Shown: positions 1 through 64,000 of the stretch, piece by piece | Numbering within the stretch: position 1 is the first letter of the stretch | Layout of the letters: each line of letters begins with the position of its first letter | Assembly: GCA_963281255.1 (NCBI GenBank) | Contig: OY725505.1 | Location: 1 to 64,000, forward strand | Direction: 5' to 3' | Length of the DNA: 64,000 nt | From: Aphrocallistes beatrix | Lineage: Eukaryota > Porifera > Hexactinellida > Sceptrulophora > Aphrocallistidae | Translations under genes and position numbers: made by a program | The notes under the pieces: model-generated | Told to the model about the DNA's origin: nothing | The model's database searches: none | What the model saw: only the letters and a program-made list of their open reading frames with translations

Positions 1-2300
1 CATTTGGCCACATTCTCTTCTCAAAATGGCACTGTACCCCCCCACAGGGCACTGAAAATGCTCCAAATCACTCGAAATGGCTATTGCTTCCAAACTGAAA
101 ATGCTCACTTTCACTTTGCTCTTACAACAAGGTTTCTTACAGAAAATGCCTAGCTTCGCTCTCATTTGGCCACATTCTCTTCTCAAAATGGCACTGTACC
201 CCCCCACAGGGCACTGAAAATGCTCCAAATCACTCGAAATGGCTATTGCTTCCAAACTGAAAATGCTCACTTTCACTTTGCTCTTACAACAAGGTTTCTT
301 ACAGAAAATGCCTAGCTTCGCTCTCATTTGGCCACATTCTCTTCTCAAAATGGCACTGTACCCCCCCACAGGGCACTGAAAATGCTCCAAATCACTCGAA
401 ATGGCTATTGCTTCCAAACTGAAAATGCTCACTTTCACTTTGCTCTTACAACAAGGTTTCTTACAGAAAATGCCTAGCTTCGCTCTCATTTGGCCACATT
501 CTCTTCTCAAAATGGCACTGTACCCCCCCACAGGGCACTGAAAATGCTCCAAATCACTCGAAATGGCTATTGCTTCCAAACTGAAAATGCTCACTTTCAC
601 TTTGCTCTTACAACAAGGTTTCTTACAGAAAATGCCTAGCTTCGCTCTCATTTGGCCACATTCTCTTCTCAAAATGGCACTGTACCCCCCCACAGGGCAC
701 TGAAAATGCTCCAAATCACTCGAAATGGCTATTGCTTCCAAACTGAAAATGCTCACTTTCACTTTGCTCTTACAACAAGGTTTCTTACAGAAAATGCCTA
801 GCTTCGCTCTCATTTGGCCACATTCTCTTCTCAAAATGGCACTGTACCCCCCCACAGGGCACTGAAAATGCTCCAAATCACTCGAAATGGCTATTGCTTC
901 CAAACTGAAAATGCTCACTTTCACTTTGCTCTTACAACAAGGTTTCTTACAGAAAATGCCTAGCTTCGCTCTCATTTGGCCACATTCTCTTCTCAAAATG
1001 GCACTGTACCCCCCCACAGGGCACTGAAAATGCTCCAAATCACTCGAAATGGCTATTGCTTCCAAACTGAAAATGCTCACTTTCACTTTGCTCTTACAAC
1101 AAGGTTTCTTACAGAAAATGCCTAGCTTCGCTCTCATTTGGCCACATTCTCTTCTCAAAATGGCACTGTACCCCCCCACAGGGCACTGAAAATGCTCCAA
1201 ATCACTCGAAATGGCTATTGCTTCCAAACTGAAAATGCTCACTTTCACTTTGCTCTTACAACAAGGTTTCTTACAGAAAATGCCTAGCTTCGCTCTCATT
1301 TGGCCACATTCTCTTCTCAAAATGGCACTGTACCCCCCCACAGGGCACTGAAAATGCTCCAAATCACTCGAAATGGCTATTGCTTCCAAACTGAAAATGC
1401 TCACTTTCACTTTGCTCTTACAACAAGGTTTCTTACAGAAAATGCCTAGCTTCGCTCTCATTTGGCCACATTCTCTTCTCAAAATGGCACTGTACCCCCC
1501 CACAGGGCACTGAAAATGCTCCAAATCACTCGAAATGGCTATTGCTTCCAAACTGAAAATGCTCACTTTCACTTTGCTCTTACAACAAGGTTTCTTACAG
1601 AAAATGCCTAGCTTCGCTCTCATTTGGCCACATTCTCTTCTCAAAATGGCACTGTACCCCCCCACAGGGCACTGAAAATGCTCCAAATCACTCGAAATGG
1701 CTATTGCTTCCAAACTGAAAATGCTCACTTTCACTTTGCTCTTACAACAAGGTTTCTTACAGAAAATGCCTAGCTTCGCTCTCATTTGGCCACATTCTCT
1801 TCTCAAAATGGCACTGTACCCCCCCACAGGGCACTGAAAATGCTCCAAATCACTCGAAATGGCTATTGCTTCCAAACTGAAAATGCTCACTTTCACTTTG
1901 CTCTTACAACAAGGTTTCTTACAGAAAATGCCTAGCTTCGCTCTCATTTGGCCACATTCTCTTCTCAAAATGGCACTGTACCCCCCCACAGGGCACTGAA
2001 AATGCTCCAAATCACTCGAAATGGCTATTGCTTCCAAACTGAAAATGCTCACTTTCACTTTGCTCTTACAACAAGGTTTCTTACAGAAAATGCCTAGCTT
2101 CGCTCTCATTTGGCCACATTCTCTTCTCAAAATGGCACTGTACCCCCCCACAGGGCACTGAAAATGCTCCAAATCACTCGAAATGGCTATTGCTTCCAAA
2201 CTGAAAATGCTCACTTTCACTTTGCTCTTACAACGTTTCTTACAGAAAAGGCCTAGTTTCTCCCTTATTTGGGCACATTCTTTTCTCAAAATGTCACTGG
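1..2300. repeat. 162-bp satellite array, about 14 copies
   Basis: The unit beginning CATTTGGCCACATTCTC starts at 1, 163, 325 and so on every 162 bases to 2107. The copies look identical to the eye, and the array is cut by the left edge of the window, so it continues outside. Only the last copy decays: after about 2234 it loses three bases and collects substitutions before dissolving near 2300. No frame stays open through a full unit, so it is not coding. Such uniformity implies recent amplification or ongoing homogenisation. Confidence 0.97.
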
Positions 2301-2316
2301 ACTTTAATTTGAATTT

Positions 2317-3800
2317 TTTCAATCCGAAATTTAGATCATTTTTCCATGGTCCAATCATAGACGATGAACAATTATAAATATTTTCTGAAGTTATATGTTC
2401 TTATCCATATTCCAAGAATGATTCCGGTGTGAGATACACTCTGTAATGAAATTATTGAGAATCAGGAAAATCTTTTAAAATAAAACTGAACCACTTATGT
2501 TGCTAGCTTTAATTTGCTATTTTTCCAAATAATTCTTCGCAGTTTTCTTCATTCTTTTCAATTATTTGATTGATGTTGTGGATATAATGTTACTGTTTCC
2601 TGCTACTCTAACACAAAAGTAACGTGTTGTTTTTGAATTGAATTATTTCAGGGAGGTCTGTTGATTTATTTTCCCTAAAATTTACTTCACTGCACGCTGT
2701 TCCACATTTAAGACGATTGCAAATGCTATTTGGTATTGCTTATGTTGCCAGGTTAGATCTCCTCAAATATGTATCGAAATTTTGTAAATTTTCAAGTGAT
2801 ATCGATTATAACAGTAAGACAGAAGTATTTAGAGCTGTTATCTATCTTATAATTAATTAAAGTAGAGCCAGCCGCGCAGCGCAAGCAAGCGAACCGCACT
2901 TGTACGAATTAAATCTCTCAACTCATTTAGCAGTTTTAACGCTGCTCTTCTTTTCTAATGATGGATTTTTTTCGTCGCAAAAGTTCAGAAAATAGGTGGT
3001 AAAGAAGTTTGCTATAAGCTTGGAACTTAACCTTCATCACATTTATATTTATGATGAATCAATTGATTTAATACAAACGCTAGAAATTAATTTAGATCAT
3101 TTATCCATGGTCCAATCACAAGAAAATGGAAAATTAGAAATATTTTCTGAAGCTATATGCTATTATCCATGGTTTAAGAATTATTTGGTTAATCGAGATG
3201 GATTCTGCAGCTGAATATGCTGGTGAGACTTAAGGACAGTCTTTTAAGATTCCTGCGAAGTTCCATCCATCCAGGAGCTACGCGTTTCTTGTGCGTATGT
3301 TTGGATACAAGGGAGAGAAACGTTCGTTTACTACCATCAGAGTGCACTCGGGGCCGGCTGTTCCGCAAGCCCGCAACATACCGCACAATACATACTACTC
3401 GACCACTGTCAGGTCAGTCAGGTCAGTCATTAACAACATAACTCACCATCTTGTTAAGACCATTCGGGCGCAGATTATTTAAATCAAAATTCTTTAACAT
3501 ACAACTATTTCACTTATGTTGCTAGGTTTACTTTGCTTTTATTCCAATTAATTCTTCGTTGTTTTCTTTATTTTTCTCAATTATTGATTAATGAAGTGGA
3601 AAAAGATTTACTCTCCCCTTCTACTCTGAAACTAAGTAACGTGTTGTTTTTGAATTCATTCAGGGGGTTTGTTGATTTATTTTCCCGAAAATTTACTTTA
3701 ATGCACGCTGTTATACATTTAAGACGATTGCAAATGCTATTTGGTATTGCTTATGTTGCCAGGTTAGATGTCCTCAAATATGTATCGAAATGTATATATT
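2317..3800. repeat. Diverged direct duplication (2317-2800 and 3077-3800)
   Basis: Two segments share order and wording: the ATTTAGATCATTT..CCATGGTCCAATCA block (about 2330 and 3090), TATTTTCTGAAG, CTTATGTTGCTAG (about 2496 and 3514), and a long block with AAGACGATTGCAAATGC (about 2708 and 3721). The second copy carries about 250 extra bases (roughly 3206-3480). No convincing gene is seen here. The short open frames are not supported by splice sites or conserved motifs. Confidence 0.8.
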
Positions 3801-4061
3801 AATTTTCTTGTTTTATTCGTTTGAATCAAGACTCAGAGTTGCCTACTTTCACAAGATATATTTACACCATAGCTTTGGAATGGGAAGGTTTAACAATCAC
3901 TAAATATATACTACTTATTCACCCTTTCATTCCTGATTTGTTTCTACCCCATATGACTAATTTAATTGTTATTTCTATAAGAATAAGTTACAATAACATA
4001 CATCGTAACTTATTATGACATCAAACATTAATGTTCACTCTTGTAGACGGTTCTGCTGTAG

Positions 4062-4480
4062 CTGTAACGTTGCTTTCCCGGAGATATGCTGTAGCTGTAA
4101 CGTAGCTTTCCCGAGGATATGCTGTCGCTGTAACGTAGCTTTCCCGGAGATATGCTGTAGCTGTAACGTAGCTTTCGCGGAGATATGCTGTAGCTGTAAC
4201 GTAGCTTTCCCGAGGATATGCTGTCGCTGTAACGTAGCTTTCCCGGAGATATGCTGTAGCTGTAACGTAGCTTTCGCGGAGATATGCTGTCGCTGTAACG
4301 TAGCTTTCCCGAGGATATGCTGTCGCTGTAACGTAGCTTTCCCGGAGATATGCTGTAGCTGTAACGTAGCTTTCGCGGAGATATGCTGTAGCTGTAACGT
4401 TGCTTTCCCCAAGATATGCTGTAGCTGTGACGTAGCTGTAACGAGCTTTCCCGGAGATATGATGTGGTTGTGCTGTAGAT
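4062..4480. repeat. 33-bp minisatellite, about 12 copies, with 99-bp higher-order period
   Basis: The unit reads roughly GATATGCTGTAGCTGTAACG followed by TAGCTTTCCCGGA. Variants (AGCTG versus TCGCTG; TTCCC versus TTCGC; GGAG versus GAGG) recur in a nearly regular three-unit order, giving a 99-bp higher-order repeat. Because 33 is a multiple of three, frames on both strands stay open through the array. The plus frame would give an 11-residue Cys-rich period and the minus frames Ser/Tyr- or Gln/His-rich periods. I see no promoter or splice context, so I treat the open frames as by-products. Confidence 0.9.
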
Positions 4481-4860
4481 ATAGCGTAGGTATCCAGTTG
4501 CTGTCACGTAGCTAGCTGTGATGAGTTGGAGAGAGAAGTCCATCAGATGAGAAGTTTGGAAGAGTGATGGAGAGCGAAAAGGATCTGTTGAAATTGTTCG
4601 AAACTGTGTTCATCACTTGTATATATACTCTACACCGTCCCATGCAGGAGAAGACACCTGTCGCAACCTCCTGTCTATTGCAGTTATAATTAGAACTAAC
4701 TCAGTACTAAACACTTGTCAGAGGCAACACCTGCTTCAAAGGTGTCCGCACTCTAGTCTAGTCGACAGGTGTTTAGTCTTACAGGTGTCTACTCCAGATA
4801 ATGATTGGCAGGTGCCTACTGACAGATGCCTACTGACAGATGCCTACTGCTGTGTGGGAC

Positions 4861-5464
4861 CGGAGATAGTATATATACTGGTAAAGAAGCTGCAGAAACT
4901 ATATTGCCGGCAATATTCGCTACCTTCTTCAACGCTTCACCGCATCACCCCCGGGGGCATCGCTACACAGCCAACTCTCCAGCAGGTCAGTATTATCCTA
5001 CTCTTACACTTGACAAATACTTTACAAATAGACCGACCTGATATTTTCTCTTTTAGAATTCTCACCGTCAGATTCAGGCTGAAGGACTACCAGATCTTCT
5101 GACTGAGGGACTTCCAGATCTTCAGACTGAGGGACTACCAGATCTTCTGACTGAGGGACTACCAGATCTTCTGACTGAGGGACTACCAGATCTTCTGACT
5201 GAGGGACTACCAGATCTTCAGACTGGGGGACTACCAGATCTTCACACTGAGGGACTTCCAAACTGCCAGACTGTCGAGCTAAGGTATGTGTCAAATCTTA
5301 ACGCCATCACTCACTTCTTTCCCATTTTCAATCTAATCAACTCTCTCCTTCTTTCTAGGTGTGAGATGTCTCTAGCCTCATTCCTCACTCATCGCTAACT
5401 TCATCATTTCCTGGGTAGTAGGGTACATTATTTTTCAGTTAGGTCAGTAGACTAGGTTAATAAA
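4861..5464 (+). other. Possible spliced transcript carrying an 8-residue repeat exon
   Basis: Three blocks join in frame: one ending at 4985 (CAGCAG|GTCAGT), an exon 5057-5283 (TTTTAG before, AAG|GTATGT after), and one from 5359 (CTTTCTAG before) that reaches a stop near 5398. A polyadenylation signal AATAAA lies at 5459-5464. The middle exon reads as repeats of LTEGLPDL. No start ATG is seen in frame in the upstream block, which is open from about 4617, so the 5' part is missing or the transcript is noncoding. Function unknown. Alternatively this is chance splice-like sequence around a minisatellite. Confidence 0.3.
5078..5270. repeat. 24-bp minisatellite, about 8 copies
   Basis: The unit GACTGAGGGACTACCAGATC plus TTCT is repeated about eight times with single-base variants (TTCT/TTCA, CTACC/CTTCC). 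The period is a multiple of three, so the plus frame encodes an eight-residue repeat LTEGLPDL. It lies wholly inside the putative exon 5057-5283. Confidence 0.9.
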
Positions 5465-6242
5465 CTTTCAGTGCGCTTTATGAGGTATTCCAAATTATAC
5501 CTCCCGTCTAGGTTCAGTTTATCGTTATCGTGCATACCCCTTAGAGGGGTATAGCTAAAAATTGTTGATTCTATTAGGTTTTGAAATTTTAGAATATTTG
5601 GGGGGAGGGGGGAGGGTTGTTAATTATGAGCTTCAAAGGTTGTCTGTCCATGTGGTCTCCTCAATACATTCGTTAAGATAGGTTAAGGTTCAGCTTAAGG
5701 TCGAATAAGAGAGTAACTCTTCGTTTTCGTTCACGTGTAAAGTTAGGTTATAAGGTCGAATTCGAATATCGTTCAAAATTAAGTTCAGTGTAGGTGTAAG
5801 TTCGAATACCCTCGTATCGTTTAAAGTTCAGTTAAGTTAAGTTTAAATTAATGTCCGTTTTAGTCATAATTTTACGTCCAAAATTCAATCGTACTCATTG
5901 TTGCATCCTAAGGGTATTGGGAGGTCCTTAAATGGTGTCAAGGTATAAGTATAGGTATAGTAAGTATACAGTTAGGTTACATAATGAGGGGTCTCTCAAT
6001 TCGGAGGGGCTCCGGCCTTGACACCCTCCAATTCTAGCTCAGGTTGGGGAAAGGTACATGAATGCGTCCCAAGTGCATTCACAGTTAGCCACAAAACGGC
6101 TGCTGGAACCCTGAGGGGTCAACCTGAGTAATTAACTATAGGAACGGGCGGGAGGGAAACATAGAAGGGGCATACACAGCAGGGGGGTCCATAGTTCGGC
6201 GACCGGAGAGAAAAGGATGGGGGTAGAGCCGGGGCGGACTAA
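5465..6242. other. Spacer with no gene recognised
   Basis: I see no open frame with splice support. The sequence has scattered GTTAGGT / AAGGTTCAG / GGTCGAA words at about 5440-5850, suggesting an old degenerate simple repeat, and a G-rich tract near 5600. Confidence 0.5.
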
Positions 6243-6484
6243 CACGGACCGCGCCACTACACTGACGGAGGAGCTACACGGACCGCGTCACTACACTGAT
6301 GGAGGAGCTACACGGACCGCGTCACTACACTGATGGAGGAGCTACACGGACCGCGTCACTACACTGATGGAGGAGCTACACGGACCGCGTCACTACACTG
6401 ACGGAGGAGCTACACGGACCGCGTTAATACACTGATGGAGGAGCTACACGGACCGCGTTAATACACTGATGGAGGAGCTACACG
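6243..6484. repeat. 34-bp minisatellite, 7 copies
   Basis: Unit CACGGACCGCGTCACTACAC followed by TGATGGAGGAGCTA, starting at 6243 and repeating every 34 bases for seven copies. Variation is limited to GCGCC/GCGTC/GCGTTA and GACG/GATG. The period is not a multiple of three. An AATAAA lies downstream at 6548-6553, so the array may sit in a transcript, but no gene is recognised. Confidence 0.9.
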
Positions 6485-7264
6485 TACAACGGTTTTGTGT
6501 ATTTTATTTTTATGTCATGTATGCGTATTGCTACTTTGTATCGTAATAATAAAGTGTAATTAAATCAACTGAACTCTTGTCCCAATAATTAAAACCTTTC
6601 AAATACTTATGGTCTCCATAGCAAATAACACAATAAGGTGAAATAACATTTTTAAGTATACATACTTTAGCTTTCTTACCTAGCAACATAAGCGCATCGT
6701 GTATCTTATAACTTTACATCAGTACAATGCGTCTATTTGTTACGAGACTTGTATCTTCCTATGTACTCCGTTATACGGTTCTGTCCCTCACAGATACATA
6801 TTTGTTGATCAATTAGTTCATTTTCCGGTCTGTATAAACTTCAAAAATTCCAAATTTCTCTAATAAATCATTGTTTGGCAGAATCCTGCTACCTTTCTCC
6901 TCACTCCACACGAAATGCGATCACCCATAGCTGAATTCCGTAGCAGCATAAGCACCAGATGTCACTGAGGCTGTTCTGAGCTAACTTCTCTAAATATAGA
7001 TTTCTTTACAAAACTATAAATAAATCTAGATGCAAGAAGGAGATGAAATATCATATAATTGATTGCTCCTCTATTCGAGTGTAAGGCTATATTTCTAAGT
7101 GGAGTTGGATTACTGGTTATTGATCCTTGTAATCAACACCACTGTGTTCATTAATATTCATTGAACCATTTTGATAATGGCTAAAAGAATGAATAGAAGC
7201 AACTAACTCAAGAAACTAAATATAGATTTCATTTTTCATCTAAAAATACATACAGGAAGATTTG

Positions 7265-7270
7265 TATAAA
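7265..7270 (+). promoter_or_regulatory. TATA-like box upstream of Rac
   Basis: TATAAA about 80 bases before the Rac start codon. Initiation would fall near 7295, giving a leader of about 55 bases. From 6485 to 7264 I see no gene, only AT-rich spacer with one CCTAGCAACATAAG-type motif near 6684. Confidence 0.45.
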
Positions 7271-7351
7271 TGCAGCCAGCGATTCCAAGGAACACAATTC
7301 ATTCATTTCAGATTACCCCAAGCTACAAGAACAACTCCGACCCTCGCAACA

Positions 7352-8005
7352 ATGCAAGCAATCAAATGTGTCGTAGTCGGCGATGGGTAAGTCGAATCTA
7401 TTCCATTTATCACTAATACCTAAGACATAATTCCGCGTTTAATCATTGCACTTTCTTATAGAGCCGTGGGTAAGACCTGCCTTCTCATCAGCTACACAAC
7501 CAATGCATTCCCTGGAGAGTACATCCCCACTGTCTTCGACAACTACTCCGCCAACGTGATGGTAGACGGGAAGCCAGTCAGCCTGGGACTGTGGGACACA
7601 GCGGGACAGGATGACTACGACAGACTGAGACCGCTCTCGTACCCGCAGACGGACGTGTTCCTGATCTGCTTCTCTCTCGTCAGCCCCGCCTCCTTCGAGA
7701 ATGTGAAGGCCAAGTGGAACCCAGAAGTGACGCACCACTGCCCCAACACGCCCAAGATCCTCGTGGGCACCAAGCTGGACTTGAGAGACGACGACGACAC
7801 GATGAGCAAACTGCGAGAGAAGCGCCTGGCGCCCATCAGCTACCCGCAGGGCCTGCAGATGATGAAGGACATCTGCGCGGTGAAGTACCTCGAGTGCTCC
7901 GCTCTCACTCAGAAAGGCCTGAAGGACGTGTTCGACGAAGGAATCCGCGCAGTCCTCACTCCCAAGCCGCCCCCAAAGAAGAAGTCAATTTGCAGTCTCC
8001 TATAA
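7352..8005 (+). CDS. RAC1: Rac-type Rho-family small GTPase
   Basis: Two exons, 7352-7386 and 7462-8005 (GG|GTAAGT donor, CTTATAG acceptor), give 192 residues, the same length as vertebrate Rac1. Visible are the P-loop GDGAVGKT (split by the intron), switch [23 protein letters not shown], the TKLDLRDD guanine-specificity motif and CSALTQ. The C-terminal tail KKKSICSLL ends in a CAAX box with Leu last, predicting geranylgeranylation and membrane attachment. [18 protein letters not shown] is typical of Rac rather than Cdc42 or Rho. Family role: GTP switch controlling actin and NADPH oxidase. ATTAAA at 8100-8105 is a candidate polyadenylation signal. Its 3' end faces that of the carrier gene. 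Confidence 0.97.
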
Positions 8006-8404
8006 ATGCTTATCTCTGCAGGATTGAGTTGATGCATTATACCTTGTTCACATATGTGCATAGTTTGCTTTGTTCATTGATTTTATTATTATTATTATTA
8101 TTAAAAGCATTTAAGCAGTAAATTCAAAACTAATTCCTAATAACGGCGCTTCTAACGAAGGAATAGACGTAGGAACCTGAATTAATATTCCGACAATATT
8201 AGTGGACGTACGTGTAAGCTCCGTCCATCTTAGAATAACTAAACTGTCCAAGGAGTGTACTAATATTCTGAAATTGCAGAAACAAATGCCCAGGTCTTAG
8301 AATTCAGATTAGAAATGTCAGAATTTAATATAGTGATTCGCTGTACCAAATTAAAAATGAATAGAAAGAACCTAGAACTTCTAACAAGAAACGCTTTTCT
8401 AAAA
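8006..8404. other. Convergent 3' spacer
   Basis: Between Rac (plus) and the nucleotide carrier (minus). It holds an (ATT)n run at 8083-8102, which could supply polyadenylation hexamers to both genes (ATTAAA on plus at 8100, TTTATT on plus near 8082 for the minus gene). No other gene is seen. Confidence 0.6.
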
Positions 8405-9304
8405 TCACCAATTCTTTAATATCTGCATGGCGCACTCGTAAGTGACGAAGGTGACAGCCGAGGACGGAATCACCCTCAGCAGGTGCGGGCACATCCCCCC
8501 GTATATCCCCCTCCTGCCCTCCTCTCGGAAGACCCTCCCCAGCGTCTGGAAGAAGCCCCGGTACTTCTCCTTGCGGCCCTCCTCCCTGAGTCTGGTGCGC
8601 GCCACCTCGTGCGGGTAGAAGAGCACGGCCGCGATGCTCTTCGCCACGACGGCCGAGCTCACGTAGCTGAGGATGTTCTCCAGGTCGAAGCGCCGCCCCG
8701 CGCCCGCACTGCGTTGCGCCGCGCGGGCCTTCAGGCGCTCGTAGACCATGAACACGACGGCCGTCTCGCCCACGCCCACGTAGCTGGCGGACAGCCCCCG
8801 CATGAACCCCTGCACCCCCTCCGTCCGGAAGATCTCGCGCACCAGCCGCATCAAGCCGCGGCGCCGCACCTTCTCGGGCGAGAGCTGCAACTTCGTCTTC
8901 AGCACCCAGATCGGGTTGGTCAGCGTGGTGGCGCACCAGCCGCCGAGGAAGGCGGACGCGATGTGCAGTTGGTTGCTGCCGGCCGGGAAGAGTCCGCTGT
9001 TGGCCAGCCAGACCTTGCCGCGCTCGTACATGAGGAAGTAGACGGCCTTGGAGGGCGTGATGCCGATCAGGTGCGGAGCCAGGCCTTTGTAGAAGGCGAG
9101 GAAGCCCTCCTTCTTGAACATGAACTGCACGTACTGCGTCACGGCCAGCGAGGAGGAGGGCGACGCTGTGAAGTAGAGGGATCGGCCCTGAGCGGACTGT
9201 AGGCGGGTCTTGAACACCTCGATGGGACAGGTGACAGCTGCCGCAGCAGACCCAGCAATGGCGCCGGCCGTTAGCTGCATCAGCGCCAGCTTATTTTCGC
9301 CCAT
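8405..9304 (-). CDS. Mitochondrial pyrimidine nucleotide carrier (SLC25A33/36 type)
   Basis: Single-exon gene, 299 residues, typical carrier length. Three repeated carrier modules each open with the family signature: PIEVFKTRLQ, PIWVLKTKLQ and PHEVARTRLREEG. The NPIW variant in repeat two and the YPHE..RTRLREEG form in repeat three are characteristic of the SLC25A33/SLC25A36 and yeast Rim2 branch. Family role: exchange of pyrimidine nucleotides across the inner mitochondrial membrane for mitochondrial DNA and RNA synthesis. It is strikingly GC-rich compared with its AT-rich flanks. The start is 111 bases from the stop of the upstream gene CWF19L1 on the same strand. Absence of introns in an intron-rich neighbourhood is a mild oddity. 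I cannot separate A33 from A36. Confidence 0.93.
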   Translation of the reverse strand: MGENKLALMQLTAGAIAGSAAAAVTCPIEVFKTRLQSAQGRSLYFTASPSSSLAVTQYVQFMFKKEGFLAFYKGLAPHLIGITPSKAVYFLMYERGKVWLANSGLFPAGSNQLHIASAFLGGWCATTLTNPIWVLKTKLQLSPEKVRRRGLMRLVREIFRTEGVQGFMRGLSASYVGVGETAVVFMVYERLKARAAQRSAGAGRRFDLENILSYVSSAVVAKSIAAVLFYPHEVARTRLREEGRKEKYRGFFQTLGRVFREEGRRGIYGGMCPHLLRVIPSSAVTFVTYECAMQILKNW

Positions 9305-9415
9305 TCGCTACTAACAACTGCCGCATTATAAGTACAAATGCAATGTAAGAACTCAACTAAGAACAGTCAGCTTTAATTAATTAATGCCAGAGAATAGAAC
9401 GGGTGGGGTAAGGGG

Positions 9416-11088
9416 CTAAGGTAGGAGGTCTAAGGACTTGAAGAGGTGTCGAAAGGACTTGGCCAGGTCGGTCTCCTCCTGTCTGGAAGAGACGCACTGT
9501 TTCCAGTCCACATTGTCCGGCTTGTTCAGAATTCTCTCGTCGCATAGGACGCGTCTGGCGAAGTGGATATCGAACCTCTGCCGGATGTGATGCAGGAGTG
9601 AGGAGCCGTCCGAGAACTCCACGTGCAGGTACGGGTACCCCGGCCCCACCACGTTCGAGAGGAGCGTCCCGGGCGCTTGCTCCACGAACTCGAAGCCCGC
9701 CTCCTTCCCGTACTCCACGAACACGGCCTTGAGGAGGTCCACGGACAGGTGCTCCGGCACCGGCACCGCTTGGATCTGGAGGTGGTTGGACTTGAAGTTG
9801 CGCTCGTAGAGAATTATGCCGAAGCCTTTCGACTTGAAGTAGGCCTTCACCATGAACTTGTACTTGCTCAGCTCCTCCAGGACTTCGCTGGGCGCTTCGT
9901 TGGCCGCGGCGATGTGGCTGATGGGGAGGGCCAGCACGTGGTCCCTGTGCAGGCCGCCCTTGGCCAACGCCAGGTAGGCCAGCGTCTGGATGTGCACGAC
10001 CAGGTGCTTCTCCACGTCGGGGCTGGAGAGACAGAACCAGCAGGAGTCCACGAGGTCTCTCCGCGCGCGCTGCTCTCCTTTCTCAGAGCCGAGCCTCACT
10101 CGCTTCAGTCCGCCGGCCTCGGCCCCGCCCCCCTCGCTGTCCCGCTTCTTGCGCCGCTCCCGCTGGAAGAAGAAGCCCTGCGGCTGCTCCTCCTCGGGCG
10201 CCATCTCCTCGCTGTGCAGCCCAACGTACGGGTTCTCCGTCGTTCCTGTAGAATGCAGCATTACAATGCACCGTCATAAACCGGCTGGGTAGAAGGGGCG
10301 TTACCTTGCGGCTGAGCTAGGAGGAGACTCGGGTCGATGGAGAGCAGCGGCTCCGTGTTGAACGCGTACAGGAACTTGTTCTGCTTGTCGGGATGGCCGA
10401 AATCAGCCAGAGCGATGAACCGTGTCACGTGTGCCGGTCTTTCTGTCAACACGCGGTGATTCCGGTACGGCGGCCGTTCAAAGAACTGATTGTGCAGACC
10501 TGAGAAATGGTATCGCGGCTTCAACGCCAAACAGGCGAGACTGACCGGCGCAGCTCCCGATTGTGCCGGGTCTTCCTTCTCGCCGGTGTGCGTGTGGACC
10601 TGCGAGGGCCACTCCGCCGTGAGGAAGACGTCCACGCCGGGGATGCCCTCCTTGCGGCAGTAGCCGAGCAGGTAGTTCAGCTCCATGTCCGTGTAGAAGC
10701 AGCTCTGCTCGCGGGACATCCGCCGGAACGCGTCGCGCTTGTAAGTCCCGCTCAGATACGCGACGCGCAGGCCCGACGCGGTGCTGTAGACGCCGTGCGA
10801 GCCCAGGTAGGTCAGGTTGGGGCAGATCTCCGCGCCGGTGGAAGGGAACTCCGAGAAACTCTCCGTCTCCGACGGTTGGTTCGGGCCCAGCACGAAAGTG
10901 GAGATCGGGACGTCCGCCTGGCCGGAGAGGTAGGGCGCCAGGCCCGCGTCCTGCGCCGCGGTGCCGGAGAAGAAGGAGCCGACGCACAGGAGCATGTCGA
11001 ACTGGCCGGACTTCTTCGTGACGCTCTTCACCTTGGCCAGCAGCTCCGCCAGCCGACCCTTCACGTCTCCGCACACGAGGATCTTCAT
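9416..11088 (-). CDS. CWF19L1: CWF19-like protein 1, spliceosome-associated/debranching regulator family
   Basis: Two exons, 11088-10305 and 10245-9416, joined across a 59-base intron (CGCAAG|GTAACG donor, TTCTACAG acceptor), give 537 residues, close to the human protein. The N-terminal half has the calcineurin-like nuclease fold of the family (MKILVCGDVKGR, FDMLLCVGSFF, YLGSHGVY, VAYLSGTY, DVFLTAEWP). The C-terminal half has the CwfJ/HIT-like regions (CWFCLSSPDVEKHLVVHI, LPISHI, the acidic SEVLEELSKYK segment, HLQIQAVPVP) and the late HFARRVLCDERILN block. Family role: nuclear, linked to late spliceosome complexes and lariat turnover. It starts 121 bases after the RBM42 stop on the same strand. 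Confidence 0.95.
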
Positions 11089-11208
11089 CTGAGCTACGAG
11101 CTAAGGAACTGACAGACGTAACGCAACTATCAAACAATCCCTAAGTGAACTGAAAGGAAAGGATAAGTGGAGTGAGTAATCAGTGCAGACAACACAACAG
11201 AACAAAGT

Positions 11209-12571
11209 CTATCTCAGTCCCAGCTTCTTCTTCTCCACCGTCTTCTTCCGGACAACGTCCAGGGTCCGCTCCTTCCAGACACTCTTGCGCAGCTTGACCG
11301 GTCTGTTCCCGATGTACTTCCCGTTCACGTCCTTCAGGGCGGACAGGAAGTCCTTCGGGTCCTTGAAGGAGACGAATCCGTAGCCTTTGCTCTTGTGCGA
11401 GCGCTTGTCTCGGATCACGCGCACCTTCTGCAGCGACTTGAACTGGCTGAAAGCTCTGTACAGAATCTCGTCGTTCACTTCGTTCCCGAGGTCTCCGCAG
11501 AAGATGCGGTAGTCCTCTCCGTCCCACTCCTCCATGCTGTCGTCGTACCAGACCTGTCCGGCCGCCGCGCGCAGCAGTTTCTTCTGCTTCTTGTCCAGCC
11601 GTTTCAGTCCTTTCTTCTTCCTGAACACGACCCCGCCCCCATTGCCGGCAGAGCTGGGTCCCTCCCTGCTGGCTCCGGCCGCCTCCTTCTTGCCTCCTAA
11701 CAGAGTGCATTACACAATAGTACAGCGGTTCCCAACCTTAGAGGTCCACAGAATAAAAGAGAATGCTAAGGCAGCGGTTTTCAACATTTTTGAGCTGTGG
11801 ACGGACCGCTTATAAAGATTTCTGATCTTCTGTGGACCACTAAGGGGTCCATGGACCCAGGTTGGGAACCACTGTGCTAAGGGGTCCACAGCCAAAAAAA
11901 GGTTGAAAACCGCTGCAAAAGTATAGCGACCTACCTGCTCCTGTGTCTGGCTGGGAGTGGCTCGCCTGCACGGAAGAGGGCGTGAACGGCAGCTGTTGCT
12001 TGAGCTGTGTGGGAATGAGTGGGATCTGCGGTCTGGGGAGGCAGTAGGGGGCGAGGGGCTGAGGGGCGATGAACGGCTGGGACACTACCTGCGGCAGGAG
12101 GGGCGGTTGGTAGGCAGGGAGACCCGGGAATGAGTGCTGGTAACTCGCGGCATTCGCGTTGCTAGCTTTCGGTGCAATCTTGTTAGATGGCGGCTGTATA
12201 ATCGCGTCGGAGTTTCCAGTGTTTGAGGGTTGAAGGAAGGGATGCGTGATGTGTTGTGTAGAGGTGTGAGGGGGAGGAGCTGATGTGAAAGTGTGTGAAT
12301 CGGGGATAATATGCGCTGAAGGGAAAGGAGGTGGCGGTGGGAGGTTGTGAGTTTGGGAGTTGGCGGGAGGGGGTGGGGGGGTTGCAACAGGCTGGAATGA
12401 ATGGGAGAGATGGGGCGGAGGATTCGTGTTAGGTTGGAATGGGTAGAATGGGACGGGCGGTGGGGGGTTGATATCTGAACGGAATGTTTGAGGGGGAGGG
12501 GGCCTCTCTAATCCAGACATCACCTCCTCCTCGAAACGCGTTAGCTCTTGCTCCAACTTGTCTCGGTTCAT
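11209..12571 (-). CDS. RBM42: RNA-binding protein 42
   Basis: Two exons, 12571-11935 and 11696-11209 (GGAGCAG|GTAGGT donor, CTGTTAG acceptor, phase 1), give 374 residues. The N-terminus (EQELTRFEEEVMSG) matches the short conserved helix of RBM42, followed by a long Pro-rich stretch. The C-terminal RRM, residues about 275-353, has RNP2 IFCGDL and RNP1 KGYGFVSF. It is preceded by the conserved FRKKKGLKRLDKKQKK basic segment and WYDDSMEEW, both hallmarks of RBM42. Family role: mRNA binding and spliceosome-associated splicing control. The intron is almost filled by two nested small transposons. Confidence 0.95.
11723..11915. mobile_element. hAT-like MITE (outer) in the RBM42 intron
   Basis: The ends are inverted repeats, CAGCGGTTCCCAACC at 11723 and GGTTGAAAACCGCTG ending at 11915, of the Charlie-like CAG(T/C)GGTTCTCAACC type. 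Flanks CAATAGTA (11715-11722) and CAAAAGTA (11916-11923) form an 8-base target duplication with one mismatch. Without the inserted inner copy it is only about 80 bases and has no coding capacity. Confidence 0.85.
11772..11874. mobile_element. hAT-like MITE (inner), nested in the outer copy
   Basis: Inverted ends CAGCGGTTTTCAAC and GTTGGGAACCACTG, flanked on both sides by a perfect 8-base duplication TGCTAAGG (11764-11771 and 11875-11882), as expected for hAT insertion. It lies inside the outer element, so it is the younger of the two. Confidence 0.92.
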
Positions 12572-13020
12572 TATAGCTCTATCTAATAATGTATAACAGA
12601 ACTATCGAATCAAATCCTTATTCACTGGACTGAGTTATTGTGTTACAGTACACCAAAGTGAAATCGTAGAATCTATAGACAAAAGTTTAACTTTGTTTAA
12701 TTTTCTCTTTTATAATGGCTTTTGTGCTCAAAATAATCTGCTATACAAGTTCTAGAGCTTATTTATATGTATCTGTAGGTGTTGTGAACACAATCACACA
12801 CGTATTTACAATGCTACATTGATAGTTGGCATTAATTAAAAGGCATACAAATACATGTATTAATTTAGAAATTTATTAATTCGTTGCAAAAATCAAATTT
12901 AGTAAAAGTTGGAGTTTTAACATTTGCAAGATCGCGCATACGCATGTTTAAAATTCTTACTCGATAAATTCTAATTGATTGGTTGTTCATACTAAATCAC
13001 AGCTCTTATAATGCAATGTG
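12572..13020. other. AT-rich spacer between RBM42 and the STAND gene
   Basis: It must hold the RBM42 promoter and the 3' end of the upstream minus-strand gene. TTTATT on plus near 12867 would be a polyadenylation signal for the latter. No further gene seen. Confidence 0.5.
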
Positions 13021-15615
13021 TCAATACACGAAGGGTTTTCCCTCTGCGGTTGTTAGCACATCTCCCGCCTGCTGCTTCAAGCTCACATAGCCCTGCTTGT
13101 CCCCTGACAGACTCTTCAGCAGCGCTTTCAGGTTGTACAGCTGTGCTAAGTCAGGATTGTCCCGGGAGTTCCCCATCGTCTTGCCCATGTTGTCCGCCAT
13201 GTTCAGGAGTTTGTCCGCGTAGGTGTGCGCGCCCAGAGCGATGTACACGTGTGCCAGCTCCACCATTGAGCTCAGCACCAGAGTCTGGATGCGGATCTGC
13301 CCGAGGCTGAAAGTTGTCTGCGCGGCGGCCACGTTGAGGAGGGCGAGCGACTTCTCGAGACAGGTTTTGCTGACGTCCAGCTTCTTCTCGTAGGACATCT
13401 CCACGCCGTACTTGTAGAGGAGAGTCCCGTACTCCACTTGCTGCGGGGCTGTCAGCTTGTTGATGGCTCGTTCGTACAAGTTAGCAGCTTGTTCATAGTA
13501 CGCGTGTCCCGTCTTCGTGTGCGTTTGTAGCAAGGATAGTTCGCCTAATTCTTTGTACGTCTTGGCTAGCTCGACGAGAGGAGTGGCAGTGTTGGACTCC
13601 TGAGTGCTTGCAACCTCTCTCAGCACTCTCACAGCTGATGTGACGTCATCTTCTTGTCTGAGCCGCGCCGCTCTCAACCTCATAACTCGAATTCTATCCT
13701 CGGACGCAATCGGTACATTCTCTCTCAGCAGATGGTCTCCATGCTGAGATATGAGTCTATGCTTCGCTTGCTCGCCCTCGTTTTCGAAGTCCTTGGTCAG
13801 TGCATGCGCGATTCTATGCAGCAGGGATAGCGTGTGCACTGAGTTGGATTCAGACACTCCGGCCGACTTGCTGACTCCTGGCAGGCCCGCTCTGTACTTG
13901 AGCAGGTGCAGGGAAGGATTGAAAGTGGACAGTTTGCTGAGGAGAGATGATGCGTGGAGGGATCTCGCTCGGTTCACAGTTCTCTCCTCCATCTGTGGAA
14001 TGGTGCGCTGCTGAAACAGCTTCCGAGCTAAGCTGTTCAACTCATCGCTGCAGAATTTCACACTCTCGAATCCATTGGAAGGGTCTTGTTCCCATCTGAA
14101 TAACGGTGATTCCTTCAACACCTGTAATGCGGTTGGCATTTCTACTCTGTTGATGGTGTTTTGTTGTTGTTGTTGTTGTTGTCTTTTCAGCAATTCCATC
14201 ATTTCTTTCCTTTTCTTCCATGTGTGCTTTATGAACTCCCAATATCCCATCTCAGATTCAGGTTTGACATCCAAATCTCTCAGTTCGGATCCATTGTCCG
14301 ACTCATTTACTGATCCTTTTCTTTCTTTCAGCTGTTCTTGCAGTTCGTAAAACGGAAACTGCAAGTACGCGATCAGCGTAGAGAGAGGCAGAGCATGCGT
14401 GGGACTTAACCTCGCGAACAAATCGACGGAATGTTGATTCAATCGATTGGACGCAGAGAATACTGTGAGTGTTATCTGTTGCAACTTATGTAATGTATCT
14501 AGGTCTGGGTATCCCATGCTTTCTAAGTCCCCTCTAAACTCCTTAGGAAGTTGCTGATGTAACGAACTTATCATGGAATGTAGATCTTCCCCTGTAACAG
14601 AAATGTTCGTCCCAGTGCTGAGTAATGATATGCAATGACAAACGAGGGAAAACGCTTCGAAATTCGTAGGAATTTTCGAGAATAAACTTGCAAGTTCTTC
14701 GCTGCTTACTTTGTCGATTCCGAATTGCTCTGCCCAATTCATTAGTTTATCTTGGTCCAACTTTTTGGTGTCGAGGTTTATTTCCAGTTTAGCATTTCCT
14801 GCTATCGGCTGTCTAGAAGTAAGAATGGAAAAAGACGGCGGATCCCAATGCTGCTTTGAGAACAGAACCGCATTTTCCTGAACACTTTGGCTCGTAGCAT
14901 TTTCTATGATGCAAACGACCTGTTTCCTTTTCAAACGTTGGTTCAATGCACTCAGAATCTCTGCTATCTTATCGCCACTCATTGCATTAGACATCTGCGA
15001 CTGAGGAATCTGCAGTAAAGCAGCCGATCGAAGCAAGGACTTCAGCAGACCATCTTTGCTGGAAAAGTCCAGAGTCAGTACGTGGACGTCAGAGCGATAC
15101 AGCCGCTTCTCTCTCTGCATCAACGCCTCTGCGACCTGTCTAGCGAGCTCCGTCTTGCCTGCTCCCCTCCCCCCGACTATGGACACGGCCCTCGAGCTAG
15201 AGAACCTAAGACCGGGCAGCTGCTCTGCTATCAATGCTACTTCCTCCTCCAATGCAAACACGGGGTGATGTGGGGTGGGCGGTAGGCTAGGGAAGAGCGC
15301 TCGATTCCCAAACTTGGCAGTTCTACGCTTGTTCTGTGTCCATTCCACTAAGCTCGCCACGCCCACCACCAGCACGCACACGAGCAGTGCGATCTGTGTG
15401 AACGGATTCTCGTCGAGAAAGCGCTTGATTCTCCCAGGAATGGAGACCTTACTCGCTTCAGCGTTTGTAGCTACGGAGCTTGCATTTCTCGTGTCACGTA
15501 GCATTACCTGACTTTGCAATGGAGACTTTCTTGTAAGCAAAGCCCGCGACACTCTGACAGCTCGAAACGGTGCCAGTAGCAAGTAGCGATTCATTTCTAT
15601 TCCGAGTCTATTCAA
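13021..15615 (-). CDS. Membrane-anchored STAND-type P-loop NTPase with TPR-like C-terminus, possibly mitochondrial
   Basis: One uninterrupted 864-residue frame. The first 45 residues are rich in Arg/Leu/Ser and poor in acids, like a mitochondrial presequence. A hydrophobic span follows at residues 73-91 and then a basic stop (QNKRR). The NTPase core has Walker A GGRGAGKT (148-155), a Walker B-like strand VVCIIEN (234-240) with Glu where Asp is usual, and ILTSR (264-268), the sensor strand of NB-ARC/AP-ATPase proteins. A winged-helix-like region and a short poly-Gln run (about residue 486) come next. The C-terminal 200 or so residues consist of paired helices with repeated Ala/Tyr/Leu patterns, as in TPR or kinesin-light-chain repeats. 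Family knowledge: STAND NTPases are usually signalling scaffolds. Location and function here are inferred; I know no named orthologue. Confidence 0.8.
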   Translation of the reverse strand: MNRLGIEMNRYLLLAPFRAVRVSRALLTRKSPLQSQVMLRDTRNASSVATNAEASKVSIPGRIKRFLDENPFTQIALLVCVLVVGVASLVEWTQNKRRTAKFGNRALFPSLPPTPHHPVFALEEEVALIAEQLPGLRFSSSRAVSIVGGRGAGKTELARQVAEALMQREKRLYRSDVHVLTLDFSSKDGLLKSLLRSAALLQIPQSQMSNAMSGDKIAEILSALNQRLKRKQVVCIIENATSQSVQENAVLFSKQHWDPPSFSILTSRQPIAGNAKLEINLDTKKLDQDKLMNWAEQFGIDKVSSEELASLFSKIPTNFEAFSLVCHCISLLSTGTNISVTGEDLHSMISSLHQQLPKEFRGDLESMGYPDLDTLHKLQQITLTVFSASNRLNQHSVDLFARLSPTHALPLSTLIAYLQFPFYELQEQLKERKGSVNESDNGSELRDLDVKPESEMGYWEFIKHTWKKRKEMMELLKRQQQQQQQNTINRVEMPTALQVLKESPLFRWEQDPSNGFESVKFCSDELNSLARKLFQQRTIPQMEERTVNRARSLHASSLLSKLSTFNPSLHLLKYRAGLPGVSKSAGVSESNSVHTLSLLHRIAHALTKDFENEGEQAKHRLISQHGDHLLRENVPIASEDRIRVMRLRAARLRQEDDVTSAVRVLREVASTQESNTATPLVELAKTYKELGELSLLQTHTKTGHAYYEQAANLYERAINKLTAPQQVEYGTLLYKYGVEMSYEKKLDVSKTCLEKSLALLNVAAAQTTFSLGQIRIQTLVLSSMVELAHVYIALGAHTYADKLLNMADNMGKTMGNSRDNPDLAQLYNLKALLKSLSGDKQGYVSLKQQAGDVLTTAEGKPFVY

Positions 15616-15840
15616 TTAGTCTACCCTTAAATTATAATTCTGCAATTCTACTGCTTTGTTGATATTAAGTGTATGTTATTTATCAGTAAGAACTCATCAA
15701 AATGAACAACAGTAACTACGCTGAAAACTAGTAAAACAGACTTATGAAATTATAAAATACATTCAAAAAGAGGATAGGCGTAGTTCCGCACTGAGGACCC
15801 TGATCCCCGATTCAAGAGAAGACAGTTCGGAGCTGGGGAC
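15616..15840. other. Short spacer
   Basis: 225 bases between the 3' end of the triple-Ubl gene and the start of the STAND gene, both minus strand. Nothing beyond expected UTR and promoter sequence is visible. Confidence 0.5.
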
Positions 15841-18800
15841 TTAGAAGCTGGCGATCTGGTTGTATGTCGGGGCCGGAATCGGAGTGCGCATTCGGAATAA
15901 GATCGTTTCGCCGGAAGAAATTCCGTATTCGCTGAGCTTCTTATAGTTCTCCAGGGTTTGACTTTTGTAGAATAGATCGAATTGCGACTGGTGAATGTGC
16001 TCTTTGTTGGAGAGCTGTAGCTTTATCATCTCCACTGAGTCCTTCCCTTCTACATCGAACTGGTGCTTCACTCCTGTTGGAATTATTAAAATCTAAATTG
16101 ATCCAATTTGAACCTTACCAACTCACCAGAAGGACAGACGATGTTGATAGGAAATGAGCCCACGAAGCAGACTTCCAGGCGGATGCTGTCTCCTTCCCCG
16201 ATCTGGCACTCGGCCATCCTCTTGTCGTCGAGGAGGATGTTCTCTCCGTGTTTCAGCATCTGCTTGTCCACCGAAATGCTGCTCTGCTCGTAGATCCGCT
16301 CCTTCACGTAGCGAATGCGCGTGGCTGGAGTGACCTCGAGGGTGAGAATGGTCTCCTTCTCGATTAAAATCTTGATGATGTAAGTGACAATGGCTCGCAC
16401 TTCCAGCTCCAACCTGTCTTTGTTCGCAACGCCGTACTCCAATAGAGTTGCAGCGTCTGCCAACTCGATTCCCTTCCACTTTATCGCCTGTGTTAAAGTT
16501 CCATAAACCAGTATTGGAGTATATTTGTATATTTAATCATTAGTTTCTTGATAGAACGAAGGAGCTCCTAACTCTATGACGTTATATGACAAAAGGAATC
16601 TCATATTTTGCTAATTAATATCGGTTAAAGTTTTTATGATGTCAATGCAAGGCTACGCATTTCAGGATTAACTTTCTCATCACAACATCAGCAATTTCAG
16701 ATATTGCAACTGCAGACGACTCACCAATTCTGCAATCTTGAGGTGCTTGTACTTCTCTGCGAGGTGGTACTTGAGCTCGTGTATCGTCGTTATCCGCATT
16801 AAATTCTGTACGTTTATCATGCGCGGGGTGGTCCCTTCTGTGCCTCGGGTGAATGTGATCTTTATCTCTATCGTCTCCATCGCCTCGGTCGGTGAAAAGT
16901 TGAGGTGTGCTGTGTTCTTAACCACAGTCGAAATGCCTAGCATAAATCGCTCGTCATTATGTGTACAACACTTACAGATTGAGGCCTGTGTTAACTTTTT
17001 ATCAAATATTTTCGAGTCTCTCGTTAAATTTTAGTTCTTTTAACTCTAGTAATGTCCTTTGCAACCATCTGAGCGCACTCAACACATCAAAGAAGCCGCT
17101 ATCATCACCTGATCAAAGTTCATATGTTCGATTTAGAATACGTAAAATACGTAAAAAACGTTGCTCCGCGCAAAACAGTGTTACAATCAAGGTAGATATC
17201 AGACAGGATTAATCTGGTTAAACTCACTCAGAATCCGAACCATCTCTTTGAGAGTTTCAATTTCCTCAATTGACTTTTCCGATTGCTTGGAAGTTTGGTC
17301 TAACATATCCGTTTTGAAGCTCTCAACAATTCTGTCTATATTTCTCGTGTGATTCTACGAAAAGTAACAAGTTTGGATCACATTACACTTACAAGGCTAG
17401 AGAGTTCTATTGTAACTCTAGCTCTGTTAACAGAGCCGAACTAATCTATTTGTCTGACACTTCAAATTAATCAAACAACAACATCGTCATCAATTACCTC
17501 GAGCTTATCATCGATTTGTTGAGTCATTTGTTTGTGCGCCTGTATATTTTCCAACTTAATCTCCTCAACCAGTCTGGACTCCTGATCCGTAGCAACAACT
17601 TCGCTCGCAGCAGTTTCTTCTCGCTAGAAGTGCGGAGTCATATTTCAATAGAGTTCGAACTCTTTTTGTTTAGGCTGCTTAAGTTCATAGGAGCAGACTA
17701 TACTGAGTTAAATCCGGCTACCTAGCGCAATCTACTGCAAGTCATTCAAGTTTCACAAACTAATCAACGCCAACGCTCTAGATATAGCACCACAAAGGTA
17801 AACATTGATTACAGAAGTTACAGAATACCTTCAAATTGAGCAGTTCTCGCTGGATCATCTCAGTATTCTCCTCTTTGCTTCTCGTTAATTCTTCCTTCAG
17901 CGATTGCATCTCAGTCTTAACTCTGGCCAATTCCGCAGTTTGCCTCCTCCTCTCTTCCTCATACTCCTCGTGTCTATGATGCAACGATTTAGAATGACGT
18001 AATATTTTATAAATTTAGCTAATAACCTAGTTTGTCCCTTTACAAGCTCTTGCATCTCTATTGCATCAGCAATGGAGAGAGCATCACGAGTTTGTAGAGC
18101 AGTGACCTAGTTCAGTTAGGGCGTGGCATTCGTAGAATTAGTGCCTTGAGTAATTAATTTTAATTAATTATGGAATGGAGAGGAAGATACGTCGATGATG
18201 CCTGGCACGACGCTGGGCGGAAAAGAAAGCAGAATTTCAACGTTCAATTGCTTGTTTAGCTTTTTGGGATTAAATTTGCAATTAGAGGTTGCAGATATTC
18301 AATCAGCGATTTCACTCTCGTTATGGCAGTGTACGTATCCCGTTTGTACATCACGCATTTGACCCAGCGTAAGCATTCCCTACATAGCTCATAATTAGAT
18401 TTGAAATTATAGAACATGTTGGACTAAGCTACTTTATTAGAGTGCAGAGAACAGACACGTAACTCAATCCATCAATGAAGGCATTACACTGTTAATTAAA
18501 CAAAAAACAAACGTCTACACACGACAAAGCTGTGTAGTAACTTGAGCTGAAGAGATGTCGACCACCTGAGGGTCAACATTTGACTACTTCATGCTGCACT
18601 CAGTGTTGTAGCATTTGTTATTGCAAATGCTAATCTAATTAAACTGTACCATTATACTCTAATTTGTTATTGTAAACAAACCCTTTTGCTGTGAAGCTAT
18701 TATGTTACAATCTTGCATTTGAATATTCCACACTCTTTTCTTACTCGTTTAATTTCCTTCTACTTAATCTGAGCATTCAGAGGGTTTATGATACATAATT

Positions 18801-19577
18801 GCTTACACAGAATGCAACTAATTTGCAATGTTTATCAACAGAGATGCATAAATTAGATAATTGGGTCTAATTAGGAAAGAACTAAGTTTAAATCGAATAT
18901 TATCGACTCGAAAAGTAACATCCTTTCACAAACACCTGTAACTTCCGCACGCACAATATAGATAATTTTCCCTGACGATTTTACTCATGACTTGTTCGCG
19001 AGCAGTTGATAATTAGGACATGCATGATCAGGACATCGACGAACGAATCATGCGCGCATTCAACAAGCATGAGCAGAGCTACTCAGGTCGAGTTTAGCAA
19101 TGGAATGTGTTGATGCGACCGTTTAATTTAGAGTAATTATCCCCATCAAATTGTATTATAATAACCTCAGTGTAATCAATGAAATTATGATGTGCAAAGT
19201 TTTCTATGGAACTGTTATTGGGACAAAGATTTGATTTTGTAAGTTGTTTTTCAGTGAGAATTGTACAAACCGCTCTGCGCGACAAATTTGTATTGAACAA
19301 CCACAAATATTAAATTTAGCTATGAGCGTCAACTCACCCAAATCCATTTTGTGCTATTAGTGGGATATCTTTGTTTACTAAAAAATAAAAAAATATTTGT
19401 TTAAATTTAGATCAAGTTTTTTAGTAAATCATCGATTCTTCCTAGGAACCTACCTTGTACGGTGTTGTAAGGATTATCTCGCTTCCTTTCCTCCGTCTCT
19501 CCGTTATCGAACGAGTTATCTAATCGCTGTTTGTCTGTCTTCTTCGTAGCTTTACCTTTTGAAACCCTGCTTCCCAT
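15841..19577 (-). CDS. Coiled-coil protein with three tandem ubiquitin-like domains and a myristoylation-like N-terminus
   Basis: Ten exons: 19577-19454, 19377-19338, 18212-18191, 18106-18027, 17973-17829, 17623-17498, 17354-17228, 16936-16725, 16487-16127 and 16073-15841. All junctions are GT-AG and in phase, giving 489 residues. The start MGSRVSKGK has Gly2 and Ser6, an N-myristoylation pattern. Residues about 89-221 form a strong coiled coil (HEEYEEERRRQ, LKEELTRSKEEN). Then come three beta-grasp-like modules: about 242-328 (TIEIKITF..IHELKYHLAEKY..IKWKGIELAD), 327-400 (KILIEKETILTLEV..DKQMLKHGENILLDD) and 403-480 (INIVCPSGG..DLFYKSQTLENYKKLSEYGI). None ends in the GG needed for conjugation. 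Exon 3 is only 22 bases; it is chosen because it alone restores phase between exons 2 and 4 and has a strong acceptor. I do not recognise a named family. Confidence 0.75.
18213..19337. other. Large intron of the triple-Ubl gene
   Basis: About 1.1 kb, AT-rich, between exons 2 and 3. I see no convincing additional exon, RNA gene or element with terminal repeats in it. Confidence 0.5.
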
Positions 19578-20715
19578 CTATATAGCAGAAATCTGCTTAG
19601 AACCAGCGTGGGCAGAATGAAATATCAGTTTATGCAACACTGATACACCTCTCAGCTTATGCGCTGCATTAAATTAGTGACTTGAGTGCAATTCAGTGGT
19701 CTAGGTACTGGGCGGTCAGCTTAATTGTAATCTAATTATGCGTGTGGAATATGTGCACTGAGACAGAATCACTGATTTGAATAAACCAAAATAACTTATC
19801 TAAGTCTTGCCTGAAAGACTCGATTGGCTTGTTACTCACTTTCAAAAATAGAATCGCGTCTTGAACTGAACGACAGAGTTGGTACAAATTGTGTAGTGGT
19901 TGTCATTCAGCTCTTATATAAACAGCTCAACGACATGAATGGATCGTCGTAAGTGCTTATTTTTAAAAAAATAAATATCGAATTTCTCAGTGTAGGCCTT
20001 GGGTTGAAAAGTGCTGAGCTTGGATCAGCAAGGAACTAGTGATAATCAAGCTCTATTACAGCTATGTGTGGTAATCGATATCCACATTTCTCTCAGAAAT
20101 ATACGCTAACGCGAGTAGATGACTGCCTAATGAAGGATGCATGAGATGGACAAATTGCATTTTGGAACATACACAAAGACATAATCATATTCAAAGCTAC
20201 GTTATGATTTCAAATATACATCTAATCTAAGACTCTTCTGTAGTTGCTCTACACTTAAATAGCATAGTCACTGTTAACAGCGCCATCGTGATAGAGCATC
20301 CACTGTTCTTATCCATGGTCCATTTTACCATTTTATTATTAGAACACAATAGAGCTTTATCATATCCGTTTGATCTTCTGCCAGGCATAGACAAGAATAA
20401 ATATAGTTCTATGGATCGTAGGCAATGGCCTACTTAGTATGGCAAATATGACGAATTCTGTGAGATCCAGTTCATAACAATTTATACATTTCGAATAATT
20501 TGACGCAAAGTGTATCCTATTTATAGGAGGTAGGCCTGGAGTTGTGCCCTTTGTGAGTTCGGGAAGTTCTTCAGGGGATGCTACTTAGTGGGCCGAACTC
20601 AGATTTTTCATAATTCCTATACTTATTACACATAAAAGGGATTGATGGTCGCATAAAATGACTCAAAATCTCTGGAATCAGGATTCAGTCTAAAATCCCA
20701 GATACTTGCAAGTAC
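19578..20715. other. Upstream spacer of the triple-Ubl gene
   Basis: AT-rich with no gene recognised. It lies between a minus-strand gene (left) and a plus-strand gene (right) and so must contain at least the former's promoter. Confidence 0.45.
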
Positions 20716-21015
20716 AGGCCTCTCAACCTGTCATTTACCCAAATCGTGAGATATGGTTAAATAGTATTACGAACAGTGGTTCTAAATCGTGAGATTATAG
20801 TGAGTAATGGTCTCATATGACATCAAACATCATGAGACACGACGAGATGGTGAGAGTTGAGAGGCTTGAAAGTGTGCTAGAAAGGCCTCTCAACTCTCAC
20901 GATTTCGTCGTGTGTCTCACGATTTAGAACCACTGTTCGTAATACTATTCTCCCAAATCTCACGATTTCTCACTTGCCATCACACGATTTAGTTAAATTC
21001 CAGGTTGAGGGCCTG
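20716..21015. repeat. Foldback element with long inverted arms
   Basis: Outer ends CAGGCCTCTCAACCTG and CAGGTTGAGGGCCTG are inverted repeats. Inside, the segment ATAGTATTACGAACAGTGGT..AAATCGTGAG (from about 20761) recurs inverted at about 20920-20965, and GACACGACGA..GAGAGTTGAGAGGC pairs with GCCTCTCAACTCTC..TCGTCGTGTGTC across a very short centre near 20875. The whole can fold into a hairpin with arms of more than 100 bases. It has no coding capacity. A target duplication is not clear. Confidence 0.8.
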
Positions 21016-21047
21016 CTATAATCACCTGTGAATAGGCGCAGGGTAGT

Positions 21048-22483
21048 ATGAGTAGTTTTAAGCTAGAGCTCGGTTCTCCCGCCTGCTCCGACCTGTGTCA
21101 GCACTCTTCCTGCTGGCCGTCCTTCTCTCCCGCCCCGCGCAGCCGAGGTCTGCAGAACCCGAGACTCAAGCGGCTGCTCGAGGCTCAGACGGAGCTCTCA
21201 GAGTCCGACGCCCCCAACAAACTGCACTTGTCTGAGCAGAGCCTGCCAACACTCAAAATCTTAGGTAGCTATCCCCGCTCTAAACTGTACAATCTTAATA
21301 TAAACTTGCTTCCATATATGGTAATACCTCCACAGACATTGGCGAGGTGACAGCAGTCGATCCAGTGAAGCGCTCTTCTTCTCCCAGCATTTTCCCCGCT
21401 GTCCCCACTTCCAGAAAAGCAAATAGGACACCGTCTTACAACCGCAGCTCCAGGTCTCGCTCGCTCCCTCTCCCACCTTCCACGGCCTCTAGCAACTACA
21501 GGAAGTCCCCAATCTCTCTGTCTCGAGCTGGGGACAAGAGACCCTCCCCCAAACACCTCCCAATCCGACTCAACTACGTCACAGTCCACGATCCTGCGCA
21601 CCCGATCACTTCTCCCTCCAGACACCCCACCTGGGTCCCTGCATCCACCGCGACCTCTGCCAGCTGTCCCATCGGGCCGCTACACATTTCTCCTCTCAAG
21701 AACGTGACCAGCCAACTCATCGACAGACAGTTCGAAGACGAGGGAATTGTGGTCAGTGCATACCCTCGGGGAGCTCCTGCCCCCGCCCTCGCTTGGGACG
21801 CCTGGGAGGAAACCGTCTTCTCGCTGGCCAAAGCTCAGCTGACTGCTCACCCAACTGTGAGTGGTATTCCTTCTTATCCATGGTTCTCTGCTAATAGCTG
21901 CTCCTAACCATTCTTATCCATGGTCCACTCTGTACTAATCGTACTCCTCTAGGCTAACGGGTCAGATCCGGACAAGACACTACTCTCCAGCCGCTCCGAC
22001 GTCTCCTACCTCTCCAACAGGGACCTCTTCCTCTCGGCGCGCGGACTTTGGCGCCCAATTCGCAGTAACCGGCGCCATCTCCCCGCCAGCAGACAACAGT
22101 CCCGCACTCTTCCATCGCGGCACAATTCAGACGCGCAGGCGCCAGAAACAATTGTGCCACCTCCGCCACAACTCCGTCAGATCTCTATCAGCCTGGACAG
22201 CATTCCACACATTCCTAAGCGCGTTCCTGTTGTCCTGGAGCGATTCCTCTCGCACCAACCTCAAACTAAAGCTCAGCATAGTTTAGTGACAGAATCCAAC
22301 ATTCCGAAGCTCAAATACGATTTAGAAGATTATGAAACGAGCGATAAAACCGACAACAACAACATCCCCCTGTCCCCCTCTGCCCCCCCTCCCACGCCCA
22401 ACTGCTCACAGACACTCAGGAGCCGCGCCGCTCTCCAAGTGCACCTCCCAGCCTCCCCTCCTCTCCACCAGACAGAACCTTAG
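21048..22483 (+). CDS. Uncharacterised proline/serine-rich protein
   Basis: Three exons, 21048-21264, 21336-21856 and 21953-22483, all GT-AG and in phase, give 422 residues. There is no domain I can name. It begins MSSFKLELGSPAC, has a basic Ser/Arg/Pro-rich middle (SRSRSLPLPP), and a conserved-looking helical stretch with a WDAWEETVF motif. A later segment has SISLDSIPHIPKRVPVV, then an acidic patch and a Pro-rich tail. There is no signal peptide or membrane span. AATAAA at 22678-22683 is a good polyadenylation signal. GC content and codon use match the neighbouring GC-rich exons, supporting real coding. Predicted largely disordered; function unknown. Confidence 0.75.
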
Positions 22484-22835
22484 CCATGCCTCTCTATTCT
22501 ATGATATTTATGCCCAACAATTCATTCACACACTTTCCTGCTTTGTACGAGCTAATAACTGGTTTCAACGGGGATGGAACGCCCTGGATTAATAGATTTG
22601 AGTATCTTATGCGCATACCATATTACCGCGAATAGTAGCCCACCCAAAGAGGTGCAAAAGTTTTTGTTGCCCCAATGAATAAAGATTAGCGTTGAATTAT
22701 TCCCTTCTACTATTTGTTGTATCATTCGTGCGGTTATTTCCCTCTAAAATTCTCTCAAATCTGAAATATTCATTAAAATGGGGCTATGAACGGTACTTGA
22801 CTGTTTAATTGTCGCCTTTCAAAGCGCTAGATAGA

Positions 22836-23286
22836 ATGAACTATTACGAAGTGCTCAACTGCTCTCAGCAATCGTCTCACGAGCAGATTCAGACGGAGTA
22901 CAGAGCTCTCGCTCTCAAGTTCCATCCTGATAGGTCCTCCCAACTTTCCGGTTAGTTTACTCAATTAAATCCTAATCAATTCCAGTTCACACATCTGTCT
23001 TATAGGATCAGAGAAGTTCTCACTCATTACGGAAGCTAAAGAAATTCTGTTAGATTCTGCCCAGCGCTGTTCTTACGACAAATGGCTCAACTCTCACATT
23101 CCTCTCTCTTTCTCTGAGTTCCGACGTAGAGAGTCGGAGATTTCTAGCTCCACCCACTTCTCCACTCTCGCTGGGGGAGAGAGTAGAATGCTGTCTCAGT
23201 CCATGGATAATTCCAGCTGGAAGAGAGGAGAAGTTAGCGATAAGAGTTTGGGAGTTCTCGCACAGTTCAAACAGAACAAGATATGA
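22836..23286 (+). CDS. DNAJC12: J-domain co-chaperone, DNAJC12-like
   Basis: Two exons, 22836-22950 and 23006-23286 (TTTCCG|GTTAGT donor, CTTATAG acceptor), give 131 residues. The J domain opens with MNYYEVLNCSQQSS and has the catalytic HPD at LKFHPDRS, with helix IV ending ..SYDKWL. The short C-terminal tail after the J domain, ending LAQFKQNKI, resembles the DNAJC12/JDP1 tail. Family role: stimulates HSP70 ATPase; in vertebrates it partners with aromatic amino acid hydroxylases. The start ATG is immediately before the J domain, as in the family. It lies 352 bases after the preceding gene on the same strand. DNAJC12 assignment is based on size and tail and is less certain than the J domain itself. 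Confidence 0.85.
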
Positions 23287-24081
23287 TTTGCTTGAGAGGA
23301 CACACACGATGGTAACTTCTTTCAGATTCAATGTACTTTCCATGTTTCAATGAAAAACCGAATCGTTAATATCTCATTTCCTCCAATTATCTCTTCCAGT
23401 CTGTTTCTCGGTGATATTCGATGCTATGTTTTGCAATTTATTGGTACGCAAAGGCTTCTGAAGTCAAGAGTAGCTTTTTCTGAAACTCGTGTTCGCTCTA
23501 CATTTTTCCTGATATGCATTTCATTCGCTCTTTAAAGTACTTCATTTTCTTGGAATGTTATTAATCAACTTATTGTTCATTCGTTCTTATGTTGCTAGGG
23601 TAAGATTCTTGTGGAATGTATGACATTGAACGTCTACATTTTCAAAAAAATGCTATCGATAACCAAATTCCAGATTATTTTACTGATTTTTTTGTTAATT
23701 AGCATGCTTATTTTGCGAACACACATGCATGTTCTAATGTTGCTAGGTAACATCGCAATGGAATGTTAATTAATATAACCAGATTATGTTTATTCCCTTA
23801 CGTTACACTGTTATGGAATGTTAATTAAATATTCTGTTACAAGACTTCCTATCTTTTTGTCGTTCCAAATCAAATGATTTGAGTCTGTCCATGCCAAATA
23901 GCGGTTATTAAGAATGTCTGTTTAGATGTGAAGGTTTATTCGAAGCAAAGCCTGTTTAGTTAGCAGCCATGCCACTGTAGATCAAATAATATGCCTTGAA
24001 TCCTGCCAACACTCTCCTCATATCTGACTAGCAACTTCTTGTTAGCTCTGTAGCTCTCACAGCTCTCACAGCCGCGCACGG
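23287..24081. other. Spacer with dispersed TTGCTAGG-type repeats
   Basis: Repeated short blocks such as TTCTTATGTTGCTAGGG (about 23586) and TAATGTTGCTAGGTAACATC (about 23736), and repeated GGAATGTTAATTAA, tie this region to the repeats near 2.5-3.8 kb and 50.8-51.3 kb. No gene recognised. Confidence 0.6.
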
Positions 24082-25791
24082 ATGTCGGATTTGGAGGTTT
24101 CGGACGGATCTCCGCCTCCGCACGCTTCCCCCCAGCACTGCGTGGGGACGAATGAGACGCTGGTTGGAGTCGCGATCAAGTACGACACTTCGACCGGCGA
24201 ATTGATGCGACTGAACAGACTCTCCTCGCATTCCCTCTTCCCCGGACAGAAACTACGCGTTCCGATGCCGGATGCTTTGCCTGATATTTCCTGCGTTAAA
24301 AAAACGGTCACATCTCCTTCCCTCCCCATCAGCAAGCCGGACAAACGGACACATCACTCCCACACCTTCAACTCGCAGTTCTCCTCTTTCGAGGAAATTT
24401 CACTCCCAAAGACTTCTGAACTCGACTTGCATTTCCTCAACAACTCACTTCCCTGCGCTTCTCCTGGAGATGAACTCACGAATATTCTCATCCGAATACG
24501 CGCCAAATACATCACACTAGACAAAGGCTGCGCGCGCGGAAAGTTGCACCTCACACCTCAGTCCTTCATCTTCGAACCGGACAGCTCGGACCAAGTCGTG
24601 GAGCTGCAAGGACACGACCAGTTCGCCGTCATCCTCCCCATGCAGTCCATCTCAGACCTCAAAGTCACCTCCGATTTCACTAAATTCTTAGGCGCCAAAA
24701 CGACCGTTTCTTCCCCAGTCAAAATCCCGGATAAAGGCGCCAAGTTCAGACCCCCCACGAAGGAGCCCGCCTTTTCTAGTCCTGATCCGTCGGACAGATC
24801 TCCTCTGTCCCCACAGGACTCCACCGAGTCTGAGTGGAGGGACATCGCTCAGCCGATGTTCCTGCGTCTCACCACGCTCCACACCCCGCTCGACACGTTC
24901 GATTCCCCGCCCCCATCGCTGTTTGCGCGCCTAACCAGGCCGCGTGGCGCCTCATCAGAGACAGAAATTCAGGCATTAAAACGCGCCAAATCCCGCAGTG
25001 AGTACTGGTTCGCGATTCCGCATTCACGCGCGGATTCCCTCTACGCGTTCTTTCTTCAGTGGAACCCTTCAGCGCAAGATTCGCGTCAAGAGTCGAGACC
25101 TGGAAAGCTGGAAGACCAGCGCTCTTTCTCGCTGCACTTTAAAGAGAACCACATCACCGCCACCTCCGTATCTCCGCCCTCGCAGTCCTGGGCTGTGCTC
25201 CCCAGCGTCGACACAATTCGGGAGACAAACCACCGCGCGGCAGTTGACGCCTGCCCCCTTCCGAAGTTGGTCGGCACCGCTTCCCTCTTGGACCAGCGGC
25301 TGCTGCGGGAGCTGAACTACCTTCTCCCGTCGCGCACGGTGGGACACGACCTCTGGCTGGTCTATAGCTCCTTCGTGCACGGGATCAGCCTCCGGACCAT
25401 GTACCGCAACATGGAGGGGTGCACAGGACCGATCCTGTTCGTGCTGCGGGACAACCAGCAGTGGGTGTTCGGGGGCGTGGTGTCGTGTCCGCTTCGTGTG
25501 TCCGAGCATTACTACGGGACCGGCGAGTCGTTCATGTTCCGAGTAGAGAGGCAGAGTCAGAAGGTACAGCCCTTCTACTGGACCGGATGTAACACCTTCA
25601 TCGTGAAGGGAGACGATGACTCGATCAGTTTCGGTGGTGGCAATGGGAAACCGGCGCTTTGGCTGGACGGCGATTTCTACAACGGCTCTTCTTTCCCGTG
25701 TAATACCTTCGATAACTCACAGCTTTCTTGCAGTGAGGACTTCCTCTGCACTGGGTTTGAGTCGTGGGGCTTTGTTGAGTGGAAAAGTTAG
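24082..25791 (+). CDS. OXR1: OXR1/NCOA7-type LysM-GRAM-like-TLDc protein
   Basis: Single exon, 569 residues. A LysM-like module at residues 20-62 (GTNETLVGVAIKYDTSTGEL..LFPGQKLRVP) and a GRAM-like module at about 134-205 (LIRIRAKYITLD..GKLHLTPQSFIFEPD) match the N-terminal architecture of animal OXR1 and NCOA7. The TLDc domain fills residues 395-569 with LLPSRTVGHDLWLVYSS, HGISLRTMYRNM, GGVVSCPLRVSEHYYGTGESF and the ending FESWGFVEWKS. Family role: oxidative-stress protection and interaction with the vacuolar ATPase. OXR1 and NCOA7 are vertebrate paralogues, so this is probably the single ancestral gene. AATAAA at 26001-26006 lies about 120 bases from the stop of the convergent receptor gene. 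Confidence 0.95.
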   Translation: MSDLEVSDGSPPPHASPQHCVGTNETLVGVAIKYDTSTGELMRLNRLSSHSLFPGQKLRVPMPDALPDISCVKKTVTSPSLPISKPDKRTHHSHTFNSQFSSFEEISLPKTSELDLHFLNNSLPCASPGDELTNILIRIRAKYITLDKGCARGKLHLTPQSFIFEPDSSDQVVELQGHDQFAVILPMQSISDLKVTSDFTKFLGAKTTVSSPVKIPDKGAKFRPPTKEPAFSSPDPSDRSPLSPQDSTESEWRDIAQPMFLRLTTLHTPLDTFDSPPPSLFARLTRPRGASSETEIQALKRAKSRSEYWFAIPHSRADSLYAFFLQWNPSAQDSRQESRPGKLEDQRSFSLHFKENHITATSVSPPSQSWAVLPSVDTIRETNHRAAVDACPLPKLVGTASLLDQRLLRELNYLLPSRTVGHDLWLVYSSFVHGISLRTMYRNMEGCTGPILFVLRDNQQWVFGGVVSCPLRVSEHYYGTGESFMFRVERQSQKVQPFYWTGCNTFIVKGDDDSISFGGGNGKPALWLDGDFYNGSSFPCNTFDNSQLSCSEDFLCTGFESWGFVEWKS

Positions 25792-26120
25792 AGTTTGACT
25801 TGATTTTTCGAATTTATTCGATCGAGCTGTGCGATTTGAATGGGAAGCTGGCCTCATATTTTGACCTCAATTTGAACTTATTGTATTGTATTAATATTAA
25901 TTTTGATGAGATATACAAATCTGCACTACTCCGTTATATTTAACAGCTAAAAATTAGCTGTTATCTTTCGCGAAATATGCTTTTTTCACACGAATTTCGA
26001 AATAAAACAGCCCCAAACAATTGAGAACAATTTATTAATTTTATAAGAACATAAGAGTACTCTAAAAGGTTTATTACAGAAACAAACGTATATACTTCAA
26101 ACATAATAAATGAGTTGCAA

Positions 26121-29100
26121 TTACGCATCCTGCATCATTTCCTTCCTCGCCTTTGCCACATTGAGCAAGCAGTCGCTGGTCAGCTTCAGACTCAGGAAGT
26201 ACTGGTCCTCTTCCAGGAAGACGCTGCTCTGCCTGCGACTCATCTGGATTCCCTTCACGATCTGGTACATGTCTATCTTGCCTTCGTTCTCCGCCTGTCT
26301 CAGAGCGTAGAAGACGGCGCTGAACATGGCAGAGTACGGCTTCGTGTCGCTGCAGTGCACCGCTATTTTGTCTGAGCGCGTCTGTTTCGTGTATGCCAGG
26401 ACTCGAGTCACGAAGTGCACGAACCTTCAAAGATACAGTCATGGGTTTACCTAGGATTTTCCAGTCCGGCACTTTTTTTAATGTGATAAAGGTTATATGG
26501 CACCCAAAATAGGGGTTTATCTTGAAATTCCAGGGGTGGTGGCAACCCGGCACCAAAATCGAATCACCCTTCAAGCACCTTAGCTCCTTGGACGATGCCA
26601 GACTAGCACTTATAAGTGCCGACCGAGCACCTAGATAAACCCCTGGATACAGTAGAACCTCGGTAATACGAACAGTCGAATTTGTTCGTATTAACCCGAG
26701 TGATTTACATGCATTTCCTCCGTATGGGATAAAGTTTCTGTTCGTACTTTTCGGAGTTTCGTATTATCCGTGTTCATATTAACGAGGTTCTACTGTACAT
26801 GCCATGTAAACTTGAATAGAAAACACTCGTATATCTGAAATATTAATTTTTCTTCAGTGGTAAGTGAAACTAGAAATAATATCGTCCCGGCTACTATTCG
26901 AGCATTTATGGTACACAGTAGAACCTCGTTAATACGGATAATGCGGACATATATTTATCCCCTACGGAGGAAAAACCATGTTAATCACTTCGGTTAATCC
27001 GAATTCCTGGTAATACGAACAAGTTTCGCCGTCCTCTGGTGTTCGTATTAACGAGGTTCTACTGATTTTAATCCCACTGCCATCATATATCGGCGCATAT
27101 AGGGTAGACCTGTGCTGCTATACCTGTCGTGTCTGAAAGTGGTGTGGTTGGTCTCCATCAGAGTGTCCCAGTCCTTGCACAGGAACAGCTGTACGCTGTA
27201 CTCGTCGAGGTCCTTGGTGTCCCAGTACTTCAGCTCGTACCGCTGCATCAGCTTATCATCATCTAGCACCTCGGTGGAAACTGTCTCAACCTTGAAGGGT
27301 CCAAAGTTTTCGTAGTTCTCTGGCCCTACGGGTGGCCAGTAAGGTGTTAGCATCTGTCTCCCGTCCCTTTTCGCGTTGCTGTGTTTCAGATTTCTCTTTG
27401 TTCGATACGCATCTATTAGTTCTTCGAATGTGCACAGTGCCACAACCGTCGGAACTATAACAACACTAATAAGTACGTACATGCATAGCATAGTCTGTAT
27501 TATGGGACATTACGTGTATGTTAGGCCCTGCGTTAACTTACTTCGTTGCTGCTTGTACAGATGCAGGTTGAATTGTGGATGGTTGAAGTTCCCAAATTCG
27601 AAATCGTTGACGCATGGGTGGCGAGTGGCAACTATCTCATCTCCGTAGAGGCTGTGTATCCAGAAGCCCTGCGCTTGATTCTCGTCCACGATGTTTGGTC
27701 CGTACACTTGTGATTGTCGCTGTGTGAACTTGAACTGTTCAAAGCGAGTGCATTCGTCCTGTGACAATTTCTCTTCAATAGACAATTCGCGTTTGTTCGT
27801 TTCAACATCTTTTACTCTGTTTCCCTTGCAATTTTCCGCTTTTTCTTTGAGCTCCTTTACTTCTTCATCCCTGGATCCTGTCACGTGTTTCTTGTGAGTT
27901 CGGTAGTTCGTGTAGGGGGGAGGGTGTGCGAATGTCTGTAGAAGGTGTGGACGGAACATCTGTAGCTGTTTGAACTCCTTTTCAGTGTTCCTAATATACC
28001 TCTCCTCTTGTTCTCTAATCTTATTCTGAGTGCTTTCTGGAGTCGAATGATTCGGAGTAGTTTGAGTGACTTTTTCCTCAATTCCTTCAAGCCTTTGATA
28101 TCCGCTATTTGCGATCAGGACTATACCTCCATTCGCAGGATCGCTCGTTCCTTTTGCGTCGGTGGTCTGTTTAGAGGGACTTTTGTTACTTTGCATTTGT
28201 TCTCGTTTCTTCTTCGCTCGTTCTCTCGCCTCTTTCCGGTACCTGTCGACTGCTGGATCCTTTTTAACGAAGAGAGGTTCCGGAAGAATTTTATCCGACA
28301 GCGTGGGTATAAATTTTCTAGGATCGTTAATGTAGTCTATCTCATCATCCAATATGAACGAATCATCTTCCTTCACGAGCCCGAACTGCGTTTCTCCCTC
28401 TACCTCCGTCTTTTTCCCTTTTCCTTCCTTCTCCTTCTCCACTTTCTGCCGCTCCGCCCGTTTTCTCTGCCGGCGTTGGGCCTTGTCTTCGAGTGCCTGG
28501 AGAGCTAAGTCCTTCTCTTCTTGGATCTGAGCTCGCGACTTGCTCGCTTCCTTTTCAAGATTCACCAACTCGTCCATGAATAGCCCCACGCGTCCTTCTA
28601 TCCGCGGGATGCATTCGCGCGGCCGACCGAAGAGAGGCTTAAACTTAGTGTCCAACTCGCTCGATTGGCAAGTGGTCTCGTTCAGGGTCAGATCCAGTAT
28701 AATGGAATGCAAGAATTCGTACTGAGTTTTTGATGGGAATAGTTCTCCATTTCCTTTCACCTGTTCATTCAACTGACAAAAGAACTGGACCAAGTTGAAG
28801 TCCTTGCCTTTCTCAATGCGCTTCAGGAGATAGTAAATGGAGATGAACGTAGCGCTCCTACGTCCAGCATCACAATGCAGAACTATTGACTTCTTCTGCA
28901 CTGGATTCTGCTTCTTGCTATGCAGAGCTCGGACGAACTCGATGAACGGATATGTTCGGCTGCCAACCTCCACTTTAGGCCAAGTCAGGAAATGGAAAAG
29001 TCTGATTTCTCTCGTTTTACTGCTTTCCTTGTCCCTTTTACTTTTCTTCTTAATCACCAATTGGCGCATCGTATAGAACTCTGAACTGAAGTAGCTTTTG

Positions 29101-32100
29101 GTTTTGGTGGAATAATCACCAACTTTCACCTCTTTTTCTTTGTCCTTCGGGCCTTGAGGGTAAAACACGATCTCATTTTGCTTCAGACTGCAGTTTTCTG
29201 GCTGATAAGCTATGATGACGATGTCTTCCGCGTTCTTCTCGAACAAGTAGTCCAGGTAATTTACTTTTTTCTCAAGTTCAGGATCTTTAAATTTCTTCCG
29301 CCTCCTCCATTTCTTCGTCTGTTTGATGTCTGGGCCCTTCGCAATGATGAAGTCTGGACACTCTGGGATGTTGATCAGGAGACTTCCCTTCGTCCATTGC
29401 TTCGTCTTTTCACCGTCTCTAACCGGTGTAACTTCAGGACTTGAATGTTGGCTGCTTGCTAAAAGATTTTCTCTTTCGATTCCTGGCTGCCCGACAGGGG
29501 TACTCGGTCTAGATGGGGTTTGTGTCCCAATCGAGGGTGCGTCTCTACTTTTTGTTTCTTCTTTCTCTTTTGGGATTTCAACTGTTTCTCTTTTTCGGTC
29601 ATCCCCAACCTCAACAACTGACGTTATTCTGACCGGTTCATCAATGCCATCGTGCAAATCATCTGGAATATTTGCGAGTTTTTCCATCTCTTCATACTCA
29701 GCATGGATCTTCTTCGGTTCCCAGAATTTAACTTCTTTATCTGAAAACGCCTCTTCAACCGCATCAAATCCATATTTCTTCTTATACAGTTCTATGCTTG
29801 TAGCATACTTTGCGTATCTTTCATCTTCCGTTTCATTTGGCACTATTTCACGCCCAAATCCCGGCCACCTGTTCCTGGCTAGATTTTGTTTAACTTTCTT
29901 AAACCACTTCTCACTATGCTTCTTGGCATTAGCCGGCCATTTGTGTATGGTAATAGCCGCGACCAAGGCGATAATGGGTCCAATCACGACAATGACTAGC
30001 GTTATCAGGACCAAAACCACAAAGGGATTGTTGTCTTGTGTAGAATTCTCCGTCATGTTACTACTGTTAGTAGAGTTGAGGGTGGGTAAGGTAGGGAGGT
30101 TAGGAGTTGTCATTAGGAATGGGTTTACAATGGTTATGCTCTTCTCGCTGGTAGCGAATAGAGTTCTCACGATGCACGTCAAACTGATCTCTCCCTTACT
30201 CAGTGTTAGGTTGAGTTGTGATGAGTTATAAATAGAAGGTTCCGAGGTGTTATCTTGATGCCATAGAGTACTTAAGGGTAGTGGATAACTGCTGCTGTTG
30301 CACATCAAAAGTACACTGTGGTTGCTAGGGAGAGTGTATCTACTTTCGGTCCATTCCGTCCCATTGACAAGAATGCTGATGTCAGGCCCGTACGGTTGTG
30401 AGTAGAATAGGCCACGTGTGATCTCCTCCACTCCCCCTGTCTCGTTCCTGGCCTGACACGTGTAGAAACCTTCCATTGTCACATACGGAATAAACCTGAA
30501 GACTTCCATATAGGTTGCCATTTGCTGGAACATTCCTGAAATGCTCGACTCTTTCCATCCGCTGGTCGCATTGAGGTCAGAACCTGTGCATAGAAAGTCC
30601 TCTGTCGTCTCGACAACGCTTATTCCGGTATTCAGAGTCGACACGGTTGCACCTGATTTCCTAATCAACGCGACTCCCACCGCCTTCAGCCGCACACTCG
30701 TCGTATTATGCGAGACGCCCGTGCAGCTAACCAGCCCGTTGAATGCCGGCGTCATCGCTACGATCGCATACGCCACACTCTGAATGGAAGATTCGTCTGC
30801 GGAATAGGACGCTCCGTTTGGTAGAACGAGGTTTGGTCTGAATGCCAAGCACTCGATCGTCACATTAAGACTGCCCACTTCGATCTCCTGCGTTGTTATC
30901 TCGCTATGTGAGAACTTGAATGTTCTGTTGCCAGAGGTCAGTGTGAGGTTGGCATGAGTATTGTCGAGGAGAATGTACAGGTACTTGCTTCCGGTTGAAT
31001 ACCTGCTGGCAGCACTGCATGTGTACAGACCTGAGGCCGTTATCTCGGTGAGGTCCAGAGTTCTCGTGTCTACAGCACTGTACGCTGCAGGTGTGGATGT
31101 CCAGTTAACGGATTCCGTACTCGGATAGAACTCCGCCGACCTACATGTTAGGCTGCTAAACTGCCGGTTGTGCAGGAATATCATGGCTGAGTTGTTAAGA
31201 AATGCGCCGGTATCTGTCACGAATTCCAATTGCAGGTCTTTTAGAAAAAGAGTTATTGCGTACACCTGCTTTGTCCCGTTGAATTCCCCCGCGATGCATA
31301 TGTAAACGCCCTGGTCCGCACCGGTAAGTTTACTCAGATCCAATTGCAGTCCTCCCAACTCAGAACTTAACTGTACCAGCGTACCGTTTCGAATCGGTAC
31401 CGGTACCCCGTTACGGTACCATACGGATCCGTTTCCATCCTTGCTAAAGCTACCGGCACACACCACACTCCTAGCATCCTGAGCACTGACTACTAGCACA
31501 CTGCCATTCCCGAGCAAACTCAGAGAGTCGTCGTGAAGTAGCAGGGCGGATCCTGTTGCCAGTAGCTCAACGTGTTCTGTCACTCTCTCACTCCTGCACT
31601 TGTAGACTCCTACTTCGTTGTACGTGAACAGAGGAATGTAGATCACCTGTATCAGTATCATTATGTTGCCCTGGACGTCACCTAGTATGGAGTTAAGAAT
31701 TTTAAGAGTTGAACAGTACAATTTTGCTATATTGAAACGGGTCTACTCACCGAGAAATTCTGGGTAGGAGTCCCTTGGACAGATGAGGGTAAGTTCCTCT
31801 CCTACATCCACGTACCTCACCACGACCCCACCCCCCAACCTATCCCTCACTCCGCTCCCCCTAATGACCGCATACTCATCTCGGTACAGCAGCACCCTAT
31901 ACCTCTCCTCTGTGTCGAGATGGCACGCATACACACCCTCGCTTATACTCGCAACCTCGCTGCCTCGGATAAGCAGCGCTGCCTCGCCTTTGCTCCGAGC
32001 AATTTCTGTGTAAACACTGCCCTCAGTAGCTCCCACATCTGACCCGTTAGGCGCACGCCAGTATCCACTCGTGTCTGCTAACACGGCGTTCTGTATGCAA

Positions 32101-32531
32101 GCAATCTGAATGTCTGAGGTTAGAAGGACCACCGAGTTATTCCGCACCGGTTCAATACTGCCAACGCCGTATCTCCTGAACAAGTTAGACCGGCCCGCCA
32201 CTAGCGTTATATCATACTCAGTATTGAAATATTTACACCGGTATACACCGGATTCTTCCCGTGTATACGGCACTATGTGCAACAACCGCAGAACTCCGCT
32301 GGTTTCCGATGTCAGCGCCTGCGAGTTCATGTTCACAATCTCCCAATCCCACACACAGTCCATGCTCGAGATGAGGAGCACCCGCGTACCCACTTGTACC
32401 TCTACGGTAGACCCCACGGGGTACGTTTCGATGTCCGAATCGCCTACTTTGATTGAGAGCGAAGCTGCATTTGTTGTTCTTGAAATTGATAGTATGCTAC
32501 AAACTATGATTGCTAGAGATAATTGTTTCAT
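26121..32531 (-). CDS. Ig-ectodomain receptor with two catalytically dead tyrosine-phosphatase-like domains
   Basis: Four exons, 32531-31751, 31681-27542, 27454-27124 and 26424-26121, all GT-AG and in phase, give 1,851 residues. A signal peptide (MKQLSLAIIVCSILSI) starts it. About 800 extracellular residues follow with repeated Cys-Tyr-x-Cys or Tyr-x-Cys Ig hallmarks (GVYRCKY, GVYICIAG, GLYTCSA, GFYTCQA) and many N-glycosylation sites. The membrane span is at about 812-838 (FVVLVLITLVIVVIG). The first phosphatase-like domain has FIIAKGP and Cys1197 in HCDAGRRS; the second has Cys1775 in HCSDTKPYS. In both, the Arg six residues after Cys is gone, and the WPD loop is WPK or absent. A charged Lys/Glu-rich region separates them. 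Architecture resembles receptor tyrosine phosphatases; activity is predicted absent. It probably acts as a binding scaffold. Confidence 0.85.
26650..26795. mobile_element. Tigger/pogo-like MITE in receptor intron 3
   Basis: Inverted ends CAGTAGAACCTCGGTAATACG and TATTAACGAGGTTCTACTG, flanked by TA on each side (26648-26649 and 26796-26797), the expected TA target duplication. 146 bases, noncoding. Confidence 0.85.
26926..27064. mobile_element. Second Tigger/pogo-like MITE in the same intron
   Basis: Same inverted ends (CAGTAGAACCTCGTTAATACG and CGTATTAACGAGGTTCTACTG) and similar length to the copy 130 bases away. The TA duplication is not preserved, so it is probably older or its flank has mutated. 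Confidence 0.75.
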
Positions 32532-32773
32532 TATGATGTTGGGCTTAGTGCTAATGGCTCCTCTTATATCTTATTTCAACCTGATTATCTATTAGCATTT
32601 TGTCATATTAGTAAGTATTATTCACGAACTCTCCTCTGCAATGCAAATATTGCTTCATCTTATATAATATATCCCCCAAGCAATCTAACATATTGCATCA
32701 TTCAAAACTGCAATTAATACACATTTTAAGGCAGAATTCAATTAATATTATTGCGTAGTAGTATCTTCTTTAC

Positions 32774-33313
32774 TCAATCTTGCGCGTACTGTTCATAAGG
32801 CGGGAGTTCTGCTGGCATATTGCCGGGGTAGACGGTGGTGGAGGGAACAATATTCGGCGGAATCATCTGTGCCTCCTGCTCCAGGATGTACTCTTCTCTC
32901 ACTTTCCGTGAGAGGGATTTGTATATGCGACAGCCGGGGACCGTAGCACAGATACCCAGCACGAGACCTAGGCCTAAACAAAGATATTTAAAGTAGAGTA
33001 TGAGGGTGTTTGGCATATATCCCTCCATTATGAAGGGATATTGATCGAACCAATAGCAACTACACTCACCTATTGGAATGCAAATACAGCATTCGAAAAT
33101 GCAGATCGGGAATAGGGTGTAGAGCGCTACGAAGTAACCCTTCAATAGCTCTGCAGTGTCCACAATAACCTTAGTCGTCGGTGCGGCTCTCTTCTGCACC
33201 TGTTTTATGTCCAGTTCATCCCTAGCACAGCCAGCTTGATAGCAAGCTGATAGGAACAGCACAAACAAACACACTCCACTTTTCAATCTCATAGTTAAGT
33301 CCATTGAATTCAT
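32774..33313 (-). CDS. Small single-pass membrane protein with Cys-rich segment
   Basis: Two exons, 33313-33070 and 32967-32774 (CCAATAG|GTGAGT donor, TTTAGGCCTAG acceptor), give about 145 residues. The 102-base intron is a multiple of three with no in-frame stop, so retention would give 179 residues. Visible are an N-terminal signal (SGVCLFVLFLSACYQAGC), an ectodomain with KAAPTTK-like spacer, a Cys-rich hydrophobic run (CIFECCICIPIG) joined by splicing to LVLGICATVPGC, a basic stop (SLSRKVREE), and a Pro-rich cytoplasmic tail ending LPPYEQYAQD. LPPY fits the LPxY variant recognised by WW domains. Overall layout recalls Shisa/CYYR1/WBP1-like adaptors, but I cannot assign a family. It is divergent from DNAI7, 336 bases apart. 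Confidence 0.65.
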   Translation of the reverse strand: MNSMDLTMRLKSGVCLFVLFLSACYQAGCARDELDIKQVQKRAAPTTKVIVDTAELLKGYFVALYTLFPICIFECCICIPIGECSCYWFDQYPFIMEGYMPNTLILYFKYLCLGLGLVLGICATVPGCRIYKSLSRKVREEYILEQEAQMIPPNIVPSTTVYPGNMPAELPPYEQYAQD

Positions 33314-33649
33314 TAACCTGCAGCTCCTATTATATAGAATATTCTCTGGACAATGTAACTGGTCTTATGACTCTGAAGTTTATTGTTCTCTGTAAAAATC
33401 TAAAGATTAACTTTTCTTATCTAATGAGCAGCCTTGCATGGTCCTCACGTATGATAGCGTAATAACATTATTCATACAATTAAACATACAGACTCTTACA
33501 AAAATGATTTCAATACATTGCTTTTTGGCCTCTCAATTCTCACACCTTCTCCTTTGCAAATTGTGTGATGTAAAAGTACAATTAGAACCGAACAAATTCC
33601 TTTGAAAAGTCCTTTATTTCAAATCTAAATCTTTAAACGATAAGGTAGA

Positions 33650-36570
33650 ATGCCGCCAAGAAAGCTCACGCAAGAAGAGAAGAATAAACTGAAGCAGGAA
33701 GAGTTGGAGAGGAAAGCACAGGAAGAAGAGGAGGCAAGGCTGAAGAGAGAAGAAGAGCTCAAGGAGCAACAAGAGAAGGATCGGTAAACGGAATTTATAG
33801 AGTAAATAGCATTTTTTTTTCTTGGAAAGGGGGGATCGTGTTCATATTTGAACATTAACGGTTGCCAATCGCTGATCCATCTATGCAAATAATATCTAAT
33901 TAAACAAAATAGGATTGATCGCGAGGCCCGAACGAAAGAGTTAGCAGAAGAGACCGCTCGGTTTGAGGTAGAAAGGGCAGCATTGTCTCAATATATCCTC
34001 AAAAGACAGGGCTCGTTTTTAGCTGATAAGGTCGAGGAGAGAAAGCTTTATGAATGGGAGAGATATACTTCCTGTCCCATCACCCCAGACCCCTACTCCC
34101 TGAAGGAGATCAACACCTTCTTATCCCTCTGGAAGGAGAAACCTCATCCTGATAATTTCAAAACATTGAAAGAAGAAGTTCAGTTAGCATTTCAGTTCAT
34201 CAAGGTAGTCAAGTCAAAAGCGTAGCTATATCATAGTACACTACAGCGCCAATTAATTGTCAATATTTATTCGTAACATCACAGGAGCTAACAGCTTTAC
34301 AAGACAGAGGACTCGTCCCTGATTGCACTGACACCATCTCACCTCCTGTCTCATTCCCCGCAATCATAGAAGAGATCCATTGCATCACTTCAGCTAAGAT
34401 CGACGCAACCACCATAGAACTAATGCGACACCCAAAAAAGTTTGTAGACGAAGTCTATGGGAATCTTAGAACGGAGATAGCGCTTATCGATGAGATGACC
34501 ATTTCGCTTTGGGGGAACATTGCCAGCAATCATAGGATGAGTCATGTCGAGTTCTCAGAGAGGGAGATGAGCATTGAAGCTCATCAGCGTGGTATGAAGA
34601 ACTTTTTGCGTTTCAAAACCTCTTCGGCTGTTTATATCCTCTTCCATGTTAGGACTCCAGGTACCCAATGTCGCCCTACGGGTGACACACACCTCCAGAG
34701 ACCTGTTCTCCCCTCGCGCTAGGTCCTACCCGCCGCGTCCTGTCATTCCGTTACAGGACGATGAGCCCTCCCAGGAGGAACATCTGCAGGAAGAGCCGCC
34801 GCCCAAAACCCCTCTCGAGGGGAGCGCTAAGGGGTCCGCTACCAGTGTCGCTCCCGCTTCCGCTTCCGTCTCCAAGCCTCAGTCTGCCTCGAGTCAGAGG
34901 GAAGAGGCCAGAGAATCCACGAGTAATTATTATCTAAATTTGCTAGATCTCTTCTCAGCTATTCTTATGGAGTTCTCTCCTGATTTATAAGCGTCTGTAA
35001 GACCCCGAGTTGAGATAAGCCAAGTTTCTTTTCTTAGGTCAAAAGGGTTCCAAAACAGATATCGACAAGGAAAGTGAAGAAAATAGCCCAACTGAAGTTG
35101 AAGACGTTATCAAAACTAAAGAATCGTTAGAAGAGGTGGAAGCATTGGAGTTAGAAGAGAATGAGATAGATCTGAGGCAGTTTTCTCCTCTAGGTACATC
35201 TGCAAACAGAAGCATTAGTTTCCCATTTATTTAACTAATCTCTTATCCTAGGTCCTATTACCATCATGGAGTACATTCGCCTTCCACCACAGGCTAGAAA
35301 TGTTGGGAATTGGCAGTTGCAAGATCTAGAGCCGAACTCCATCAAGCACTACTCTTACCCCATCCTACAAGCCGGCCAGGATATCTCAGAGATTACTCCA
35401 GGTCTGTGCTTACTTAGTCCATCTGGTCAGGTCTTTATGAATGGGCATTTGCTTACTCATCAAATGAGTACTGATCAACATAACGGCTAAAATCAATTGG
35501 ATTTTTTAATGCGCATAAGTTTTTTAGCACAGAATTTTGCAGACTCTTATGTTAAGGATTTGCATGTATTGTTGTTACACAGGTACGAGACTCTGGCCAT
35601 TCGTATCAGTTTCCATGACCATTCCAGAGCATCTTGTGCTTGGAGAGGAAGTAAAGCTCGCAAGATGGGATGAAGATCTGAGTCAATGGAGGACAGATGG
35701 GTTTAGTGAAGTTAATCTGGATCAAGAGACGCGTCTCTTGAACTTTAAATCTCAATCTTTCTCTCCTATCGCTCTGATGCAGGACCATTACCTCAACATG
35801 CCCTACCAGGGATGGACCATTCAGCCATTGGAGCACGACTCTGTAAAGATATCCATCACAGGTGAGTTTTTATATTTAAATATTAATTTGTACTTAGTTC
35901 CCTTGATTGAAGATTGATATAGGTTGACTATATGTCTTCATTACTCAATAACTTTGCAAAGTGGTATTTTCACACCCACTTTTGCCTAGGCAATTTGCAC
36001 CAGTTTGAAATAATAGTCGAGGGTGAAATGTGTCGTCTTATCAAGCCAGAGCTCCCAGAGTTAACCGCACTCTTGAACACACCGCTAAGGATAAACCGGT
36101 TTATTTCCAGTCTGAAAAGGTACGGACTAAACCTTTTCCCCGAAAGCGATGCTCCTAACTACGTTGCCGTCTCCAACAAAGACCTTTGCATTGAGAATGA
36201 CGTGTATCGAGACATGTCATTGTTAGCTGCTAACAACAGATTCAATTTCACCTGGAGCAGTTGGAACACCAGTTGTCATGGCAACCAGTTTATCCTCAGG
36301 ATATGTGATCACCAAGGTGATGTACTTCCTAGTGTTGATATGTGGGATTTGGTACTGGTTGGACCTAAGTGTTATAAGCTAGGCATGAATGAATTGAGTG
36401 AGGAGTTTTCGATAGACAAGGCTCAAGACTCCCAAACTCACTCAACCCTCTATGATGTCTTGAAGGCAGACTACCCCAAGAAATGGACCACCCATGTAGA
36501 GATAGAAGTCGCGTATACGGAAGCTATTTACAACTTGTTGTTGGCGATCCGACCACTTATCTTCACTTGA
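33650..36570 (+). CDS. DNAI7: Dynein axonemal intermediate chain 7 (CASC1/LAS1)
   Basis: Eight exons: 33650-33783, 33913-34204, 34285-34591, 34653-34922, 35038-35193, 35252-35401, 35583-35861 and 35990-36570. All are GT-AG and in phase, giving 722 residues, close to human CASC1. The N-terminus is a Lys/Glu-rich helix (LTQEEKNKLKQEELERKAQ). Family blocks include LKEINTFLSLWKEKPHPDNF, LWGNIASNHR followed by FSEREMSIEAHQRG, and VALRVTHTSRDLFSPR. A variable acidic linker follows, then the C-terminal beta-rich region from YIRLPPQARNVGNW to TEAIYNLLLAIRPL. Exon 4's 60-base upstream intron was chosen because skipping it destroys the family match. Family role: axonemal dynein assembly and ciliary motility. 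Confidence 0.88.
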
Positions 36571-36926
36571 ACATTATGTTACTCATCGGACAATAAGTAC
36601 TGCAATGGATCTTGGACATCCTCGCTTAAATATGCGAATTACTAAATTATATATATTTCAGAAAAGTTTTACGCATCTCACGATGGAGATTGCAATCCAA
36701 TCAATCCCAAGCGTGAAAAAAATGGCTAAGATTTAAAAGAGGTTCAATTCCCTTAGATAGTTAGATACCCCACAAACATAATTCAAAGTAAAATTTAATA
36801 TCTAGATGAAAATACATGAAAAGGGCCTGGAAATACAACTACAAAAGGTTAGAAATAGAATAGCATATTGACACCAGATATGACATAGCAACAAACATCC
36901 CTACAAGATGGCCTTGCTATGAACAT
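36571..36926. other. Convergent 3' spacer
   Basis: AT-rich region between DNAI7 and the multi-CH gene. It can hold both 3' UTRs; TTTAAT on plus near 36793 would be a variant polyadenylation signal for the minus gene. Nothing else seen. Confidence 0.5.
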
Positions 36927-39900
36927 CTATAGATTCCAAACCCCAATTGCCAGCCCAATAAACGTCCCCACGAGTATCGCTATTATCAAGAGACTCGCTA
37001 TCACCAAAATAGCCACCACGCAGCATTGCACCTTTCTCCGATTGCTTAACCCTTTACTCGGAGCTTTGAGCACACTGGTCTCTCCTGGTTCCGGACTGGG
37101 CGTGGCCCCCAGCTCGGGGTCCTTAGTTGGGACGGGGTCCTTAGCTGGGTATGGGGCCTCTTCCATATGCTCTGAGCTTGAGCGGGAGAGAACGGGGGAA
37201 ACCACTTTGGAGGCACGCTTTGGTGCAGACTTGAGTTTGTGGAGTAGTGCGGTTGTTATGTGTATGTCCCTATCCAAGTTGTACAGTGTTTCGTTGTCAG
37301 CTGGGAAACTGAAAATGTAGCTTTCCGAAGCTGCTCCCAGTAATGCCCGATTCATGGCGACCTTATCGTTTAGTGGAATCGTCCTCGTCTCTTCTTCGTT
37401 CAGTCTAACGTTTCGATCTTCCAACGCTAGTTCAACTCCCGCCCTGGCTTCTTGGGCTGTTGATTCGTTCTTTTGCATGAATGTGTCTCTGTACTTACTC
37501 AAATACTGCCGCATTCTATACTCGTCGACGTTGCCCAATGCCATTTCATGAGATGAGAAATTTCGCGCGAGTATACCTAGTTTATTCACACCTCCATCGA
37601 TCGCTTCTTTGCATACGTCATCTTTGCTGCTCGTGCTCGCTTCGACACCTCGCACTTCATCCCCTGACATCACATTGAGAAGTGATCTTAGCGCGACTCC
37701 ATCAGACCAGGCCGTAGTGAGGTTGTCCACTCGAATCGGTGCGATCATACAGTTCAACCATAGCAGCAGTTCTTGCTTGCCATACGGCGGAGTTACATGG
37801 CGGAATCTGTTGATGTATGCAGCCATTATCGCTGGCTCGAAGTTCCCATTGATGATCTCCTGGTAGCGGAATGGACACCTGTTACCGAGGTCCCTATGCA
37901 CTCTCGCCAGCAGCTCTTGACCTATGAGTTTGCAATTGATAACATTCCATCAGTAATCAGCAGTGGACTATTCTCTAACTTGTACTTACCTTGCTGTGGG
38001 TCTCCACTATCAAAGTCTGTCGGGACGAATCCAGGCGCGACTGCCTCGATAAGTGCGGCGAGTCTCACTCCGCTCTGCCAATTCTCTCCGAAGTTGTCGG
38101 CCTGCTGTGAGGCGCTCAGCTTCGTGTTGGCCCATTCTAGCAGTTCGCTGTTGAAAGGCCCCAGCAGACTACCGACGTATCCCACGCAGCGCCTCTCATC
38201 CAGATTTCTCGAGGCGTCAAGTCCTAAAAGCAGATGGAACTTAATAAGTCAGACATTCCTATGTATCACATACCTTACTATGACCAATGTGTCAATTAGG
38301 TTTCTTACCTGTGAAGTCAGCACGCACTCCAAACCCGTTTTCTGAAGCCCTCAAAGCGTTGTCCCACTTATCGCTGCTACCTCCTTGTAGCGCTGCTTCG
38401 GGCAGCACATTCGGTCGAATGCTGTTGAGTAGGCCCGCCATCGTATCTCCAGTCCTCCAGTCTGCCTCGAAGTTGTACACGCGTATCACAGGCCACACCA
38501 TCTCGTTAACCCAGGTCAAAAGGTCTGCTTTTTGTTTCTCATATGCCCGCACCTCTTCCTCTAAACGCTGTCGATCTATCGCTTCTTGTGCCAGTCTATC
38601 CCTCTCTATTCTCTCGAGTTCTAGCAACCTTTCTCTCTCCAGCCTTTCTTGCTCACTGATCATTGCCAGCCTTTCCCTCTCCCTCCTCTCTCGCTCACTA
38701 ACTAGATATGCTTCCAGCTTATCCCTCAGGTCCCATAGATACTGAACGACTACCTTCTCATCAACTTTAGGATTAGCAAACTCAGCCGCGGACAGAGGAC
38801 TCGGGTAATCCAACGTGGAATCGATCTTATCCAGCAACTGTTGGTAGTTGCTGCCGTCCTCTCCTCCCTCATGATCGAAGTCCCCATGAAACCCAATGAT
38901 GTATGTGTTCATCAGAGCTCTCAGTCTGGTCCCGTCGTCCCAGTCAGTGGTGAAGTTACTTGCTTTGTGATGTGGGATTTTGCTGTTCACCCACAGCATG
39001 AGTTCTTCCTTGCGCTGAGTGTAGTTCGGGTCTTCTTTGGGCAGAGCTTCCAACCTCTCTTTCAGTCTGAACAGGTAACACCCAATTTCCAAATTGTCCA
39101 CTGCAGGGTCCATCATTTTCTCTGCTGTCATTGGGTAGTTGGTTGGGAGTTCAGCTTGAATCTTATTCAGCAGACCTTGGAGACTGTCTTTATCATTTGC
39201 ATTGAAACTTCCCCAAAATCCGGGGAGGTATGCGTTCACCAACGACCTCAATCGGTCTCCACTGTTCCAATCTGTTGAGAGGTTCTTTGCCTCTTTCTCT
39301 GGGATTTTCTCATTCACCCAATCCAGCAACATTTTCTCAAAAGGCGAAATGAACCCAGAAAGGTAAGTCATCATTGACAGTTGGTCAACGCCTGGATTGC
39401 TCATATCTACTCCCGAAATGAGTTTAGGGACAGCCAGTACATCGAAAGCTTTTTCTACACCAAGTTCGCAATTCTCTATGTCCTCTTCCGCGTTCAGGTT
39501 TCTCGCGTCTATCGCACCAGGGCAGAGTCCATCCACGAGTGCGCACAATGCGATACCGTCGTTCCAGTCCTTTTCAAAGTTGTTTATTTTTCTATTGGAG
39601 AATGAAACGTAATTTTGAGACCTTAAAAGGTGAAAATATTTTAGGTATTTTATACGTGATCGAACTTATTGCCCATTCAAATTGCAACTGCAACAAAGTC
39701 CAAATTGTTTTTATTGCGAAAGGATGTTATGTAAAGTTCTATTATAATTCAGCTAAGAGAAACCATTGCATCCTTTGTAGTCATGAATGGTTTCTGTTGT
39801 GCAAATGGAACTACGTTGTTAATGATAAAACTCACTTTGGATCTATGATGAAGTTGACCCATTTCTTGAAAGATTCGGTTGCAGATCCGCCTCCTTTTCC

Positions 39901-40943
39901 TCCTTCTTTGCCGCCTTTCTTGATTTTGTAGTGTTTAATCAGAGTCCAGATAAGTCCCATGATCTGTTTCTCTTTGCCATCTTTCAGGTCTTCAGCACCT
40001 ATCAATGCGTAATTCAGAATAAACATGTTTATTTGAAAAATTCATTCTTTTGCGTTCTTGTGTGGCTATTCTCACACCATTTTTAGCTTTGAATTAATAA
40101 TTATTGAATCGTTTCTACATAGAAATTAGTTTACCTTCTAGAACTTCTAACATGCACTAGAATTTCGCCCGCGATATCACGAATTTGATTATGCCCACTG
40201 TCTTACGAACTTGCAATGTTGCAGCTCATCAATAACAAATTAGATTATTTGTTCTACCAGCAGAACATTTTATTGGTTTGGTTCTGGGTTGTATTTACAA
40301 AAGGATGTTAAAATTTACTCCTGATGATTTGACCATTCATGTCTTTGGTTATCTGTTGTTTAATTATGCATTATAAAGTCGAAATATGTTTTTCAATTGA
40401 TTTGTGCCGTTTGCAAAAGCAAGCTCTATATTGAAAGTTTTAATAATGCAGTGCTAAACTGCACCGATTAGACTACAATTTTGATTCTCGATACCTTTCT
40501 AATGACAAATATTTGGCTTTCCAAGCATTAATTAATTAACTAATATGTCAGTTCGAAGACTCACCAATTCCCACGAGTTTGATTCCTTCTTCTTTTTGAA
40601 TAAAGTTGAGAGCTTTATACAAATTGTCCAACTTCTGAAACTCTGTTTTCGGCTTCTTGACATAGTCTTTGATGCCTCTCGGGTTGGCGAGGTGGTTCAC
40701 GAGCTCGATTAGATTGACACCGGTAGAGAAATCTATCAGAAGGTCATTCACCTTTATCCCACTCTCGCTCGGTTCTGATATTATGTAATTGGACCAGTTC
40801 CTGAATGTGTTATTCTGGATCTGTTTCCAGTCCTTCTCCGCTTCCGGCCGTGCGACCTCTCTGCGCATCATTGACGTAGTTGGAATGGTTGCAAACTGAT
40901 TTCTCCGATTGGAAGCCCCAGTATCTGGAGTTAATCCTGCCAT
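36927..40943 (-). CDS. Tail-anchored protein with about seven calponin-homology domains
   Basis: Five exons, 40943-40565, 39998-39836, 39591-38309, 38223-37990 and 37921-36927, all GT-AG and in phase, give 1,017 residues. CH1 (about 38-150: EKDWKQIQNNTFRNW, GVNLIELVNHLA, QKEEGIKLVGIG, IMGLIWTLIKHY) and CH2 (about 167-262: FKKWVNFI, NNFEKDWNDGIALCALVDGLCPG) resemble the filamin actin-binding pair. Further CH2-like units follow with LLDWVNEK..DWNSGDRLRSLVNAYLPGF, LMLWVNSK..DWDDGTRLRALMN, LLTWVNEM..DWRTGDTMAGLLN, LLEWANTK..NWQSGVRLAALIE and LLLWLNCM..AWSDGVALRSLLN. An ER/K-rich single helix (about 478-533) sits between units four and five. A hydrophobic span at about 986-1013 followed by only a few residues makes a C-terminal membrane anchor. 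No filamin Ig repeats are present. Inferred role: linking actin or microtubules to a membrane. Confidence 0.85.
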
Positions 40944-42263
40944 TTCTGTTTTCTAGGCTGAGTTTAAACTTAGAATAGTAAACTTAAATAAGATAGAACA
41001 AAAATAACTTTTGTCTTAACAGTTCAATTATTTATAAAGGGTCTTGTGCCTAAATTCTTGTGCTACCGTTAAATCACGTTAATTAGCTCTCAATACAATT
41101 TTACCCTGGTTTCAGTATTTATACACTACTTAAGCCACCGTACTATATGTTCGACGGTTTGTGGAGATGTTGAACCTTCAAATATTTCGTAGCAATCAAC
41201 CAATTGCTATTTTCACTCTCACTTTTAGTTCTGTCTAGTTTCACAATTCCAGAAACTTTCTTTTATGAGGCGAGAGCTAGGAGCCTGGCATTTAGTATTG
41301 AAACTCTTTCCAACATGGTAGTGTCATCGAAATGATTGCAGGCAGTTTCAATATATCTACGTGGTCATTTTACCTCTGATTAGCACCACAGAGTTCATTT
41401 TTTGAATGAGTTATTTATGTACTGTACATTCTGAAAGATCCACATTTGCATATTTTTCTTTTTGAGGATATCACCATATTATTCAGTGGTTGCGTTGGAC
41501 AATAGCAGCGTAATATTCTATTTTGCCCTTAAAAGAAGGCCACAGGTTTTTGACCTGTGGACTCGGAATTCTAGATTTTCTTTGAAGTTTCCAGCTAAAA
41601 TGTATCATCCTATTTTTTATAATCAAAAATTTTTTAAAAATTACGTACACATTTTGCTGTATAATCACTGATGTATGTTAAAAATTGATCTAGGCAACTT
41701 TAGGAATACAATTAATTCATGTTAATAGCCTGGGTCAAAAGCATAAATTTAATGATACCACATCTAATTATGTTGATTGCGACAATTTAAAAATGCTGCA
41801 GTCAAAATTCTGTATAAGCTGCTTCGTGGTCATTTTACCATCTAACTATTACCTAAAATCAGATGTAGACACATATACACAAGACGGCAAGTCCTCAATT
41901 ATTTTGAAATCAGTGAATTCCTTATTGATTAATTGGAAATGCACCAGTCATTCTTATCTATGCAAACATACTGACTTGCGACGAATCTTTTAATCTTGTA
42001 GGGTAGGCAATATTTTTGTGGTCTTTTAGTAAAACTCTTGTAAAATATCTTAAATGTCATATGAGGCTGTCAAACTGTGGAATTTAGATTATATATATAT
42101 ATATATATACAGTATGGTTTATAATAAAGCATCACAATTTAAGTGACTGATAATATCCTTTACTGATGCTTTTGCGAAATAATAACTAAAATTGATTGAT
42201 GTTAGAGTTAACTTGGGATCTTATACTTGTATTGCATTTCTTTGACTAAGCTAAGCCCAATTT
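40944..42263. other. AT-rich intergenic spacer
   Basis: Divergent promoter region for the multi-CH gene (minus) and DNAI1 (plus). It contains an (AT)n run at about 42090-42109 and a near-inverted pair around AGGCCACAGG/ACCTGTGG at about 41536-41560. No gene recognised. Confidence 0.5.
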
Positions 42264-45200
42264 ATGAAATCGAATCCTCGCACCGGCAAGAAGCCTTTGG
42301 CCCCGAGTGGCATGCTTGTGAGTAGCAAACTAATCAGCTCCCAAAGTAAAACGGCTGCTCCTTCTGAAGTAAACCTAGCCAGGCGGGAGAGTAGGTTTGT
42401 GGGTGGGGATACGATTGACGGGGACCAGGAAGATTCGTGGCTGCATTCAAAGGTAAATCCACTATTCCTAGTGCTTGTACTATCCATTCGTATTGTTTGA
42501 CTGAGCTATGCAATTATAATGGAAGGTAATGCTGAAGCCTCCAGACCAACTCGAGTTGAGCGAACAAGAGTTGAAAGAGGAACATACACGAATGCTAACA
42601 GCCAACAATCCCAGGGCTCCCAGCAACCCGATACGCTTCAGTTTCAAAGAGAATATTTTCAAACCCGTAACACAGGTATAAGTTGTTGCAGATTTTTAAG
42701 GGAAAATACCTTGCAAATATACTTAAAATAAAATATTGGTGATTTTAGACCGACAATGTTGCAGTGCTTTTCCAATTGGACACAAACTTGATGCATATAG
42801 ACAGTGACGAGGCCAAACGACAAATGGAACGAACCGATCGGCAATCCACAACAGTCACTGACGGGGAGGTAGGCACGTCAACTGAGGCCGAGAATACAGG
42901 TTTGCTCCAGATTAGGTCAATTCGTAGCGAGTAAGCAGCAAAACTTTACATAATTGGTTCAAGGACCTATACAGCCATGCCTTTTTTTGTTACTAAATAA
43001 CTCTCATTTAACCGACTCAATTCACTTATTCCTGTTTAACAGGTGGTGGTGACACCTCAGGAGGTGCCAAAATAATGAATCAGTTCAATTATTCCGAACG
43101 CGCAGCTCAGACCTTGAATCATCCGCCCCGCGAAAGGGGCACCATGACCGAACCACCACCTCGCCTCAACTTCAACGGTTCTGTCAGTCAGTGGGAAATT
43201 CATGATGCGTACGTTGAAGATATTAAGCAACAGCAGTTGAGTAAAGAGAAAAGCAAAGTCGCCACAAAATTCCATGTAAGTTACGGGTAGGAAGGTGCGA
43301 GGATTTACGAGGCCCTCTAATAGGCATGGCCAAAAAGTTAAAGCTATGAATGTGAAGCTAAGAGTGATAAATTAGGAAAAGAAATGTCTTAAAGATATTT
43401 ATGTGATCACTGCAGAATTACTTGTATTACTAGCAATTGCCATTGCCCTTGCCTTATCTTTAGCTAGTTTCATTGTTAGAAAGTGATCAAAATATTTATT
43501 TTGAGGTACTTTTTTTGTGATGCTTTTCGATTTAAATTTGAGACACATATTATACTATATATACGCGGAATTATACACAAGTTATGTTATCTATATTATA
43601 AAGATGAAAGAAGAACCAAAGAAACGTGGCATGTCAACCATGGACGAGATAGAATCCGATGAACTGCAGAAAGTCTCTGGCGGTCTCTCCATATTGGAAA
43701 GAATGGTGAATCAGAACACATTCGATGAGATTTCCCAGGACTTTAAGTACTGGGAAGATGCAGGCGATGAATTTAGGTCGGGACAAGGTTCACTTCTTCC
43801 TCTGTGGAGGTTATCATACGAAAAAGCAAGGAAGTACTCGGTCACTACGCTCAAATGGAATTTTAGATACAAAGGTAGGCTGTGTAATCAGCTGTAGTAA
43901 CTGCTTAGCGATAAAATGCAAATCAATCTCTTTGAATATTGTTAGAAATGTTGTTTTATTGCGAGTTTCGATCGAAGAATTTAACACCTTTCACTATCGA
44001 TTCTCTATCAAGATCCCAATGTGTTTAGACATGCTCACGGTTGGCTATGGCTCGCATAGCTTCATGAATGACAAGGGTGGACTCTTATGCTTCTTCACTC
44101 TCAAAAACCCCAGCTACCCTGAGTATATTTTCTCAACAGAGAGTGGGATTTCCGCACTCGACAATAACCCCAATGATTATAACCTTATCGCTGTCGGTTT
44201 GTATTCCGGCAATGTTGCCGTGTTTGACTTATCAAGGCCGAAGGAAGAGAATCCCATCTATTTCTCCACGGCCCTGACCGGTAAACATTCTGATCCGGTA
44301 TGGCAAGTGACCTGGCAAAAACCGGATCCTGATGACTATCTCAACTTCTATTCAATCTCGAGTGATGGAATTATTAAGGTTGATAGATTAGTCTAAACTT
44401 TGGAGATTTGAGCCGCTTTTAAGAGACTTAAAATTGAGGCACAACTCAATCTATTAAATTTTTTTATTACTTAACATTTGAACAGGTCTGGACTCTAATG
44501 AAGAATGAGTTGCAGCACTCAGAAGTGATAAGGTTACGAGTCGAAGGCCAGAAGTTGGTAGGGCCAAGTGGTGTGGAGTCAGAGCTCCTGGGATGTGGAA
44601 CCTGCTTCGATTTCTGCAAAAAACTTGATTACATTTTTCTAGGTGATTTAAACCCTAATTAGTTTTATGGCAAAGTTACTCCAAAGACAACCATTTTATG
44701 ATTTCATAGCATTTTAGGTGTTTTAAGAGCTTTGAAGTAATTTTTGTTAGGACTTATATTAACAATCTTTTGCGAATTGATAAAAGGACATATATTATTA
44801 TCCAATGTCCTTTAATCCAGATTTTCAATACAAACATGATGAGGGCAATTGGAAATACTCTTTCATGTACTAATTAATATCCATTGTTACTGACATCCCA
44901 CGTCTGTGAACTGTGCAATGTTTGTAGTTGGCACAGAGGAGGGCCGAGTGCACAAATGCTCTAAGACCTACATCAACCAATACCTCGACACTGTACAGGC
45001 ACACAGCATGACTCTGTACAGCCTCAGAATGAACCCCATCCACCCCAGCGTCTTCCTGACCTGCTCGGCCGACTGGACAGTTAAAATTTGGAATTACGCC
45101 GAGTTGGAAGTTGGGCCTCTCTTCATTTTCGACCTGAACGGTCCTGTAGCGGATGCAGACTGGGCGCCATACGCCAGTACTGTGTTTGCCGCTTGTACCA

Positions 45201-46079
45201 TTGACGGATTTGTGTTTGTTTACGATCTAAGCATCAACAAATACGCGCCTCTCTGCAAACAACAGGTAGACTGCTTTCCGAGATTTTGAACGCTAAATTT
45301 TGGTTTGAAGAGATACACTATTGCATGGATGGTGATACACCAGTAACACCACCTCCGTAAGGGTGATCCTGCGAAATCTAACACTCCAATTTCTATATAA
45401 TTTGGTATTTGGGATCCTTTTATTCTTTAGATGTGCATGTGATTTTTTTCTCACTGAATTTATAAGTACGGTCGACTCCGCTTAATAGGGTCACATCGGT
45501 CAGAGGACATTTTGCCCCGATTAAGCAGAGAACCCTATTAACCGAAAATATTTTGTATTAGCTTCTATGTGTGACAGCTATTCCAGTCCTGCCAAAAGTG
45601 GCCCGATTAAGCGGTTGACCCGATTAAACAGTGACCCTATTAAGCGGAATCAACTGTATATATTCATATTTTCACACTCTCATATATTTACACAAATTTT
45701 CATATTAAAGTACAGACGTGTTCAATTTCGGTATCTTTCTGGATCTTCACTAACGATATGCATTAGTTTTTAACAAAATTAACTTCTTTGGCCTGAAACT
45801 AACTTTCTATAAGAGCAATGCCAGGAGTTTACTTTGTATTTTCAGATTCTGCAAGGCAAGAAAGGAAAGCTCACTCGCCTCGTTTTTAACCCTTTCTACC
45901 CAGTCCTCATAGTCGCAGACGACAGAGGAACTCTCTACAGTTTCAAACTGAGTCCGAACTTACGGAAAGTTGAGACAGAGAAAGGACGAAGTGATGAAAC
46001 GGAGATGGCGAAAATGGACAAACTAATCTCTTTCATTCTCGAACCGTTGTTAGTCAAACAGCGAGAAAACGCAGTCTAA
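42264..46079 (+). CDS. DNAI1: Dynein axonemal intermediate chain 1 (outer arm)
   Basis: Nine exons: 42264-42452, 42526-42675, 42749-42899, 43043-43275, 43604-43874, 44029-44378, 44486-44642, 44928-45265 and 45846-46079. All are GT-AG and in phase, giving 690 residues (human about 699). Diagnostic blocks are [66 protein letters not shown]-like ([20 protein letters not shown]) and [16 protein letters not shown] repeats follow ([49 protein letters not shown]-like, [27 protein letters not shown]). The C-terminus KLSPNLRK is conserved. It binds heavy chains in outer dynein arms of motile cilia. AATAAA at 46079-46084 overlaps the last base of the stop codon. Confidence 0.97.
45469..45656. mobile_element. 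Tc1/mariner-superfamily-like MITE in DNAI1 intron 8
   Basis: Left end CGGTCGACTCCGCTTAATAG and right end CTATTAAGCGGAATCAACTG are inverted repeats. TA lies on both sides (45467-45468 and 45657-45658). Internal copies of CCGATTAAGC and CGATTAAACAG extend the inverted arms. 188 bases, noncoding. Confidence 0.82.
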
Positions 46080-46084
46080 ATAAA
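46079..46084 (+). terminator. Polyadenylation signal overlapping the DNAI1 stop codon
   Basis: AATAAA shares its first base with the TAA stop. Cleavage 10-30 bases on would leave a 3' UTR of only about 20-35 bases. Confidence 0.6.
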
Positions 46085-47973
46085 CATAGTCCTTTACGAA
46101 ACTATTCATTATTATTTAATCTCTTATCTGCGATCATAAAACTCTATTATATAGCTTGTATGCCATTTCACATTATACCATCTCTACTCGCTCAGTCTCG
46201 ATTTCTCATTTAAGGGTTAATCTCGTATTATGGTTGGGGAGGGAGTGTTTGTGGAGAGTAGTACAATATTTCCCAATCAGAGCCGAATCTAAGCTTTGAA
46301 ATGGTTAGAACAGACCAAAAGTATGGAGCAAATAATTTTATTCAAACTAAGTCATTTTTTATAAAATGTTTTTGTTTCTTGTAGACTTTTCCAGGAACAA
46401 AGTTCCAAATATTTGTCACTCCATGTTAGAAACCTATTACTAGCCCATTCAAATCAATGAATTATAAATTGCTTATGTTCTGCAACGGTAATCTTGGGTT
46501 TTTGGTTCCGAATTCAAAGCATCGAACCCAAATACAGCGAATAATATTTCAATTTAGGAAAGCAAATGAATAAAGAAACCTATTTTGTCCAATTGAATAT
46601 CTAAATCAATGAAACTAATTTGTTTAACGATGTTTATTCGGGAATGCAGCCGAGGACATGTTGAATGCTTCATCAACATTTAATGCAGACATATTGATGA
46701 ATAGAACAACGTTAATAAAATTTCAAATTAAGGTGTCTATATTAGGGAAATTATCCAGTCTCTTGAAACCCTAAATCTAACACGTCCATGATAACATCGA
46801 TTGTGCATAGCAGGCATATATGAATGGATGTTAATTCGGATGTTTTATTGACGAAATATACCGAAGTACTTTTAAAAACGCGCTCTAACGGTGCTGTAGC
46901 TATCTCAATCGCAAATATATGTAAACTGTGTCCCATTTTGCCCATTTGCAGTTTGCTTTGGTTTGAACTTTTCTTATCTAACAAATGCGAGGAATTAGGG
47001 AACACAATTATGTTTGTAAACACAGGCATCGATTAATGTTCTCTTTGAGGTCTCCTTGTTTCACCGGCGCTATCTTTCTCAGCTGATCAGACGTAAAACT
47101 TGTATTGAGATCATGGTCTGGTTTTGGCCAAAATACCCACTTTTACATGTACACGGTGATGGAATGATTTATAATGCAAAATGATTCCACACAAAGTTTT
47201 AATTTATCTGTTAATTGCCCAGATTAAACTGATTAGTACTGATACGCCATATCTCCTTGGAAAAACTCCATTGCTGACTTGATTAGAATTTTAATAGAGA
47301 CTGAATGGAGCTATTAGCTCAATTAAGAATCTGCAGATAGGAATCCTAATCAGCGATTTATATTATTAATCCAGCAGAGAGATACTTTGTTTCAAATTGG
47401 GTTTTCCTGTTCTTAACTTTTTGGAAAGAAATCGATGACCTATTCAACAGAAAAGCCATTGGAACCTCATATAACGCAAAATTCCTGAAAATCACACCCC
47501 TCTCTTCGTACAAAAGCATATTATCCATCTCTGTTAGCTATGACGTCCTATCGTACATCTTCATGCAACCTTTCAACGTATTTTCTAAATTTATTTGATC
47601 CAAGCACTCACAGAAGTATATAGTTCTAGTCTTCCTTCTTATCCACGGTCCCCCATCTCCTCAATGCTCCATCATAATGAATAGTTATATCTAGTGCATA
47701 GTTATAACGAACAGAATAGGCATCATAGCTCCATGTATAGCTTCCATAGAGTCACGCTGTGGTCTTTCACAAATCCTATGTAAAAACCACAGTATATAAA
47801 CATTGTACTTCTACTTTGAAATAACAATACTCAATTCCACATTTTGGTTTACTTGACATGATTTGAAAGCTTTCTCTGTTTGCCTTATCATCAATTCTCT
47901 GTGGTTTCGTGAGCACATAAACTATCCACTTTATTGTACCTAAACCACCAATTCGAACTACCTTCTTCTCTCA
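46085..47973. other. Intergenic region upstream of RUNX
   Basis: AT-rich with no gene recognised. A TATATAAA at 47793-47800 lies about 175 bases before the RUNX start codon and is the best core-promoter candidate; initiation would fall near 47825. A CTTCTTATCCACGGTCC word at about 47636 belongs to a short dispersed motif (TTCTTATCCATGGTCC) also seen near 20308, 21877 and 21911. Confidence 0.5.
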
Positions 47974-55488
<7,515 letters not shown>

Positions 55489-56578
55489 CGCGATGCAAAA
55501 AACGCGGCGCATTTCCATACCCAAGGCGCATATCCCATTCCGCTCTTCACAATTTTAACATGATCAAGTCTGCTATTACACCTGCGCGCTTTCCACGCAT
55601 ATGATAATTTATTTTTTATTGCTAATTCGTTGGCCGCTACATATCGCTCGAGAGGTCTAATTATGCTCATATATATATTTCTCTCTTTTAAACACGTAAA
55701 TGCGGTTCTTTTAGCGCATCATGCATTACCTGTCACTTATGTAAATATCCACATTCAGAGCAATAGCAAACAACATAGGCGCAAAGTCGACATGCAACCA
55801 ACATTGAACACAATTCAGACAATAAATATTTGTAGTTTTGATAATATTATTTCATTAAATTACTGAATAGTTTGTCAGTATTTAATAATTGCTACTAATA
55901 TTTTGTATTGTTGTAACTACTTGATCATTAAAATCTCTGCTAAAATGTCTCTCATTACTAAAGAATGTCCGAAACTCCCTTTTTCGTGTCCCTTTATCAG
56001 CTCCATATGTGGCGGCTGATTCCGGATAAAAAGATGTTTACTGTTTCGCTGTCCTTTGGAGTTGAAGACCTAGTCGCAATAAATCCTTTTTTGCTTGCTT
56101 TTGGGAATTCAAGAGAGATAATCGCATGAATGAGATTTTTCTCTTGAGGTCGAGACTAAAAGGGGGATTCTTCTTTCTAAAGTTTCTTTACTTTGTCATT
56201 TCCATCTCGATCCAGCGGATCCCAAGCACACACAAGGATTCAAGAAAACATTTGAGACAATAAAATTAAAATTCCCAAATACAATGTAATCATTCAGATA
56301 GTAAACAAATATTTTCACACCTTTAGCTGGTAGCAAATAGGAAAGCTCTAAGATGACCTAATCCATTCTAAATTATCCCAAACTGATTACAGATCCAAAG
56401 TGCTAACACAAATTGCTCGTGAAATGTAATCAGAGTTGTTACGTTGGTGGGTTAGCATGGTGGTGTTACAGGATAATTTGGGAGTAGGTTCATATTACAG
56501 TGTATGAACTGACTGGGATTGCCCCGTGATATGCTCTACTTATATATACCTTAATGGCATTTTAGTAGAGTTGCAATA
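55489..56578. other. RUNX 3' region and kinase promoter region
   Basis: RUNX 3' UTR to about 55840, then AT-rich spacer. TATATATA at 56541-56548, only about 31 bases before the kinase ATG, would imply a very short leader if used. No further gene seen. Confidence 0.5.
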
Positions 56579-59500
56579 ATGAGTGGTACGGAAGGAGAAA
56601 AGTATATGCATTCGCAAGTGAAATTTCTTGAAACAAAATTAAATGATGCATTGACTGAGTTGAGATTGACCAAAACTCAAAGTGAAAAGTTAAAAGATGA
56701 AAACGCACAACTCAGATCTGACTTGAGGAAATGCAAGGATGTGCTAGTTGAGTTAGGAATTGGCGTTAAGAAGTTATCGACTGATACGAAGAAAGGAAAA
56801 ATTAAGGTAGGAATTAGTTTAAAATAATTTATTTGCACCAAAGGGTTAATTGTTCAGTACAAAAGCACTGAGGATGGACCATAAAAATAGAGGTTAAAAT
56901 GTATGCTATAATCTAAGGTGAAAAAGCCTGGAATATCAGCAGAGACTACAGCCGAAATCCACGACAATAAAGTAAAAATAATAAAAATCCCGAAAGATGA
57001 TGAGGAATCGAATCTAATTGAGCGAAGTATCAGTACAAACAACCTGCTTGGACATCTAACCTCCACCCAAATACATGCTATAGGCTTCTACATGGTGATC
57101 AAAAACTTTTCACAAGGAGCCACCATCTGTAAAGAAGGTAGTTTTACTTCTATCGCATCTTGATTTAAGTTTAAGACCATCTGAAGGGGTTACGATCATC
57201 TAATTTCCAGACGCCATGAGATTTGAATTTGTTTTGAAATAGGGAATTGTGTGTGTGTAAATTAGCAATTTGCCTTCAGGACTTTATTCCTTGAACAAGT
57301 TTAGCTATCAGGATATCTGGACCCGATGATATAATCATGTTTAACTGCCAGGTACATCAAAAACCTTTGATCCATGTTTTACTGCGATCCTAGATTCCGG
57401 TTACAATCCAAAGGGTCATTGTCCTCTAGCACTTATTCAATCATTTTAGACATTCAAGACATACCAGTATTCAATAAATTCCCTTCTTCATTATAGGAGA
57501 GAATGGGGACTTTTTGTATGTGATTTCAAGCGGTTGCGTATCTGTTACAAAGAATGGTGAGCACTATGGATACATGGAAACTCCACAGTCGTTTGGAGAG
57601 TTGGCCATCCTATACAACTGTCCTCGCACTGCTACCATTACAGCTGATACTCCTGTCTCGCTTTGGGCATTGGAACGACGTGCTTACAAGAAAATCATGC
57701 AAGAGACAGATATGGGCATGCAGAAGGAAAGGACTGATTTTCTATCACGTAAGTTCCCAGAATTAGGCTCTTTGATCTTTAGTCAAGGTTTTTCAGTCAA
57801 TTTTAAGTGGCATATCATATTAGTTACAAAGTCTTTGGGAAGAGGTCAAAGAGCTCGAGACTTTGTAATTAATATGATATGCCACTTAAAATAGCTTAAA
57901 CAAGTTTGGTAGTATAAGTATCCTTTGAAACTATATGAAGACCACCCAGAGGCCGAGAAAATCATTCCTTGTATCTCATCCTGCATTTTTTAGCCTTTTG
58001 GACCTCTTTATTTTTTTGAGAATTTAAGGTATGGGTCCTCACCATCTCCTCACTGCCATTCTCTTCGTACACAATGACTCAATTTGTTCATGACACCATG
58101 GATTAATTGTCTCCGGGAAGCATGGGGCAAATATAAATTTGCAAATAATATTCTTATCTGTATAGATGCCCCTGTGTTCAAGAACCTAAGTGAATATGAG
58201 AAATCCAAGTTGGCCTCTGTACTTGAAGAAGAACTATTTGAAGAAAATGAAGTGATAGTCAGACAAGGAACGGTAGGAAACACTTTCTATATCATTCGAG
58301 ATGGACGTGTGAAAGTTACAGAGTTTGATAAAGCTACAAAGGTCTGTGAATTATATAATTTTATCCCATTCAATACAATTTGATGAAGGCATCATTTGCA
58401 GTTGTATGTATACATATCTTAAATTGTTTAACTTTGATGCAACAATAGCAACCATACAAAAAATGATCTGGAGTTTAATTTGCAATCAAATATTTGTAGC
58501 ATTCATTAAAAATGAAGCAACAAATTTCATTCCTTTAGAGAGAATAGGACTAAGAAACTTTGAAAGATTTTTAGGATGAGAGAGAGCCTATTGTTGTAAC
58601 AACACTAAAATATATCAATACAATGGGAATAAATTATTATTTATACACATTTTAGACAGAAAACACTCTCTCTACCCTAACCAAAGGGGAATATTTCGGA
58701 GAGATCGCGCTTTTGCAGCCTAACCCAGTACGAACAGCTACAGTTACAGCTATGATAAAGTCCCACATATTCTCTCTCGAGAAAGAATACTTCCAGAAGT
58801 TAATCGGATCTTTAACAGATGAAAAAAAGGATCTTTTCCACAGATCTTACACAGGTCCTATCGATTTGTTGCAGGGAAAGGACTCTGCCATCAAGAATAT
58901 AGATATCAATAAAATTGTAAAACTAGGGATTATGGGACAAGGTGCATATGGAACTGTGTATTTGTGCAGTATTGTAGGTAAGTTCTGTAAAAGATATGAT
59001 ATTTCCATCAAGTAGATGATACTGTAGAATATCTATAAAATTTATTAAGGTTCAGACACACTTTTTCTCCAACATTTTTATTTTATTTTATTAAGAAAAG
59101 AATATTCGGGCAAAAATGAATATATTTTGAGTTTAGTTGATCAATCTCGAAACCATTCTTTTCAATTTGGTAGCTGTGACATTTTTTCAATAAAAATATA
59201 ACTTATTTGTAAAAGCAACAATAACAATGTCTTGTTTCCAATGTATCCTCGTTATTACAGCTTTTTATTTTCACAGAAGTTGTGTCGTTCTGTTCGATTA
59301 TCCATTGTCTGATATAAGTCAATTACAAATGTTTATTCATAACTTTCTCTAAGGTGTTCCAACTGTGGAGCCAACGCAAACATTTGCCCTGAAACAACTC
59401 AAAAAGCAGAGAATAGTGGACGCCCATCAACAAGAACATGTATTGAATGAGAAATCAGTGATGATGCAGTGTAGCTCGCACTTTATTTGCAAGCTATACC

Positions 59501-60630
59501 TAACTTTCAAAGACGACAAATGCGTATACATGCTCGTAGAGCCCTGCATTGGCGGAGAAGTTTGGACCACCATGCGAGACAGGGAAAAGTTCTCTCCTGA
59601 AACTGCTCGCTTCATTACAGCTTGTTGCATTGAAGCGATCGAGTATCTTCACCGCAAAGGGATTATATATCGAGACTTGAAACCTGAAAATCTGCTTTTT
59701 GATCGGTAAAGTTAATTATTAATTGACGGTTTTAATCGAAAAACGAAATAGAAAGTCCAAATTTGGTGCTGACTAGATTTAAGCAACCATCATAACATTT
59801 CCTGATGGTTGATGACCACAGTTTCTACACTAAAATGAACCAAATCATAATTATTCAATATCATATGACTTTGCATTGCTGTGGGTATCGCCACTAAACC
59901 ACTAGGCTGGCCGATGCCATTCAGTTTTGCTTTCTTTGGTTGAGTGTAATTATTCAAAATAACCGAATACTTTCATTAGTGAGGGTTATGTGAAGTTGAC
60001 TGACTTTGGTTTTGCAAAGAAGATCGGATATGGAGCCTTAACTTGGACTTTCTGTGGCACCAATGAGTACATGGCTCCTGAGATTATTCTCAATCAAGGC
60101 CATTCATTTGCAGTGGACATCTGGTGCATTGGAATTCTCATCTTCGAACTGTTGACAGGTCGACCGCCTTTTGAAAGCGGCGATCCTCGAAGACTCTACA
60201 ATATGATATTGACAGGTAAAGTAACATTAAGCAAAAATCGAAATTATGTGACTCTATGCTAAAAATCCCCTCTTAATAACTAATAAAATTTAGTCAAAAT
60301 TAAAGCTTTGACCTTCAATTAGGAATTGATTCGATTACCTTTCCTTGGACGATTCAATCGGCAGCAAAGAATATTATAAAATCGCTTGCACGAATGAAAC
60401 CAATCGATCGTCTCGGATTTCAGAAAGAAGGCCTTGAGGCAATTCGGAGGCATCGATGGTTCCAAAGTTTCGATTGGCCGCTTCTGAAATCTCGGAATTA
60501 CCCTCCACCTTTCCAGCCTATCTCGCTCAATGACAGAGATCTGAGGAACTTTGATCCGAATATTACCGATAACCTGATCGATTGGGATCAGATACCAGCT
60601 GAAATGTCAGGATGGGACGCTGAATTTTAG
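56579..60630 (+). CDS. PRKG1: cGMP-dependent protein kinase
   Basis: Eight exons: 56579-56806, 56918-57137, 57497-57748, 58166-58341, 58656-58977, 59354-59705, 59980-60215 and 60323-60630. All are GT-AG and in phase, giving 697 residues, normal for the family. An N-terminal leucine-zipper coiled coil ([16 protein letters not shown]) is followed by two cyclic-nucleotide domains with cassettes [16 protein letters not shown] and [17 protein letters not shown]; the Thr after Arg in both fits cGMP preference. The kinase domain has [10 protein letters not shown], the catalytic Lys in [23 protein letters not shown], the activation-loop GTNEYMAPE, and the AGC tail [17 protein letters not shown]. All catalytic residues are present. 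Substrates in this organism are unknown. PRKG1 versus PRKG2 cannot be decided; no MG N-terminus for myristoylation is seen, which favours type I. Confidence 0.95.
57801..57891. repeat. Near-perfect 34-bp hairpin in kinase intron 3
   Basis: Arms 57801-57834 and 57858-57891 are complementary at 33 of 34 positions, around a 23-base centre. It starts about 50 bases downstream of exon 3. Could be a tiny foldback element or a hairpin RNA precursor. Confidence 0.8.
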
Positions 60631-61279
60631 TTCGTATTCTCAGTATTTTCCACATTCTTACAATTTGTATATACTGTAGGTATTTCTGTAGTTGGAAATA
60701 TTTTTGTGTGGTCAAGATAACTTATATATATCACTAGGGTTCAAACCCACAAGGGTTTTACCTTTTTCGGACTTATGTCGGAGTTTTAGAGAGCCTAAGC
60801 ACTATTCTAAAGAAGCGTTAAGCCTTTTCAAGCCCTTTCGAACATTTCGAACATTTTTTTATTAGTGTAAGTCTGACTAAAGTCCTTTTTTAGAAGGAGG
60901 CTTAGGTTCGGGCTTTGACAAAAGCTTTTTTTGAAAGTGCTTGCTCTATTTCTAGCCTCACTATAGTAGACGATTGTGAATAATTTTGAAAGTTTTCCAG
61001 ATATTTAATTACAAACACGTTAAATCAAGTATATATAATTTTATTTGTATTACAATAATTTACTCAATAATCATTCAACACACAAACTTAAAATTGAAGA
61101 TAGATACAACTGCTTAGTTCAATATTCTATTTATTATTTAAAAAACTCGCTCTCTGACCAGCGAGTGTTTATGAATGTGATTGAAATTTATAATTAACAA
61201 GCATGCAAAAATCTTTATGAAAAGACAAATTCACCAGTTGACTAAACTTTATCTAAACCTGATACTCCTGAATCTATGT
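60631..61279. other. Spacer between convergent gene ends
   Basis: AT-rich, with repeated AAGCCTTTTCAAGCCCTTTCG-like words near 60800-60910. No gene recognised. Confidence 0.5.
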
Positions 61280-61707
61280 TTATTTGACGATTGGTGAGGG
61301 GTCGTTGTTTTGGGGATTAGCATTAGCAGATTGCAATACATCATGCGGCAAGGTTGGCATTGTGGGGAGATAAGTGGACATTTGTAGATAGGGGGAGGTA
61401 GCAGGAAATTGTCTTAGATCATAGTTAGGGTAATAGTTGTGGATGGAAGCTGGAAGCGAGCTAGTGCTTAGCGGCCATATCATGGTTGGACGGGAAGTAG
61501 AAGAGGGCGAGTGTTGTACAAAGTTTGTGCCGTCCACGCTCGCATTTGGGTGATGGAGATTGGGGTCATAGGGGAAGAAAGGGCTGGTGGGACTGTCGTT
61601 AGAAGCGAGAGGTGTCCTTGCTTGTGATAACTCTATGGTATCTGGGGCCACAGCGTGTTGGTGCTCGCTGGTTGGAGATTTCATGGAAGAAATGCTGTTG
61701 TTGTCGA
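61280..61707 (-). CDS. Terminal exon of an unidentified Pro/Ser-rich protein (partial)
   Basis: A strong acceptor (CTTTCTTATAG) precedes an open frame of 142 residues to a stop at 61280; the first two bases complete a codon from an upstream exon. Composition is Ser/Pro/Thr/Asn/Tyr-rich (FFPYDPNLHHPNASV, HNYYPNYDLRQFP, MSTYLPTMPTLPHD), like the activation tail of a transcription factor. Earlier exons must lie further right and were not found before the window edge. Function cannot be assigned. Confidence 0.5.
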
Positions 61708-64000
61708 CTATAAGAAAGTATGAGTATAAATAAAATAATTCTCGAATGAAAGGATAAATTCAAATTCTTGAATTATTTTCATGGTTATATACAAAGGTAT
61801 AGATTTACTTGAAAGACAAAATTTTCTTTGCAACAATGCAGTCTTAATAGGGCAATTAGTATACAGTTATCGATCGATTGAGGTAATAGTTCGAAATGAA
61901 TTTTTCTTTTGTTTGAGCTACATTTCGGTGAAATCAGAATTTTCCGTTGAATTATTGAAATACAAAATATTTATGCATCGTTTTGTTATTCATCAAATTC
62001 TTCCACCAACTTAAGATGAATAAATCTATCTTAATGAATCATCTCTACTTATTATCCTGGAACAGATACTAAATCAGGCAAAAACTTTGCCCTTCGACAA
62101 AAATAGTTGAAATTATTCTATTGCAAATATTCTGTATTCTCACAATTGTTAATGCCATCATATCCATATCCATCTTATAGTGGGTAAGACACTTGTACTA
62201 ACTGGTATTATGATTTTGTATGGCATTTTAAATACTTCGAAAGTATTTCTACGTATTTGTATTTGATGGAAGAAGCATCGAAGTCAAATTTTCTGAAAAT
62301 AACTTCAAAGTTTTCTGATAGATTATCCAATATTTTATGAGCTCTTGTCTTTGCATTGATGGACTCTAGCTGCATTTAGTCGATTATTTTTTCAATTAAT
62401 CCTCTATTTCGCTGTAATCTCACATCTGTCTGGATTTCGCTTCTATTCATGCTCAATTTTAATGGTCATTTTTGAGGTAACTAGCTACCATTGTTTAGGT
62501 GCGACTTTAGCACCAAGTGCAACTTTCTCACGTCAAACCCATCTGTTTGTGATAAACTAGAACAATGCATTGTTTTCTAACATTTTCTCCCATTTCTCCA
62601 TATGGTAGAAGCACGCAATTAGTTAACAGACCGTCGTTTGTTTTTCATAAGGAGCGAGTGTTAAATCTCACTCAGCGCTTCAGTAGTTCACATTCATCAT
62701 GATGACAAGCGTGTTTACCATTTACAAAATTCCATGAATTATCCATTCGTAACGCGAATCCTATAGCTAAGTGGTTTATTACATCCTGGGAAGAGAGAAA
62801 TAGGTTTTCATTATGCTTTGAAAATAAGGAATGTTTTGACAAAAAGCATTTCGTAATGCAATATTTGCATTGAAGCCTTTCCACATCCTATCTAAACCGA
62901 AGAAACCCTCCACAATTACAAGTGTTAACGTACAGACTTCAGTATACTTGTCTCATTAGTGAGTTAATTAATATTCCAGCGATTATCTGACAGTGAAGTG
63001 CGAGAGCCGTTATTAATTAGGACAGTCTTGTAAAGGCAGTTAAACGCTGTTATCTCGTAAATCACATTAAACTATGAACTGATGTGTTGAAACTATTAAT
63101 TTCAACAAATTAATTTGCGCGCTATCGCTAATAATTTCCCTTTTGCAGAGCATAAAACTAAATCCACCTGAACATGCTCTAGTCAACTATTATTCCTGAG
63201 AAGTGCTACATAAGCACACAGCTTTCCTATCTATATCTTCGGAATTATTGCTATTGACAGGCCGACTGCACGACTGGAGTCTCTATCTCTCAAAACCAGC
63301 CTGAAAGGCTTCGTATTCCTCTGTATACAAGTAATTCTTTTGTTGTCTATCGATTACTTTATTGATTTCAATCGAAGATCACGAGCGATAAAAACGAAAG
63401 CTATTCTTGTTTAAATGTCGCTGTAAGCTTTATGCCATCGTGGAACTTGCAATGGTTGGGATTCTGTGGAGATAACTCCACTAGCAGAAGATAGCAGCTT
63501 ATGTATCAATCAATTACTATGCTACACATCTTATTCTTTCGATTATATGGTGATCATGATGTGCCATATTATCACTAATGAAGAGAACAAAAGTGCCTTG
63601 ACCTGAATGGCATTATCTATTAATTAAGTGTCGGATGGATATATGCTAATCTAGTTATTCAATTAACGATCCAAATTAGTAACCAGATTTGCAGCCGATT
63701 CTTATCTCACATTCCACTTTACCATTTGTCTATCTGGTTATTTGACAATAAATCTTTCGACCATGTGCAACAAAAATGTGATAGTTTTCCTCATGTGAGT
63801 TTAGATATAATAAAGGCCATTCTGCAACGTTTGTGGAAATCTAACTGAATAAGTAATGAGATGAATATTGCGCTGGAATTCACGTAATTGCGAACAGCCG
63901 GATTCCTCCAAATTTGGAGATACTGTGAACTCCAACCTACGTCCCCATCGCAACCATAGAGTTGGGAGTGAGTAAGGGAAAATATGGATTCCTCTTTTTC
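61708..64000. other. AT-rich sequence, probably intron or upstream region of the partial gene
   Basis: I see no exon with convincing splice sites or domain match on either strand, no tandem array and no RNA gene. The short open frames are not supported. Confidence 0.45.

What the first reader, a model, noticed from the sequence alone, without database searches (positions are those of the whole stretch)
36927..40943. Seven-CH-domain protein with a C-terminal membrane anchor
A filamin-like CH1-CH2 pair is followed not by Ig repeats but by about five more CH2-like units, an ER/K single-helix spacer and a hydrophobic C-terminal span. I know of no described family with this architecture. The unit core W(V/A/L)N..(D/N/A)W..G..L..L(M/V/L/I)N recurs with regular spacing of roughly 100-110 residues. 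It lies between two axonemal dynein genes, hinting at a cortical or ciliary-base cytoskeleton-membrane linker. The architecture is seen directly; the role is inference.
Basis: partly seen in the sequence, partly recalled or inferred. Interest (0 to 1): 0.78.

Follow-up and report, generated by a model that had tools for sequence, protein, structure and literature searches.

The report
Seven-CH actin-to-membrane linker from filamin
An animal genome that looks like a glass sponge's carries a two-gene family in which a filamin-type actin-binding head is followed by four or five more copies of the same kind of domain, a stiff helix and a membrane anchor at the very end, an unusual layout for a protein that would tie actin to a membrane.

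Summary
A five-exon minus-strand gene (36927-40943, GT-AG introns, 1017 aa) encodes seven CH units: six pass Pfam's cut-off, CH3 just misses (25.4 of 26 bits). A model built only from other genes' CH units finds all seven; the best of 200 shuffles scores 1.4 bits. CH1-CH2 match the filamin actin-binding domain (E 1e-34); CH3-CH7 match filamin CH2 best. An ER/K-rich helix and a C-terminal hydrophobic span complete it. The main new evidence is a second gene on contig 17 with the same order, introns and anchor but no CH4 (60% identity, dN 0.30): a real two-gene family with six or seven CH domains. The genome also holds two-CH and three-CH filamins with Ig repeats, which suggests descent from a three-CH (Jitterbug/FLN-2-type) filamin; tree support is weak. 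Most likely role: tail-anchored actin-membrane linker, working like calmin, interaptin or nesprin; filamin, nesprin and fimbrin membership failed a test, calmin orthology was not testable. The ciliary hint rests on adjacency alone and was not repeated beside the paralog. Actin binding, insertion and role are inferred.

The parts
36927..40943 (-). whole gene: five exons 40943-40565, 39998-39836, 39591-38309, 38223-37990, 37921-36927; 1017 aa
   Evidence: phases 1,2,1,1, one open frame; same intron places and phases in the paralog
39916..40829 (-). CH1 (aa 39-154; split by intron 1), type-1 CH with a filamin-like last helix (IMGLIWTLIKHYKI)
   Evidence: Pfam 72.9 bits; filamin-B ABD alignment
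39339..39882 (-). CH2 (aa 166-265; split by intron 2)
   Evidence: Pfam 67.0 bits; filamin-B ABD alignment
39045..39347 (-). CH3 (aa 263-363)
   Evidence: Pfam 25.4 bits, just under the cut-off of 26; independent HMM 39.7 bits; CH3-CH4 profile hits filamin-A CH2 at 6e-15
38706..39014 (-). CH4 (aa 374-476), absent from the paralog; closest unit is CH3 of the same gene (42% identity)
   Evidence: Pfam 36.9 bits; alignment to paralog
38535..38705 (-). ER/K-rich helical spacer (aa 477-533; 57 aa with 16 E, 14 R, 1 K)
   Evidence: 13 opposite-charge against 3 like-charge i,i+4 pairs; modelled helix aa 459-552, block means 88-94 over aa 492-531
38153..38534 (-). CH5 (aa 534-632; split by intron 3)
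   Evidence: Pfam 31.2 bits over profile positions 3-80; independent HMM 21.6 bits over positions 2-48
37785..38158 (-). CH6 (aa 631-732; split by intron 4)
   Evidence: Pfam 30.1 bits over profile positions 6-54; independent HMM 29.6 bits over positions 4-100
37470..37784 (-). CH7 (aa 733-837)
   Evidence: Pfam 31.2 bits; independent HMM 38.3 bits
37266..37469 (-). segment after CH7 shared with the paralog (aa 838-905; 48% identical), no Pfam family over its cut-off
   Evidence: genome search with the last 175 aa finds only these two genes above noise
36930..37025 (-). C-terminal hydrophobic span (aa 986-1017) after a basic RRK, reaching the last residue: candidate tail anchor
   Evidence: hydropathy; helix aa 979-1016, block means 93-97 over aa 988-1017; paralog also ends in a hydrophobic span

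Best explanation
It is a tail-anchored actin-membrane linker. The filamin-type CH1-CH2 pair binds F-actin, the C-terminal span inserts after translation into a membrane with the rest of the protein in the cytosol, and CH3-CH7 plus the ER/K-rich helix form a semi-rigid arm between them that sets distance and may hold partners. It probably arose from a filamin with three CH domains by gain of further CH2-like units in place of the Ig rod and by gain of the anchor, followed by a gene duplication; CH4 was then gained in the window copy or lost in the other. Shown: the domain order, the paralog and the constraint on its CH units, the sequence kinship to the filamin actin-binding domain. Inferred: actin binding, membrane insertion, which membrane, the arm's role, and the order of events.
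For: CH1-CH2 align end to end with the filamin-B actin-binding domain at E 1e-34. The anchor is the only strongly hydrophobic stretch, lies at the very C-terminus after basic residues, and the paralog ends in the same way (peaks 3.37 and 2.87). Outside aa 364-476 the paralog is 59.5% identical over 874 codons with pN 0.246 against pS 0.712 (dS about 2.2, saturated), which means long-term selection on the protein; CH1 and CH2 are the most alike parts (79% and 74%). The ER/K-rich stretch is kept (57 aa here, about 97 aa in the paralog) and modelled as one helix even from a single sequence. Precedents for an actin-binding domain plus membrane span: calmin, with a putative transmembrane domain and apparently in the ER (PMC2842298, passages); nesprin-1 (PMC3296292, abstract and passages); interaptin, reported in ER vesicles (PMC11478834, passages; its C-terminal span is recalled). 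For origin: two-CH filamins and three-CH filamins with Ig repeats in the same genome; an intron at the same place and phase in CH1 in both three-CH filamins (read by eye) and both multi-CH genes, where the two-CH filamins run on in one frame; CH1-CH2 identity of 43-46% to the three-CH filamins against 38-40% to the two-CH ones.
Against: There is no biochemistry, expression or localisation data. At the anchor the two genes share only 33% of letters, with pN 0.444 against pS 0.478 (39 codons): hydrophobicity is kept, but there is no sign of selection on the letters. The tree placing the family with the three-CH filamins is weak (80/82), and CH3 fits the filamin CH3 units only slightly better than other units (53 and 52 against 51 and 50 bits). 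The single-sequence structure models gave no confident CH folds (mean pLDDT 51.9 and 42.2), so the fold of CH3-CH7 rests on profiles. A coiled coil instead of a single helix is not excluded (best a/d hydrophobic share 0.44 and 0.39). Isolated CH2-type domains bind actin weakly or not at all (PMC3143143 and PMC1914345, passages), so the role of five of them is open. No homologue outside this genome could be searched.
Confidence: 0.6

Rival explanations
1. A LINC-type nesprin: the C-terminal span sits in the outer nuclear membrane and binds SUN proteins, tying nuclei to actin in a multinucleate tissue.
For: Nesprin-1 and -2 combine an actin-binding domain with a C-terminal membrane span (PMC3296292). 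This genome has two SUN-domain matches and no KASH match. Adult glass sponges consist mainly of a multinucleate syncytium (PMC5684314, passages).
Against: KASH proteins bind SUN through a C-terminal polyproline stretch (PMC3296292). Here the protein ends with the hydrophobic span in both genes. No KASH or spectrin-repeat match in the protein. The KASH search of the genome has no positive control.
Confidence: 0.08
2. A multivalent actin bundler in the manner of fimbrin: several CH units bind neighbouring filaments and the anchor places the bundle at a membrane.
For: Seven CH units; small-xxx-small motifs in the anchors of both genes (common in membrane helices, no control made) could allow pairing and so more actin contacts.
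Against: In the 27-unit tree only CH1 falls with the other CH1 units; CH2-CH7 fall with all CH2 and CH3 units (split 100/100), and the profiles of CH3-CH7 hit filamin CH2 best. Fimbrin-type bundling uses CH1-CH2 pairs (recalled), and there is no second type-1 unit here.
Confidence: 0.15
3. A ciliary-base or cortical linker of flagellated cells.
For: It lies between CASC1 and DNAI1 matches.
Against: Adjacency only, on the opposite strand to both neighbours. Of 5 open frames scanned beside the paralog (of 19 listed), 3 gave glycosyltransferase-like, epimerase-like and transposase matches and 2 none.
Confidence: 0.1
4. Not one working gene: a decaying filamin duplicate or a gene-model artefact.
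For: No transcript evidence was available; CH3, CH5 and CH6 are diverged; the anchor's letters show no constraint.
Against: Intact frame over five exons with canonical splice sites; a paralog with four introns at the same places and phases; pN well below pS in each of the six CH units shared.
Confidence: 0.03

Closest known systems
Jitterbug / FLN-2-type filamins (three CH domains)
   Same: Filamin-type CH1-CH2 followed by a diverged third CH domain (PMC3143143, passages); two genes of this layout lie in this genome.
   Different: Those carry Ig filamin repeats (PMC3143143). Here four more CH units follow CH3 (three in the paralog), with an ER/K-rich helix and a membrane span, and no filamin Ig match in the protein.
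Calmin (CLMN)
   Same: A calponin-like domain expected to bind actin and a putative transmembrane domain, apparently in the ER (PMC2842298, passages).
   Different: Calmin has one CH pair only (recalled); extra CH units or an ER/K arm are not described in the passages seen.
Nesprin-1/-2 and interaptin
   Same: N-terminal actin-binding domain, long arm, C-terminal membrane span (PMC3296292; interaptin's span recalled).
   Different: The arms are spectrin repeats (nesprins) or coiled coil (interaptin); nesprins end in a KASH domain. Here the arm is CH units plus an ER/K-rich helix and nothing lies beyond the membrane span.
Fimbrin/plastin
   Same: More than two CH domains in one chain.
   Different: Fimbrin has two CH1-CH2 pairs and EF hands (recalled). 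Here there is one type-1 CH and six type-2-like ones, no EF-hand match, and a membrane span.

Membership tests
Filamin | N-terminal CH1-CH2 actin-binding domain of filamin type | tested here: met
   The nine best of 62 PDB matches are filamin-B and -A ABDs, E 1.3e-34 to 3.5e-32, over about aa 36-261
Filamin | rod of Ig-like filamin repeats (PF00630) | tested here: not met
   No PF00630 match in the 1017-aa protein at E up to 1; 56 matches in the genome, none on C19 (window) or C17 (paralog)
Three-CH filamin (Jitterbug/FLN-2) | third CH domain directly after CH2 | tested here: met
   CH3 at aa 263-363; its best matches outside the family are CH3 of the two three-CH filamins, by a small margin
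Three-CH filamin (Jitterbug/FLN-2) | Ig repeats after the CH domains | tested here: not met
Nesprin / KASH protein | KASH domain with luminal peptide after the membrane span | tested here: not met
   No KASH match in the protein; protein ends with the span
Nesprin / KASH protein | spectrin-repeat arm | tested here: not met
   No spectrin match in Pfam at E up to 1
Calmin | tandem CH pair plus C-terminal membrane span | tested here: met
   these features are shared by several families
Calmin | sequence orthology to calmin | not tested
   No calmin sequence was compared; among solved structures the CH pair is closest to filamin
Fimbrin/plastin | two CH1-CH2 pairs and EF hands (recalled) | tested here: not met
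   One type-1 CH only; no EF hand in Pfam
Tail-anchored membrane protein | one membrane span close to the C-terminus and no other (definition recalled) | tested here: met
   Hydropathy peak 3.37 starting at aa 986; at most 1.24 outside the last 60 residues
Tail-anchored membrane protein | post-translational membrane insertion | not testable with these tools
   needs an experiment

The most novel reading that the evidence does not exclude
A filamin-derived family of multi-CH, tail-anchored proteins, perhaps confined to glass sponges, in which repeated CH domains replace the Ig rod as the arm of a membrane-actin tether, and which serves the membranes of a multinucleate body.
Probability: 0.35. 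Interest if true: 0.68.

Novelty: new variant of a known kind. Interest (0 to 1): 0.52.

Why it matters
CH domains are among the commonest actin-binding modules, but they come as one, two or four per chain, or three in a few filamins (recalled, apart from the three-CH filamins). Two related genes with six and seven show that a CH2-like unit can multiply in tandem as Ig or spectrin repeats do, and one genome holds a graded series: two-CH filamin, three-CH filamin, six-CH and seven-CH proteins with a C-terminal span. If the anchor works, it is a separate route to the actin-membrane tether made otherwise by calmin, interaptin and nesprin, and easy to test by tagging in cultured cells. In largely syncytial animals such as glass sponges, how actin is tied to inner membranes would be a fresh question (my inference).

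Tried and rejected
Only the ER/K-rich helix and the membrane helix were confident, so I did not run fold searches on those models. I did not put the paralog into these jobs, because its locus did not come from one of the sources that the tool names.

KASH/LINC reading: tested and not met in the protein; the genome-wide KASH search was empty but without positive control.

Ciliary reading: checked through the paralog's neighbourhood, no support; 5 of the 19 open frames of 95 aa or more in L037 and L038 were scanned.

A third member: a search with the last 175 aa found the window gene, the C17 gene and one chance hit at E 0.66. A gene on C1 (locus L014) has three CH units over two open frames, and a separate open frame 1.7 kb downstream with a membrane span; I found no exons joining them and leave it open.

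CH tree: the 27-unit tree separates CH1 units from the rest and pairs each shared window unit with its paralog partner, but says little on the order of CH3-CH7 (12 of 24 inner branches open). It does not group CH3 of the family with CH3 of the three-CH filamins.

Organism: unnamed. Nuclear-receptor matches speak for an animal. No Wnt, no Dishevelled and three Frizzled-family matches fit glass sponges only in part: in Oopsacas minuta Wnt and Dishevelled are absent and Frizzled B is the one Frizzled named as present (PMC10280926, passages); Wnt ligands are also absent in Aphrocallistes vastus (PMC10282587, passages; PMC5684314, passages). The empty searches have no positive control. The size (100.5 Mb) exceeds both published genomes (61 and 80 Mb); the window's G+C is 42.7% and locus L009's 36.6%, against 36% for O. 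minuta. This is an inference. Neither genome paper has 'filamin' or 'calponin' in its main text.

Literature: nine searches. The one aimed at CH counts used six phrases and found nothing relevant. Papers seen as passages only: PMC3143143, PMC10280926, PMC10282587, PMC1914345, PMC2842298, PMC5684314, PMC3296292, PMC11478834; all others as search listings.
Full report
The gene. On the minus strand five exons (40943-40565, 39998-39836, 39591-38309, 38223-37990, 37921-36927) join through GT-AG introns into one open frame of 1017 aa. The given limits are exactly the start codon and the stop codon. The window is C19:1-64000 of an unnamed 100.5-Mb genome in 28 contigs.

Seven CH units. Pfam finds seven CH stretches. 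Taken one at a time, CH1 to CH7 score 72.9, 67.0, 25.4, 36.9, 31.2, 30.1 and 31.2 bits against a cut-off of 26: 6 of 7 pass and CH3 just misses with E 1.7e-5. CH5 and CH6 match only part of the Pfam profile. As an independent test I built a model from 12 CH units of an alpha-actinin-like gene (named by eye) and four filamins of this genome and searched the protein with it: 7 of 7 units are found at 55.3, 78.6, 39.7, 58.4, 21.6, 29.6 and 38.3 bits; in 200 shuffles the best hit is 1.4 bits. Profiles of CH3-CH4 (three sequences) and of CH5-CH7 (six sequences), paralog units included, find filamin-A CH2 as the best solved structure, E 6e-15 and 2e-18.

Other parts. CH1-CH2 align with the filamin-B actin-binding domain over aa 36-261 at E 1e-34, ahead of a 'Calponin homology domain protein putative' at 4e-30 and alpha-actinin-2 at 2.5e-29. 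Between CH4 and CH5 lie 57 residues with 16 E, 14 R and 1 K, with 13 opposite-charge against 3 like-charge i,i+4 pairs; a single-sequence model makes one helix of aa 459-552. A coiled coil is not excluded. The last 32 residues are the only strongly hydrophobic stretch, follow a basic RRK, and are modelled as a confident helix; nothing lies beyond them.

The paralog. Contig 17 holds a second gene (L009, exons 3333-3708, 3966-4125, 4927-5990, 6266-6499, 6574-7529; 929 aa) with the same order, four introns at the same places and phases (1, 2, 1, 1) and a C-terminal hydrophobic span, but without CH4 and with a longer ER/K-rich stretch of about 97 aa. Pfam finds 6 CH stretches in it. Over 874 aligned codons outside aa 364-476 the two are 59.5% identical with pN 0.246 and pS 0.712, dN 0.30 against a saturated dS near 2.2. 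CH1 and CH2 are the most alike (79% and 74%). The anchor is the least alike (33%), and there pN 0.444 and pS 0.478 are about equal over 39 codons: the hydrophobic character is kept, the letters are not. A search of the genome with the last 175 aa finds only these two genes above noise. CH4 is closest to CH3 of the same gene (42%), so it may be a local duplication, or the paralog may have lost it.

Origin. The genome also has two filamins with CH1-CH2 directly followed by Ig repeats (C16 near 1960000, C8 near 4300000) and two with CH1-CH2-CH3 followed by Ig repeats (C16 near 1750000 and 1736000-1742000; the second is joined across a long intron by my reading). Three-CH filamins are known from Drosophila Jitterbug and C. 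elegans FLN-2, whose third CH is not required for localisation to actin in FLN-2 (PMC3143143, passages). The multi-CH genes and the three-CH filamins share an intron at the same place and phase in CH1 (after LV(G/N)I), where the two-CH filamins have one open frame. CH1-CH2 identity is 43-46% to the three-CH and 38-40% to the two-CH filamins. The tree agrees but weakly (80/82), and the single-unit tree does not group the CH3 units. I take descent from a three-CH filamin as likely, not proven.

Neighbourhood and organism. To the left lies CASC1 and to the right DNAI1 (E 5e-37), both on the plus strand. Five open frames scanned beside the paralog, of 19 listed, gave no dynein-related match, so I give the ciliary hint little weight. 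Nuclear receptors are present, Wnt and Dishevelled not found, three Frizzled-family matches found. This fits glass sponges in the main, though Oopsacas is described with Frizzled B only, and the empty searches lack a positive control.

How it probably works. CH1-CH2 grips F-actin; the C-terminus sits in a membrane as a tail anchor; five CH2-like units and an ER/K-rich helix hold the two apart and may dock partners. Calmin, interaptin and nesprin-1 are precedents for this plan with other arms. By the tests made here it is not a filamin (no Ig rod), not a nesprin (no KASH, no spectrin repeats) and not a fimbrin (one type-1 CH, no EF hands); orthology to calmin was not tested. Which membrane is not known.

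Limits. No transcript, localisation or binding data; no proteomes of other animals were searchable; the fold of CH3-CH7 rests on profiles because the single-sequence models were poor there.

Noticed in passing
L009 (G000:C17:1074500-1084400), exons 3333-7529, +: Full paralog of the finding with six CH units, ER/K-rich helix and C-terminal hydrophobic span; same introns, no CH4.
   Followed up: yes
L011 4306-6741 (+), G000:C16:1738805-1741240: An 811-aa open frame that looks by eye like a receptor with leucine-rich and EGF-like repeats and a membrane span lies on the opposite strand inside what I read as the first long intron of a three-CH filamin gene: a nested gene.
   Followed up: no
L014 (G000:C1:167000-176900) 3951-4985 and 6647-7189, +: A diverged gene with three CH units, most of CH1 in one open frame and CH2-CH3 in the next; 1.7 kb downstream on the same strand an open frame ends in a membrane span followed by a short tail. 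Whether they are one gene is open.
   Followed up: partly
window 37266-37469: A segment after CH7 kept in both genes (core FPADN.T...LD.DIHIT) matches no Pfam family over its cut-off.
   Followed up: partly
window 7424-8002: Open frame that looks like a Rac/Cdc42-type GTPase without introns (judged by eye, not searched).
   Followed up: no
genome G000: No Wnt and no Dishevelled match, three Frizzled-family matches, two SUN-domain matches and no KASH match; none of the empty searches had a positive control.
   Followed up: partly
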